A DNA stretch of 64,000 bases from Pyruvatibacter mobilis (GTDB lineage: Bacteria > Pseudomonadota > Alphaproteobacteria > CGMCC-115125): positions 289,501 to 353,500 of the forward strand of contig NZ_CP051630.1 of NCBI RefSeq assembly GCF_012848855.1. The letters run 5' to 3'. The first letter of the stretch is position 1. Each line of letters begins with the position of its first letter. The position numbers were made by a program, and so were the translations under genes. This document shows, one piece after another, positions 1-64,000 of this stretch. The notes under the pieces were generated by a model. It was not told where the DNA came from and searched no databases. It was given only the letters and a program-made list of their open reading frames with translations.

Positions 1-344
1 TAGGTGACGCGCTGAAGCGCCGTTGCCTGCATCTTTACATCTCGTTCCCGGACCAGGCGCTTGAGATGAAGATCATCGACAAGCGCGTGCCCGGGGTGCC
101 TGAGTCCCTGCTGAAGCAGCTCGTGGCTTTTGTGCAAGAGCTGCGCACGAAGACCATCAAAAAACTGCCGGCGGTGAGCGAGACCATCGACTGGGCCCGT
201 GCGCTAATGCTTCTGCATACGGATGAACTGGACGAGGCGCTTGTGCGCAACACGCTCAACCTGCTCCTCAAGTTCGAGGACGATATCGAGAGTGTCGACA
301 CCGAGATCTCCGGCATGTTGCGCCGGGCGAAGGATGCTGTCTGA
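1..344 (+). CDS. MoxR-type AAA ATPase, C-terminal fragment (5' end outside window)
   Basis: An open frame enters from the left edge and stops at 344. The first visible residues, GDALKRRCLHLYISFPD, resemble the sensor-2/lid segment of MoxR/CoxD-type AAA ATPases, and the remaining roughly 100 residues are the helical lid. These ATPases usually act as chaperones together with a VWA-domain protein in assembling metal centres or membrane complexes. A VWA gene does follow at 2457, but an opposite-strand autotransporter gene lies in between. Walker motifs are outside the window, so the call rests on the C-terminus and the VWA neighbour. Confidence 0.75.
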   Translation, partial: GDALKRRCLHLYISFPDQALEMKIIDKRVPGVPESLLKQLVAFVQELRTKTIKKLPAVSETIDWARALMLLHTDELDEALVRNTLNLLLKFEDDIESVDTEISGMLRRAKDAV

Positions 345-382
345 GCAGTGTCAGGGCTGTCGATCTTGCGATAGTGCCCCGG

Positions 383-2365
383 TCATAGCGGCGACGACAA
401 TGTGACCATGCCATTGTATCCGATGGTATCCTGGCCGAAATGACTGATGCCTGCGTCTATGGATAGTTGCTGGCCGCTGCGCGTCGCCAGCGTGACCCCC
501 GCGCGGGGAGAAACAGACCAGGCGCTTGTGTCGTTGCTGAAACCTTCCAGGTCCAGATCATAGCCCTGTCGGCTCAGGTAGTAGCGTGTGTCCACACCTG
601 CGCGGGGTGTGATCTCGCTGATCCAGCTGTTGAACAGCTGCCGCGTATGCGCGGCGGTGAGGCCGCCGCCAAGCCAGAGATTGGTGCCCTTGCCGCCTGG
701 GATGATGCGGCCCGCGCCATCTGTATACGCGTCACGTTCCCTGACTTCCCGCATGACCGATAGATAAGGCGCAATCACACTGCCGTCGTCGGCATGAATG
801 GTGCCGTCTATGGAACCGCCGACACTCCATTCTTCCAGGTCTGCTTCCCCGGTGGATGCGATGACAGAGATGGTCTGAGTGCCTGTTTCGTAAGTACCAA
901 GAAGGTTTCCGTAGACCGTATCGAACAGGTGGGCACGGAGATGGGCGCCGCCCCCATACTGCGTTTGCTCGATATCTGTCAGCAGGATCTCGTTTGATCC
1001 GTCGCCGCTGAAATAACTCCCGAACAGGCCAACAAGCAGACGGTCCGTCAGGGCGAGGCTTAGCCCGCCCTGGGCGTGGACAGATTGGCCGTTAATGCCG
1101 CGGCGATCATCGCCGTCCAACAATGATACCTGTGCCCGCGCCCAGATGTTTGTGTCCATCCCGAAGAGCGAAAGGCTGTCAGGCGCGGCGGATGCGTTGG
1201 CTTGAGCGGCAGCCACTTTTTCCGCGAGAAGGGCATCGGTTGAAAACTCGAGGCTGATTGTTCTGCCGGCGCTGATAGACCCTTTCAGGCCCAGCATTTG
1301 AGGCAGCCGGGCAACCTGTGGTTCGCTCTCATCGTCCGTGCGCTTGCTGACGGCGATGATGAACGCAGGAACCCGCTCCGTCTCCATGATCGCGCCTCGG
1401 AGCCCGATGGCGTGAGCAGCAGAATGGCTCATCGGCACGCTTGTGAATTGGGTTGGGGGTGTATTTCGCCGAGCCGGACGGCTTACCCGTTCTTTGCCGG
1501 CAAGCTGCTTCTCCAGCCGCTGGATTCGGGCATTGACCTCGTTCCATTCTGCTTCAAGTCCCTGCGCCTTGAGCCAGTTGTCCAGGCGGGCTGACTTTTC
1601 CGGTGTGTCGATGCTGATGGGAGCCGGAGAGCTGGCGCACCCGGTATTGCCAGAGCTGCTGCCCGAACTGTCCTGGCTAGAGATACCGAAAGCGCGGGCA
1701 AGGATGCTGTTGCGATGCCGATTGGCAGATGCAAGGTCGCACTGGATGGATCGAGACCGGCTGAGCCGGCCAAGCCTGGTGTTGAGGGTTCCCGGGAAGC
1801 CGGACGGCACGTTTGACATCTTGCCGGCTGACAATCCGTGGCTCAGTGCCGTGATGATCCGGGACTGATCGCCGGGGGACAGGGTGGTGGTGCCACCGCC
1901 GCCACCGCCACCGCCACCGCCGCCACCGCCACCGCCGCCTCCGCCACCGCCACCGCCACCGCCACCACCCACTGCGTTGCAGCGAATGGTGAGGGTTGCG
2001 GACTGGAAAATCGCGGTGGTCAGGACCGAGACAAGGCCGGTGACGCCACCGCCAAGTTCAACCGTTGTGGATCCGGGGCCCACGGACAGGAAGAGGTTCT
2101 GATTGGTTCCCAGAGTGGTGACAGATGCGAGAAGTGGCGACCCTGCTGCCGTGATGACCAGTTCATCGCCTGCGTCGAAATTGGCTGAAAGTGTCGTGTT
2201 AAGATTGGCCAGACTGCCGCCAGACAGGTCATACTGTCCTGCGTTGGCGGCGTCACAGCCTGCTGATGCCAGTGCTGGTGAGGATATGCTCACAAGACCG
2301 GCTGTGGCGCAGAGCAATATGGCCATGCGGCGGTGGGTGGTTCGTGTCGGGTCGGCACATAGCAT
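383..2365 (-). CDS. Autotransporter-type outer-membrane protein with poly-glycine linker
   Basis: About 660 residues. The start is the ATG at 2365: a perfect GGAGGT (minus strand, 2371-2376) sits 5 nt upstream. A signal peptide (basic THRR, then a hydrophobic stretch ending ALASA) is followed by a roughly 100-residue beta-rich passenger holding two cysteines, a run of 26 glycines, and a linker with one coiled-coil-like helix (around SARLDNWLKAQG). The last roughly 260 residues have the alternating amphipathic strands of an autotransporter beta-barrel. The passenger is very small for the family, and the barrel ends in SSPL rather than the usual C-terminal aromatic residue. It lies opposite to and between the moxR-like and VWA genes, which suggests insertion into that pair. 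Role (adhesin or surface protein) is inferred. Confidence 0.8.
   Translation of the reverse strand: MLCADPTRTTHRRMAILLCATAGLVSISSPALASAGCDAANAGQYDLSGGSLANLNTTLSANFDAGDELVITAAGSPLLASVTTLGTNQNLFLSVGPGSTTVELGGGVTGLVSVLTTAIFQSATLTIRCNAVGGGGGGGGGGGGGGGGGGGGGGGGGGTTTLSPGDQSRIITALSHGLSAGKMSNVPSGFPGTLNTRLGRLSRSRSIQCDLASANRHRNSILARAFGISSQDSSGSSSGNTGCASSPAPISIDTPEKSARLDNWLKAQGLEAEWNEVNARIQRLEKQLAGKERVSRPARRNTPPTQFTSVPMSHSAAHAIGLRGAIMETERVPAFIIAVSKRTDDESEPQVARLPQMLGLKGSISAGRTISLEFSTDALLAEKVAAAQANASAAPDSLSLFGMDTNIWARAQVSLLDGDDRRGINGQSVHAQGGLSLALTDRLLVGLFGSYFSGDGSNEILLTDIEQTQYGGGAHLRAHLFDTVYGNLLGTYETGTQTISVIASTGEADLEEWSVGGSIDGTIHADDGSVIAPYLSVMREVRERDAYTDGAGRIIPGGKGTNLWLGGGLTAAHTRQLFNSWISEITPRAGVDTRYYLSRQGYDLDLEGFSNDTSAWSVSPRAGVTLATRSGQQLSIDAGISHFGQDTIGYNGMVTLSSPL
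1892..1969 (-). repeat. GGT/GGC trinucleotide tract encoding 26 glycines
   Basis: Twenty-six consecutive Gly codons, mostly alternating GGT and GGC with one GGA, inside the autotransporter gene. They form the hinge between the small passenger and the linker. The array is a triplet repeat, so slippage would change hinge length without changing frame. Confidence 0.95.
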
Positions 2366-2456
2366 TTGCAACCTCCAGTTGTATTGCGGGGAGGCTGCTC
2401 TTTTTGCGGTTAAGAAGTCGTTAAATTGCGACTTATGGTTGAATTGGTGGTGTGTT

Positions 2457-3974
2457 TTGTCCCGCGTCGTGACGTCATTCGTGGATGCTCTTCGAGCCTC
2501 AGATGTGCAGGTTTCTCCGGCAGAGACGCTGGATGCGATGCAGGCGCTCGATCAGATCGGATATGGCGACCGTGTTCTGCTGAAAACGACCCTCTCGCTG
2601 GCGCTTGCGAAGACGCCGGAGGAAAAGGCCAGTTTCGAAGAGGTCTTCGAGCGGTTCTTTGCTTTCGAGATGATGGAAAACAGCACGTCCTTCTCCGATT
2701 TCGACGAGGCCAATGACAATTCCGACGATCAGCCGGACGGTGATGGCACGGACGACGACAGCCCGGAGGACCAGGAGGCGGCCGGCAGCGGCGCAGCCGG
2801 TGGCGCCGGCGGGGAGAGCGACGACGGGCCGCCATCGGCGGGCGGACCGCCGGATGGACAGCCCGGAAATGCCGATGGCGTTGAAGAGGATCAGGAAGGC
2901 ACCGCCGCGCTGCCGCCTCAGAGCCTTATGGAAATCCTCCGCACCGGAGACCGCACGGCGCTGGCAATGGCAATTGCCCAGGCCGGCGAACGCGTGGGCA
3001 TACGGAACATTCGTTTCTTCACGCAACGCGGGCTTTATGGCCGCCGCATCATGGATGCGATCGGGGCGCAGGAAATCACCGACCAGATAATCGCCGCCGA
3101 GCGTGCGGAAGGGCCAGGCGGGCCGGGTGTGGAGCGCCTCAAGGGGCTGCGCGAAATGGTTCGCCAGGACGTTGATGACTATGTCGAGCGCAATCTGCAG
3201 CTCCATGCGCAGAATGAAGGCCGCAAGCTGCGCGAGGAAGTGCTCGAGAGCATTCGCCTGACAAATGTTGAAATGCGTGACTTCGCGATGATGCGGGGGC
3301 TGGTGCAGAAGATGGCGAAAAAGCTGATCTCGCTGCATTCGCGCCGCAGGAAGCGGGCCCGGCGCGGCCAACTGGATGTGCGCCGGACCATCCGTCACAA
3401 CGTGGCTTTCGACGGCATTCTGTTTGATACGCACTGGAAGCGCCGCAAGGTCGACAGGCCTGAAGTCATGGCGATCTGCGATGTCTCCGGTTCGGTCTCA
3501 ACCGTGGCGCGCTTCCTGCTGATGTTTCTTTATTCCCTCGGCGAGGTGATGCCGAAGGTGCGCTCCTTTGCCTTTTCAGGGCATCTGGGTGAGGTCACTG
3601 ACCTCTTCGAGCAACACGACATCGAACAGGCCATTCCCCTGATCCTGAAAGAGTACGGAAACGGCTCGACGGATTATGGCGCGTCGCTGCAGGATTTTTC
3701 AGATCTGGCGCTGAACGACATCAACAACAAGACGACGGTCATTCTCCTGGGGGATGGCCGCTCGAACTTCACCGATCCGCGAACGGACATCATGAAACTG
3801 ATCTATCAGCGGGCGAAGCGGGTGATCATCCTCAATCCGGAGGCAGAGGGATTGTGGGGCACGGGCGACAGCGAAATGCTCAAGCTCAAACCGTTCAGCC
3901 ATCGGTCGCAGAGCTGCGCATCGCTGAAAGATCTGGAACGCGTGGTCGACGATATCTTGCGCAGCGCCACGTAA
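2457..3974 (+). CDS. VWA-domain (CoxE-like) protein
   Basis: About 505 residues. The N-terminal part ([21 protein letters not shown]) is typical of CoxE-like VWA proteins that pair with MoxR ATPases. Residues about 80-160 are acidic, Gly/Pro-rich low complexity. The C-terminal VWA domain carries the MIDAS motif DVSGS (Asp near residue 342) and a later GDGRSN loop. The frame stays open further upstream, but no family similarity is seen before 2457. The start is uncertain: TTG 2457 has GGTGG 6 nt upstream, and GTG 2469 is the alternative. It probably recruits a MoxR ATPase for assembly or metal insertion, but no obvious client gene is next to it. The ABC operon begins 32 bp downstream on the same strand. 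Confidence 0.8.
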
Positions 3975-4006
3975 GGCGGGAAGGTCTCTGTCAGAGGGAG
4001 ACTGTC

Positions 4007-4744
4007 ATGGCTGCAGCTGCTCCGGACCAGGTGTCCGATCCGCAGATTACCTTTCGCACCAAGGGCATCACCAAGGTGTATGATACCGGTGATGTGCAGG
4101 TGCATGCTCTGCGCGGTGTTGATCTCGAACTCTACGAGGGTGAATTCGCGGTGCTGCTGGGGCCATCCGGCAGCGGCAAATCGACACTGCTTAATATCCT
4201 TGGCGGGCTCGATACGCCGACCGAAGGGCGTGTGTGGTTTCGGGATATTGAACTCACGGCTGCGGGTGAGCGGCTGTTGACGCGCTACCGCCGCGACAGT
4301 GTGGGCTTTGTCTTTCAGTTTTACAATCTGGTGCCAAGTCTTACAGCTCGCGAGAATGTCGAACTGGTGACGGAGATTGCCCGCGAGCCAATGGATGCCC
4401 GTGACGCGTTGGCGCTGGTTGGGCTTGAGCCGCGGATGGATCATTTCCCGGCTCAGTTATCGGGTGGTGAGCAGCAGCGTGTGGCGATTGCCCGCGCGAT
4501 TGCCAAGCGGCCGGACGTGCTTCTCTGCGACGAGCCGACGGGCGCGCTTGATTCCGAGACGGGTGTCATCGTGCTGGATGCCATTGAGCGGGTAAACGCC
4601 GAGCTTGGAACCACCACGGCGGTGATCACCCATAACGCATCGATTGCCGACATGGCTCATCGGGTTGTGAGCTTCGCCGATGGCGCGATTGCACAAGTCC
4701 GCGTGAATGCCGAGCGCAAGCCGGCGCGTGAGATTTCCTGGTAG
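4007..4744 (+). CDS. ABC transporter ATP-binding protein (LolD/MacB type)
   Basis: A 245-residue ATPase with Walker [10 protein letters not shown] near residue 52, Q-loop region [10 protein letters not shown], signature [14 protein letters not shown], Walker [13 protein letters not shown] and H-loop VITH. The sequence class is that of ATPases energising FtsX/MacB-type permeases. ATG 4007 is preceded by an AGAGGGAG ribosome-binding site. The permease and adaptor genes follow at 12 and 4 bp, so the three form one operon. It probably powers export or extraction of a substrate at the inner membrane; the substrate cannot be read from sequence. Confidence 0.93.
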
Positions 4745-4755
4745 GCGGGGAGGCC

Positions 4756-7137
4756 ATGTTCCACAGCCTCCTGCACCCCCTGGACAAGAAAGTGCTGCGT
4801 GAGCTGTGGCGGGTACGCGGCCAGGCTCTGGCTATCGCTGCGGTCATCGGTGCCGGGGTGGCCGTGCTGGTGATGATGTACGGAATGCTCGGATCTCTCG
4901 AAGCGACGCGGGACGCGTATTATGAGCGGTACCGCTTTGCGGATGTCTGGGTGCCGATGAAGCGGGCGCCGGAGAAGCTGAAGGATGATCTGGCGCGGGT
5001 GCCGGGTGTCGCGTCCGTCGAGACGCGGATCTTCGTGGATGTGACGCTGGATGTGCCGGGCATGATTGAGCCTGCCACGGGCCGGATGGTCTCGCTGCCC
5101 GAGCATGGCCGGCCTGCGATCAATGATGTTGTGTTGCGTGATGGCCGCTGGCCGGAACGCAACCACCCCCGTGAAGTGCTGGTGGATGAGAGTTTTGCCA
5201 TGGCCCACGGTTTCGGGCCGGGCAATGAGGTCGCGGCCATCATCAATGGGCGCAAACGGTCGCTGACAATCGTCGGTGTCGTTCTCAGCCCGGAATTCGT
5301 TTACGCGATTGCGCCTGGCGAGTTGATGCCCGATGCGGCGCGCTTCGGCATCCTGTGGATGAATGAGGAGGCCTTGGCGGCGGCCTATGATCTTGACGGG
5401 GCATTCAACGAAGCGCTCCTCAGACTGTTGCGTGATGCGCGGCCCGACGATGTGATCGACCGGGTGGATGCCCTCACGGACCGGTATGGGGGAGGGGGTG
5501 CCTATCTGCGCGAGGACCAGCTCTCTGACGCCTTTCTCAAGAGTGAGATGGACCAGCTGCGCAATTTTGGGGCGGTGTTGCCGCCGATCTTCCTCGTAGT
5601 TGCTGCCTTTCTGCTGAACGTGGTGATCAGCCGGATGATCGACCAGGAGCGCGAGCAGATCGGGTTGCTGAAAGCGTTCGGCTATTCCGACTGGGCTGTC
5701 GGACGTCACTATCTGAAATTCGTCGGTGCCCTGACGGCAATCGGCATCCTTGCCGGTATTGCGGGCGGTGCCTGGATGGGGCGCGGCATGGCCGGGCTCT
5801 ACACCGACTTTTTCAAGTTTCCCTTCCTTTACTACAAGGCTGACCCGGCGGTCTTCGCGCTTGGCGCTGGTATCAGTGCGCTGGCTGCCATAGGCGGTAC
5901 GCTGGCCGCCGTGCGGCGGGCCGCCTTGCTGCCTCCTGCCGTGGCGATGCGGCCCGCGCCTCCGACCCGCTATGGCAAGTCTCTGATAGAGCGGCTGCTG
6001 CCGCACAGGCTGACGGACCAGCCGACCCGGATGATCCTGCGTCACATCGGACGCTGGCCCGTTAGGTCCGGCCTGACGGTGGCGGGCGTTTCAGTCGCAG
6101 TTGGTTTGCTGGTGGGATCGAGCTTTGCCCTCGATTCCATGGACTACATGATCGACGTGAATTTCTACCAGGCAGAACGGCAGACGATGACGGTGATCTT
6201 CGAAGGAGAACGCCATGTCGACGCGCTGCGGGCTGTCGAAACCTTGCCGGGGGTTATGGCTGCCGAACCGTTCCGGATGGTCGGCGTGCGGCTGGTCAAC
6301 GGCGTGCGGGAGAAGCGGGTGGGCATTACGGGTCTCGTGGAAGCGCCGCAGATTTCCCGTGTGCTGGATGCTGATCTGGCGCCCGTTGCCCTGCCGGAGG
6401 CGGGTCTCCTGCTGAGCGATTACCTCGCCAAGCTTCTCGATGTGCGGGAAGGCGACATGCTGACGGTGGAAGTTCTGGAAGGCCGCCGCCCGGTGCTGAG
6501 CATCCCGGTGGCACGTATTGTCGAGAGTTACATCGGGCTCAATGCATACATGCGGCTCGGCGCCCTCAACCGGGTCATGCAGGAAGGGCATGTGGTTTCG
6601 GGTGTTTACCTTCTCAATGACAGTGCGGTCCAGGACGAGCTTTACCGGGACATCAAGGAGACACCGGTCGTCGCCGGGGTGACGCTTCAGCGCAAGGCGG
6701 TCCAGACATTCCGGGACACGGTGAATGAGAGCTTTTCCATGACCGTGATCTTCAACGCCATGTTTGCGGGCTTCATTGCCATCGGTGTGGTTTACAACGC
6801 AGCCCGCATCTCCCTGTCCGAGCGGGCGCGTGAGCTTGCAAGCCTGCGCGTGCTCGGGTTCAGCCGCGGTGAGGTTGCCTATATCCTGCTGGGTGAACTG
6901 GCCCTGCTTACCGTCGTCGCTTTGCCTATCGGCTGCCTGTTCGGGTTCGGTCTCGCTCAGCTCATCGGCAAGCTTGGCATGGAGACCGAATTGTTCCGTG
7001 TGCCGGTTATCATCGCGCCGTCCACCTATGGCCTGGCGATGCTCGTCGTGCTTGTTGCGGCAGCGGTGTCCGGTCTCATTGTCGGGCGCCGCGTGGCAAC
7101 GCTTGACCTTATTTCCGTTCTCAAGACGAGGGACTGA
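4756..7137 (+). CDS. ABC transporter permease with two FtsX domains
   Basis: A 793-residue inner-membrane permease: one N-terminal membrane helix (about residues 20-42), a large periplasmic MacB-like core, a three-helix FtsX domain (about 275-395), a second periplasmic core, and a second FtsX domain (about 665-790) ending in LISVLKTRD. This duplicated layout is typical of long FtsX-family permeases working with an HlyD-like adaptor. GGGGAGG precedes the ATG. It partners with the ATPase upstream and the adaptor downstream. Substrate unknown. Confidence 0.92.
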   Translation: MFHSLLHPLDKKVLRELWRVRGQALAIAAVIGAGVAVLVMMYGMLGSLEATRDAYYERYRFADVWVPMKRAPEKLKDDLARVPGVASVETRIFVDVTLDVPGMIEPATGRMVSLPEHGRPAINDVVLRDGRWPERNHPREVLVDESFAMAHGFGPGNEVAAIINGRKRSLTIVGVVLSPEFVYAIAPGELMPDAARFGILWMNEEALAAAYDLDGAFNEALLRLLRDARPDDVIDRVDALTDRYGGGGAYLREDQLSDAFLKSEMDQLRNFGAVLPPIFLVVAAFLLNVVISRMIDQEREQIGLLKAFGYSDWAVGRHYLKFVGALTAIGILAGIAGGAWMGRGMAGLYTDFFKFPFLYYKADPAVFALGAGISALAAIGGTLAAVRRAALLPPAVAMRPAPPTRYGKSLIERLLPHRLTDQPTRMILRHIGRWPVRSGLTVAGVSVAVGLLVGSSFALDSMDYMIDVNFYQAERQTMTVIFEGERHVDALRAVETLPGVMAAEPFRMVGVRLVNGVREKRVGITGLVEAPQISRVLDADLAPVALPEAGLLLSDYLAKLLDVREGDMLTVEVLEGRRPVLSIPVARIVESYIGLNAYMRLGALNRVMQEGHVVSGVYLLNDSAVQDELYRDIKETPVVAGVTLQRKAVQTFRDTVNESFSMTVIFNAMFAGFIAIGVVYNAARISLSERARELASLRVLGFSRGEVAYILLGELALLTVVALPIGCLFGFGLAQLIGKLGMETELFRVPVIIAPSTYGLAMLVVLVAAAVSGLIVGRRVATLDLISVLKTRD

Positions 7138-7140
7138 TCC

Positions 7141-8361
7141 ATGTCCATCCGAACCATAGGCGGCCTTGTGATCGGCCTGGCCCTTCTGGTCGCCATCGGG
7201 CTGGCCTTCATGCCGCAGCCGGTGCCGGCCGATCTGGCGACAGTCTCGCGTGGTGCCCTGGCGGTAACGGTGGATGAGGAGGGGCAGACGCGGGTGCGTG
7301 ATGTCTATACCGTCTCCGCTCCGGTCGGCGGACGTGTGCTGCGTATCCGCGCGGAGGTGGGTGATCCGGTGACGCAGGGCGAAACCGTGGTGGCGACAAT
7401 CCAGCCCACGGACCCCTCCTTCCTTGATGCCCGTTCGCTTGGCCAGGCGGAAGCTCAAGTGAAGGCTGCTGAAGCCGCGCGCACATTGGCCGCCGCAGAT
7501 GTGGAGCGGGCCCGGGCCGAGCTTGATTTCGCCCAGTCTGAGTATCGTCGTGCGCAGCGCCTGGCGGGCAAGGGCACAATCTCGCAATCGACACTCGACA
7601 AAGCGCGGCTGGATATGCGGACGCGGGCAGCAGCGCTTGATGAGGCGCGGGCCGCCCTGTCCATGCGTGACTTCGAGCTGGAGAATGCGCGTGCCCTCCT
7701 CATCCAGCCGGGTGAAGCCTCCGATACGACACCACCGGAAGGTGGAACTCTGGGCTGTTGCGTTCCGGTTCGCGCGCCGATTACCGGCCGGGTGCTGAGG
7801 GTAATGCAGGAAAGCGAAGCCATCGTTCAGCCGGGTGCACCGCTCATCGAGGTGGGCAACGCGGATGACCTGGAGATTGTCGTTGATCTCCTGTCGGAAG
7901 ACGCGGTGCGGGTGACCGAAGGCGACCGGGTGGTCATCGAGGATTGGGGCGGACCCCATGACCTCAACGGTATCGTTCGCAGGGTTGAACCGTTCGGTTT
8001 CACCAAAGTGTCGGCGTTGGGCATCGAAGAGCAGCGGGTCAATGTCATCATCGATTTCGAGGACGCGCCGGAAAAATGGGCCGAGTTGGGCCACGGTTAT
8101 CGGCTCGACACACGCATTTTCGTGTGGGAGGCGGAAGATGTGCTGAAACTGCCGGTGAGCGCCCTGTTCCGGGATCAGGGCCGATGGGCAGTGTTCCGGG
8201 TGGTTGATGAGGAAGCGGTTTTGACCCCTGTTGAGATCGGCCGCCGCAATGCGCTGGAAGCGGAGATCCTGTCGGGGCTTGAAGAGGCTGCCAGCGTTGT
8301 CATTCACCCCAGTGACCGGGTTGTGGACGGCGTGGGCATCGAGGCCCGTGGTTTACGTTAA
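7141..8361 (+). CDS. HlyD-family periplasmic adaptor (membrane fusion) protein
   Basis: 406 residues with an N-terminal membrane anchor (about 5-24), a split barrel-sandwich/lipoyl domain (VSAPVGGRVLRIRAEVGDPV and later VRAPITGRVLRV), an intervening alpha-helical hairpin (about 100-190, Ala/Arg/Glu-rich) and a C-terminal beta-barrel. It starts 3 bp after the permease stop, so it is probably translationally linked. It would join the FtsX-type ABC pump to an outer-membrane partner; no TolC-like gene is present here. The cysteine pair in GCCVP just before the second lipoyl half is unusual. Confidence 0.92.
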   Translation: MSIRTIGGLVIGLALLVAIGLAFMPQPVPADLATVSRGALAVTVDEEGQTRVRDVYTVSAPVGGRVLRIRAEVGDPVTQGETVVATIQPTDPSFLDARSLGQAEAQVKAAEAARTLAAADVERARAELDFAQSEYRRAQRLAGKGTISQSTLDKARLDMRTRAAALDEARAALSMRDFELENARALLIQPGEASDTTPPEGGTLGCCVPVRAPITGRVLRVMQESEAIVQPGAPLIEVGNADDLEIVVDLLSEDAVRVTEGDRVVIEDWGGPHDLNGIVRRVEPFGFTKVSALGIEEQRVNVIIDFEDAPEKWAELGHGYRLDTRIFVWEAEDVLKLPVSALFRDQGRWAVFRVVDEEAVLTPVEIGRRNALEAEILSGLEEAASVVIHPSDRVVDGVGIEARGLR

Positions 8362-8598
8362 TCGCAACGGGCCTGCGTCCGGCGGCTGCCAACGGCGCGG
8401 GACTTGCGTAAACTGAGACGCTGGCCAGGTAGAGCGCACAAAGGCGCATGGGGTGGGTGCATCTGTTGTCGGGACGGCACAGCGCGCAGGGATTTCGGTG
8501 TTTGCCGCGAGAATCCGGCTCTTCCACCTGCCTGGGCCGGTTGCGCCTGCGTGACTCTTCGGGGCGTCTGAGGCACCATTCGGTCTGCGTGGGGGCGC

Positions 8599-9783
8599 AT
8601 GAAATTGTATTCGGGGGCGAGCGTGACGCGCTTTGTCGTGAATTGGGGTGGTTTGCCGGCCAGGTGTCTGGGCGCGGCATTCGCATTTCTGGTGTGGGGG
8701 CTGACCCCTGCAGCTGCGCAGCTGTCTGGTCCGGCGACGGATGCGGCAGCGCATGCCGCAGCTTCCGCGGTTCCGGCTGCCATGGCTCCCATCCCCGACA
8801 AAGCCAATCCGGCCAAAGCCGACGGTCCTCTCAACATTCATGTTTTCGGCGATAGCCTGGGCGACGGCGTGTGGGCCGGCCTCTACCGCAAGCTGCCCAA
8901 GGCTGACGGCTACAAAGTCACCAAGCATTCGCGGGTTTCGACGGGTCTTGTTCGCAAGGACTTCTACGATTGGTCCAAGGCGGTTCGGCAGATTGTCGCT
9001 GTGCACCGGGTGGATGTGGCAGTGGTCATGATCGGCACCAATGACCGGCAGGCGATTGTCGAGAACGGACGTCATGCCCTGCGGTCTGCCACGTGGGAGA
9101 AAATCTACAAGGCGCGGATCGATGACCTGACGCAGGTGCTGAAGGATGAGGGAGCGCAGGTCTTCTGGGTGGAGCTGCCTGCCATGCGGTCACCGCGCTT
9201 CGGGCGTGACATGCAGTATTTCAACTCCCTGTTTGAAGAGCGCGCGGCGGCCAATGGCATCACCTATGTACGCACATGGCAGCGCACGCTCGGTGACAAT
9301 GGGGCGTATTCGGCCTATGGCACGGATGACCGCGGCCGCAAGCGCAAGATGCGCACCAATGACGGCATTCATTTCACGATGAGCGGCTACATCAAGCTCG
9401 CGGGATTTGTCACAGATGCCATGGCGGATGTACCCGGGCAGCAATCCGATGCCCAGCCCGCAGCTGATGTCATTCCAGCGTCGGTCAAGACGCCGGTCGC
9501 GCCGGTTTCTCCTGCCTTGCCTGAGGTGACGGCACCGGAAATTGCAGCCCCGGCGCCAGTAGCACGCCCGGCACGTTCCGAGATCATGCCGTCCCAGCTG
9601 GACGGTCAGCCGGAAGACGTGCAGCGGTCTGAACGGGCGGGGGTTTCGGAGGTTGCGTCCGGCATCGCCCATGCGCTGTCTGAGTTGCGTGGTTTCGTGC
9701 TGCCGGAGGCCAAGCCGGGCCGAGCAGACGACCTTCGTCAGCCGCAGGGCACGTCTCCGTCAGACCCGCAGCCAGGCCAGTGA
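8599..9783 (+). CDS. SGNH hydrolase, DUF459-like, exported
   Basis: 394 residues. A hydrophobic signal/anchor segment (about 22-40, ending PAAAQ) is followed by an SGNH fold: block I FGDSLGDG (Ser86), block III GTND (146-149) and block V DGIHFT (Asp255, His258). Conservation around block III and the RxxDGIHFT ending match the DUF459 branch. The Pro/Ala-rich C-terminal third (from about 280) looks like disordered linker. It is the first gene of a cassette with a second SGNH protein and an MBOAT enzyme, so a role as periplasmic O-acyl transferase or esterase on a surface polymer is inferred. The 237 bp upstream contain no gene. Confidence 0.85.
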   Translation: MKLYSGASVTRFVVNWGGLPARCLGAAFAFLVWGLTPAAAQLSGPATDAAAHAAASAVPAAMAPIPDKANPAKADGPLNIHVFGDSLGDGVWAGLYRKLPKADGYKVTKHSRVSTGLVRKDFYDWSKAVRQIVAVHRVDVAVVMIGTNDRQAIVENGRHALRSATWEKIYKARIDDLTQVLKDEGAQVFWVELPAMRSPRFGRDMQYFNSLFEERAAANGITYVRTWQRTLGDNGAYSAYGTDDRGRKRKMRTNDGIHFTMSGYIKLAGFVTDAMADVPGQQSDAQPAADVIPASVKTPVAPVSPALPEVTAPEIAAPAPVARPARSEIMPSQLDGQPEDVQRSERAGVSEVASGIAHALSELRGFVLPEAKPGRADDLRQPQGTSPSDPQPGQ

Positions 9784-11084
9784 TCCGCCATCTATGTCTT
9801 GCTGTTACCATTGCGGTGGCAGCGGGCGGGGTCTCCCGTGCCCAGGAGTTGGCAACACCAGGCGCGGAGATCATGCAGCCGGACGCGCTTGAGACCTATT
9901 TCCGTGCACGGGAAGCGGGGCAGGGTGTGCGTGTGCTCCATCTCGGCGACAGCCATATTGCACGAGACAGTTTTTCCGGTGATCTGCGGCAGATGATGTC
10001 GGGCGATATGCCGGGCGCGCGGGGCTTGCTGCCGCCCGGGCTCGTCTACCCCTTCTTGCAGCTTCGCGGTGTCGAGATCGATGCTTCGGAAGGCTGGACC
10101 ATCTATCGTGCCCGGGACGAGGAGGCGTCTGGGCCTTTTGGACTCATGAGTGCCAGGGCGGAAGCGGCTGCTGGATCAAGCCCAACCCTTAGCCTGTCCG
10201 GCTTTGAGGTGCCTGCTGATCGCCTTCTTGTGGGCTATTGGCGACAGCCCGATGGCGGCGCAGTGCAGGTGCAGTTTGATGGTGCGGTGCAGGCAATCCC
10301 GACGCAGGGTGACGAAGGTCCGGCCTTCGCGGCCTTTGCGGTACCTGAAGCAGCCCAGATCATTCGCATCATGCCGGCAGGCGATGGGCCGGTGGCGTTG
10401 CTGTCGATGGTGCTTGAAGCAGACCGTCCGGGGGTAGTGCTTAGCAACGCGGGATGGCCTGGCGCGACATCTGCGATCATGCAGCGGTGGGACGATGAGG
10501 TGTTGCGGCTGGAGATTCAGCGCCTTGATCCTCACCTGATCATTCTGAGTTACGGCACGAATGAAGGTTTTGATGATGAGCTTGATCTCGATGCCTATGG
10601 AGCGAACTTCCGCCACCAGATCGCCCGTCTCAAGCGCTTCGCGCCAAACGCGTCCGTCCTGATCACCGGTGGGCCCGACGGGACGCGGTTGCCTTTCTAT
10701 GCGGATACGGAAAGTCGGGACCCGGAGGAGTGGACATGCGCGCCTCTGAGCGGCGCGGAGCGGGAGACTTATGCCGCCCTGATCGAGGCAGAAAGTGCCT
10801 CCCTGCTGCGCTGGCACGAGCCGCCCATGCTGAAAGCTGTCCTGTCAGCGCAGCGGGAGGTCGCCAGGGACGAGGGGGCAGCGCATTGGAACTGGCGGGA
10901 GGCCATGGGGGGTGCGTGCGCGGTGCATGACTGGCGGCTGGCTGGTGACCCGCAGCTGGCCCGCCCGGACCACGTGCACCTGACCGGGGAGGGGTATGCC
11001 CTCTCCGCGCGGATGCTGATGGACGCGCTCAATGGCGCGTTTGTGGCATGGCAGGGGGACGGGAAGGGGCAGGCTGTTCCATAA
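9780..11084 (+). CDS. Second SGNH/GDSL-like exported hydrolase
   Basis: 434 residues, starting at a GTG that overlaps the previous stop (GTGA), so translation is coupled. The signal peptide ends near SRAQE. Block I is HLGDSHIA (Ser58), a later SYGTNEGFDD resembles block III, and DHVHLTGEGY near the C-terminus is the catalytic Asp-His block. It differs clearly from the upstream DUF459-like protein, so the operon codes for two SGNH enzymes of different type. By analogy with AlgJ/AlgX and AlgI systems it may transfer or remove acyl groups in the periplasm; the polymer is unknown. Confidence 0.85.
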   Translation: MIRHLCLAVTIAVAAGGVSRAQELATPGAEIMQPDALETYFRAREAGQGVRVLHLGDSHIARDSFSGDLRQMMSGDMPGARGLLPPGLVYPFLQLRGVEIDASEGWTIYRARDEEASGPFGLMSARAEAAAGSSPTLSLSGFEVPADRLLVGYWRQPDGGAVQVQFDGAVQAIPTQGDEGPAFAAFAVPEAAQIIRIMPAGDGPVALLSMVLEADRPGVVLSNAGWPGATSAIMQRWDDEVLRLEIQRLDPHLIILSYGTNEGFDDELDLDAYGANFRHQIARLKRFAPNASVLITGGPDGTRLPFYADTESRDPEEWTCAPLSGAERETYAALIEAESASLLRWHEPPMLKAVLSAQREVARDEGAAHWNWREAMGGACAVHDWRLAGDPQLARPDHVHLTGEGYALSARMLMDALNGAFVAWQGDGKGQAVP

Positions 11085-11183
11085 CGGCACAGATGCGTCT
11101 TCGGGGGTAACCTGGGGTTAGGAAATGGGACGGGCGCTCGGTGTCCGGCTCCGCCTGGCACCATTGTGAGACGCTGCGCGGAC

Positions 11184-12659
11184 ATGCTGTTTCCAACTCT
11201 GGATTTTGCGCTGTTCTTCGTGATCGTGTTTCTCATCGCATGGGAACTGCGACGGGATCTGCAGGCGCGCAAGCTTGTCCTCGTCTTCGCCTCCTACTTT
11301 TTCTACGGCTATTGGGATATCCGCTTCACCCTGCTGCTTGCCGGGTCTTCGCTGCTCAACTATGCCGCCGGGCGGATCATCGGCGGGCTGAATGACGGTG
11401 CGCTGCGCAAGTGGGTGCTGGGCATTGCTGTCGCGCTCAATCTCGGTGTCCTTGCCTTCTTCAAGTATTACGGCTTCTTCCTCGCATCGCTTGCTGACCT
11501 GCTTGCCTCGGTGAACCTTGAGCGGGATCTGCCGTTTCTCGAGATCATCCTGCCGGTGGGGATTTCGTTCTTCACCTTCCAGGGCATTTCCTACCTCGTG
11601 GACGTGTACCGGAGGCATGTGGATGCCTCGCGCTCGGTGCTGGACATCTTCCTGTACATCTCGTTCTTCCCGCAATTGGTGGCAGGGCCCATCGTTCGCG
11701 CGGCGCACTTCCTGCCGCAGCTTGAACGCACGCCGCATGTGAACCGGCGCATGGCGGGGCTTGCGGTCGTGCTGATCCTGGTGGGGCTGTTCAAGAAGAT
11801 GGTGATCGCCAACTACCTGGCCACGGAACTTGTTGATCACGTGTTCTTTGATCCGACGGCCTATGGGGGCGGCGACCTGCTGCTGGGTGTCTATGGCTAT
11901 GCGGTGCAGATCTATTGCGATTTCTCGGCCTACTCCGACATCGCCATCGGCGTGGCCGCGTTGCTGGGATACCGATTCCCACGCAATTTCGACCATCCCT
12001 ACCGGTCGGCTTCGCTGCAGGAATTCTGGCGGCGGTGGCACATTTCCCTGTCTACCTGGCTGCGCGACTATCTGTACATTCCGCTCGGCGGCAGCCGCGG
12101 GAGCACCTTCCAGACCTATCGCAACCTGTTCCTCACCATGTTCCTTGGGGGCATCTGGCATGGTGCGGCGTGGACTTTTGTCTTCTGGGGCGCATTCCAC
12201 GGCGCAATGCTGGGTGTCGAACGTGCAGTGACGCGCCGCTGGGACGAACTGACCGGGAATGGCCACCATTATGGCGGTGGCCTGATGGCCGCGTTGATGG
12301 GTGTCGGCCGGCGAATTCAGGGTACCTTCGCCACGCTGCTGGGCATCGTGCTGACGTTCCATCTTGTGTGTTTCGCCTGGATATTCTTCCGTGCGTCGAG
12401 CTTCTCCGGTGCCTGGAACTATGTGGCAGGTCTTGCGGACTGGTCGCAGCCGGCCCAGTTCGCGTCTCCCTTCATTGTGGGGCTCATTGCCTTTTCCCTC
12501 GCAGGGCAGTTCCTGCCGTCTGGCTGGGCCATCGGTGCGGGGCGGGTCCTGCAACGGGTGTCCTGGCCGGTTCTGGGGCTGACGCTGGGATTTGGTATTC
12601 TGCTCATCGAGGCCATGGCACCGGAAGGTGTGGCGCCCTTCATCTATTTCCAGTTCTAG
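11184..12659 (+). CDS. MBOAT-family membrane O-acyltransferase (AlgI-like)
   Basis: About 491 residues with many membrane helices. The N-terminus MLFPTLDFALFFVIVF is typical of AlgI/PatA-type MBOATs, which favours ATG 11184 over an upstream GTG at 11166. The conserved Pro/Tyr-rich middle (FFPQLVAGPIVRAAHFLPQL), the cytoplasmic YRSASLQEFWRRWHISLSTWLRD region and the catalytic His in GGIWHGAAWTF are all present. It would pass acyl groups across the membrane to the SGNH partners upstream. No polysaccharide synthase gene is in the immediate neighbourhood. Confidence 0.93.
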   Translation: MLFPTLDFALFFVIVFLIAWELRRDLQARKLVLVFASYFFYGYWDIRFTLLLAGSSLLNYAAGRIIGGLNDGALRKWVLGIAVALNLGVLAFFKYYGFFLASLADLLASVNLERDLPFLEIILPVGISFFTFQGISYLVDVYRRHVDASRSVLDIFLYISFFPQLVAGPIVRAAHFLPQLERTPHVNRRMAGLAVVLILVGLFKKMVIANYLATELVDHVFFDPTAYGGGDLLLGVYGYAVQIYCDFSAYSDIAIGVAALLGYRFPRNFDHPYRSASLQEFWRRWHISLSTWLRDYLYIPLGGSRGSTFQTYRNLFLTMFLGGIWHGAAWTFVFWGAFHGAMLGVERAVTRRWDELTGNGHHYGGGLMAALMGVGRRIQGTFATLLGIVLTFHLVCFAWIFFRASSFSGAWNYVAGLADWSQPAQFASPFIVGLIAFSLAGQFLPSGWAIGAGRVLQRVSWPVLGLTLGFGILLIEAMAPEGVAPFIYFQF

Positions 12660-12672
12660 GGAGCGGCCTGCC

Positions 12673-13071
12673 ATGATGGAACATATCGATCCGGAAGCCG
12701 ACGCCTACGAACCCGGCTTTGAGATGACGCCCAAGGCACAGCTCAATGCAGAGGGCGAGACGCGCAAGACGTTCAAGCGCGTCCTGCTGGCCATGTTGCT
12801 TGGCCTCTTCGTCCTGTCGCTTTTTCATTCGGCTTCGCTGGTCACCTATGTTCGCGGTCTGCCCATCGGCCCGGTGGAAGACACGATCATTGCGGTTACG
12901 GAAGCGTGGCACGAGCAGATGCAGCGCAATGGGCTGACCGCGCTTTACGGCGAGCTCAACGCTGCTGTCGTGGCCATTCACGACGCTACCTGGGAAGACG
13001 TGGATGCGCTTCTGTCGCAATCCCGGACGGGTGATGCCCCTGAAGAGTTGCGGGGCGGCGTCGAGGAGTAG
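12673..13071 (+). CDS. Small single-pass membrane protein of the MBOAT cassette
   Basis: 132 residues with no family I recognise. An N-terminal cytoplasmic segment with acidic and basic patches is followed by one strong membrane helix (LLAMLLGLFVLSLFHSASLV, about 35-55) and a periplasmic helical tail. It starts 13 bp after the MBOAT stop and is followed directly by a terminator, so it is the last gene of the operon. It could be an accessory subunit joining the MBOAT and SGNH proteins; this is inferred from position only. Confidence 0.7.
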   Translation: MMEHIDPEADAYEPGFEMTPKAQLNAEGETRKTFKRVLLAMLLGLFVLSLFHSASLVTYVRGLPIGPVEDTIIAVTEAWHEQMQRNGLTALYGELNAAVVAIHDATWEDVDALLSQSRTGDAPEELRGGVEE

Positions 13072-13090
13072 CCGCCTATAAGCGAGGCAC

Positions 13091-13125
13091 AAAAAAGCCC
13101 TCCGGTTTTGCCGGAGGGCTTTTCT
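13091..13125. terminator. Bidirectional rho-independent terminator
   Basis: A GCCCTCCGG/CCGGAGGGC stem with a five-base loop, flanked by A6 on the left and a T-rich run on the right. It can end the MBOAT operon on the plus strand and gltD on the minus strand. Confidence 0.93.
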
Positions 13126-13144
13126 CTTTGGTGGTTCTGATGCC

Positions 13145-14572
13145 TTAGCGCGGCAGGGTCGTGCTGCCCATCAGCGCCTTGTCCACGGCGTGCGCGCACT
13201 GGCGGCCCTCGCGGATGGCCCAGACAACCAGGGACTGGCCGCGACGCATGTCGCCGCAGGCAAACAGTTTGTCCTTGGTGGTCTTGTAGGCTTCGTCGCC
13301 TTCAGTATCGGCCTTGACGTTGCCGCGGGCATCAAGCTCGGGTGACAGGTCGTCGATCATGCCTTCGTGCACCGGGCTGACGAAGCCCATGGCCAGAAGC
13401 ACGAGGTCGGCCTTGATGTCGAACTCCGAGCCTTCGATTTCCTGCATCTTGTCGTCCACACGCACACAGGTGAGCGAGGTCACCTGACCGTCCTCACCGT
13501 TGAAGTGCTTGGTCATCACCGCGAAGTCTCGCTCAGCGCCTTCCGCCTGGCTGGAGGAGGTGCGGAACTTGAGCGGCCAGTGAGGCCAGGTCATCAGCTT
13601 GTCTTCCTTTTCCGGCGGGGCCGGCATGATTTCAAGCTGGGTGACGGACACGGCACCCTGGCGGAAGGACGTGCCAATGCAGTCCGACCCGGTGTCGCCA
13701 CCGCCAATGACCACGACGCGCTTGCCGCCGGCAAGGATCGGCATGATGTTGCCCAGCGGCTCGTCGCCCACGCGACGGTTCTGCTGCGGTAGGAAGTCCA
13801 TGGCGAAGTGAATGCCATCAAGATCGCGGCCCTCAATGGGAAGGTCGCGGGGCTTCTCTGCACCACCGGCAAGGGCAACGGCGTCGAAGTCCTTCATCAG
13901 ATCGTCGGTGGTGATGTCCACACCCACATGAACGCCCGTCTTGATGGTGACGCCTTCGGCTTCCATCTGGTCGGCACGGCGATCAATGACGTGCTTTTCC
14001 ATCTTGAAGTCGGGAATACCGTAGCGCAGCAGGCCGCCGATCTTCTGGTTCTTCTCAAACAGGGTCACGTCGTGGCCGGCGCGCGCCAGTTGCTGGGCGC
14101 AGGCCATGCCAGCCGGGCCGGCACCGACGACGGCCACCTTCTTGCCGGTCTTGTGCGCGGCAGGCTGCGGTTTCACCCAGCCCTCCTCGATCGCCCGGTC
14201 GGCGATGGCGCATTCGATCGACTTGATCGTTACCGGCTTGTCGATGAGGTTCAGCGTGCAGGCGGCCTCGCATGGGGCAGGGCAGATGCGGCCGGTTACC
14301 TCGGGGAAGTTGTTGGTGCTGTGCAGGTTGACCGCAGCTTCTTCCCAGTCGGAGTTGTAGACCAGATCATTCCAGTCGGGGATCTGGTTATTCACCGGGC
14401 AGCCATTGTGGCAGTAGGGAATACCGCAGTCCATGCAGCGCGCGGCCTGGTTCTTGACGCCTTCCTCCGACATCGGAATGACGAATTCGCGGAAGTGGCG
14501 GATGCGGTCGGACGCCGGCGCAGTGGTGCGGTCCTGGCGGTCGATCTCTAGGAAGCCGGTGACTTTACCCAT
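13145..14572 (-). CDS. gltD: Glutamate synthase (NADPH) small subunit
   Basis: 475 residues, the usual size. The N-terminal cysteines for [4Fe-4S] clusters are present ([15 protein letters not shown] and [11 protein letters not shown]), then the FAD-binding [18 protein letters not shown] and the NADPH-binding [12 protein letters not shown]. It passes electrons from NADPH to the large subunit, which makes glutamate from glutamine and 2-oxoglutarate. An AAGGA site lies upstream of the ATG. gltB is immediately upstream on the same strand (66 bp), so the order is gltB-gltD. Confidence 0.97.
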
Positions 14573-14638
14573 CGGACTGTTCCTTCATGGTCGAAAATTG
14601 AAATTCTGAAGATGCAACGTGGTCCAGGGACCGCGGGC

Positions 14639-19315
<4,677 letters not shown>

Positions 19316-20362
19316 GCCGCCAAACCTCTCAAACTGCGGGGTGGCGCGGCCCACGTCGCTGGCCACCCACCCGAAAATCCAAACCAAACGGACGCTTTCC
19401 ACAGGCCGGCCTCACCGCCTGCCTGCCCCAATCTGGGGCGGAAAGTCCGCACGACAATCCGGCGTCACCGGATCAACCCGTCTCCTGCATTGGCACCCCG
19501 TTGAACACCGGAGCATCAGAGGACGCGGGCCGACTGAACGCCGCCTTATCGCGAATTGACCTAGGGGCCCTCGCTGACCGCTCCTGGAGCATCTGTTGCG
19601 TCGCTCGCCAGGTAACCGGCCAGGAAGACCTGAGCCTTTGGACGGGAGAGTATCCCGGAAGTGATCCCGCTCCTTTGCGGGGGATCTAAGCCCGGGCTGC
19701 CGCTCATTGCCGGCGGCGGCCCCCTTCGCCCATGCTAGGCGGGCCTGAAACGCGATACGTCGCCCCAAGCCCTGCCGAGCGCGCGGAGTGTGCCAGAATG
19801 AGGGGTTCAGAATCAAGGTCAGGAATAGTGACCTTTTTTATTGACGCCCCTACGGAGTCCAGAGGCCCGGCTCCCTCAGAATCACTTGGCGTGCAGAGTC
19901 CAGCAGAGTCAAAGCTTCACGGGAATTAACCATGATTGGGGTGCGGAGAATCAAGCTCATGTCCTCACGCGGTCTCACATCGCTTTTATGACGCTCACGC
20001 GGGACGTGATTTCCGCAGAAAACCGGGATTGTGCAAGACTTCCCGTGTCGCAAGGGCGTTTGCTGACCGGCGGTGTCCCCCGCCGCGTTTGTCCGGTTGG
20101 CAAGCCCCTTGCGCGCTTCTCTCCCTCAAATCACCAGCCCGAAATTGAGGCTAACCGCAAGGCGGTTGGCCAGGCCCCGCGGCACGCGTGTTTGCCCGAA
20201 AACAGACGTGCCTCGGTCTGCATGTCGGCCATGCCCACGCGGCTTCACAGCTGTTTGAGACGGTGAGACGGCTTCGTGAGTTCCCTTTTGAGCTTCTGTC
20301 GCCGACGTTGGAGATCGCGGTGGGGGAGCACCGAAAAGTGTCATCTTTAGAGGAATGAACTC
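19316..20362. other. Gene-poor interval of about 1.05 kb between gltB and the bufferin operon
   Basis: I find no convincing coding sequence on either strand. The part next to gltB should hold its promoter and a long leader. Visible structure includes an inverted repeat GATCCCGC/GCGGGGGATC near 19664-19688, a very GC-rich stretch to about 19760, an AT-richer stretch near 19825-19845 (CCTTTTTTATTGACG), and a CCGGCGG/CCGCCGG-like hairpin near 20067-20085 without a T run. No riboswitch family could be recognised. Confidence 0.6.
20153..20167. promoter_or_regulatory. Inverted repeat AACCGC-N3-GCGGTT upstream of the bufferin operon
   Basis: A perfect 6-bp inverted repeat about 200 bp upstream of the bufferin precursor gene, in an otherwise non-coding stretch. 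It could be an operator; no regulator family is recognised. No clear SigF-like promoter pair (GTAACC/CGAA) was found at correct spacing. Confidence 0.25.
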
Positions 20363-20659
20363 ATGAAGAACGCATCCACTGCCGCTCTCGCCGCCGCTGG
20401 TGCACTTGCCGCCGCGCTGACCATGTCTGCCTCATCGGCATCCGCTGCGGACGCGGCAGGCATGGAGAAGTGCTACGGCGTCGCGCTCGCGGGTGAAAAC
20501 GACTGCGCGGCCGGTCCGGGCACGTCCTGCGCAGGGACGTCGAAGATCGACTACCAGTCGAATGCGTGGAAGCTGGTCCCGGCCGGCACCTGTGCCTCCA
20601 TGGAGACTCCGCATGGTACCGGCACGCTTGAAGCGAACGACTCACGCCTTCCGTCGTAA
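20363..20659 (+). CDS. bufA1: Bufferin precursor (DUF2282 family RiPP, BufA1 type)
   Basis: 98 residues. A signal peptide ([20 protein letters not shown] to about residue 28, ASSASAAD) is followed by a short core with exactly four cysteines in the DUF2282 pattern: [17 protein letters not shown], then [16 protein letters not shown], then [15 protein letters not shown] lies 7 nt before the ATG. DUF2282 proteins made next to DUF692 and DUF2063 genes are bufferins: their cysteines are modified to copper-binding heterocycles and the peptide is exported to buffer excess copper. That function is taken from the family; here the full bufA-B-C-doxX gene order supports it. Confidence 0.9.
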
Positions 20660-20679
20660 TCCCAGCGCGTGAGTTGAGA

Positions 20680-21693
20680 ATGACCCGGATGGTTCCGACA
20701 CATTTGGCTCGGGCTGCGTCGTCCCCCTCGGCGCAGGCGGCATCTCCGTCCGCCGCCGGCATGGCCCCGGTCCCCCCTCAAGGGGCCGCCGACCAGCCGC
20801 TGGGATCATCCGGGCATTCGACCTTTGCCCAGCACGACGTGCTGCCGGCGTCCGCCGGGATCTCGCTGAAACCCAGCCATTACGCCACTATCCTGTCCGA
20901 CGGTGCGCACACGGATTACTTCGAGGTGCACGCCGAGAACTATTTCGGCTGTGGCGGCGCACCGCACCGCTATCTTACCGCCATTCGTGAACGGCATGCC
21001 TTGTCCATCCACGGGATCGGCCTGTCGTTGGGTGGCGCCGGAGCGCTTGATGCGGACCACCTTGCGCGGCTGCAAGGCCTCATTGACCGGTACGAACCAG
21101 CGCTTGTTTCAGAACATCTGGCTTGGTGTGCCAGTGGCGGGGCCTATTTCAATGACCTGCTGCCAGTGGCGTTGACCAATGAGGCGCTCAACACCGTGTG
21201 CCGTCATGTGTCGCAGACCCAGGATGTGCTCGGGCGGCAGATTCTGGTGGAGAACCCGGCAAACTATCTCGCATTCGAAGTCAGCGATATTCCGGAGACG
21301 GAGTTTTTGTCGGAGATGGCTGCGCGTACGGGCTGCGGTCTGTTGCTCGATATCAACAATGTTGTTGTAAGCGCCCATAATCTGAAATTCGACGCCGGCT
21401 CCTACCTTAATGCCTTCCCGATGGTTCTTGTGCGGGAAGTCCATCTTGCGGGGCATGCGGATGACAGGCGCGGGGCGGCACATCTCAAGATAGATGACCA
21501 TGGCAGCGCACCTGGGTCGGAGGTCTGGAACCTCTATCGATCTGTCATCGCGCAAAACGGCCCTGTGCCGACGACGATCGAGTGGGACCGGGATGTGCCG
21601 CCATTGGCGGATCTGGAGCGCGAGGCCCAAACGGCCCGGTCGATCCTTCAAGGTGCTGAGGGGGCAGTTGAGGCTGCCGGGCGGGGAGCCTGA
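20680..21693 (+). CDS. bufB: MNIO-family (DUF692) peptide-modifying enzyme
   Basis: About 337 residues. Start choice is open between ATG 20680, ATG 20689 and TTG 20674. A roughly 55-residue Ala/Pro-rich N-terminal extension precedes the TIM-barrel, which is longer than usual. Family landmarks are present: FEVHAENYFG, SIHGIGLSLGG, SEHLAW, VENPANYL, LLLDINNVVVSAHN, EVHLAGH and IEWDRDVPPL, which include the His/Glu/Asp/Asn ligands for the di/tri-iron centre of multinuclear non-haem iron oxidases. It would oxidise cysteines of the DUF2282 precursor. It follows bufA by 20 bp. Confidence 0.92.
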   Translation: MTRMVPTHLARAASSPSAQAASPSAAGMAPVPPQGAADQPLGSSGHSTFAQHDVLPASAGISLKPSHYATILSDGAHTDYFEVHAENYFGCGGAPHRYLTAIRERHALSIHGIGLSLGGAGALDADHLARLQGLIDRYEPALVSEHLAWCASGGAYFNDLLPVALTNEALNTVCRHVSQTQDVLGRQILVENPANYLAFEVSDIPETEFLSEMAARTGCGLLLDINNVVVSAHNLKFDAGSYLNAFPMVLVREVHLAGHADDRRGAAHLKIDDHGSAPGSEVWNLYRSVIAQNGPVPTTIEWDRDVPPLADLEREAQTARSILQGAEGAVEAAGRGA

Positions 21694-21697
21694 TCCG

Positions 21698-22528
21698 ATG
21701 TCCCGCCTCTCTGATTTGCAGGCACGCTTTGCAGCGTCCCTGCGTGACCCCGACAATGGGCAATCCATGCTTGATATCGCAGCACTTGGCGCGGACTCGC
21801 TGCCTCAACGGGCGCGGCTGGATGTTTACCGGAACAATGTTGCATCGAGCCTGATCGATGCGTTGGCAGCCCTTTATCCCGTGTGCCGGCGGTTGGTTGG
21901 CAATGATTTCTTTCAAGCGACAGCGCGTGCCTATCTGGATCGTTCTATGCCGACCCAGGCCTCGCTGATCGGCTTTGCCCCTGACTTTGCCGGCTTTCTC
22001 GTGAGCTTCGAACCGGCTCGGCAATTGCCCTATCTGCCGGACGTTGCCCGCCTCGAGCACGCCTGGCACAGGGTCTATCACGGCCCCGATGCATCACCTG
22101 CGACTGCTGAGGACCTCAAGGCCTATGCGGATGTGCGTGGCGAAAAGGAACTCGACAAGCTGGTGCTTGGTCTTGTGCCCGCCCATCACCTGCTGATGTC
22201 CCCCTATCCCATATCGCGAATTTGGGAAGCCAATCAGCCTGATCGGGATGGGAAGCTGGCCTTCTCGGATGCCGACAGGAATGAGCGCGTGTTCGTTGTG
22301 CGGCCAGGTGTCGACGTTCATGTGCTGAGAGTGTCACCGGGTGCCTTTGGTTTGCTCTGCGCAATCCAGGGCGGAATGTCGCTCGGCCGTGCGTTGATCG
22401 CGGCATTCGAAGAAGAGCCGGACTGTGATCCCCAGCAGGTTTTCGCCCAGTTGCTGACAGCTGGCAGTTTCATCTTGCCGAAGGATGCGCGAGCACTCCT
22501 TCCGGCGCATGCTTCCGGAAATGTGTGA
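21698..22528 (+). CDS. bufC: DUF2063-type partner protein of the bufferin system
   Basis: 276 residues. ATG 21698 lies 4 bp after the bufB stop with GCGGGGAG upstream. The N-terminal DUF2063 domain ([65 protein letters not shown]) is typical, and the C-terminal half is the winged-helix-like region seen in BufC proteins. It probably binds the precursor and delivers it to the DUF692 enzyme. Confidence 0.88.
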
Positions 22529-23013
22529 TGACCGAACCCACCCCTCGCACCGCGCCTTTCAATCTTGATCTGATCCGCCGGTTCAACGACCTGCTTGCCC
22601 GCGTGCCGGACTGGCTTGTGGCGCTTGCCGCGCGCGTTGCACTTGCCGGCGTTTTCTGGACGTCAGCACGCACCAAGGTTGAGGGCGTCTTTTCCATCAA
22701 GGAGAGCACCTATTTCCTGTTTCAGTATGAGTATGCCCTGCCGGTGATCCCCTATGAGTGGGCGGCCGTGATGGCCACCATTGCTGAGCACATGTTTCCC
22801 ATCATGCTGGTGTTGGGGCTTGGCACGCGCTTTGCCGCCTTGGGATTGCTCGTCATGACGGCCGTGATCCAGGTTTTTGTCTATCCGGGGGCCTGGAACC
22901 TGCACCTGCTCTGGGCCACAGGCCTTCTTTTCCTCCTGTCACGGGGCGGGGGACTGCTCTCGGTCGATCATCTCATCGACAGGCGCTTTACCGGGAGTGC
23001 GGGCGGCGCATAG
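22528..23013 (+). CDS. DoxX-family membrane protein of the bufferin operon
   Basis: 161 residues with four predicted membrane helices (for example [18 protein letters not shown] near 35 and [17 protein letters not shown] near 110). The start ATG overlaps the bufC stop (TGATG), so translation is coupled. DoxX proteins are common fourth genes of bufferin operons. A role in electron supply or membrane redox support for peptide modification has been suggested by context only. Confidence 0.85.
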
Positions 23014-23023
23014 CATCGCGCCC

Positions 23024-24067
23024 ATGCATTTTTCTTCCGACAATGCGAGTGGTGTCGCTCCTGAAATCATGGAGGCCCTGGCGCGCGCCAATGACGGGCC
23101 GGCCTGGGCCTATGGGCGGGATGAGATTACCCGCCGTCTCAATGGTCTGTTCTCGGATTTGTTCGAGCATGAGGTTACGGCCTTCCCCGTGTCCACGGGG
23201 ACTGCGGCGAATGCCCTGATCCTGGCTGCGCTGACACCGCCATGGGGCGCCGTTTTCTGTGAGCGGAACGCTCACATCAACGTGGATGAGAACGGGGCTC
23301 CGGAGTTCTACTCAGGTGGCGCCAAGCTCGTGCCGGTTGACGGGGAACACGGACGGATCGGACGGCAGGCGCTGGAAATGGCCATCGATGCCATGCCCGG
23401 CGGAGACGTTCATCACGTCGTGCCGCACGTCCTGAGCCTTACCCAGGCAACTGAGGCCGGCACGGTGTATGGCGTGGATGACGTGACGGCACTGTCCGGG
23501 CTGGCCCATGAGACGGGTCTGAAGGTCCATATGGACGGGGCACGGTTTGCCAATGCGGTTGCCCATCTTGGTTGCAGCCCGGCTGATATCACCTGGAAGG
23601 CCGGCATCGATGCGCTGAGCTTTGGCGCCACCAAGAACGGAGCGATGGCGGCGGAAGCTGCGATTTTCTTCGATCCTGCATTGGCGGCGGGCTTTGAGGA
23701 GCGCCGCATGCGCGGGGGGCATCTGCTTTCGAAAATGCGATTTCTGTCAGCACAGCTGGAAGCCTATGTGGCAGACGATCTGTGGCTGCGGCTGGCGCGC
23801 CATGCCAACCGCATGGCTACCCTGCTCGCTGATGCGGTCACGGAAACACCGGGCGCAGATCTCCTGCACCCGGTCGACGGGGACGAAGTGTTTGTGCGGT
23901 TCGGAGACGTCACGGTGATCCGGCGGCTGGCCGACTCAGGCGTTGCTTTTGTGCCCTGGGCACCGCGGGAGGGCATCATTCGCCTCGTTGCGTCCTTTCA
24001 GACGACCGAAGATGAGGTGCGTCAATTTCGCGCTGCGCTGCAACAAGCGGCGAGTGTTGCGGGCTGA
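23024..24067 (+). CDS. ltaE: Low-specificity L-threonine aldolase, PLP-dependent
   Basis: 347 residues. N-terminus HFSSDNASGVAPEIMEALARAN and PLP region SFGATKNGAMAAEA (the Lys in ATKNG would form the Schiff base) identify the threonine-aldolase branch of fold type I enzymes, which cleave L-threonine or allo-threonine to glycine and acetaldehyde. HMDGARFANAV carries the Asp that contacts the PLP ring nitrogen. It begins 11 bp after doxX and may be co-transcribed with the bufferin genes, although it has no known link to them. No good ribosome-binding site is visible. Confidence 0.88.
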   Translation: MHFSSDNASGVAPEIMEALARANDGPAWAYGRDEITRRLNGLFSDLFEHEVTAFPVSTGTAANALILAALTPPWGAVFCERNAHINVDENGAPEFYSGGAKLVPVDGEHGRIGRQALEMAIDAMPGGDVHHVVPHVLSLTQATEAGTVYGVDDVTALSGLAHETGLKVHMDGARFANAVAHLGCSPADITWKAGIDALSFGATKNGAMAAEAAIFFDPALAAGFEERRMRGGHLLSKMRFLSAQLEAYVADDLWLRLARHANRMATLLADAVTETPGADLLHPVDGDEVFVRFGDVTVIRRLADSGVAFVPWAPREGIIRLVASFQTTEDEVRQFRAALQQAASVAG

Positions 24068-24103
24068 GCTGATCAGGCATTTCCAGCTAAACCATTGAGC
24101 ATC

Positions 24104-24132
24104 AAGGAGTTGGCCTCCTTCTCCGGAAGGAG
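24104..24132 (+). other. Two mutually exclusive hairpins (three-arm repeat)
   Basis: AAGGAG (24104-24109), CTCCTT (24115-24120) and AAGGAG (24127-24132) allow the middle arm to pair with either the left or the right arm. It sits between ltaE and ccoN. No T run follows, so it is not a classical terminator. Confidence 0.4.
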
Positions 24133-24189
24133 TGCGACTCACGACAGGATGCCGCAGGTGCGAAATGACGCTGCGACCGAAGCGCCCAT

Positions 24190-24203
24190 TTGACTGAAGT
24201 CAA
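24190..24203 (+). promoter_or_regulatory. FNR/FixK-type box upstream of ccoN
   Basis: TTGAC-TGAA-GTCAA is a perfect 14-bp palindrome matching the anaerobox consensus TTGAY-N4-RTCAA. It is centred about 106 bp before the ccoN start. A transcript starting about 41 bp downstream would leave a leader of roughly 65 nt. This fits oxygen-limited activation of the cbb3 operon. Confidence 0.85.
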
Positions 24204-24246
24204 TGTTGTGCGGAAGGCGATCCTGCACTTAGCGTGGCATGACGGA

Positions 24247-24270
24247 CTGCCCGTTTTCCGTAGCGGGCAG
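24247..24270 (+). other. Stem-loop in the predicted ccoN leader
   Basis: CTGCCCG (24247-24253) and CGGGCAG (24264-24270) form a 7-bp stem with a 10-nt loop between the FNR/FixK-type box and the ccoN start. No function assigned. Confidence 0.4.
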
Positions 24271-24302
24271 GCAGGACTTTTCATGCGGGGCTACAGCGGG
24301 TC

Positions 24303-26006
<1,704 letters not shown>

Positions 26007-26021
26007 GGAGGGCCAGAACCA

Positions 26022-26753
26022 ATGTCACTGTTCAGCCACGCTACGCTTGAACGCAACTCCCTGATCCTGACCATCGGCATCCTGCTGGTGGTCTCGATCG
26101 GCGGCATCGTGCAGATCGCACCGCTCTTCTTCCTCAATTCGACGATCGAGGAGGTTGAAGGCATGCGGCCCTACTCCCCGCTGGAGCTTGCGGGCCGCAA
26201 CATCTACATCCGGGAAGGCTGCTACAATTGCCATAGCCAGATGATCCGCTCGCTGCGCGACGAAGTGGAGCGCTATGGTCATTACTCGCTGGCTGCGGAA
26301 AGTATGTACGACCATCCTTTCCAGTGGGGGTCCAAGCGCACCGGGCCGGATCTTGCGCGCCTGGGCGGCAAGTACTCTGATGCCTGGCATGTGCTCCACA
26401 TGGCGGACCCGCGCGCCGTGGTGCCGGAATCCATCATGCCCAATTATCCGTTCCTGGCGGAGACGCCGCTTGAATATGCGGATATCGAGGCGCATCTGCG
26501 GGCCAACCGCACAGTGGGCGTTCCCTATACGGATGAAATGGTCGAGAACGCCCGCGCTGATCTCGAGATACAGGTGGATGAGTGGGGCGACTACGACGCC
26601 ATGCTCGCCCGCTATCCCAAGGCACAGGTTCGGGATTTCGACGGCAACCCGGAGATGATTTCCGAACTCGACGCACTCATCGCCTACATGCAGATGCTCG
26701 GCACGCTGGTCGACTTCTCGGCCTATCAGGCCGAGGGCGAGAACCTGCGCTAG
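26022..26753 (+). CDS. ccoO: cbb3 oxidase mono-haem cytochrome c subunit
   Basis: 243 residues. One N-terminal membrane anchor (about 12-35), then the c-haem motif CYNCHSQ preceded by IYIREG, and a distal Met (SIMPNYPFL) as sixth ligand. It passes electrons to CcoN. It starts 15 bp after ccoN with GGGAGGG upstream. Confidence 0.97.
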
Positions 26754-26765
26754 GGGAGGTCTCCC

Positions 26766-26957
26766 GTGGGATATGACGAAATCAGGGGCATCGGCGGCGC
26801 AATCGGCCTTGTGATGCTCTTCATCGGGTTCATCGGCGTCATCGCCTATGCGCTGTGGCCGGGAAACCGCAACCGCTTTGACCGGGCAGCCCAGCTGCCG
26901 CTGGAAGACGATGCCCCGAAAGGGGATATGCCTCGCAAGGAAAGGCCGTCCAAATGA
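26766..26957 (+). CDS. ccoQ: cbb3 oxidase small subunit CcoQ
   Basis: 63 residues with a GTG start preceded by GGGGAGGT. One membrane helix (GAIGLVMLFIGFIGVIAYALWP) and a hydrophilic charged tail, as in CcoQ/FixQ proteins. It stabilises the complex. Its end overlaps the ccoP start. Confidence 0.92.
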   Translation: MGYDEIRGIGGAIGLVMLFIGFIGVIAYALWPGNRNRFDRAAQLPLEDDAPKGDMPRKERPSK

Positions 26958-27853
26958 ACGACAATACGCATCAGTCTGCCCCGGACGAGCATGGCCATGT
27001 GGACGCGCACACGGGCGTCGAGACCACCGGCCACGAGTGGGACGGCATTCGCGAGCTGGACAATCCGTTGCCGCGCTGGTGGCTGTGGACGTTCTATGCC
27101 TGCATTCTCTGGTCTGTGGGCTACTGGGTCCTGTATCCGGCCTGGCCGCTGGCTGCGAGCTACACCAAGGGCGTGCTGGGTTACTCGCAACGCGACGTGG
27201 TGACCGAGCAGATCGCACAGTCGCAGGCGGCTCTGCGTGTCTATGACGATCAGATCCTCGCCGGTGACCTTGCGGATGTGCCGGGCAATCCGGAGCTGCA
27301 TTCAGTGGCGCTGGCGGGTGGTGAAAGCGCATTCGGCGATAACTGTGCGCCGTGTCACGGTCGCGGTGCCCAGGGCTTCAAGGGCTATCCGAACCTCAAT
27401 GACGACGCCTGGATCTGGGGCGGCACACTGGCCGATATCCAGGCAACCATTCGCCATGGCATCCGCTGGTCGGCCGATGAGGAAACACGCATGAACGACA
27501 TGCCGAAGTTTCTTGATGACGGCATCCTGAGCAGTGCTGAGGTGAGCGATACCACGCAATATGTGCTGTCGTTGTCGGGTCGTGAGAGCAATGCCGAAGC
27601 CGCTGCACGCGGCGGTGAGATTTTCGCGTCACAGTGCGTTGCCTGTCACATGGAAGGCGGCGTCGGCAACCAGGAACTCGGTGCGCCGAACCTGACCGAT
27701 GCCATCTGGCTCTATGGCGGCGACGAAGAAACCCTCTATGCGTCAATTGCACACAGTAGGCGCGGCGTCATGCCCGCTTGGCAGGGGCGCCTGGATGAGG
27801 CGACGATCGCCAAGCTTTCCCTCTACGTTCATTCGCTTGGTGGCGGTGAATGA
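26954..27853 (+). CDS. ccoP: cbb3 oxidase di-haem cytochrome c subunit
   Basis: 299 residues. An N-terminal hydrophilic segment contains the family motif EWDGIRELDNPLPRWW, followed by one membrane helix and two cytochrome c domains with CAPCHG and CVACHM and distal Met residues (NDMPKF, GVMPAW). It accepts electrons from soluble or membrane cytochromes. The start overlaps ccoQ by 4 bp (ATGA). Confidence 0.97.
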   Translation: MNDNTHQSAPDEHGHVDAHTGVETTGHEWDGIRELDNPLPRWWLWTFYACILWSVGYWVLYPAWPLAASYTKGVLGYSQRDVVTEQIAQSQAALRVYDDQILAGDLADVPGNPELHSVALAGGESAFGDNCAPCHGRGAQGFKGYPNLNDDAWIWGGTLADIQATIRHGIRWSADEETRMNDMPKFLDDGILSSAEVSDTTQYVLSLSGRESNAEAAARGGEIFASQCVACHMEGGVGNQELGAPNLTDAIWLYGGDEETLYASIAHSRRGVMPAWQGRLDEATIAKLSLYVHSLGGGE

Positions 27854-27867
27854 GGGGGCGAGACTAA

Positions 27868-27952
27868 CCATCCGTAGGCGGATGGCCGGAGGGGAGGTCC
27901 GGCACCGGACGCTGCGCGGGTGACACATAACCCGCAGGCGGACCGGCCTGCG
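27868..27952 (+). other. Pair of intergenic hairpins between ccoP and ccoG
   Basis: CCATCCG-TAGG-CGGATGG (27868-27885) and CGCAGGC-N6-GCCTGCG (27933-27952) are perfect 7-bp stems in the 122 bp between ccoP and ccoG. Neither is followed by a T run. They may set relative levels of structural and assembly genes by RNA processing or pausing; this is inference. Confidence 0.5.
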
Positions 27953-27975
27953 TGTCCCGGCTAGGAGGGGCAGGA

Positions 27976-29562
27976 ATGACGACGTCTGACCAGATTGCGA
28001 CTAATGGTGCAGGCATGGACGGCGGAGCCGGGGACGGGCTTTCGAAGCTCGCTCAGGAAGCCGCCGCCAATGTGTCCGGCGCAGCCTCCCCGGCACGGGC
28101 TCATGAGAAGGTTGAGCGGCACGATGTCGAGGCGGTGAACTCCTCATCGCAGCGCTCGCTTTATGCCAAGCGCCAGCCGATCCATCCCAAGCTGGTGCAC
28201 GGCACCTTCCGTAATCTCAAATGGGCAATGATGAGTGTTGCCCTCGGCGTCTATTATCTGCTGCCGTGGATCCGGTGGGACCGCGGCCCCAATGCGCCAG
28301 ACCAGGCCGTGCTGCTCGACATGCCGGGGCGGCGTTTCTACTTCTTCTTCATCGAGATCTGGCCGCAGGAGATCTACTTCATCACCGGGCTGCTGGTGCT
28401 GGCGTCGCTCATATTGTTCCTTGCGACGTCCATGTTCGGTCGTGTGTGGTGCGGCTATGCGTGTCCGCAGACCGTGTGGACCGATCTGTTCATCATGGTC
28501 GAACGCATGGTGGAAGGGGATCGCAACAAGCGCCTACGGCTTCAAAAGCAGTCAATGAGCGCGGGCAAGTTCGGACGCAAGGTGTTGAAGCACGGCATCT
28601 GGCTGCTGATTGCCGTGGCGACCGGCGGCGCCTGGGTATTCTATTTTGCTGATGCGCCCACGCTTGCGATGCAGCTTGTCTCGTTTGAAGCCCCGGCCGT
28701 CGCTTATCTCTTTATCGGCGTTTTCACCGTGACCACCTACATGCTGGGCGGCCTCGCGCGTGAGCAGGTGTGCACTTACATGTGCCCCTGGCCGCGCATT
28801 CAGGGTGCGCTGGTGGACGACCAGTCCTTTCTGGTGAGCTACCGCGTGGACCGGGGTGAACCGCGCGGCCCCCATCGCAAGGGTGAGAGTTGGGAAGGGC
28901 GTGGCGACTGCATCGATTGCAAGCAATGCGTCGTTGCCTGTCCCATGGGTATCGACATTCGTGATGGTGACCAGCTGGAGTGCATCCAGTGTGCGCTGTG
29001 CATTGATGCCTGCAATGACATCATGGACAAGATCGGCCGGCCGCGTGGACTGATCACCTACGACAATTTCGACAACCAGGAGCGCCGGGCGAAGGGCGAG
29101 AAGGCGCGGACGCGGCTGATCCGCCCGCGCACGGTGCTGTATGCGCTGCTGATCGCGGTGGTTGGCTTTGTGATGCTTGGTGTGCTGGTGACGCGTTCGA
29201 CGCTGGACGTGAATGTGCTGCGCGATCGCAATCCGCTCTTTGTGACGCTGTCCGACGGGTCCGTGCGCAACGGCTATGAGGTCAAGATCCTCAACAAACG
29301 CAACGAAGAGCGCGTGTTCATGGTGAGCGTGGAAGGTCTGGACGGCGCGACGCTGTCAACCCTCACCGAGAGTGGTCTCAAGGAACTGGCCGTTCCGGTT
29401 GCCCCTGATCGGCTGCGCAATGTGCGGCTGTTCCTGGTTCTGCCGCCGGATGGTGCGGATGCGCTGTCGGATGGCCGGGCCGACATCCGTTTCGTGATCA
29501 CGGATAGTGCTGATGGCCAGCAGGTGGTGAATGACACCACCTTCCGCGGGCCGGATTTCTGA
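27976..29562 (+). CDS. ccoG: Cytochrome oxidase accessory protein CcoG (FixG)
   Basis: About 528 residues. ATG 27976 has GGAGGGG 5 nt upstream and is preferred to an upstream GTG. Several membrane helices, WCGYACPQTVWTD and CTYMCPWPRIQG motifs, and two ferredoxin-like clusters CIDCKQCVVACP and CIQCALCIDAC. The C-terminal periplasmic Ig-like domain is present. CcoG is a membrane iron-sulfur protein that reduces Cu(II) for delivery to the oxidase. Confidence 0.95.
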   Translation: MTTSDQIATNGAGMDGGAGDGLSKLAQEAAANVSGAASPARAHEKVERHDVEAVNSSSQRSLYAKRQPIHPKLVHGTFRNLKWAMMSVALGVYYLLPWIRWDRGPNAPDQAVLLDMPGRRFYFFFIEIWPQEIYFITGLLVLASLILFLATSMFGRVWCGYACPQTVWTDLFIMVERMVEGDRNKRLRLQKQSMSAGKFGRKVLKHGIWLLIAVATGGAWVFYFADAPTLAMQLVSFEAPAVAYLFIGVFTVTTYMLGGLAREQVCTYMCPWPRIQGALVDDQSFLVSYRVDRGEPRGPHRKGESWEGRGDCIDCKQCVVACPMGIDIRDGDQLECIQCALCIDACNDIMDKIGRPRGLITYDNFDNQERRAKGEKARTRLIRPRTVLYALLIAVVGFVMLGVLVTRSTLDVNVLRDRNPLFVTLSDGSVRNGYEVKILNKRNEERVFMVSVEGLDGATLSTLTESGLKELAVPVAPDRLRNVRLFLVLPPDGADALSDGRADIRFVITDSADGQQVVNDTTFRGPDF

Positions 29563-29599
29563 GTGACACTGGCATGCTGACGAGAGGCCGGGACTGACC

Positions 29600-30124
29600 A
29601 TGAGCAATGCAGACACGCGCGGTTTTCGCCTGACGGGGTGGCATGTGCTTGCCATCTTCGTGCTGTTCTTCGGCGTCGTCTTCGCGGTCAATGGCGTGAT
29701 GACCTATGTCGCTCTCTCCACTTTCTCAGGCATCGAGACCCCGAATGCCTACCAGGAAGGCCGCGACTTCAATGAGCGTCTTGCAGCGGCGGAAGCCCAG
29801 AAGGCATTGGGTTGGGGTGTCTCCATCGAGGAAACCTTTGAAGCGGCGGGTGACGGGGCGGAAGTGCGTGTCCTGATTACCGCAAGAGATGCCGGCGACG
29901 CTGCGCTGGCAGGCTTCAGCGGCACAGTGACCTTCTGGCGCCCGGTGGTTCAGGGTGAGGACGTGGTGACGGACCTCACGGAAACCGCACCCGGCGACTA
30001 TGAAGGGATTGCCCGGCTGCCCGCGCGGGGGCATTGGGAAATGCGGCTCGAACTCGATACTGGTACGGACACTCCATACTATCTCGAGAAACGGGTATGG
30101 GCAGGCGGAAGGCAACCCTCATGA
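29600..30124 (+). CDS. ccoH: Cytochrome oxidase assembly protein CcoH (FixH)
   Basis: 174 residues. One N-terminal membrane helix (GWHVLAIFVLFFGVVFAVNGVM region) then the periplasmic FixH domain with NAYQEGRDFNERLAAAEAQ. It supports cbb3 assembly and interacts with CcoI. The stop overlaps the ccoI start (ATGA). Confidence 0.92.
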   Translation: MSNADTRGFRLTGWHVLAIFVLFFGVVFAVNGVMTYVALSTFSGIETPNAYQEGRDFNERLAAAEAQKALGWGVSIEETFEAAGDGAEVRVLITARDAGDAALAGFSGTVTFWRPVVQGEDVVTDLTETAPGDYEGIARLPARGHWEMRLELDTGTDTPYYLEKRVWAGGRQPS

Positions 30125-32358
30125 CCGATGTGTCCGCTGATGATGCCGGGCTCGGCCAGGACGTTCCCGACATACCCGACAGCTATGTCCGCGCGCTCGA
30201 CGATGGCGGCGCGGTGGTGCACTTCGTCGTTGACGGGGTTCATTGTGGCGGCTGCGTAAAGAAGGTCGAGCGGGCGGTGAACGGGCTTGCAGGTGTCACC
30301 AATGGCCGCATGAACCTTTCCACCAAACGGCTGACCGTGGCCTTTTCACCTGCGCAGGTGCGACCGCGGCAGATCGTATCGGCCATTGTCGATGCCGGGT
30401 ATGGCGCGCGGCCCTATGATCCGAAGACGCTGGAGAGCCAGCAGGCGCGCGAAGAGAAGGAACTCATTACCTGCATGGGCGTCGCCGGGTTTGCGGCGGC
30501 CAATGTGATGCTGCTGTCTGTGTCTGTGTGGGCCGGGCATTCCGGTGGCATGGAAGACGCGACGCGCGACATGTTCCACTGGATTTCCGGCCTCATCGCC
30601 ATGCCTGCCGTGGCCTATGCGGGGCGGCCATTCTTCCGGTCCGCCCTGCGGGCCTTGCGGGCCGGTGCCATGAACATGGATGTGCCGATCTCGCTGGCGG
30701 TGTTGCTGGCAGCAGGCATGAGCCTTGCGGAGACAATCGCCGGGGCAAAGCATGTCTATTTTGATGCCAGCATCATGCTGCTGTTCTTCCTGCTGATCGG
30801 CAGGACGCTGGACATGAAGATGCGCGGGCGGGCCGCGCTGGCCGCCCAGAATCTTCTGGCGCTTCGGGCTGATGCGGCAACCGTCATAGGTGATGATGGC
30901 GTGGCGCGTGCTCTGCCGGTTGAGGCGTTGCGGCCCGGGATGGTGGTCGCTGTTGCCACGGGGCAGCGGGTTGCGGCTGACGGAATTGTCGTCGACGGTG
31001 CGTCGGACCTCGATACGAGTCTGATCACCGGGGAAACAGCACCTGTGGCTGCAGCGCCCGGCACGCAGGTTTTTGCCGGTACGCTGAACATCAGTGGCCC
31101 CTTGCGGGTGAAGGTGACAGCGGGCGACGACGAGTCCCTGCTGAGCGAAATCGTCCGGCTGATGGAAGCCGCCGAGCAGGGACGCGACAGCTTTGTGCGG
31201 ATCGCGGACCGGGCTGCACGGGTCTATGCACCGGCAGTGCATATCCTGGCCGCGGCCACCTTCATTGGCTGGTGGCTGGCTGGCGGCCTTGTCTGGGACG
31301 AGGCCCTGAAGATTGCCATTGCCGTCCTGATTATCACCTGTCCCTGCGCCCTCGGCTTGGCGGTGCCGGTGGTACATGTGGTTGCCAGCGGGAGACTGCT
31401 GTCGCGCGGGGTACTCCTCAAATCATCGGACGCGCTGGAACGGCTTGCCGAGGTGGACACGATTGTCTTCGACAAGACGGGCACACTCACCCATGGCGCA
31501 CTCACGCTGGACAGGCATGGCGTTGATCCGCACCAGTTGGAACGGGCAGCACAGCTGGCGCGTGCGAGCACGCATCCGCTGAGCCGAGCCCTCGCGCAGG
31601 CAGCAGGCGATGGTCCGGCGGCGGCCGATGTGAGCGAGCATCCGGGGCAGGGGCTGATGGGCGATGTCGGCGGGGTGCCGGCGCGGCTGGGGAGTGCAGA
31701 GTTCGTCGGTGCTGGAAGCAGCTCCGACCACGCAGCACTTGGCCCGGAGATATGGTTTCAGGCGGGAGACGACGCGCCGGTGCGGTTCGGTTTCACGGAC
31801 ACCCTGCGTGGGGACGCGGGAGCGGTTATCGACTGGGCACGGTTACGTGGCCTGGATGTCGTGCTTCTGTCCGGCGACCGCCCGGGCACTGTGGCGGCCA
31901 TGGCGGGGCAGGCAGGTATCGAGGCCTTCGAAGGTGGCTTGCTGCCGCAGGACAAGATCGCGCGGCTCGAGGCCATGGCGTCCGATGGCCGCAAGGTCCT
32001 GATGGTGGGTGACGGGCTCAATGATGCGCCGGCTCTTGCAGCAGCTCATGTTTCCATGTCGCCTGCAACGGGGGCGGATGTGAGCCAGGCTGCGGCTGAC
32101 CTTGTCTTCCAGGGGCAGGCCTTGGCTCCCGTGACCGCGGCCATTGATGTGGCAGGCCGAAGCCGTCAGCTGGTACTGGAGAATTTCGGGTTGTCGCTGG
32201 CATACAACGCGGTAGCGGTGCCGATTGCCGTTGCCGGCTTCGTCACGCCGCTGATCGCAGCCCTGGCGATGTCATCTTCTTCCATTCTCGTGACGCTCAA
32301 CGCGCTGCGTTTGCGGCTCGGCCATGTGGGCATGAAGAGTGATGGAGACGATCTCTGA
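30121..32358 (+). CDS. ccoI: Copper-translocating P-type ATPase CcoI (FixI)
   Basis: About 745 residues from ATG 30121, which overlaps ccoH; the frame is open upstream but lies inside ccoH. An N-terminal HMA domain with HCGGCVKKVE, eight membrane helices, the transport motif CPCALG, phosphorylation motif DKTGTLTH and hinge GDGLNDAPAL are present. It exports or delivers copper for the oxidase CuB centre. It may also interact physiologically with the bufferin system upstream. Confidence 0.95.
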   Translation: MTDVSADDAGLGQDVPDIPDSYVRALDDGGAVVHFVVDGVHCGGCVKKVERAVNGLAGVTNGRMNLSTKRLTVAFSPAQVRPRQIVSAIVDAGYGARPYDPKTLESQQAREEKELITCMGVAGFAAANVMLLSVSVWAGHSGGMEDATRDMFHWISGLIAMPAVAYAGRPFFRSALRALRAGAMNMDVPISLAVLLAAGMSLAETIAGAKHVYFDASIMLLFFLLIGRTLDMKMRGRAALAAQNLLALRADAATVIGDDGVARALPVEALRPGMVVAVATGQRVAADGIVVDGASDLDTSLITGETAPVAAAPGTQVFAGTLNISGPLRVKVTAGDDESLLSEIVRLMEAAEQGRDSFVRIADRAARVYAPAVHILAAATFIGWWLAGGLVWDEALKIAIAVLIITCPCALGLAVPVVHVVASGRLLSRGVLLKSSDALERLAEVDTIVFDKTGTLTHGALTLDRHGVDPHQLERAAQLARASTHPLSRALAQAAGDGPAAADVSEHPGQGLMGDVGGVPARLGSAEFVGAGSSSDHAALGPEIWFQAGDDAPVRFGFTDTLRGDAGAVIDWARLRGLDVVLLSGDRPGTVAAMAGQAGIEAFEGGLLPQDKIARLEAMASDGRKVLMVGDGLNDAPALAAAHVSMSPATGADVSQAAADLVFQGQALAPVTAAIDVAGRSRQLVLENFGLSLAYNAVAVPIAVAGFVTPLIAALAMSSSSILVTLNALRLRLGHVGMKSDGDDL

Positions 32359-32540
32359 TGGACGTTCTGGCGTTGCTCATCCCTGCCGCATTGTTTCTTG
32401 GCCTTCTGGGCCTTGCGGCATTTCTATGGGCGCTGAAGAGCGGGCAGTTCGATGATCTTGATGGGGCGGCAGAACGAATCCTTTTCGACGACGATGATGA
32501 CGCCCCACCGCCAGGACGCGATGGGGGTGACAGTCGGTAG
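32358..32540 (+). CDS. ccoS: cbb3 oxidase maturation protein CcoS (FixS)
   Basis: 60 residues: one membrane helix at the N-terminus (LALLIPAALFLGLLGLAAFLWAL region), the typical SGQFDDLDGAAERILFDDD motif, and a short charged tail. The start overlaps the ccoI stop (TGATG). It is required for cofactor insertion into the oxidase. It ends the ccoGHIS operon and is followed by a terminator. Confidence 0.93.
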   Translation: MDVLALLIPAALFLGLLGLAAFLWALKSGQFDDLDGAAERILFDDDDDAPPPGRDGGDSR

Positions 32541-32571
32541 AAAGTCGACAGATTGCGGCCGGTAAACAAAA

Positions 32572-32604
32572 AACGCGGGGATCCATCCGGGCCCCGCGTT
32601 CTTT
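32572..32604. terminator. Rho-independent terminator after ccoS
   Basis: AACGCGGGG and CCCCGCGTT form a stem followed by TCTTT on the plus strand; an A-rich run precedes it, so it may also serve the convergent DUF2189 gene. Confidence 0.85.
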
Positions 32605-32626
32605 ATGCAATTGGTCCTGAGTGGGA

Positions 32627-33460
32627 TCAGGCAGGTTCTTTAGGTGCGCTCTCCGGGGCCACCACGTCCTTGTAGGCATGCCAGGTGGCATGACCGACAA
32701 GGGGGAAGGTGATGATGAGGCCGACGAACAGGCTGGCGATGCCGAAGACGGTCAGCACCATGATCAGCCATGCCCACAGGGCCATCGGTCCGAAGTTTTC
32801 CTGCACCGAGCGGAGGCTGGTGAGGACGGCGGTGACGGCATCTACATCCCGCTCAAGGAGCATCGGGACCGACACGACGGCTACAGAGAAGACCGCGGCC
32901 GCGATGAGCCCCCCGACAATCGTGCCGATGACCAAGAGGGACAGCCCGCGCGGTTCCAGGATGAGGGCAGGGAAGAACTGCTCGAAGGGCGGCATTGCCT
33001 CCAGGCCGAAGAAGATGGCGAAAAGGAGAGTGGCGACCCGGATCCACGCAAGGAACATGAGCATCAGGATGATGCCGACAAAGGCGAGTTGCACCGGCGA
33101 CGCAGTTGAAACCAGTGCGATGTCGGCACGGGTGACAGGCTCGCCAGCCTGCAGGCGGCGCGACATCTCGTAAAGGCCGACGGCCAGGAGCGGGGCGACA
33201 ATGAGGAAGCCTGCCGCAAGCACGAGGATCAGCGAGAAGAGCCCGGCGTACCAGAGCGCTGCGGCGAGACCGGCGGATACGCCTACGGCGACGAGGCCAT
33301 AGCCAAGGCTCAGGCCAGGCCGGGTCCACATGTCCCGCCAGCCTGCTGCCAGCCATCGCCAGGGCGCGTCCATGGCGACGCGGTTGATGGCGGGGGCGGG
33401 CTTGGCAGCACCATTGCTGCCGGTATCTGCGTGATGATGGGCCACATCCTGTGTGGTCAT
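32627..33460 (-). CDS. DUF2189-family integral membrane protein
   Basis: 277 residues with about six membrane helices. The motif RPGLSLGYGLVAVGVS near residue 50, the middle LAWIRVATLLFAIFFG and the ending LVGHATWHAYKDVV are typical of DUF2189 proteins. These often sit near respiratory oxidase genes, and this one is convergent with the cbb3 assembly operon. Biochemical role unknown. Confidence 0.85.
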   Translation of the reverse strand: MTTQDVAHHHADTGSNGAAKPAPAINRVAMDAPWRWLAAGWRDMWTRPGLSLGYGLVAVGVSAGLAAALWYAGLFSLILVLAAGFLIVAPLLAVGLYEMSRRLQAGEPVTRADIALVSTASPVQLAFVGIILMLMFLAWIRVATLLFAIFFGLEAMPPFEQFFPALILEPRGLSLLVIGTIVGGLIAAAVFSVAVVSVPMLLERDVDAVTAVLTSLRSVQENFGPMALWAWLIMVLTVFGIASLFVGLIITFPLVGHATWHAYKDVVAPESAPKEPA

Positions 33461-33548
33461 ATTGTCCTCCCAAACGATACGCGGGTGATTTCCACTCCTG
33501 CAGTTTGTGAAAATTATGCGTGTATTTGCCGCGGAAGGGAATTGATCA

Positions 33549-33565
33549 GGCGCAAAAAGTGCGCC
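33549..33565. promoter_or_regulatory. Inverted repeat GGCGCA-N5-TGCGCC in the DUF2189/tamA divergent region
   Basis: A perfect 6-bp inverted repeat about 40 bp upstream of tamA and about 90 bp upstream of the DUF2189 gene. It could be an operator or a short hairpin; no regulator recognised. Confidence 0.3.
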
Positions 33566-33605
33566 GGTCGCCGTTTGGCCATGATGAAGCTATATTGGCG
33601 GCATC

Positions 33606-35603
33606 ATGCTTGTTTTGCTGGGTTTCCGTCGCGTAGCGCGGCCAATATGGCGGGCCGCACCCGGAATGGCGCTGGCCATGTCGATCTCTGCCGGGCTGGC
33701 GTCCATCGCGCAGGCGGCGGACGATGCCGCACGCGCGGATGTCCCTCCGGCTCCCGGCCCACAAGTCCCCCTGATCAGCGACTCGCTGCGGCTTATTGGC
33801 GACCGCGGCTATGCAGTTCGTCTCGACGGCGTGCCTGATGGCCTTGGCGGCGCGTTCGAGGAAGTCTCGCAGCTGATTGCCCGAAAGGACGAACCACCGG
33901 CAAGTATCGGTGGTTTGCGCAGGCGCGCCCAATCCGATGTGACGCGCATGAACAAGGTGTTGCAGTCGCGGGGATATTTTGAGGGCACCGTTGCTTACCG
34001 GATCGATCTTGGGCTGCCGCAATCTGCATCAGCAACTCCGGCAGACGGGACAGTGGTGCCCGGTGCCGCACCACCGGTTCCCGCGCTGCCAACACAGCCG
34101 GTCGAAGTGGTGGTGCAGGTCGATGCCGGTCCGCAATATGTGATCGGCGACAACCAGGTCTCTTACCGCGAGAAGGCAGCAGCAGAGTCCGTCGGCGACA
34201 GCGATGCGGGCTTGCCGTCCGACTTGTCAGCCTATGGCATTGTGCCTGGTGCGCCTGCGATTGCGGCGGATATCATTGCCGCTGAGAAAAAGCTCGTCGA
34301 TGATCTGCACGACCGGGGCTACCCCTTTGCCAAGTCTGGCGGCCGGCGGGCGCTGGCGGACGTGGACTCCGACAGGCTCGCAGTCACGACATTTGTTGAG
34401 CTGGGTGCCCGGGCCCGTTTCGGGGACTTGACCGTTGACGGGCTGGAGCGGGTAACGCCCGCGTATATCGACCGGCGCAAGACATTCGAGGATGGCGAAG
34501 TCTTCGATCAGCGGAAGCTTGACGACATGCGGGCGGGGCTCGTCCGGTCCGGCCTTTTTGACGGTGTGCGCTTTCAAGTGGGCGAGGCCGTGAACGACAC
34601 GGGCGAAGTGCCCGTGACACTAACGGTGAGTGAGCGTCCGCCGCGCACAATCGGCGCCGGCGCGAGTTACTCGAGTACCGAGGGCTTCGGCATCAGTGCC
34701 CATTGGGAGAACCGCAATCTTCTTGGCGAAGGGCAGCATCTGCGTCTGGAAGCGCGGATTGCGCAGATCGAGCAGGAGGCCGAGGCGCGATACCGGGTGG
34801 CTGGCTTTCGCCGTGCTGATCAGACGCTTGAACTGGGCACCATGGCGGGGCGCGAAAGTACCGACATTTATGACCGTGTCGGTGGCTTGCTGACGGCCGG
34901 CATCGAGCGGCCGCTGGGTGACAAATGGACGGGGAAGGCAGGTGTCCTGTTCGACGGCGCGCAGGTGGACGAAGTCGGCGAAGCGACGGAGACGGCCCTT
35001 CTTTTCGGTGTGCCGCTTCAGGCGACGTACAACGGAGCTGACAGCCTGCTTGATCCCCGCGACGGCTATCGCCTCAGGCTCGCCGCCACGCCCTATTTCG
35101 GGCGGTTCAACGATGAACTCGCCTTCCATGTAGCCGACGTGGAACTGCGGACCTATGTGCCGCTGGACGAAGAAAAGCGGCTCGTCTGGGCGACGCGTGC
35201 GCGTGCGGGGTCGATCGTCGGTGCGCGGACGGGCGAGCTTCCGGCGGATAAGCGTTTTTATGCCGGCGGTGCCGGGTCGGTGCGTGGGTTCGAATTCCAG
35301 GAGATATCCCCGCTGGGCACGGATGGCGCTCAGGAAGGCGGACGCAGCCTCATGGAGTTCTCCAATGAACTGCGCTGGCGCTTCATGGATGATCTCGGTG
35401 TGGTGCCGTTCATTGATGGCGGTATCGTGACGGACTCGCCACTGCCCGACTTCGAGGAGGAGGTCGCGTGGGGTGGTGGGCTTGGTTTCCGCTATTACAC
35501 CTCCTTCGGGCCCATCGGGGTCGACCTGGCCTATCCCATCGCCACGCCCTCGGACGAAGAACCGAGCCTCAAATTCTACGTCAAGCTGGGTCAGGCCTTC
35601 TGA
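33606..35603 (+). CDS. tamA: Outer-membrane translocation protein TamA (Omp85 family)
   Basis: 665 residues. A signal peptide (MALAMSISAGLASIAQA), POTRA domains up to about residue 345 (for example FGDLTVDGLERVTPAYIDRR and GLVRSGLFDGVRFQ), and a C-terminal 16-strand barrel with SVRGFEFQEISP (the Omp85 lid-lock motif class) and a final strand FYVKLGQAF ending in an aromatic residue. With TamB it forms the TAM complex, which places lipids or some outer-membrane proteins. The stop overlaps the tamB start. Confidence 0.92.
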   Translation: MLVLLGFRRVARPIWRAAPGMALAMSISAGLASIAQAADDAARADVPPAPGPQVPLISDSLRLIGDRGYAVRLDGVPDGLGGAFEEVSQLIARKDEPPASIGGLRRRAQSDVTRMNKVLQSRGYFEGTVAYRIDLGLPQSASATPADGTVVPGAAPPVPALPTQPVEVVVQVDAGPQYVIGDNQVSYREKAAAESVGDSDAGLPSDLSAYGIVPGAPAIAADIIAAEKKLVDDLHDRGYPFAKSGGRRALADVDSDRLAVTTFVELGARARFGDLTVDGLERVTPAYIDRRKTFEDGEVFDQRKLDDMRAGLVRSGLFDGVRFQVGEAVNDTGEVPVTLTVSERPPRTIGAGASYSSTEGFGISAHWENRNLLGEGQHLRLEARIAQIEQEAEARYRVAGFRRADQTLELGTMAGRESTDIYDRVGGLLTAGIERPLGDKWTGKAGVLFDGAQVDEVGEATETALLFGVPLQATYNGADSLLDPRDGYRLRLAATPYFGRFNDELAFHVADVELRTYVPLDEEKRLVWATRARAGSIVGARTGELPADKRFYAGGAGSVRGFEFQEISPLGTDGAQEGGRSLMEFSNELRWRFMDDLGVVPFIDGGIVTDSPLPDFEEEVAWGGGLGFRYYTSFGPIGVDLAYPIATPSDEEPSLKFYVKLGQAF

Positions 35604-38600
35604 TGCAGTGGGCCGATGACCGGATGGACTGGCCGCGGATGCGTGGGCACGGGCTTGAGGCCGCGCGGGTTGCCGCGGTGGCTGTTGGCGCCGGTCTCAG
35701 TGTGGCAATGGGGCTGGTAGTCCTGCTGTTCTTCGTGCTCCAGGTCACGCCCGTGCGGGTGGCTCTCGCGGAGCGCGTGCTGGGCTCCCTGGCTGAGGGA
35801 GACGGCATCACCGTTACCTTTGATGGTTATGGCGGGTTGTGGCCGGTTCGGCTGACAGCGGAGCGTGTCGTTGTGCGCGACGGTGAAGCCTTGCTGGCCG
35901 AGATAGAGGACCTCTCCTTAGGGTGGCGTCCGCTCGCGCTTCTGTCCGGCGAGGTGCATGCCACGGAGATAGTGGCGGCGCGGACAACCATCCATGCCCT
36001 TCCGTCTGGCGGGAGTGACGAGGAAGAAGATACTCGGCCCGGTCCGCTCGTCCCCTCACTGCCTGTCGCGGTACGGGTCGACGAGCTCAGGCTTTCAGAG
36101 GTGATGCTGGCGTCTGGTGTCGCCGGCACCGAAACCGTTGTTCTGACTGCTCAGGGGCGCGCAGGCCTTGCCGGCCGGCGGGCTGATCTCAGCCTGTCTG
36201 TCGCGCGCACCGGCGGTGCCCCTTTCAACCTTTCAGTTGCCGCGTCCCTGGGTGAGGCGGTCGCACCACAGATCGATATCTCGCTGCGGGATGGCACGGT
36301 GGAGCAACCGGGACTGGTTGCCGCTCTGACAGGCGACCCGTCGCTCGGCACGCTGGACGTTACTGCCTCATCATCCGGCGACCTGTCGGACTGGACTTTC
36401 GATCTCGCCGGGCAGATTGGTGCCTATGGTGATGTCACGGCAATTGCGCAGGGGCCTCTTGGTGACAATGGCCGCCTTGCAACGAAATTGCGCTTCTTGC
36501 CCGGTGCGGCGCTGGCCGACGTAAAGCAGGTCTCACTGGACGGCGATCTTGCCTCGGCGGGTGGTGTCTATGAGATGCAGGATGCCCGGCTTTCCTATGG
36601 GGACACTTCCTATGCGGGGGCGGTGACGCTCACTGATCCGTTGTCCGCTCCGAAGCTGCGTCTGTCAGGTCAGCTTGCCAGGCTGGATGCGCTGGTCGGT
36701 GAGCAGCTGCCTGAACCCTTAACCGTTGATCTTGATGCGACCTCAGACGCCGGGCTGACCCGAATTGAAGTTGCGCGGCTGACGCTATCAGCACCCGGAC
36801 TGATGGCGGATATGTCCGGCGACATCGACCTCTTTGCCGACATGGCGTCTGGTCAGGCTGATGTGGAAATCTCAGGCACTGACCTGTTGCCTCTTGGGGG
36901 TGATTTGACGGCGCGGGTTGATGTGCAGCGTCTCGACTTTGCCGGCGCCCTGACCGGGCGTTTGGACGCACGCTACGCGCCTGCGCTTGGCCCGGATGGG
37001 GAACCCAATGCGGTGCTTGGCGAGGTGGTGACCCTTGCGGGCCGGTTCACCGGAACTGCCAGTGGCGGTGATGGGGGTACAGGCAGCGTTGAAACGATTG
37101 TCGAGAGCCTGAGCCTGACACCGGCATCGGGCGCTTTCGACATTGCCGCTACCGGCCGTGTGTCGGCTGACGCCAGCGACCTTGCCCTGACCGCTGATGC
37201 AGATGACCTCTCGGTTTTCTCTTCACTTGCCGGCACGCCGCTTGGGGGGCGTGCCAAGGCCGAGGTGACACTGACCGGGGCATTAAGTGCTCCGCAACTT
37301 GCTGCCGCCGTGGATCTTGATACAGCGCGCGTGGCCGGGGTTGATCTGCAGGGGCGCCTCAACGTAGACGGGAGGTTGACGCCTGCCGTCGACCTGACCC
37401 TTGCGTTCAACGGGCGCGCGGCAGGTGAAACGGCGCGGGCTTCTGCCCGAGTAATGCAGGACCAGGGTGCGACACGACTTGCGGAGATCGAAGCTTCCCT
37501 GCCCGGACTGGTGGCGTCGGGGGATGTGGTGCTGGGGCCCGCCGGCGCAGTTGACGCTGACCTTGGTCTTGATGTGGCGTCGCTTGACGCGGTGGGGCGG
37601 ATTGCCGGTGTGCCGCTGAAGGGCCAGGGCAATCTCGCGATCAAGAGTGTTTCAGAAGAGACCGGCAGCAAGATGACCGCGAAGGGTGCCTTCAAGCGGA
37701 TCAAGATTACCGATCTCTGGATCGGCGGGGCCAGGCTCGACGCAACGCTCGCACCGGAGGAGACACTTGATGCCACAGTAAACCTCCGGTCTCTGGCTGC
37801 CGGCGGCGCGGCAGCAGATCGCGTGAGGATCGGCATCAACGGCACGGTGCAACGGCCCTCTGTCGCTTTCGAGGCAAGCGGTGTCCAGCCGTTTGACGGG
37901 GCATCGGAAAACGGACGTCTATATGGGCGGGGCGATATCGATGTGGATGGCGCAAAGGCATCACTTACCGAACTCGAAGGGCGGCTTGCGGATGTTCCTT
38001 TTTCCGTGGAGCAGCCGGTACGGCTTTCCTATGCGACGGGTGTGAGTGTCGAAGACCTGTCTCTGCGTCTTGCGAGCGGCCGTGTTGAAGGGAGGCTGGA
38101 GCAGAAGCCGGGCAGGCTTGACATGGATGTGTCTCTTGCAGCGCTCCCCCTCTCTCTTGTCAGTGCCCTGACCGGTGCTGAAACCGGCATTGGCGGAACC
38201 TTGGAGGGGACGGCGAAGGTGTCAGCCAGCGGGGCGCGCGGGGAGGGCACTTTCAATCTGACGGCAGCCCCGGTGGTTCCTGGTGCTCAGGTTGCGCCCC
38301 CCAGGGTTGCCATGGAAGGCACATGGGACGGTGCTGAACTCACAGCGGAGCTGACGGCGGAAATGCCGGGCACGCGTGACCTCACGGGGTCAGCACGTCT
38401 TCCTGTCGGCGTGCGCAATGGTGTGCCTTTCCTGAAGGAACGCGCGCCGCTGACCGCTTCGTTGTCCGGGGTCGTCGACCTCGGGGCGGTCTGGCCGCTT
38501 GTGCCGGTGGATGGTCACCGGATGGCGGGGTTGATGGATGTTGATGTGTCGGCATCAGGCACGCTCGTGGATCTGGATGTGGCCGGCGGTGCGACCATGA

Positions 38601-39748
38601 GCGACGGCCTTTACGAGAATTACGACACGGGGCTTCTGCTTTCCCCCCTCAAGGTGAAACTGGATGGCACCGGTACGGGCGGCACACTGGAGGTGGATGC
38701 GCGCGACGGTGCAGAAGGGCGTCTGGCGGGCGAAGGTGTGCTTGACCTGACCGACCAATCCGACAACCGCCTGAATGTTTCCATGCAGATGACGCGCTTC
38801 CGCGCGGCCCGGCGGGATGAGGTCAATGCGGTGGCCAGTGGGACAGTCACGGTTCTGTGGCCGCGTGGTGTGGATGGGGCGGCGACGCCGGTGACCATCG
38901 GCGGGGACATACAGGTGGACCAGCTGGATGCGCGAATACCGGACAAACTTGCTTCTGACGTGACAGTGATCGACGTGACCAAGGTGACGGGCGATGGCGT
39001 GCCGGTTGATCCGGAAGCTGAGAAATCTTCTGCAGAAGAGGCGGATGATCCGCCCGGCATCGTTCTGGATGTGGCGATCAATGCGCCGCGCCGGGCCTTT
39101 GTACGCGGCCGGGGGCTGGAATCGGAATGGGGCGGGGCGTTGAAAGTGACCGGTCCTGCTGATCAGCCTGCCCTGGTTGGCAAGTTTGAAGTGCTGCGTG
39201 GCACGTTCGATTTTCTGGGCCGCAGCTTCAATCTATCAGGCGGTACGGTGGAGTTTACCGGTGGCCAGGACGTTGACCCCTATCTCAACGTGAAGGCGGT
39301 CTACGAGGAAGATGGTTTCGAGGCAACCGTGTCTGTCACGGGACTGTCGTCGGATCCGCAGATCGGCCTGTCGTCCGTACCCGCCCTGCCGCGCGATGAA
39401 ATTCTGTCACGGGTGCTGTTTGGCACGGGTACCGGCCAGTTGACGGCGCTCCAGGCGGTTCAGCTGGCGGATGCGGCGGCCAATCTCGCGGGCGCGTCAT
39501 CTGGCGGCGGCGTGCTGGATGCGATGCGCCGGGCACTGGGGGTGGACGTTCTGTCCTTTGGCGACGATGGGGTTGAAGTCGGCTCCTATGTGCGGGACGG
39601 CGTCTATGTGGGTGTTGCCCAGGGGCTGGACGCAGGATCCGGCGAGGTGAACGTGGAAGTGGAACTCACCGACGACATCTCACTGGATGGCGGTGTGGGG
39701 ACCACAGGTGACACGAAGGTCGGTGTCACCTGGGAGCGCGACTACTGA
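35603..39748 (+). CDS. tamB: Translocation and assembly module protein TamB
   Basis: About 1381 residues. ATG 35603 overlaps the tamA stop (TGATG). A single N-terminal membrane helix (about 25-50) is followed by a very long beta-helical groove region of short beta repeats and the conserved C-terminal DUF490/TamB domain, with GKFEVLRGTFDFLGRSF, DPYLNVKAVYE and LPRDEILSRVLFG. It spans the periplasm and partners TamA, probably for anterograde phospholipid transport. Confidence 0.94.
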   Translation: MQWADDRMDWPRMRGHGLEAARVAAVAVGAGLSVAMGLVVLLFFVLQVTPVRVALAERVLGSLAEGDGITVTFDGYGGLWPVRLTAERVVVRDGEALLAEIEDLSLGWRPLALLSGEVHATEIVAARTTIHALPSGGSDEEEDTRPGPLVPSLPVAVRVDELRLSEVMLASGVAGTETVVLTAQGRAGLAGRRADLSLSVARTGGAPFNLSVAASLGEAVAPQIDISLRDGTVEQPGLVAALTGDPSLGTLDVTASSSGDLSDWTFDLAGQIGAYGDVTAIAQGPLGDNGRLATKLRFLPGAALADVKQVSLDGDLASAGGVYEMQDARLSYGDTSYAGAVTLTDPLSAPKLRLSGQLARLDALVGEQLPEPLTVDLDATSDAGLTRIEVARLTLSAPGLMADMSGDIDLFADMASGQADVEISGTDLLPLGGDLTARVDVQRLDFAGALTGRLDARYAPALGPDGEPNAVLGEVVTLAGRFTGTASGGDGGTGSVETIVESLSLTPASGAFDIAATGRVSADASDLALTADADDLSVFSSLAGTPLGGRAKAEVTLTGALSAPQLAAAVDLDTARVAGVDLQGRLNVDGRLTPAVDLTLAFNGRAAGETARASARVMQDQGATRLAEIEASLPGLVASGDVVLGPAGAVDADLGLDVASLDAVGRIAGVPLKGQGNLAIKSVSEETGSKMTAKGAFKRIKITDLWIGGARLDATLAPEETLDATVNLRSLAAGGAAADRVRIGINGTVQRPSVAFEASGVQPFDGASENGRLYGRGDIDVDGAKASLTELEGRLADVPFSVEQPVRLSYATGVSVEDLSLRLASGRVEGRLEQKPGRLDMDVSLAALPLSLVSALTGAETGIGGTLEGTAKVSASGARGEGTFNLTAAPVVPGAQVAPPRVAMEGTWDGAELTAELTAEMPGTRDLTGSARLPVGVRNGVPFLKERAPLTASLSGVVDLGAVWPLVPVDGHRMAGLMDVDVSASGTLVDLDVAGGATMSDGLYENYDTGLLLSPLKVKLDGTGTGGTLEVDARDGAEGRLAGEGVLDLTDQSDNRLNVSMQMTRFRAARRDEVNAVASGTVTVLWPRGVDGAATPVTIGGDIQVDQLDARIPDKLASDVTVIDVTKVTGDGVPVDPEAEKSSAEEADDPPGIVLDVAINAPRRAFVRGRGLESEWGGALKVTGPADQPALVGKFEVLRGTFDFLGRSFNLSGGTVEFTGGQDVDPYLNVKAVYEEDGFEATVSVTGLSSDPQIGLSSVPALPRDEILSRVLFGTGTGQLTALQAVQLADAAANLAGASSGGGVLDAMRRALGVDVLSFGDDGVEVGSYVRDGVYVGVAQGLDAGSGEVNVEVELTDDISLDGGVGTTGDTKVGVTWERDY

Positions 39749-39913
39749 GCCTCGGAGTACCCGGCTCTGCGCGCTGTGAGCGTGTCCGGTTGTCTTAAAG
39801 GGCGGTTAAACCTTGGCTGCCAGACTATGCTGATCGTACATCCGCAATCCGGCCTCACAGATGCCGGGATGCGGTGTGTGCCGCCTGACGGCGGCAGTTT
39901 CCATGAGGAAGGC

Positions 39914-40399
39914 ATGGTCATGGTATCGATGACCCCGGATGCGGAAATCACCCTCGATGAAGAGGATGTCCAGCTTGATGACGAGCTGATGGCGGCTATT
40001 GCCGCGGCTGAAGCTGCGGTTGAGAGCCTCGCTGAAGACTATCCGGCACAGCTTTCCCAGGATGCGGGCACACTTGCAGACGCGATGACGCGTTTGCGTT
40101 CTGCTGCTCCCTATACGGAGGAGCATGCCGCTGCATCGGTCGATGCCTTTGGCGTGCTGCACGATATCAAGGGACAGGCGGGATCGTTCGGGTTCGATAT
40201 TGCGACGCGGCTGGCAGGTCCTTACTGCGAGGCACTTCGCGGTATGCGTCAGGTCGCGCCCGGCATGATCGATCTGCTTGATGAAGCGACGTCTACACTC
40301 TGTGATATCGCCGCGGCAGCCGAACGGGAAGAGTTCGGACCCAGGGTCGACGATCTGCTGCGCCGCCTTGCTGAGTGCTCCGCACCTGCCGGCAAGTAG
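39914..40399 (+). CDS. HPt-domain protein (histidine phosphotransfer)
   Basis: About 161 residues from ATG 39914 (GAGGAAGG upstream; ATG 39920 and 39929 are alternatives). The phosphoacceptor site is VLHDIKGQAGSFGFD with His83, in a four-helix-bundle-like protein. An acidic N-terminal segment precedes it. No histidine kinase or receiver gene is adjacent, so its partners are unknown; it could serve a phosphorelay elsewhere in the genome. Confidence 0.82.
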   Translation: MVMVSMTPDAEITLDEEDVQLDDELMAAIAAAEAAVESLAEDYPAQLSQDAGTLADAMTRLRSAAPYTEEHAAASVDAFGVLHDIKGQAGSFGFDIATRLAGPYCEALRGMRQVAPGMIDLLDEATSTLCDIAAAAEREEFGPRVDDLLRRLAECSAPAGK

Positions 40400-40416
40400 C
40401 GCGGTCGAGCGGCGTT

Positions 40417-41403
40417 CTACTCCGCAGCTTCGGATACGGGAGCGGCAAGACTTGTGGGTGCGCTGTTGTCCGCGGCATCCGCACGCATTTTCAGGAACCT
40501 GCCTAGACGCGTAATGGCGTGCCTACTTTCCGGCATCTTCGGGAACGCCTGGAAGACATGCATCATTCCCGGCCAGATCTCGAGCGACGCGTCCACACCA
40601 GCATCGAGCGCCTTGGCGACAAGCCTGCGGGAATCATCCAGCAGGATTTCCTCACCGCCGACCTGCACCAGGAGTGGTGGCAGGCCGTCAAGGCAGGCGT
40701 GCAAGGGGGATGCTATCGGGTGGGTTGGTGATGTCGCCTGCAGGTAGTGACGGGTTGCCAATGCAGCGGAATCAAGCCGCAGCATCGGGTCTGCCTTGGC
40801 CTTGGTAAGCATGGTGAGGCCTGTCAGCGCCAGGTCCGTCCAGGGGGACAGGAGGGCTGCGCCCGCGGGCAACGGCATGCCTGCCTCACGCAGGGTCAGC
40901 AGTAACGAGAGGGTCAGCCCGCCGCCGGCACTGTCGCCTGCCACAACGATGTCCGATGCGGCGTAGCCCGAGGCGAGCAGCCATCGGTACGCTGCCTCCG
41001 CATCTTCCACGGCTGCGGGGAAAGGATGTTCAGGCGCCAGACGGTAGTCGATCAGCAGGGCATCAAAGCCTGCTTCACGGCACATGCGTGCGACCATCAG
41101 ACGGTGCGTGGCCGGACTGCAGACGACATATCCGCCGCCATGAAGATAGAGCACGATCTTTCGCGACCGCTGAGGTGTCGCGCCATCGGGCACGGCATCA
41201 ATTGAAGGCCCATAGATCCATTCGCCGGGCACACCATTTGCCGAGACCGGGCTTGTTCTGATCCACGGGGCCTTGGCGTTGAGGCGACCTGCCATCCGGT
41301 TGACCCGTGCGCGCATGACGGCCGGGTCGGCGTAAGGATCAAGCGGCCTCTTGACCGCAAGACGGAGGAAGAGAGCGGTCAGCCTGCTCTGCCAGCTTGC
41401 CAT
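40417..41403 (-). CDS. Alpha/beta hydrolase, hormone-sensitive-lipase type
   Basis: 328 residues. Oxyanion motif HGGGYVV (88-94), nucleophile GDSAGGGLT (Ser158), acid region near EEILLDDS and His in GMMHVFQAFP. This set is characteristic of the HSL (family IV) esterases/lipases. GAGG precedes the ATG at 5 nt. It is a probable cytoplasmic esterase of short acyl esters. Convergent with the HPt gene, 17 bp apart. Confidence 0.92.
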   Translation of the reverse strand: MASWQSRLTALFLRLAVKRPLDPYADPAVMRARVNRMAGRLNAKAPWIRTSPVSANGVPGEWIYGPSIDAVPDGATPQRSRKIVLYLHGGGYVVCSPATHRLMVARMCREAGFDALLIDYRLAPEHPFPAAVEDAEAAYRWLLASGYAASDIVVAGDSAGGGLTLSLLLTLREAGMPLPAGAALLSPWTDLALTGLTMLTKAKADPMLRLDSAALATRHYLQATSPTHPIASPLHACLDGLPPLLVQVGGEEILLDDSRRLVAKALDAGVDASLEIWPGMMHVFQAFPKMPESRHAITRLGRFLKMRADAADNSAPTSLAAPVSEAAE

Positions 41404-41581
41404 GGGATCCTCGCAGGGTCTTGGCAGGGACGCATTTCGTGGCGACGCGGGAACGTCGCCGCAGTGTCATCGATTTGAAATCATACGGCCTGGTGTGTCG
41501 AGTCGTTTTGCCCACATGTCGCGCATGGAAGCCATGCTGACAGAGATGGATAACGCCTGTATCTCGTGCACGGCATGCAAA

Positions 41582-41612
41582 GAAGCGCGACCGCAGTCCG
41601 CGATCGCGCTTC
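41582..41612 (-). terminator. Terminator of hsp20
   Basis: GAAGCGCGA and TCGCGCTTC form a perfect stem extended by inner GC pairs, about 31 bp past the hsp20 stop, with TTCTTTG following on the minus strand. Confidence 0.7.
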
Positions 41613-41643
41613 CATCCGTGTGAGAGCTTTTTCTGTCAGGCAA

Positions 41644-42117
41644 TCAGGCGGCGTCGGCCGTGTTTTCGATCACCTTGCGGCCATTGCCGTTGGCGCTGGA
41701 CTGGATCGCGATGGTGCGCGGCTTCAGCGCTTCGGGGATCTCGCGGCGTGTGTCGACGTGAAGCAGACCGTTCTCGAGCTGTGCGCCGGTCACCTGAACG
41801 TGGTCGGCAAGCTGGAAACGGCGTTCAAAGCTGCGGGTGGCAATGCCGCGATGGAGGAAATTCCGGTCCTCGTCGCTTTCGACCTTTTTGCCTGAGATGG
41901 TGAGGGTCTGATCCTTCACCTCGATCTCAAGCTCGTCCTCGGTGAAGCCTGCGACCGCCATGGTCACGCGGTACTCGTTCTCGTCCACGCGCTCCACATT
42001 GAACGGCGGATAGGACGGTGCCTGGGCGTCAAGCCGGCTGGCGGTATCAAGCAGGCCAGCGAGGCGGTCAAAGCCAATGGCACTGCGGTAAAGGGGGGAA
42101 AAATCATAAGCACGCAT
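41644..42117 (-). CDS. Small heat-shock protein Hsp20 (IbpA-like)
   Basis: 157 residues. The N-terminus MRAYDFSPLYRSAIGFDRLAG is typical of IbpA/HspA class A small heat-shock proteins. The alpha-crystallin domain spans about 35-130 (YPPFNVERVDENEYRVTMAVAGF to ENGLLHVDTRREIPE), and the C-terminal IxI-type motif is TIAIQ. AGGAGGT lies 8 nt before the ATG at 42117. The frame is open upstream into the TRAP gene but this is not coding here. It is an ATP-independent holdase chaperone. A structured leader and an RpoH-like promoter precede it. Confidence 0.94.
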   Translation of the reverse strand: MRAYDFSPLYRSAIGFDRLAGLLDTASRLDAQAPSYPPFNVERVDENEYRVTMAVAGFTEDELEIEVKDQTLTISGKKVESDEDRNFLHRGIATRSFERRFQLADHVQVTGAQLENGLLHVDTRREIPEALKPRTIAIQSSANGNGRKVIENTADAA

Positions 42118-42243
42118 GAGACATAACCTCCTGATGAGCGTAATGCGTATCAAGCTGCATGTGCCTTTCACCCTTGGATGCCGCCCCGTGCGGGCACGGC
42201 GGTGAAAGGTGATGAAGCCCAACGCGGACCCGACAACCGGCGT
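42118..42243 (-). promoter_or_regulatory. Structured 5' leader of hsp20, ROSE-like RNA thermometer candidate
   Basis: A 9-bp perfect inverted repeat, CCTTTCACC (42164-42172) with GGTGAAAGG (42201-42209), encloses a second GC-rich hairpin around CCGTGC/GCACGG. Nearer the start, UACGCAU upstream and AUGCGUG overlapping the start codon can pair, enclosing AGGAGGU. ACGCUC just before the ribosome-binding site resembles the U(U/C)GCU anti-Shine-Dalgarno piece of ROSE elements. Leader length of about 126 nt also fits. Folding was done by eye. Confidence 0.55.
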
Positions 42244-42250
42244 CCGCTCT

Positions 42251-42283
42251 TGATATTTGGGAACCCGCCACGGGGGCGTCAAG
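42251..42283 (-). promoter_or_regulatory. RpoH-type heat-shock promoter of hsp20
   Basis: On the minus strand: CTTGAC (42278-42283), a 17-bp spacer, then CCAAATAT (42253-42260). This is close to the alphaproteobacterial RpoH pattern of CTTGAC and CCTATAT-like -10. Confidence 0.7.
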
Positions 42284-42293
42284 GGGGAGCGGA

Positions 42294-44369
42294 TCATGCC
42301 CGCCGGGTTTGGAATCGCCAGAAAACCGCCAATCCCACGGCAAGGATGCAGCTCAGTGCCACATGCTCCCAAAGAGTGCCCCAAGGCAGGATGACCGCCG
42401 ACCCCGCAACCCCCAATACCAGGCGGGACAATGGGGGCAGGGTGGCGGCGAAGTAGCCCTGAAGCGATGCTGCGAGCGCCATGAATGCGGGCATCGCCAT
42501 GAGTGCTGTCACCAAGGGCTCGATGCCCGTTCCGGTGACCAGTGGCTGATAGACAAAAAGCAGCGGGACAAGGTAGAGGCCCTTGGCGATTTTCCAGGCC
42601 GAAAGGCCCGTTTCCATGGGCCGTGTCCCGGCAATTGAGGCGGCGGCGAAGGCGCAGAGAGCGACTGGCGGCGTGACGTTGGAGTCCTGACTGAGCCAGA
42701 AAATCACAAGATGGGCTGCAAGCAGCATGGACGCGAGGAGGGGCGGCGAGAGGAGGCCATCGGCCAGTGTCGCGCGTATGTCCGCGGGCAGGGCTGCGAG
42801 CAGGGTGGAGGCCTGCGTCTCCGTCATTTGCTGACCGACAAGTGCTGCGAGATCGGGCGCTGCAAGGAGGGCATAGGCGGCAAGTTCCGGCGTGCTGCCG
42901 CCAGCCATCAGGGTGCGGACCAGTTCCGCGTCCACCATCAGACCATAGATGGCTGGTGCCGACAGGGTGGCGAGCACGATGTAGCTGGCCGTAACCGGTA
43001 AGCCCATGCCGAGAATGAGGGAGGCGAGGGCAACGAGCACCAGGGTCAGCAGCAAACTTCCACCGGCCCAGCCGGACAGCATGAGCGAGAAGGTGTTGCC
43101 TATGCCTGTCATGCCGACCACGTTGACGATCAATCCGACACAGAGCAGCAGCATGGCAGTGGGTGCCATGGACTTTGCACCGTCGGCGGCGGCTGCCAGG
43201 ACATCGTCGAGCCGCATGGGGGTGCCGGAGAGCCATGAGCTTGCCACGGTGACAAGGATGGCGATTGCAGCGGCGAAGACCGGTGTGAACCCCCAGATCA
43301 GCAGACCTGCGAGAGCGCCTATTGGCAGGAGGAAATGCCAACCCTGGCGGAGGACGGGGCCAATAGGTTCCGCATCGTTTTCAGGCGTGAGGCCTAGCCT
43401 TGCGGCTTGGAGGCGCACGAAGACACCGACAGTGAAGAAATAGAGGATCGCTGGCAGCACCGACACCGCGATGATTTCCAGGTAGGAGATCTGCGTGAAA
43501 GAGGCCATGACGAAAGCACCTGCCCCCATGACAGGTGGCATCAACTGGCCGCCGGTGGAGGCTGCGGCTTCGACGCCGCCGGCGAATTTTGGGGGGAAGC
43601 CCGCACGCTTCATCAGCGGGATGGTGATGACACCTGTCGAGACCGTGTTGGCGACGGCTGACCCTGTAATCGACCCCATGAGACCGGAACCGAGAATTGC
43701 CACGATCCCCGGGCCGCCCGTCATGCGCCCCGCGGCAGCACGGGCCAGCGCCAGGATGAAATCGCCCGCGCCGGAACGCACCAGGAATGCACCCAGCAGG
43801 ATGAACATGAACACGAAGGTCCAGGAGATGCGTGCGATCGGGCCGAACATTCCGTCGGTGCCGAAGTAACTGCGGAACAGAAGTGTTTCGGCGGACAGGC
43901 CTGCGAAGGCGAAGGCCCCGGGCACATGGGGGCCCCACAACACCACGTAGGTGAGCGCCAGGAGTGTCAGCACAGGCACCACCCAGCCGGTGGTGCGGCG
44001 CGCCAGTTCCATGACGATGGCGATCGCCGTCAAAGCCGCAATCCAGTCAGACCAGATGAAGCTGACACCGCGTGCGTAGAGCGCGTCCTCAGCCATGTAG
44101 AGGTAGATCGAGGTGGCCAATGCACCTGCAGCTATCAGCCCATCGGCAATGATGCGTAAGGCGCGCGGCCCGGAGGCCGGGAATAAAAGCACACAGAGGA
44201 TGGCAAACAAACCGAAGTGGAACCCGGCAGCCTGTAGTTCCGGCATTGTGCCGAACAGGTTCGCCCACAGATGAGCTGCGGAGACGACGACAGCAAAGGC
44301 AATGCCAAGGCGGCCAAGCGGTGCGGCTGCAGGCATGCCGCCTGTGCCTGATCCCGGCTCATCAGCCAT
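42294..44369 (-). CDS. TRAP transporter fused permease (4TM/12TM)
   Basis: 691 residues. The N-terminal roughly 150 residues hold the small (DctQ-like) helices; the rest is a DctM-type permease with AAAGRMTGGPGIVAILGSGLMGSITGSAVANTVSTG and a GGQLMPPVMGAGAF motif. Fused permeases of this size work with TAXI-type binding proteins, and such a gene lies 34 bp upstream. It imports an organic acid or amino-acid-like solute using a sodium gradient; substrate not readable. Confidence 0.92.
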   Translation of the reverse strand: MADEPGSGTGGMPAAAPLGRLGIAFAVVVSAAHLWANLFGTMPELQAAGFHFGLFAILCVLLFPASGPRALRIIADGLIAAGALATSIYLYMAEDALYARGVSFIWSDWIAALTAIAIVMELARRTTGWVVPVLTLLALTYVVLWGPHVPGAFAFAGLSAETLLFRSYFGTDGMFGPIARISWTFVFMFILLGAFLVRSGAGDFILALARAAAGRMTGGPGIVAILGSGLMGSITGSAVANTVSTGVITIPLMKRAGFPPKFAGGVEAAASTGGQLMPPVMGAGAFVMASFTQISYLEIIAVSVLPAILYFFTVGVFVRLQAARLGLTPENDAEPIGPVLRQGWHFLLPIGALAGLLIWGFTPVFAAAIAILVTVASSWLSGTPMRLDDVLAAAADGAKSMAPTAMLLLCVGLIVNVVGMTGIGNTFSLMLSGWAGGSLLLTLVLVALASLILGMGLPVTASYIVLATLSAPAIYGLMVDAELVRTLMAGGSTPELAAYALLAAPDLAALVGQQMTETQASTLLAALPADIRATLADGLLSPPLLASMLLAAHLVIFWLSQDSNVTPPVALCAFAAASIAGTRPMETGLSAWKIAKGLYLVPLLFVYQPLVTGTGIEPLVTALMAMPAFMALAASLQGYFAATLPPLSRLVLGVAGSAVILPWGTLWEHVALSCILAVGLAVFWRFQTRRA

Positions 44370-44403
44370 GCGGTAGTCTCCCCCGTTTGTGCCGGCTCAA
44401 GCG

Positions 44404-45438
44404 TCAGGGCTTGAGGCGCTGCGGCACTTCTAAGCCCGCTTCTTCATAATAGCGCAGGGCGCCAGGGTGAAGCGGCAGGGGCAGACCTGTGGTGGCGCTG
44501 TCCAGGGCCATGTCCTTTGTTGCGGCATGAATGCCTGCAAGGAACGGGAGGTTCTCGTAGACCGCCTTCGTCAGCTGATAGACATCTTCGTCACTTACAT
44601 CGGCGTTTACGGCGAGGAAATTGGGCTGGGCGATTGTGGCGACATCCTGCTGCTGGCCCGGATAGGTGCCGGCGGGAATGGTGAAGGGCGACCAGAGCGC
44701 GATGTCATCACCCAACGCCGCATTGATGATTGCCGTGTCCTCAAGGCTGAAGGCCAGGACCACAAGATTTCCGTTAGCAGCGGCGAATGCCCGGGTCACA
44801 GCGCTGACGGGGACTCCCGCCGGGGTGTTCATGCCCACGGCTTTGCCGTCCTGAATGGCATCGGCGCTTGGACCGTAGCCGAGACTGATGACGTCAAAAT
44901 CTGTGCCTGGCTCGATGCCAAGCGCCGACAGGATGTGGAGGGCCGACCCCTCGGAGCCTGAATTGCGCTTGCCCATGGAGAAGGGTTTTCCCAGACCCTT
45001 GAGGTCGTGGATTGTTCTGGTCTTCGTCTCATCCGCATGCAGAACGAAATGCTCGACGTTTCGCCACAGCATGGTGACCGCACGGAGGTTTTCCTGCGGT
45101 CCGGTGTTTTCGAGCTGGCCTGTTCCGGTGGCGGCCCACGCGCCATAGAGCCCTTGCAGGATGGCGAACTGGGCTTCGTCTTCCCGCATCAGTTTCACGT
45201 TCTCCCCGGAACCCGCTGAGCTGATGGCGGACAGGGAGAAGCCGTATTGCGGTTCAAGCTTGAGCTTGCTGAGTGTCGCGATGGCGACGCCGACGGGGTA
45301 ATAGGTGCCGCCGGTGGTGGCCGTGGCCATGATGTATTGCCGGTCCTGCGCTTGGGCGGAAAGAGCTGCGGTCAGCAGCGTGCCTGCCGCCACGGCGGCA
45401 GCGGCGATGTGGCGGGCATGTCGGGTCAGGCGGCGCAT
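44404..45438 (-). CDS. TAXI-family TRAP transporter solute-binding protein
   Basis: 344 residues. The signal peptide runs to about residue 30 (VAAGTLLTAALSAQAQD), then the TAXI signature region YIMATATTGGTYYPVGVAIA, followed by SAGSGENVKLMREDEAQFAILQ and a two-lobed binding-protein body. It captures the solute in the periplasm for the fused permease encoded downstream. Confidence 0.93.
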   Translation of the reverse strand: MRRLTRHARHIAAAAVAAGTLLTAALSAQAQDRQYIMATATTGGTYYPVGVAIATLSKLKLEPQYGFSLSAISSAGSGENVKLMREDEAQFAILQGLYGAWAATGTGQLENTGPQENLRAVTMLWRNVEHFVLHADETKTRTIHDLKGLGKPFSMGKRNSGSEGSALHILSALGIEPGTDFDVISLGYGPSADAIQDGKAVGMNTPAGVPVSAVTRAFAAANGNLVVLAFSLEDTAIINAALGDDIALWSPFTIPAGTYPGQQQDVATIAQPNFLAVNADVSDEDVYQLTKAVYENLPFLAGIHAATKDMALDSATTGLPLPLHPGALRYYEEAGLEVPQRLKP

Positions 45439-45755
45439 GGGTAGTCTCCCTGGAGGTCCTGGCAGTCCGAAACGGCTGATCTGCGCGGGATAGTATCACG
45501 TGCTCCCGCCGTCTCCAGCGAGGCCGCTTTAGGCGTGACTGATTAACCATACAAGTCGTTCATCTAAATGAGATTTTGCTCATCTTGATGATCGAAAGGT
45601 TAACGCGGCATGCAGGAGGAGTTCAGGCGCGCGGGACGATGCTTCCAGACGGGGGAATGGCATTCAGGCCGGAGGCAGGTGCCGGGCTGAATGCACCGCT
45701 GGTGGGCGGGGCATCAATGCTGCGCCCGGCGAATCTTACCGACAGGAGCGCTCAC
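45439..45755. other. Divergent intergenic region between the TAXI gene and a PepSY-like gene
   Basis: About 317 bp without a gene. It contains the TTAACCAT octamer (45543-45550, a CtrA-like half-site) and the paired TCAT-N4-ATGA elements described separately. The right half is GC-rich leader of the 45756 gene. Confidence 0.6.
45560..45591. promoter_or_regulatory. Paired TCAT-N4-ATGA palindromes, one per two helical turns
   Basis: TCATCTAAATGA (45560-45571) and TCATCTTGATGA (45580-45591) are near-identical 12-bp imperfect palindromes starting 20 bp apart, which would place both on the same face of DNA. They lie 121 bp from the TAXI start and 165 bp from the 45756 gene start. Likely a double operator; regulator unknown. 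Confidence 0.55.
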
Positions 45756-46226
45756 ATGAACTCTCGACTGGCTTTGGCAATCGCCGGTTTGGCCGGGGCA
45801 TTTGCCCTTGGCCTGCTGACCGGTGCACCCGCACACGCCGCGGTACCGGCAGGGCTTGCCGCTACCGCGGATGCTCCGCTGGCAGCCACGCAAATCGATC
45901 ACAAGCGGCCGCGTCATCGCGGCTACAAGTATCACGGCGGCTGGCGGCAATCGCACTGGCACAAGCGGCACTACAAGCAGCATCGCAACTATCACTACGG
46001 TCCGCGCTACCGCCATCACGGCTACGGCAATGTGCAGCCGTTCAAGCACTTCGTCCGGATCCTGTCCGGTCATGGCTATTACCGTTTTGGCCGTCCGACA
46101 TTTCATGGCCACGGACGGCACTGGACGCCTCACTATTATGTGAATGCCCATGATGGCTACGGCCAGCGGGTCCATCTGCGGGTGTGTGCCTATACCGGCA
46201 ACGTGCTTGGGTGGCGCTATCACTAG
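45756..46226 (+). CDS. Secreted His/Tyr-rich protein with PepSY-like C-terminus
   Basis: 156 residues. A signal peptide (LALAIAGLAGAFALGLLTGAPAHA) is followed by a strongly basic stretch rich in His, Tyr, Arg and Lys (about 50-90, e.g. HWHKRHYKQHRNYHYGPRYR), then a PepSY-like unit ending VHLRVCAYTGNVLGWRYH. The C-terminal signature CAYTGNVLG-RY recurs in the next gene. GGAG lies before the ATG. Metal or polyanion binding at the cell surface is possible from composition; no family is assigned. Confidence 0.75.
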   Translation: MNSRLALAIAGLAGAFALGLLTGAPAHAAVPAGLAATADAPLAATQIDHKRPRHRGYKYHGGWRQSHWHKRHYKQHRNYHYGPRYRHHGYGNVQPFKHFVRILSGHGYYRFGRPTFHGHGRHWTPHYYVNAHDGYGQRVHLRVCAYTGNVLGWRYH

Positions 46227-46267
46227 GCGATGACGCCAGGGGCAGGGCCGCCTTTATCGGCGGAATG

Positions 46268-46300
46268 ACGGGCGTTTCCGGCGATGCCGGGGACGCCCGT
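46268..46300 (+). other. Long hairpin between the two PepSY-like genes
   Basis: ACGGGCGT/ACGCCCGT enclosing CCGGC-GAT-GCCGG forms a near-continuous 13-bp stem 42 bp after the first gene. No T run follows. The remaining 250 bp to 46548 hold two more short hairpins (CCCGT-CTTA-ACGGG at 46381-46394, GCACCGG/CCGGTGC at 46440-46460) and no gene. Confidence 0.5.
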
Positions 46301-46548
46301 TGTCTGTTGGACAGGCGGTTTCCGGGACTCGTCTGACGTGAGCCTGCATGCCGGGTTGGGTGAGGTTCATAAGTGTGAGCCCCGTCTTAACGGGCCACCC
46401 AGAACGGGTTCAGCGCGGGTCGGTCAACTTCCTTCTCACGCACCGGGGACATGCCGGTGCCACGACGTTCCTGCCACCGCGTGCATGGGTGGCCAAGCTG
46501 AACCGCCCGCATGAGCAGCAGCCGGGCAAAAGAGAAGGAAGCCATGAA

Positions 46549-47379
46549 ATGAAGAAGTATCTGATCCTTGCAGCCATGGGTGGCGCTCTTGCCGCCACCT
46601 CTGCCATCGCTCCGGCGCAGGCGGGCGGCTTTTCGCTGACCATCAGCAACGGCAATGGCGGCGGCATCGTTTTCGCCAATGGCAAGGCGCATCACTACAA
46701 CAGCTATGACCGTGGCTGGCACCGCACTGATTTCTATCATCAAGCGCGGAAGGCCCATGGCGGCCAGGGCAAGAACTTCCTCTACATTCCGGGGGTGGTG
46801 AAGAAAATCCAGCAGCGCACCGGCAGCAAGGTGACGGACATCGTGTTCCGAAATGGCGTTTATCACGTCAAGGGCTATGGCCCGCGCGGTGGTTTCAACC
46901 AGGCCAAGGCTGATCCTTATACAGGCCGTCTGTTCGACGTCAGCCGTGCGCACAAGACCGAGCCTACCCCGAAGCGGGCGCTCGGCATCCGCAAACTGCT
47001 GTCAAATCTGCGCCATGAAGGCTTCAAGAAGTTCGACCGCGTGGACCTCAAGGGCCATGTCTACAAGGTGCGGGGGCTCAACCGCCGGGGCCGGCCGGTG
47101 CTGATCACCGCCGACAGCCGCACGGGCCACATCGAGAATGTGCAGAAGGCCAAGCGATACAATCTGCATGCCAAGGCGGCCCCGCAGCGCAAGCCGTTCA
47201 AGCACTGGACCGGCGGGCTGAAGAAGCACAATTACTCGCACTTCTCAGGCGCTACCTACGTCGCCGGTGGCAATGACTGGAGCGACCACTACCGGGTGAA
47301 GGCGCGCCACGGCAAGCGCAACGTTGATCTGCGGATCTGTGCCTATACCGGCAATGTGCTGGGTTACCGGTACCTCTAA
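46549..47379 (+). CDS. Secreted protein with three PepSY-like repeats
   Basis: 276 residues. A signal peptide (ILAAMGGALAATSAIAPAQA) is followed by three similar units: the first ends ADPYTGRLFDV, the second reads KFDRVDLKGHVYKVRGLNRR and ends ADSRTGHIENV, and the third ends VDLRICAYTGNVLGYRYL. The D-x-x-T-G-x-(I/L/V) turn is typical of PepSY domains. The third unit matches the end of the 45756 protein. Very basic overall. AAGGA lies upstream of the ATG. A strong terminator follows. Role unknown; PepSY proteins often inhibit peptidases or sit at the cell envelope. Confidence 0.78.
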   Translation: MKKYLILAAMGGALAATSAIAPAQAGGFSLTISNGNGGGIVFANGKAHHYNSYDRGWHRTDFYHQARKAHGGQGKNFLYIPGVVKKIQQRTGSKVTDIVFRNGVYHVKGYGPRGGFNQAKADPYTGRLFDVSRAHKTEPTPKRALGIRKLLSNLRHEGFKKFDRVDLKGHVYKVRGLNRRGRPVLITADSRTGHIENVQKAKRYNLHAKAAPQRKPFKHWTGGLKKHNYSHFSGATYVAGGNDWSDHYRVKARHGKRNVDLRICAYTGNVLGYRYL

Positions 47380-47405
47380 GCCGCAAGAGAGGTGCTCTCC
47401 GGGAG

Positions 47406-47437
47406 GGTGCCCGGGCTTCGGCCCGGGCACCTTTTTT
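47406..47437 (+). terminator. Strong rho-independent terminator
   Basis: A perfect 11-bp stem GGTGCCCGGGC/GCCCGGGCACC with a TTCG tetraloop and T6 tail. It ends the PepSY-like gene at 47379. Confidence 0.97.
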
Positions 47438-47449
47438 ATATGCGGCGGG

Positions 47450-49021
47450 TCAGGCCATGGCGCGGAGATAAGGGCCGCGCTGATGATCGAGCGTCGGCCA
47501 AGCCCAGTCGAGCCATTCATTCAGCTTGGCGCGGGTTTCACGCGGGTCGATCAGTTCGTGGACGGAGAAACCCTCGGCCCGGGGGAAGGGGGATTGGGTG
47601 GCGGCCAGCATCTCTTCCAGCTCGCGGCGCTTGGCATCAGGGTCGTCGGCGGCAGCGATCTGGCGGGCGAAGGCGACCGCAACGCCGCCCTCAACAGGCA
47701 GGGCGCCTGTCTCTGCGCTGGGCCATGAGAACACATGGCCGCCGGGGGCGAAATGGGCGGCACCCGCCACACCGAACACCTTGCGGACGATGACACTGGC
47801 CCAGGGCACACGGCCATTCATCACAGCGGCAATGGCTTCCGCACCCGCGCGGATGGTGCCGGTGGTTTCGGAATCCGGGCCGATCATGAAGCCCGGCTCA
47901 TCGACCAGCGCCACCACGGGCAGGTTGAAGGTGTTGCAGAAATCAACAAAGCGCCGCGTCTTGCGGGCGGCGTCCGCTGTCATGGCACCGGCGTAGTAGG
48001 TGCAGTCGTTGCCGAGGATGCCGACGGGGCGTCCTCCGAGGCGGGCGAGACCTGTGATGAGGGAGGGGCCGTAGCGGCGGGTCATTTCGAACCAGCTGCC
48101 GTCATCCACCACGGATTTGATGATCTTGCGCATGGCATAGGGCTTGCGGCGTTCGCGCGGGACGATTGAGAGGAGCTTGTCGTCGGCGCGGTCCAGCGGG
48201 TCATCGTTTGGGAGAACGGGGGCGGCCTCGAAGACGTTCTGTGGCAGGTAGGAGAGGAAGCGGGCTATGTCCTCCAGCGCTGCTTCTTCGGTCTCCGCCA
48301 CGTTATCGATGACGCCTGATTTGGCGTGCACGTCCGACCCGCCCAGTTCTTCCTTGGTCATCTTGTGGCCGGTGGCGCGTTCGACAACGGCGGGGCCGGC
48401 GATCAGCACCTGGGCGTTTTTGGCCATCACCGAAAAATGCGAAGAGACGAGACGGGCAGCGGGCATGCCCGCAACCGGGCCAAGCGCTGCTGCGGCAACG
48501 GGCACGGTGCCGAGTGTCTTTGCCACCGACAGGAAGCGTGGGGTCGAGAAAACCGGATCACCGACAGGGCGGGATTTGCCCTTGTTGCCGCCGGAGCCTG
48601 CCACCGACCCGCCCCCGCCTTCATGGAGGCGGATGAGCGGCACCTTGTATTGCAGGGCCACGTCTTCGGAATAGACGCTTTTGCGCAGGCCGGCGGGGTT
48701 GGGTGAGCCGCCCTTGAGGGTGAAATCTTCCCCGCCGACGATGACGCGGCGGCCGCCCACCTTGGCAAAGCCGAGCACGAAATTGGCGGGGCTGAAGCCT
48801 GTCTGATTACCGTCCTCGTCGAATTCCGGTGCACCTGCGCCTTCGCCCAGTTCCTGGAAGCTGCCGTCATCGGCCAGGTGGGCGATGCGTTCCCGGATGG
48901 TGAGGCGGCCCTTGGCGTGCTGCTTGGCAATCCCTTCCTCGCCGCCCTGCTTCTTGGCGGCGGCGCGGCGGGCGATGATTTCCTTGGCTTCGGCTTCCCA
49001 GGTCATGTGTCGTGTGCTCAT
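47450..49021 (-). CDS. Acyl-CoA carboxylase carboxyltransferase (beta) subunit
   Basis: About 523 residues from ATG 49021 (49006 is an alternative; neither has a clear ribosome-binding site). The N-terminus KGRLTIRERIAHLADDGSFQELG and the two crotonase-like halves are typical of the propionyl-/methylcrotonyl-CoA carboxylase beta family; GGGGSVAGSGG resembles an acyl-CoA-binding loop. It would transfer CO2 from biotin to an acyl-CoA. No biotin-carboxylase gene is adjacent, so the exact substrate is unclear. Confidence 0.88.
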   Translation of the reverse strand: MSTRHMTWEAEAKEIIARRAAAKKQGGEEGIAKQHAKGRLTIRERIAHLADDGSFQELGEGAGAPEFDEDGNQTGFSPANFVLGFAKVGGRRVIVGGEDFTLKGGSPNPAGLRKSVYSEDVALQYKVPLIRLHEGGGGSVAGSGGNKGKSRPVGDPVFSTPRFLSVAKTLGTVPVAAAALGPVAGMPAARLVSSHFSVMAKNAQVLIAGPAVVERATGHKMTKEELGGSDVHAKSGVIDNVAETEEAALEDIARFLSYLPQNVFEAAPVLPNDDPLDRADDKLLSIVPRERRKPYAMRKIIKSVVDDGSWFEMTRRYGPSLITGLARLGGRPVGILGNDCTYYAGAMTADAARKTRRFVDFCNTFNLPVVALVDEPGFMIGPDSETTGTIRAGAEAIAAVMNGRVPWASVIVRKVFGVAGAAHFAPGGHVFSWPSAETGALPVEGGVAVAFARQIAAADDPDAKRRELEEMLAATQSPFPRAEGFSVHELIDPRETRAKLNEWLDWAWPTLDHQRGPYLRAMA

Positions 49022-49137
49022 TGTTCGGGATGCAGCAGCGGGCTGGTTTGCACCCGGGCGGCGTTGCATCGTATTGGATCAGGTCGCCGGGCAGCCTATC
49101 TGTAATCGGCTGACAACAAAACGCGGAGCCGCGCCTC

Positions 49138-50127
49138 ATGACATCTCCTGCCTCGCTGACGGACACTCCCGAGAACCCCTGTCCCGAGGGGGCGGAGGCG
49201 TTCTGGTTTGCGGGATATGACGGGCGGCAACTGCGCGGGGCGGTGTGGCCTGCCACAGCTGATGCGCCGCGCGGCACGGTGCTGCTGTTCAGCGGGCGGA
49301 CGGAATTCATCGAGAAGTATTTCGAGGTGGTGACGCAGCTGCGTGAGCGGGGCTATGCGGTTGCCACCATGGACTGGCGCGGGCAGGGGCTGTCAGCGCG
49401 GATGACGGGTAACCGGCTCAAGGGGCATATCGATGATTTCAGCGAGTATGACCGGGACCTTGCCTGTTTCCTCAAACTGATCGGCGAGCGCCAGATGCCT
49501 GCACCCTATGTGGGCCTTGCGCACTCCATGGGCGGCAACATCCTGCTGCGCTGGCTTTATCTGCAGGACACGGGCGCTGCCCTGGCGCGTGGGCTGCCGA
49601 AGCTGGAAAAGCTGGTTCTCAGCGCGCCGATGGTGGACATCGCACTCAAGCCGTGGATGAAGGGGCTGATGCGCGGTTTCGGCTTTACCGGCATGGCGCT
49701 GGGGCTGGGGGATGCCTATTTGCCTGGCGGCGGTGATAAAGACGCTGTCGGGTCTCATGCGTTTGAGGGCAATAGCGTAACGTCAGACCCGCAGCGTTAT
49801 GCGAGGCAGGTTGCCCTTGTTGAGGCGAACCCAAATTTGGCACTGGCATCTGTCACCTGTGGCTGGGCGGGGGCTGCGTCCGAGAGCATGGACTGGGTCC
49901 AGAGCGATCAATTTGCGCGGGCCATCACCACGCCGGTGTTGTTTGCCGGGGCGGAGAAGGATGTGCTGGTGCCGGATCAAGGTGTTGCGGCGCAGGCACG
50001 GCGGATGCGCACGGGGCAGTATCTCAAGTGCGTCGGCTGCAAGCACGAAATCCTGATGGAGCAGGATGACTTGCAGGCACCGTTCTGGGCAGCGTTTGAC
50101 GCGTTTCTGGCGCCACAGACGGCCTAG
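49138..50127 (+). CDS. Alpha/beta hydrolase (lysophospholipase/monoacylglycerol-lipase type)
   Basis: 329 residues. The nucleophile elbow is GLAHSMGGNILLRW, the strand before is MDWRGQGLSARM, the acid is in LFAGAEKDVLVPDQ and the His is in CKHEILMEQD. This is the serine-aminopeptidase S33/PldB-like group. No signal peptide. Its stop codon interlocks with that of the convergent hisN-like gene (CTAG). Confidence 0.9.
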   Translation: MTSPASLTDTPENPCPEGAEAFWFAGYDGRQLRGAVWPATADAPRGTVLLFSGRTEFIEKYFEVVTQLRERGYAVATMDWRGQGLSARMTGNRLKGHIDDFSEYDRDLACFLKLIGERQMPAPYVGLAHSMGGNILLRWLYLQDTGAALARGLPKLEKLVLSAPMVDIALKPWMKGLMRGFGFTGMALGLGDAYLPGGGDKDAVGSHAFEGNSVTSDPQRYARQVALVEANPNLALASVTCGWAGAASESMDWVQSDQFARAITTPVLFAGAEKDVLVPDQGVAAQARRMRTGQYLKCVGCKHEILMEQDDLQAPFWAAFDAFLAPQTA

Positions 50128-50942
50128 GCCTGCGAGAGGGTTTCCAGCGCCTGATCGTGGATGCGCCGGTCGCCTGACGCGATCATGCGGCCGCCTGATT
50201 GGGTAAAGGCGTCGCCTGCCCGCAAGGGGCGGCCCTGCCAGTCTGTGACACTGCCGCCGGCGGCCTCGATGACCGGCACGAGCGGCAGGATGTCATAGGC
50301 CTGGTTGCCGGCTTCCACCACGAGATCCATCTGCCCCATGGCCACCATGGCGTAATTATAGCAATCCCCGCCATAGCGCAGCAGCTTCACCCTGTCGGCG
50401 AGGGTGCGGAAAGCATCGGCTTCGCCGCCTTTGGCAAACATGCGCGGATCGGTGGCGCCCATGACCGCGTCATCAAGGCCCGCGCAGGGACGCGTCTGCA
50501 TCGGGGTACGCCCGGTGCGGCCGATCAGGAAGGCACCGGACGGACCGCCGATGAAGCGCTCGCCTGTATAGGGCTGGTCCATCAGTCCGACTGCCGGGAC
50601 GCCGTCCTGCATGGCGCCGATGAGCGTGCCCCAGGTGGGCAGGCCCGACATGAACACGCGCGTACCGTCGATGGGGTCGATGACCCAGGAGATGGGCGAC
50701 GTGCCGGGCTTGAAGCCGTATTCCTCACCCAGAATGCCGTGGTTCGGGAAGCGATCATCGATCAGCGCGCGGATGGCGCGTTCGCCTGCCTTGTCGCCTT
50801 CGGTTACCGGATCGAAGGCGCCGCGCGAGCGCTTGTCGCCTACGTCCAGCGCGGTGCGGAAATAGGGCATGATGGCAGCGCCCGAGGCGTCTGCCAGCTC
50901 CAGGATAAAGCCTTCAAGGCTTATGGGATCATCGCTGCTCAT
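50124..50942 (-). CDS. hisN: Histidinol-phosphatase, HisN (inositol-monophosphatase-like) type
   Basis: 272 residues from ATG 50942. Metal-site motifs of the IMPase fold are present: GILGEEYG, WVIDPIDGTRVFMSGLPTWGTLIG, and a C-terminal GGDCYNYAMVAMGQMDLVVE and AYDILPLVPVIEAAGG. The wording of these motifs is closest to HisN histidinol-phosphatases of alphaproteobacteria (step eight of histidine synthesis). An inositol-phosphatase role cannot be excluded. Confidence 0.8.
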   Translation of the reverse strand: MSSDDPISLEGFILELADASGAAIMPYFRTALDVGDKRSRGAFDPVTEGDKAGERAIRALIDDRFPNHGILGEEYGFKPGTSPISWVIDPIDGTRVFMSGLPTWGTLIGAMQDGVPAVGLMDQPYTGERFIGGPSGAFLIGRTGRTPMQTRPCAGLDDAVMGATDPRMFAKGGEADAFRTLADRVKLLRYGGDCYNYAMVAMGQMDLVVEAGNQAYDILPLVPVIEAAGGSVTDWQGRPLRAGDAFTQSGGRMIASGDRRIHDQALETLSQA

Positions 50943-50992
50943 GGGCTCACGGGTAGCCCGTTGGGCGCGAGGCCGCAAGCGGCTTTGGCCTG

Positions 50993-52831
<1,839 letters not shown>

Positions 52832-52878
52832 GGAAACCTGTCTTAACTGGGTGTCAGAACCGGGTAATAGACGCAGAA

Positions 52879-52914
52879 AGGGCGCGGAACCGGGAAACTC
52901 CCATTCCGCGCCCT
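52879..52914 (-). terminator. Terminator after yceI
   Basis: An 11-bp perfect stem AGGGCGCGGAA/TTCCGCGCCCT with a 14-nt loop; on the minus strand it is followed by TTCTGC. It separates yceI from typA. Confidence 0.75.
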
Positions 52915-52987
52915 TCTACGAGGACTTTTCTGGCGCCGGTATAGGGCCCGGACGCCGATCTGTCGAGTGCCCGATAGAGCGGGGCAG

Positions 52988-53644
52988 CTATTCCTGACGC
53001 ATGGCCTCGGCTTCGATCAGCAGCTCGATTTCAGAGCCCACGGCCGGAACACCGTAATCCATGCCCCACTGGGTACGGTCGAGGGTGCCGGTGGCAGAGA
53101 AGCCTGCGACATATTTCTTGGAGAAGGGGTGTTCTGCGGCCTTGTTAAGCGTCACATCAAGGGTCACCGGGTGGGTTTGGCCCAGCATGGTGAGGTCGCC
53201 GGTCACCTTGGCGGTGGCGTCGCCGGTCACTTCGATGGCGGTGGAGGTGAAAGTCATCTCCGGATATTCGGCCACGTTGAAGAAATCAGCGTTGCGAAGG
53301 TGCTCGTCGCGTTCCTTGTGGGCGGTGTCGATGCTTGCGGTGTCGATGGTGACGTTAACCGTGCTGGCGGTGAGGTCGTCAGCATTGATGACAATGTCGC
53401 CGGATACCGTGTCGAAATTGCCGATGGTGCTGGAGAAGCCCAAATGGCTGACCTTGAAGCTGGCATGCACGTGCGTGTCATCGATCACATAGGTGCCGCC
53501 CTGGGGCGTTTCGGCCTGTGCGGCCGTGGCAAGCAGAGCCCAGAGAAGGGCGATGGCGGCGAGTGCGCCTGTGGCGACCATCAGGGGGCGGCTGCGGTTT
53601 TCCTCGGTCGCGGCGAGGGCGCGTGCTGTACGGCGTGACGGCAT
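52988..53644 (-). CDS. YceI-family periplasmic lipid-binding protein
   Basis: 218 residues. ATG 53644 has GGGAG 8 nt upstream and is preferred to a TTG at 53671. A hydrophobic signal (ATGALAAIALLWALLATAAQA) is followed by the YceI lipocalin-like barrel: GTYVIDDTHVHASFKVSHLGFS and AVGSEIELLIEAEA at the end. These proteins bind polyisoprenoid-like or lipid ligands; precise role unknown. Confidence 0.93.
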   Translation of the reverse strand: MPSRRTARALAATEENRSRPLMVATGALAAIALLWALLATAAQAETPQGGTYVIDDTHVHASFKVSHLGFSSTIGNFDTVSGDIVINADDLTASTVNVTIDTASIDTAHKERDEHLRNADFFNVAEYPEMTFTSTAIEVTGDATAKVTGDLTMLGQTHPVTLDVTLNKAAEHPFSKKYVAGFSATGTLDRTQWGMDYGVPAVGSEIELLIEAEAMRQE

Positions 53645-53768
53645 CTCGGTAACTCCCTTGATAGCGGGCAATATGACGGGTGAACCCCTCTCATGTGAGA
53701 GCGTATCACGCGCGCTGCAAGAGGCCAGCGATATGAGAAATGCCCGGGGCTATGCTGTTAGGCCCGCG

Positions 53769-54926
53769 TTATGAGCGGCGCAGCAGGCGCGGGCGGTCCT
53801 GGGTAGGCGGGCGCTGGATCGCCAGATTGCTGATGAACTGACGGGTGCAGGCTTCCCAGGAATATTTGAGCGCAAATTCGCGGGCCCGCTCCGGCGAAAT
53901 GCGGACGGCCGTGCGGGCGGCGCTGGCCAGGTCATCCCGCAGGCAGCCCACCGGCGCGTCGCCGATCACGTCCTTCGGGCCCTGCACCGGATAGGCGGCC
54001 ACAGGCGTGCCGGAGGCCAGGGCTTCCAGAGTGACCAGGCCGAACGTATCGGTCTTGCTGGGGAAGACGAAGCAATCGCTGGCGGCGTAGTGCTCAGCCA
54101 GCTCTTTACCGAATTTGGGTCCGGCGAAATGCACGTCCGTGTGCTTCGCCTTCAGGCTTTCCAGCTGCGGGCCACCGCCAACCACGAGCTTGGAGCCCGG
54201 CAAATCGAGATCAAGAAACGCCTCAATGTTTTTTTCCACCGCCACGCGGCCGACATAGAGCCAGATCGGCCGGGGCAGATCGAGGAAGTCACCCTTCTTC
54301 AGGTCAGGGCGGGGACGGAACAGCTCGACATCCACCCCGCGTGACCAGATGGCGGTGGAGGGGAAGCGGCGCTGCACCATTTCTTCCTGCAGAGATCTTG
54401 TCGCGACCATCATGGTTGTCGCGGGGCCATGGAACCAGCGCAGGAAGCGGTACCCCCACGACACGGGCGTGCCGAAGCGGGCGTTGATGTATTCGGGAAA
54501 GCGCGTGTGGAATGACGTGGAGAAGGGCAGGTTGTGGCGCACGCAGTAATTGCGGGCAACAAGGCCCAGGGGCCCCTCGGTAGCGATATGAATGGCGCTG
54601 GGTGCGAAATCGCGGATGACCTTGCCCATCCAACCCCACGGCCACACCGCTAGGCGGATTTCCGGGTAGGTGGGCGCCGGAATGGTGACGAAGTCCTGCG
54701 GCGTTACATACCGGATTTCATGGCCGAGCTTGGTGAGTTCCTCGCCCAATTGCTGAAGGGTGCGCACCACGCCGTTGACCTGGGGCTCCCATGCGTCGGT
54801 AACGACAAGCACACGCAGGGGCTTGTCTGTTTCTGCGAAGGCGAGATGAACGTCATCGCCGTGGCGGGGTGCTGTGTCCGGCAGCGTGGCAACGCGCGGC
54901 ATGTCCGATGTCATCAGATTGTTCAC
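53769..54926 (-). CDS. GT4-family glycosyltransferase, candidate glycolipid synthase (Agt-like)
   Basis: 385 residues. GTG start overlapping the upstream gene stop (GTGA). The N-terminal LRVLVVTDAWEPQVNGVVRTL and the acceptor-side PFSTSFHTRFPEYIN are typical of GT4 lipid glycosyltransferases, and the nucleotide-sugar site FPSKTDTFGLVTLEALASG resembles MgtA/SqdX-type enzymes. Coupled to a COG2908-type metallophosphoesterase upstream, it matches the plcP-agt pair that makes glycosyl-diacylglycerols as phosphorus-free membrane lipids. The assignment to Agt is from context plus family. Confidence 0.85.
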   Translation of the reverse strand: MNNLMTSDMPRVATLPDTAPRHGDDVHLAFAETDKPLRVLVVTDAWEPQVNGVVRTLQQLGEELTKLGHEIRYVTPQDFVTIPAPTYPEIRLAVWPWGWMGKVIRDFAPSAIHIATEGPLGLVARNYCVRHNLPFSTSFHTRFPEYINARFGTPVSWGYRFLRWFHGPATTMMVATRSLQEEMVQRRFPSTAIWSRGVDVELFRPRPDLKKGDFLDLPRPIWLYVGRVAVEKNIEAFLDLDLPGSKLVVGGGPQLESLKAKHTDVHFAGPKFGKELAEHYAASDCFVFPSKTDTFGLVTLEALASGTPVAAYPVQGPKDVIGDAPVGCLRDDLASAARTAVRISPERAREFALKYSWEACTRQFISNLAIQRPPTQDRPRLLRRS

Positions 54927-56095
54927 GCAACGCCGCCTGCGACTTTGAGCATGTCCGATGCTGCCACCGGCACATGGCCACTGATCACGACTTCCTCGTC
55001 ATCATCTTCTGCGGTGATGTCGGGTGCCCGGTCGGCGACCGAAGCGGCAATGACGGTGTTTTCTGCCGCAGTGGCCAACTCGGGCTCTCCCACGGGCAAT
55101 TCGTCATCCGAGGCGGACGCAGAGGAGGATGCAGAGGCAAGACCAAGCGCCTTTTCGCGCTCCATGCGTTCGGCTTCCTGGTCGGCGGCAAAACGGGTCC
55201 AGTGGATGATGGTGAAAGTGCCGTTCATGTCTTCAGCAAGAGCTGTGCAGCTTTCCACCCAGTCGCCGTCGTTCATGTAGGTGACACCATCCATTTCGCG
55301 CATTTCCGCGTGGTGGATGTGACCGCAGACAACGCCATCGACACCCCGATCGCGTGCTTCCCGGGCAACGGCATCCTCATAGTTGGAGATGTACTCGACC
55401 GCGTTCTTCACTTTGTGTTTCAGATAGGCGGACAGCGACCAGTATGAGAGGCCGAGTGACCGGCGCAGGGTGTGCAGCATGCTGGAGCAGGTGAGGGCCA
55501 CGTTGTAGGCCCAGTCGCCCACATGGGCGAGCCACTTGGCATAGCGCACGACGCCGTCGAACTGATCACCATGCAGGACAAGGTAGCGCTTGCCATTGGC
55601 GGCTTCGTGAATGTCCTCATTGATGACTTCTACGCCAGCAAGGGTGACGCCCACATAGTCGCGCAGGGCTTCGTCGTGATTGCCCGGCACGTAGATCACG
55701 CGGGTGCCTTTGCGCGCCTTGCGCAAGATTTCCTGGATGACGTGGTTGTGGGCCTCGTTCCAGTACCAGGAACGGCGGATGCGCCAGCCGTCGATGATGT
55801 CGCCGACGAGATAGAGCGTGTCAGCCTCGTTGTGGCGCAGGAAGTCCGCCAGCAATTCTGCCTTGCAGCCCGGCGTGCCCAGATGCGTATCGGAGATGAA
55901 GAGGGTGCGGTGCTTGCGGGGTGGGCGGACGATCAGATGCTTGCGCTTCACGCGCTTGCGGCCCCGGCCGCGCAGCCCGAAATGGCTCAGGCGTTCGCGG
56001 AAGCCCTTGGGGCGGAGCGGGTGGTCTTGGCCGCCCTTTCCGGTGTTCTTGCCAGCGTCCGACGCGTTGCGTGTCAGCGTGCCTGTGAGTGTCAT
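54923..56095 (-). CDS. Metallophosphoesterase, LpxH/PlcP (COG2908) type
   Basis: 390 residues. Metal motifs in order: SDTHLG (69-73), GDIIDGW (98-104), GNHDE (138-142), HGDQFD (175-180), GHIHHAE (258-264). A basic N-terminal 60 residues and an acidic, low-complexity C-terminal tail (from about 320) make it longer than usual. In alphaproteobacteria such proteins are often annotated as UDP-diacylglucosamine pyrophosphatase but several are the phospholipase C PlcP, which cleaves phospholipids to diacylglycerol during phosphate limitation. The overlapping glycosyltransferase supports PlcP here. Substrate is not proven. Confidence 0.85.
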   Translation of the reverse strand: MTLTGTLTRNASDAGKNTGKGGQDHPLRPKGFRERLSHFGLRGRGRKRVKRKHLIVRPPRKHRTLFISDTHLGTPGCKAELLADFLRHNEADTLYLVGDIIDGWRIRRSWYWNEAHNHVIQEILRKARKGTRVIYVPGNHDEALRDYVGVTLAGVEVINEDIHEAANGKRYLVLHGDQFDGVVRYAKWLAHVGDWAYNVALTCSSMLHTLRRSLGLSYWSLSAYLKHKVKNAVEYISNYEDAVAREARDRGVDGVVCGHIHHAEMREMDGVTYMNDGDWVESCTALAEDMNGTFTIIHWTRFAADQEAERMEREKALGLASASSSASASDDELPVGEPELATAAENTVIAASVADRAPDITAEDDDEEVVISGHVPVAASDMLKVAGGVA

Positions 56096-56263
56096 TTGTG
56101 CCGCGACTCGTTGTGCAAATCAATTCGTGTACGGAGGACTTGATTTTCTGATTTTTTCGAAGCACATCTGCGCTGGATCGAAAAAGGTCAATCGAATCAA
56201 GGTCTCCCGGCCTCAACTTGCGCGGACTATCCCGGCGGGGAATGAACGTTTTGTGACGGTGAG

Positions 56264-57223
56264 GTGAACCCTTTGTACGCTGAGAAATTGGTAAACGGCG
56301 GTTTTCCTGCGCAGGGGCGAAGCTCCTCAGTGCGGCGTGCTGTCACGCTCATCTACAATCCGGTTGCCGGATGGCGTCGTCGTCGGAAGCTCATTGAGGT
56401 GGTGGAAGCGATGAACCGGCGCGGGGCGATCGTCACGCTACGCGAAACGGGCGGCCCTGGAGATGCCGAACGCTTTGCGCGCGAGGCGGCGGAAGCCGGC
56501 GGAACGGACATCGTGGTGGCAGCCGGAGGTGATGGCACCATCAACGAAGTGGCGAACGGGCTGGTCGGCAGTCAATTGCCGCTCGGGGTGATCCCTATCG
56601 GCACGGCGAATGTGCTTGCCATCGAGATTGGGTTGCCCACGTCAAGCGACGAACTTGGGGCGCTTCTCCTGGAGGGGCGGGCGCGCGCGATCGGTGCCGG
56701 CCGCGTCAACAAGCGCTTCTTCCTGCTGTGGGTCGGTGCCGGGTTCGACGGGCGGCTTGTGCACGCGATTAACCCGGTGATGAAGCGGCGCTTCGGTAAG
56801 CTCGCTTTCGTGTGGGCCGGCCTGAGGCAGATTGTATTTCCGGGAGGGCCACGCCTGCGTGTCAGTGACGGGGTGCGGGACGTTGTTTGTGGCTGGGTGG
56901 TCGTGGCCAATGCCTGCCATTACGCGGGCAAGTTCAGGCTGGCACCTTCCGTCCGGTTCGAAGATGTGGGTCTCGTGACCCTTTGCGTTCCCGCGCGTGG
57001 TCGACTTGGTCTTGTCTGGGCCATGATCGCTCTGGCGCTGGGGCGGCTCGAGCGCGCGCGTAACGTTGATGTGTTGCGAGGGCCTTCGATCCATATTGCC
57101 GATGACGGGCCGGACGAGGTCGATCCCGTTCAGGTGGACGGGGATGACATGCTGACACTGCCGGTGGACGTGGAATGCTGGGACGTTTCCAAGGCGCCCC
57201 AGATCCGCCTGGTGATGCCGTAA
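56264..57223 (+). CDS. Diacylglycerol kinase-like (YegS/DagK family) lipid kinase
   Basis: 319 residues with a GTG start at 56264. Motifs: VTLIYNPVAGWRRRRKL near residue 27, the nucleotide loop VVAAGGDGTINEVANGLVG and LGVIPIGTANVLA, and a C-terminal beta-sandwich. This is the DAGK/YegS family. It is divergent from the PlcP-like gene with 168 bp between; a kinase acting on diacylglycerol would return that lipid to phosphatidic acid, a plausible counterpart to PlcP. The exact lipid is not readable. Confidence 0.9.
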   Translation: MNPLYAEKLVNGGFPAQGRSSSVRRAVTLIYNPVAGWRRRRKLIEVVEAMNRRGAIVTLRETGGPGDAERFAREAAEAGGTDIVVAAGGDGTINEVANGLVGSQLPLGVIPIGTANVLAIEIGLPTSSDELGALLLEGRARAIGAGRVNKRFFLLWVGAGFDGRLVHAINPVMKRRFGKLAFVWAGLRQIVFPGGPRLRVSDGVRDVVCGWVVVANACHYAGKFRLAPSVRFEDVGLVTLCVPARGRLGLVWAMIALALGRLERARNVDVLRGPSIHIADDGPDEVDPVQVDGDDMLTLPVDVECWDVSKAPQIRLVMP

Positions 57224-57250
57224 GTCTCTGTCGGTCTGCTGCTGTTTGCG

Positions 57251-58843
57251 CTAGCGCGCGGCGACGTCGTCCATGCCGTGATGGGTTCCCATGCTGCCAT
57301 CGGTGATGGTGTCTGGCTTGTCGATCGCCGGTTTGAAGCTGCCGCCGGGCGGGAACATCTCATGCAGACCGATGGTGCGGCTGTTGGCACCCATGATGCG
57401 GCAATGATGACGCTTGAGCATGCGCGGATCGTCCACGCCGCAGGAGTGGGCGACCATGCCGACTTCCTTGTGCATGGTGGTGGCGTAGCGATAGACCCGC
57501 TCGGCCTTATCAGTGGCCACCAACCCGCGCTGCAGGTGCTTCTTGTGGGTTGCGACGCCGGACGGACACTCATTGGTGTTGCACTGAAGCGCCTGGATGC
57601 AGCCGAGCGCGAACATGAAGCCGCGGGCCGAGGTGACGAAGTCGGCGCCGGCGCACAGGGCCCAGGCAACGCCGGAGGGGGTGGTGAGCTTTCCGGAGGC
57701 GACCACCTTGATACGGTCACGCAGGCCGTAGACCAGAAGCGCATCAACCAGCGTGGGCAGGCTCTCCTGGATCTGCAGGCCCATATAGTCGATCAGCGGC
57801 TGTGGCGCGGCGCCTGTGCCGCCATCGGCACTGTCGAGCGTGATGAAGTCCGGTGCGCTTTCCTGACCGCGGCGGTTGATCTCTTCACACAGGCCGGACA
57901 ACCAGCCATAGGCCCCCAGCACCATCTTGATGCCGACGGGTTTGCCGGTGACCTCACGCACATGGGCGATAAAGTCGAGCAGTTCGCCGACCGAATTGAT
58001 TTCAGGGTGGCGATTGGGGCTGATCGAATCCTTGCCCTGCTTGATGCCGCGGATCCTGGCGATTTCGCGGGTGACCTTCTCACCGGGCAGGATGCCGCCC
58101 TTGCCCGGCTTGGCCCCCTGGCTGAGCTTGATCTCGAACATCTTGACCTGATCGAGCTCGGCGATGGCGCGCAGCTTGTCGTCGTTGAGGCTGCCGTCAT
58201 CGTTGCGCACGCCGTATTTGGCGGTACCGATCTGGAAAACGATATCTGCACCGCCTTCGGTGTGAAACGGCGATAGCGCGCCCTCGCCGGTGTTCATCCA
58301 GATGCCTGCCTGCTTGGCGCCGCGTGACAGGGCCTGGACGGCCGGCTTGGAGATGGCGCCGTAGCTCATGCCTGAAATGTGGAAGTATTTGTCGGTCGTG
58401 TAGGGATGGCGGCAATAGGGGCCGACTGTCACGTTGCCCGGCGGTTCGGTGGCGTCACCCAGTTGCGGGAAGGGGCAGTTGACGAAAATCTTCGTGCCCA
58501 CATGCGCGAGGCTGCGGGTGGAACCGAAAGGCACTGTGGTATCCACTCCCTTGGCGGCGCGATAGACCCAGGCGCGCTGGGCGCGGGGGAAGGGCAGTTC
58601 GGCGCGGTCATCGGCAAAGAAGTACTGGCGGAAATATTTCCCCAGATCCTCCATCAGGTAGCGCAGGCGGCCAATGACCGGGTAATTGCGGCGGATGGCA
58701 TGTTTTGTCTGGGTGCGGTCGATGACATAGAGCGCAAAGACCAGCAATACGCCGGCGCCTATGGCGAAGACGAAGAGCGCCGAGAGAAGATCCACCGCAT
58801 CTGCGACGGATGTGATCTGCAGGGCAGAAACAAACTGTTGCAT
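57251..58843 (-). CDS. Membrane-anchored FMN-binding glutamate-synthase-family protein
   Basis: 530 residues. One N-terminal membrane helix (about 17-45), then the glutamate-synthase central (FMN) domain: ISGMSYGAISKPAVQALSRGA, GGILPGEKVTREIA, LDSADGGTGAAPQPL, and the cysteine cluster ALQCNTNECPSG. It lacks the glutaminase and GXGXG parts of GltB. Such stand-alone proteins are common in proteobacteria; the electron partner and reaction are unknown. It is convergent with the lipid-kinase gene. Confidence 0.88.
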   Translation of the reverse strand: MQQFVSALQITSVADAVDLLSALFVFAIGAGVLLVFALYVIDRTQTKHAIRRNYPVIGRLRYLMEDLGKYFRQYFFADDRAELPFPRAQRAWVYRAAKGVDTTVPFGSTRSLAHVGTKIFVNCPFPQLGDATEPPGNVTVGPYCRHPYTTDKYFHISGMSYGAISKPAVQALSRGAKQAGIWMNTGEGALSPFHTEGGADIVFQIGTAKYGVRNDDGSLNDDKLRAIAELDQVKMFEIKLSQGAKPGKGGILPGEKVTREIARIRGIKQGKDSISPNRHPEINSVGELLDFIAHVREVTGKPVGIKMVLGAYGWLSGLCEEINRRGQESAPDFITLDSADGGTGAAPQPLIDYMGLQIQESLPTLVDALLVYGLRDRIKVVASGKLTTPSGVAWALCAGADFVTSARGFMFALGCIQALQCNTNECPSGVATHKKHLQRGLVATDKAERVYRYATTMHKEVGMVAHSCGVDDPRMLKRHHCRIMGANSRTIGLHEMFPPGGSFKPAIDKPDTITDGSMGTHHGMDDVAAR

Positions 58844-59064
58844 GTTCTTGATCCCAGAAGCCGCAGGGCTGACCGGCCTGTTGGCGGTACCGGCAGCGCC
58901 TGGTGTCTATCCAGCGCCGCGCGAAGGTTGAGCGCGTGGATATGTTAGGTGGTCCGGCCGACAGGCAGGGCGCACATTGATGCCAATTCCACGTGACCCT
59001 GGTGTTACCGTTTCGTGAGAGCGTCCTGCCGGTGTCGTTGCCACCGGCACAGAGGCCCGCTGTG

Positions 59065-60021
59065 TCAGCGCGTGGTTACGGCTCCGGTCGGCAGGGCAAG
59101 ACGTGCTTCCTGATGCTCGCGCTGCGGGTCCGCCACGTCGATGCCGCGGCGCAGGCCTGGAATGAGCGTGGGACGCAGGCCCAGAGCGGCGGCGTCAACC
59201 TGTGTGACCTGTTCAGATGGAGCAAGTGACGCGGTGACGATTGTGGGATCACCGGCTTCCATGACGGGCAGGGCGGGCGACGGCTTCATGGCCGGGACCG
59301 GCATGCGGGCCGCGATGGCCTGGCGTTCACTGATCAGCGTCTTGTCCACACGGGCGGCGTATTTCTCGCGCAGCTTGGGATTGTAGCTGTGATAGCGGGC
59401 ACTGGCGGCGCGCCAGCTGCCGTGGCGATCCTTGAGGCGGCCCAGGAAATCCGCGGCATAGGCCATGTTGGCCGCCGGGTCGAAGGCTTCGTCCAGGCTT
59501 GTAAAGGCGCGCGGATGATAGCGCAGATTCACCTGCATGCAGCCTACATCGATGGAACGCATGCCTTTTGCCCTGAGACGCTCGACCGCCCAGATGGCTT
59601 CCTGTTTGTTGGCGAAACGATAGCCACGGCCATTGGCGTTGATGGTCCACGGCCATGCAGTGTGCGCTCCGTCAGGACCTCGGCGGCCTGTCTCGACAAG
59701 GCTCATGGCCTGGAGCAGCGCGTGGGGCAGGTCCGTAGCCTTTTCCACCCTGTGGGCGGCGTCACGGCAAAGGGCCCAGTCGCTCTCTTTTGCAACGCCT
59801 GCGGCTGGTGCCGTGGTGGGTAGCACGCAGAGCGCCGACACAGCTAAAGCGGCTGCAAGTGTTGTGCAGGGCCGGATAGCTTTCCCGGAACGGTTGGCGG
59901 CGGACCGTGCACGCGGCCCGGCACGCCTGCCTGCTGCTTGCTTTGTCACCTGTCCCAACCTTCCCTGGCGCCGACTTTCGGGTCGGCTGATCCACCTTTT
60001 CATGAAAAGGATGCGCGCCAT
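59065..60021 (-). CDS. Lytic transglycosylase (SLT domain), exported
   Basis: 318 residues. A basic N-terminal region (to about 45) is followed by a signal-type hydrophobic segment and a compact SLT domain with catalytic Glu in LLQAMSLVETGRRG, GCMQVNLRYHP and AANMAYAADFLGRL. The C-terminal roughly 90 residues are Pro/Ala-rich linker. It cleaves the peptidoglycan glycan strand. The start could be ATG 60021 or 60003. No flagellar or secretion genes are adjacent. Confidence 0.88.
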   Translation of the reverse strand: MARILFMKRWISRPESRRQGRLGQVTKQAAGRRAGPRARSAANRSGKAIRPCTTLAAALAVSALCVLPTTAPAAGVAKESDWALCRDAAHRVEKATDLPHALLQAMSLVETGRRGPDGAHTAWPWTINANGRGYRFANKQEAIWAVERLRAKGMRSIDVGCMQVNLRYHPRAFTSLDEAFDPAANMAYAADFLGRLKDRHGSWRAASARYHSYNPKLREKYAARVDKTLISERQAIAARMPVPAMKPSPALPVMEAGDPTIVTASLAPSEQVTQVDAAALGLRPTLIPGLRRGIDVADPQREHQEARLALPTGAVTTR

Positions 60022-60152
60022 TGGTTAATGGCGTATTACCAGGAAAATTAGGTGTCGAAACAAATGGTTATGGGCGGTTGTGCGATGCGGTTTTGAAATT
60101 GTGCGACGCAGCAAATTTTGAAACTGGCTGATTTCCTCGCATTTATGTCCAG

Positions 60153-60193
60153 CAGCTATGCACTGAATTGCGTGACCGCACGTCAGCTATGCA
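60153..60193. repeat. Direct repeats CAGCTATGCA upstream of the sRNA candidate
   Basis: CAGCTATGCA occurs at 60153-60162 and 60184-60193, 31 bp apart, in the gene-free stretch before the sRNA candidate. They may be a repeated regulator site. The interval 60022-60418 otherwise holds no coding gene. Confidence 0.45.
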
Positions 60194-60194
60194 T

Positions 60195-60357
60195 CAATGC
60201 GGGGGCCTGAGGGGCCTTTTCTCTTGAGATTTGTGCGGTGCAATGCCACTTTACTCGCACGCGGCATCGCGAGCGCTCAGCCCGCCTTGCCGCTGCCCTT
60301 CCTGGGCGTTTCCTCCCTGAACTTGGGCCGTCTGATTTTCAGACGGCCCCTTTTTTT
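60195..60357 (+). ncRNA. Candidate small RNA with orphan terminator and CCUCCC motif
   Basis: A very strong terminator, GGGCCGTCTGA-TTT-TCAGACGGCCC then T7 (60325-60357), reads on the plus strand, yet both neighbouring genes are on the minus strand, so it must end an independent plus-strand transcript. Just before it lie short hairpins (for example CTGCCC-TTCC-TGGGCG, 60292-60307) and the unpaired-looking UUUCCUCCCUGAAC (60310-60323), which could pair with ribosome-binding sites. The 5' end is not defined; about 160 nt is an estimate. No Rfam family could be assigned by eye. Confidence 0.6.
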
Positions 60358-60418
60358 GTGCGTTTTCCGGGAGAATTGCCCGAGCTTCTGCAGTGGCGGC
60401 CGCGCAGGCGGCGCCGTT

Positions 60419-61372
60419 CTACTCGGCGGAGAGGGCAGTTGGCGGGACTGTTGGTGCGAGGAAGGCCCGGTCTACCAGCGCAAGGCGGGTGACGAACTCG
60501 CTCATGTCACGGGTCAGCCTGTGAATGCCCCGGCCACGGGTGACCCGTGTCTCGTCCATGTAGAGCGCGCGGTTGATCTCGATCTGGAGCGCGTGGAGTC
60601 CGTGAGCGGGCCGACCGTAATGCTCGGTGTTGAAACCGCCTGCATAGGGTGTGTTGCGGGTCACCACATATCCGAGATCCGTGAGGATACGCTCGGCAGC
60701 ATCGGTGAGCGCCGGTGCGGCGGACACGCCATAGCGGTCTCCCAGCACGATGTCGGCGCGCGGCGCCATGGGGTCGTCCTCGATGGGGCCTGCGAGGGAA
60801 GGCATGGAGTGGCAATCGATCAGCACGGCGCAGCCGAAGCGGTGGAAGGTGTTTTCCAAGAGCTCCGACAAGGCCTGATGATAGGGCATGTAGAGGGTGC
60901 GGATGCGGTGGTCTGCTTCCGCATAGCTGAGGGGTGCCCGGTAGATTTCAGTGGAATCAGCCACAACCCGTGCAATGGTGCCCAGACCGCCAGCCACCCT
61001 GACCGAGCGCGTATTTGCGTGCGGCGGCAGCGTGTCATGGAACATGGCCGGGTCGAGCTCATAGGGCTCGCGGTTGGTATCCAGATAAGCGCGCGGGAAA
61101 TTGGCGTGCAGAAGCGGTGCCCCCAGTCGCGGCGCTGCAGCAAATATTTCGTCCACAAAGCTGTCTTCCGACCGCCGTATCGACAGGGCATCCAGCCGTG
61201 AGGCGGCCAGGAAGGCCTGCGGGTAGATGCGGCCGGAATGGGGTGAATTGAGGACGAAGGGAACGGTCTGGGTTTCCGGGCGGGCAACAGTGAAGGGCGG
61301 GGTGAAGTCCTTGTGGGCGGCAGCCTTCGCCGCATCGCCAGCCTTCCTGTCATCCCCGCGATGTCGCGCCAT
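60419..61372 (-). CDS. N-formylglutamate amidohydrolase family protein
   Basis: About 317 residues from ATG 61372, which has GGGAG 7 nt upstream; ATG 61408 is less likely. Family motifs: FVLNSPHSGRIYP, DTNREPYELDPAMF, CAVLIDCHSMPS (metal ligands), ADIVLGDRYG and LQIEINRALYMDE. These enzymes hydrolyse N-formyl-glutamate in histidine degradation, but the family includes other amidases. No hut genes are nearby. It is divergent from cpdR. Confidence 0.9.
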   Translation of the reverse strand: MARHRGDDRKAGDAAKAAAHKDFTPPFTVARPETQTVPFVLNSPHSGRIYPQAFLAASRLDALSIRRSEDSFVDEIFAAAPRLGAPLLHANFPRAYLDTNREPYELDPAMFHDTLPPHANTRSVRVAGGLGTIARVVADSTEIYRAPLSYAEADHRIRTLYMPYHQALSELLENTFHRFGCAVLIDCHSMPSLAGPIEDDPMAPRADIVLGDRYGVSAAPALTDAAERILTDLGYVVTRNTPYAGGFNTEHYGRPAHGLHALQIEINRALYMDETRVTRGRGIHRLTRDMSEFVTRLALVDRAFLAPTVPPTALSAE

Positions 61373-61516
61373 TCTTGAGCTCCCGGATGCAATGCGATTG
61401 GGTCGCATCAGCTATAGGTAGAATGCGCGGGGGGTGTTTTCACGGTCAAGGGCGGTCGGCGTTGCGGTTTTGCACGGTTTTTGGGCCGTGTTTTCACCAG
61501 ACTTTCCGCCGTGCAG

Positions 61517-61540
61517 TAACCGCTAACCCTCCGTTTACCA
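61517..61540. promoter_or_regulatory. Cluster of degenerate TAACC half-sites before cpdR
   Basis: TAACC (61517-61521), TAACC (61524-61528) and TTTACCA (61534-61540) resemble CtrA half-sites (TTAACCAT), and a TATAAA follows at 61550. cpdR is part of the CtrA control circuit in related bacteria. The match is weak. Confidence 0.3.
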
Positions 61541-61630
61541 ATGGGTTTCTATAAACGAACAACAGCGGTCGGCGTTGGTTTCGTGCCGAATCGCACAAGA
61601 AATTGAGCGGGAATTCGGGGGCTCACCACC

Positions 61631-61990
61631 ATGGCGCGTATTCTGCTGGCCGAAGATGATGAAAGCATGCGCCGTTTTCTGGCGAATGCGCTGCAGAAGG
61701 CGGGGCACGATGTCATTTCCTACGGAAGTGGCGATCTTGCCCATGAAAAGCTCATTGGTGACGTGTTCGACGTGCTGCTGACCGACATCGTGATGCCTGA
61801 AATGGACGGCATCGAGCTGGCGCGGCGGGCCGCAGAGCTCGATCCGACGCTGAAGATCATGTTCATCACCGGATTTGCGGGTGTTGCCCTCAATCCGGAA
61901 TCGGACGCACCGAAGGAAGCCCGCGTGCTGTCCAAGCCCTTCCATCTGCGCGAGCTTGTGCAGGAAGTGGACCGGCTGCTGGCCGCCTGA
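61631..61990 (+). CDS. cpdR: Response regulator CpdR (single receiver domain)
   Basis: 119 residues. A stand-alone receiver: acidic pocket EDD (8-10), phosphoacceptor Asp52 in LLTDIVMPEMDG, conserved SKPF Lys near 104. MARILLAEDDESMRRFL and MFITGFAGVALN match CpdR, which when unphosphorylated directs ClpXP to CtrA and other cell-cycle substrates. It has no output domain. It is a key marker of alphaproteobacteria. Confidence 0.95.
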   Translation: MARILLAEDDESMRRFLANALQKAGHDVISYGSGDLAHEKLIGDVFDVLLTDIVMPEMDGIELARRAAELDPTLKIMFITGFAGVALNPESDAPKEARVLSKPFHLRELVQEVDRLLAA

Positions 61991-62123
61991 GGCAGGTCAG
62001 GCAAACTTCACATTTTCGGCTGGTTCTTGCCGCCCGGCAGTTGCACGCGCCGGGCAATCCCGATATATGGTTCGCCCTCCTGACGGATCGTGGGCCTTGC
62101 CCGGGGGTCTGTCACCGGGAAAT

Positions 62124-62198
62124 GGGCGCGTAGCTCAGTGGGAGAGCACTACGTTGACATCGTAGGGGTCGCTGGTTCAATCCCAGCCGCGCCCACCA
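62124..62198 (+). tRNA. tRNA-Val (anticodon GAC)
   Basis: 75 nt including the encoded CCA end. Acceptor GGGCGCG/CGCGCCC, D-arm GCTC...GAGC, anticodon stem CTACG/CGTAG with loop TTGACAT (anticodon GAC), T-arm GCTGG-TTCAATC-CCAGC. The fit is complete. Confidence 0.98.
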
Positions 62199-62210
62199 TT
62201 TCCTGAAAGC

Positions 62211-62245
62211 AAAAAACGCCGGAGCAATCTGCTCCGGCGTTTTTG
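62211..62245. terminator. Bidirectional terminator between tRNA-Val and the RTX gene
   Basis: ACGCCGGAGCA/TGCTCCGGCGT, 11-bp perfect stem with ATC loop, A6 on the left and TTTTG on the right. It serves the tRNA on the plus strand and the RTX gene on the minus strand. Confidence 0.95.
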
Positions 62246-62271
62246 TTTTGACGTCATCAGACGGAAGCCCG

Positions 62272-64000
62272 CTACCACTCGATCCGCTCGATGCCTTCGA
62301 AGCTGATCTCGCTGCCGTCGGACAGGGTGATGACACCGGTTGCGTCGCTCGAGAGGTCGAGCGAGTCGTCATCCTGAGCGCTGATGGAGCCGGTATCGAG
62401 GGAAATCGTCCAGTCGGATGCTTCCAGCGACGTGCCATCGGCATTTTCCAGGCGGATCGTATCGGTCCAGCCGGTGCCGCCGTCAGCGGTATCGCTGCCG
62501 TCTCCCATGCCGAAGAGGAACAGATCCTCCCCGCTGCCGCCGTCCATGCTGTCATTGCCCGCACCGCCGCGCAGGATGTCGTTGCCGCTGCCGGCCTGCA
62601 GGGTGTCGTTACCGTCGCCGCCCAGCAGCACGTCGTGACCGGTGCCGCCGTCAAGGAGGTCGGCGCCATCGCCGCCTACAAGCAGGTCGTTGCCATCATT
62701 GCCGCGAATGGTGTCGTCGCCATCGCCGCCATACATGCTGTCATGACCCGAACCGCCATGCATGGTGTCGTTGCCGCTATAGCCGCGGATCTCGTCATTG
62801 CCGTCATTGCCGTTGAGCTCGTTGTTGCCCGAGCCGCCAATCAGCAGGTCATCCACATGGGTGCCGCTTTCGGTCCCGCTGGTGGATGCATAGATGACAT
62901 CTTCCGGCGCCCAATTGTCCGGCGTGCCGGCATGGCCAAGATAGGTGGCGTTGTTGTCGCCATCAGCGGTGAGGGCAATGTTGTCGAGGGAATAGTACTC
63001 AGATGAGTCCGTTGTCTTGCTCTCGAACTCGATCGTGACCCTGTCCCCTTCGGGAATACCGGTAAGGCTATAGGACTCGGTACCGTTCATTCCATCCTTG
63101 CCGTCCTGGACAAGGAGCTCGGTCCGTTCTCCGTCGACGACGGCATATGCCCTGAAGAAATCGTGGTGCGAACCCGATGATTCCATGCCGCCGGTAGCAG
63201 TCAGGTCGAAGCTCAGTGTCAGGCCTGTGCGGCCGCTCACATCAATTGGTTCACTGCGCCAGACCAAGACAGACTGGTCGGCGTCGGACGTGTTGGTTGT
63301 CTGTGAGAACTCGTAGGCTTCGTTCTGTACGCCGTGGTCAGTGGATGATCCGTAGTCCGACAACCCGGTGTCGGTGGACCATGAAGTGTCACCATTGTCC
63401 GCGGTAGCGCCATTGGACAGCCCGGAGAAGTTTTCGCTCCACAGGGTTTCCGATGCCGGTGCGCTTGCCACGTGAACCGGCAATTGTGCCGTGACCGTTG
63501 AGGTGGCGCCGCCTTCGCTCTCCGTCGACGTTGCGTTGACGGCAAGTGTCATGGTGCCTGTGAAGGACGAGGGCGGTGTCACGCTGACGCTGTCCAGGTC
63601 CCAGTTGCTGACATCCACTGACGTGCTGCCGCCGGTGGCCGTAAAGGTGTTGTTGCCATCCGTAAGCACTGCGCCTTCGGGCAGGGCCGAAATGGTCACA
63701 GCCAGGGTCTCTGAGCCATCAAGGTCCGTGAGGCTTGCGGAAATACCCGGCAAATCAATTGCCGCGTCTTCTGTGCCACTGGCAGCGCCATCGAGCGTTT
63801 CTGCCATCTTGATGTTGTCGAGCATCATCCCGCGGCCGTAATCGACATCTGTTCCCGCCGCTCGGAACTCGATTTCAGCGGGGTTGCCGTCGCCGGTCAG
63901 CGTGAGTGTGTGAGACTGCCAGTTCAGCGCCCCGTCATTGGTGCCGTCGGCAGAGATCGTCGCCACCACCTGACCGTCCCACACGACTTCCATGCGGTTG
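62272..64000 (-). CDS. Calcium-binding RTX-repeat protein, 3' part (5' end outside window)
   Basis: At least 575 visible residues; an ATG at 63993 is internal, since NR precedes it in frame. Visible: a beta-sandwich segment with LDNIKMAETL, a cadherin-like region (about 60-170), a second sandwich ending YYSLDNIALTAD, and a block of about 15 nonapeptide-like RTX repeats (GGxGxD, e.g. GGSGNNELNGNDGNDEIRG, GGDGDDTIRG, GGDGNDTLQAGSGNDILRG), then a short C-terminal end SFEGIERIEW. RTX proteins bind calcium and are exported through type I secretion. The secretion genes and N-terminus are not visible. Confidence 0.9.
   Translation of the reverse strand, partial: NRMEVVWDGQVVATISADGTNDGALNWQSHTLTLTGDGNPAEIEFRAAGTDVDYGRGMMLDNIKMAETLDGAASGTEDAAIDLPGISASLTDLDGSETLAVTISALPEGAVLTDGNNTFTATGGSTSVDVSNWDLDSVSVTPPSSFTGTMTLAVNATSTESEGGATSTVTAQLPVHVASAPASETLWSENFSGLSNGATADNGDTSWSTDTGLSDYGSSTDHGVQNEAYEFSQTTNTSDADQSVLVWRSEPIDVSGRTGLTLSFDLTATGGMESSGSHHDFFRAYAVVDGERTELLVQDGKDGMNGTESYSLTGIPEGDRVTIEFESKTTDSSEYYSLDNIALTADGDNNATYLGHAGTPDNWAPEDVIYASTSGTESGTHVDDLLIGGSGNNELNGNDGNDEIRGYSGNDTMHGGSGHDSMYGGDGDDTIRGNDGNDLLVGGDGADLLDGGTGHDVLLGGDGNDTLQAGSGNDILRGGAGNDSMDGGSGEDLFLFGMGDGSDTADGGTGWTDTIRLENADGTSLEASDWTISLDTGSISAQDDDSLDLSSDATGVITLSDGSEISFEGIERIEW

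Follow-up and report, generated by a model that had tools for sequence, protein, structure and literature searches.

A canonical Buf1 bufferin operon in a Candidatus Phaeomarinobacter-type alphaproteobacterium, with a conserved hairpin sequence upstream

Four genes on the forward strand occupy positions 20363–23013 of the window (the whole 64,000-nucleotide stretch of DNA that was analysed). The first, bufA (20363–20659), encodes the Buf1 (DUF2282) precursor, a peptide of 98 aa. It is followed after 20 bp by bufB (20680–21693), encoding the MNIO bufferin maturase (337 aa when read from its ATG, with a TTG at 20674 as an alternative start), and then, after 4 bp, by bufC (21698–22528), the PME-type 1 partner, which combines a DUF2063 domain with a C-terminal RRE-like domain. 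The last gene (22528–23013) encodes a DoxX-family membrane protein (PF07681) and overlaps bufC by 1 bp (TGATG); its start is the ATG at 22528, and a GTG at 22525 is an alternative. DoxX is the usual fourth gene in bufferin clusters, and in Buf1 clusters it is frequent but not universal. The earlier note had claimed a complete bufferin operon with these positions and spacings and had proposed a profile search of the four proteins as a check. That search bears the claim out, with matches to DUF2282 (E-value 5e-26), MbnB_TglH_ChrH (7e-97), DUF2063 (2e-22) and DoxX (1.5e-16), all above the curated Pfam cut-offs, and with an NCBIfam MNIO_BufB match for the enzyme. The DUF2282, MNIO and DUF2063 profiles have one match each in the entire genome, and all three matches are at the bufferin locus.

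BufA scores 90.9 bits against PF10048 (cut-off 22.4). Its N-terminus, judged by inspection and hydropathy only, resembles a Sec-type signal peptide, having a lysine, a hydrophobic Ala/Leu stretch at residues 7–18 and, after this Ala-rich segment, an A-x-A-type site (ASA/A) near residues 26–29. The precursor contains exactly four cysteines (C37, C48, C56 and C77), as had been noticed at the outset. At least four are present in all 74 precursors compared among the relatives and exactly four in 70 of them; in the other 4 the fifth cysteine lies within the signal or upstream region. The four-cysteine pattern of BufA is thus common to the relatives, and its core is near the family consensus. In the Caulobacter Buf1 bufferin, the two central cysteines are converted to copper-chelating thiooxazoles while the first and last form a disulphide (PMC12452194). 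By this literature, the original proposal that the cysteines are turned into heterocycles by the DUF692/DUF2063 pair would hold for the two central residues only, with the outer pair predicted to form a disulphide.

The enzyme BufB matches the equivalog profile NF050167 (MNIO_BufB) with 355 bits against a cut-off of 310. Comparison with relatives shows that all family-invariant polar residues (H/D/E/N) of the MNIO domain are present: E82, H84, E86, N87, H111, H146, E191 and N192 in the first half, and D224, N226, N227, E253, H255, D272, H274, E301 and D303 in the second. In an alignment to 3bww, the DxH pair D272/H274 falls in the region of D242/H244 of HvfB, which are essential in that enzyme (PMC13419390). 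One could suppose that the operon is decaying, or that its peptide is exported without modification of the cysteines, given that precursors without MNIO genes occur elsewhere (PMC12452194). Here, the genes are intact, the invariant residues are retained and dN/dS in the MNIO core is ~0.1, indicating strong purifying selection, so that we regard such a scenario as highly improbable.

The N-terminus of BufB differs from its core. Residues 1 to ~55 (20680–20844) form an extension ahead of the catalytic domain, which begins at ~59. The frame of this extension is open in all four genomes of the genus, its insertions and deletions come in multiples of three, and its start is similar across the genus (MxRM, as MTRM or MSRM). 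These features indicate that the extension is probably translated, though a start codon farther downstream is possible. The same features could also be taken to suggest a functional new domain, for example one used in substrate docking or localisation. However, in the genus comparison dN/dS of the extension is 0.35–0.74 compared with ~0.09–0.12 in the MNIO core, the length varies within the genus, the segment before the core is mostly 5–25 residues outside the genus, and the predicted structure has pLDDT below 50 over residues 1–49. We reject the new domain on the grounds of this divergence, varying length, absence outside the genus and predicted disorder, and consider a functional role of this kind very unlikely. 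The extension is best read as a disordered, genus-specific and weakly constrained tail. The suggestion that an extension of about 55 residues on the DUF692 protein is unusual was correct insofar as it is a real open frame confined to the genus; it does not amount to a functional novelty.

A sequence search with BufC against the PDB gave no match. Its AlphaFold model (mean pLDDT 91) has its best Foldseek matches in TglI (8hci/8hi7, TM 0.65) and NGO1945 (3dee). TglI pairs with the MNIO TglH, NGO1945 is the PME-type 1 prototype, and this fold match places BufC among the PME-type 1 partners as defined by Antoine et al. (PMC12452194). Taken together, every defining feature of a Buf1 cluster that can be tested in the sequence was found, the signal peptide being judged by inspection alone, which supports the assignment to Buf1.

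Related systems share parts of this arrangement. The Haemophilus influenzae oxazolin cluster HvfABCX likewise has an MNIO, a DUF2063 partner, a DoxX-like fourth protein and a cysteine-containing precursor, which is Sec-exported, as is predicted for BufA. An oxazolin identity was rejected, as the precursor here is DUF2282 and all three other proteins score under the NCBIfam cut-offs for HvfB (217.6 compared to 360 bits), HvfC (44.4 compared to 142) and HvfX (46.4 compared to 80). The methanobactin system MbnABC also uses an enzyme of the MNIO superfamily, which there oxidises cysteines of a copper-binding peptide, but the precursor of the present operon has a putative signal peptide and the partner is DUF2063 rather than MbnC; methanobactin identity was discarded with an MbnB score of 52 bits against a cut-off of 325 and no MbnC match in NCBIfam. 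Buf2 bufferins are similar in operon type and probable role and differ in having 6 or 12 cysteines and another precursor profile. The closest counterpart is the Buf1 operon of Caulobacter vibrioides (CC3254–CC3257 / CCNA_03363–03366), which matches it in both gene families and gene order: a four-cysteine DUF2282 precursor with a signal peptide (putative in BufA), the MNIO, its DUF2063 partner and DoxX. Unlike the Caulobacter operon, the one described here has the extra disordered N-terminus on its MNIO, gltB as a divergent neighbour and a conserved RNA hairpin upstream.

Of 96 genomes, 41 (that of the window among them) contain an MNIO match, as do 45 loci from a named collection. The closest named relative is a Candidatus Phaeomarinobacter MAG at 66% identity, and three further genomes belong to the same genus as the window, which makes Candidatus Phaeomarinobacter its most likely genus. 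The order precursor–MNIO–DUF2063 occurs in ~70 loci, nearly all of those examined, mostly from Alphaproteobacteria with some from other Pseudomonadota, and doxX is usually next; this conservation of gene order is far beyond chance. In Rhodoblastus bufferin clusters (L045:4992–6656 and L049:4944–6608) the MNIO and DUF2063 proteins are naturally fused into 555 aa, similar to the HvfBC fusion engineered in PMC13419390. Among MNIO precursors, the Buf1 family is very large and counts its members in thousands, and one more operon is therefore not surprising. The locus at 20363–23013 on the forward strand is a canonical Buf1 operon; as the earlier note had said, it is a further example of a recently described class, though the family already holds thousands.

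In the window, ltaE begins 10 bp after doxX (23013–23024). The possibility that ltaE is a fifth operon gene was considered and rejected, because in all three same-genus relatives the two genes are ~500 bp apart, which makes ltaE a neighbour and not a core gene. In one of these relatives (G001, L079:7066–7449) the interval holds a 127-aa membrane protein with a weak DUF2065 match, which is absent in the window. Downstream of ltaE is a cbb3 oxidase cluster (24303–32358, forward strand) with ccoN, ccoO, ccoP, fixG, fixH and a heavy-metal P-type ATPase, and ccoN adjoins the bufferin operon in 3 of 3 same-genus genomes. Upstream, gltB is divergent from the operon in the three same-genus genomes and in several other alphaproteobacterial loci.

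We interpret the locus, with a probability of roughly 0.93, as an operon for Buf1 bufferin biosynthesis in a Candidatus Phaeomarinobacter-type alphaproteobacterium, producing an exported, cysteine-modified, copper-sequestering peptide. Gene content, gene order, family membership, the cysteine pattern, active-site conservation and the partner fold are all observed in this genome or its predicted proteins. The chemistry, export, copper binding and copper response are inferred by analogy from the work on Caulobacter Buf1, where the chemistry and copper role (PMC12452194) and the induction of the homologous operon by copper and other metals (PMC3511200, PMC8224329) have been described. According to this model, BufA would be synthesised with a Sec signal peptide and recruited in the cytoplasm by BufC through its DUF2063 and RRE-like domains; the iron enzyme BufB would then oxidise C48 and C56 to thiooxazoles, and C37 and C77 would form a disulphide. 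The mature peptide would be exported by Sec to the periplasm, where it would sequester or buffer excess copper, with DoxX in an auxiliary membrane role.

The cluster could be a genuine MNIO RiPP cluster whose peptide has its main role not with copper but in another stress, caused by gold, silver, cadmium or chromate or of the oxidative/sulphur type. Chromium and cadmium induce homologous operons in Caulobacter (PMC3511200), and in Cupriavidus gold, silver and copper do so, as cited in PMC8224329 and, for the "gig" operons, mentioned in PMC12452194. On the other side, the Buf1 family is tied experimentally to copper chelation (PMC12452194) and the BufA core is near the family consensus; the position of the operon in this genus close to genes for a cbb3 oxidase and a heavy-metal P-type ATPase is circumstantial evidence in the same direction. 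A main role other than copper thus seems unlikely to us.

The control of the operon also bears on this question. Bufferin operons in Caulobacter use a SigF promoter, GTAACC-N16-CGAA (PMC3511200), copper induces the homologous operon, and cells that lose SigF become copper-sensitive (PMC8224329). SigF/NrsF control is a feature of some Buf1 clusters only and does not define them. The SigF motif also emerged from an unbiased count of words in 70 related upstream regions, and GTAAC-N-CGAA is present in 13 of the 70 compared to a mean of 0.16 in shuffled sequences. In contrast to Caulobacter, the motif (GTAACC-N15-18-CGAA) was not found within 250 bases upstream of bufA, where the best match has 3 mismatches in 10 positions, and no NrsF was found in the genome, which does have other ECF-type sigma factors. 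We therefore do not propose SigF control of this operon, and copper induction is not simply transferable from Caulobacter, a point that favours a response to some other stress. A search for a sigma-70 promoter-like site upstream of bufA found none.

A candidate promoter or operator element is the 18-mer GACGGCTTCGTGAGTTCC at 20267–20284 (forward strand), ~80–110 nt upstream of bufA, which is identical in the 4 genus genomes and has one exact copy in the window's genome. Related sites of the form CGTGANTTY occur in 8 of the 70 upstream regions compared to a mean of 0.4 in shuffles, with 3 of the 8 belonging to the genus of the window. The upstream element TCGTGANTTCC has seven sites genome-wide, of which just one more falls in the window, within ccoN; we do not claim a genome-wide regulon.

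Farther upstream, between gltB and bufA, the sequence at 20045–20116 (forward strand) can fold into a hairpin of 29 bp with a fold z-score of −3.9. It is located ~250–320 nt upstream of bufA, and its membership in the operon is putative. Across the four genus genomes, in which the stem has 3 distinct sequences, pairing is retained in 115 of 116 pair cells; both sides have changed in three pairs, and the apical 28 nt are invariant. The single-sided changes yield G-U pairs when the forward strand is read as RNA, suggesting an RNA with the orientation of the bufferin operon. The pattern is suggestive of a conserved RNA on the operon strand, three distinct sequences being few. The hairpin is present in one copy per genome and only in the genus. 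Rfam gave no family for it, only implausible eukaryotic matches far under threshold, and a covariance search outside the genus gave no credible match. The hairpin may be part of the bufferin transcript, form an RNA of its own or act on gltB. We speculate that it could stand in for SigF/NrsF in controlling the bufferin operon, as a new regulatory RNA of leader or small-RNA type, an idea that we consider unlikely. The hairpin is possibly the sole novelty at the locus, the rest being typical.

The operon itself teaches little new, and the question it poses is by what route a signal such as copper would act on it where the SigF motif and NrsF were not found, and whether the hairpin takes part. With this locus, the known distribution of a widespread copper-protection peptide comes to include a marine lineage that is probably associated with algae.
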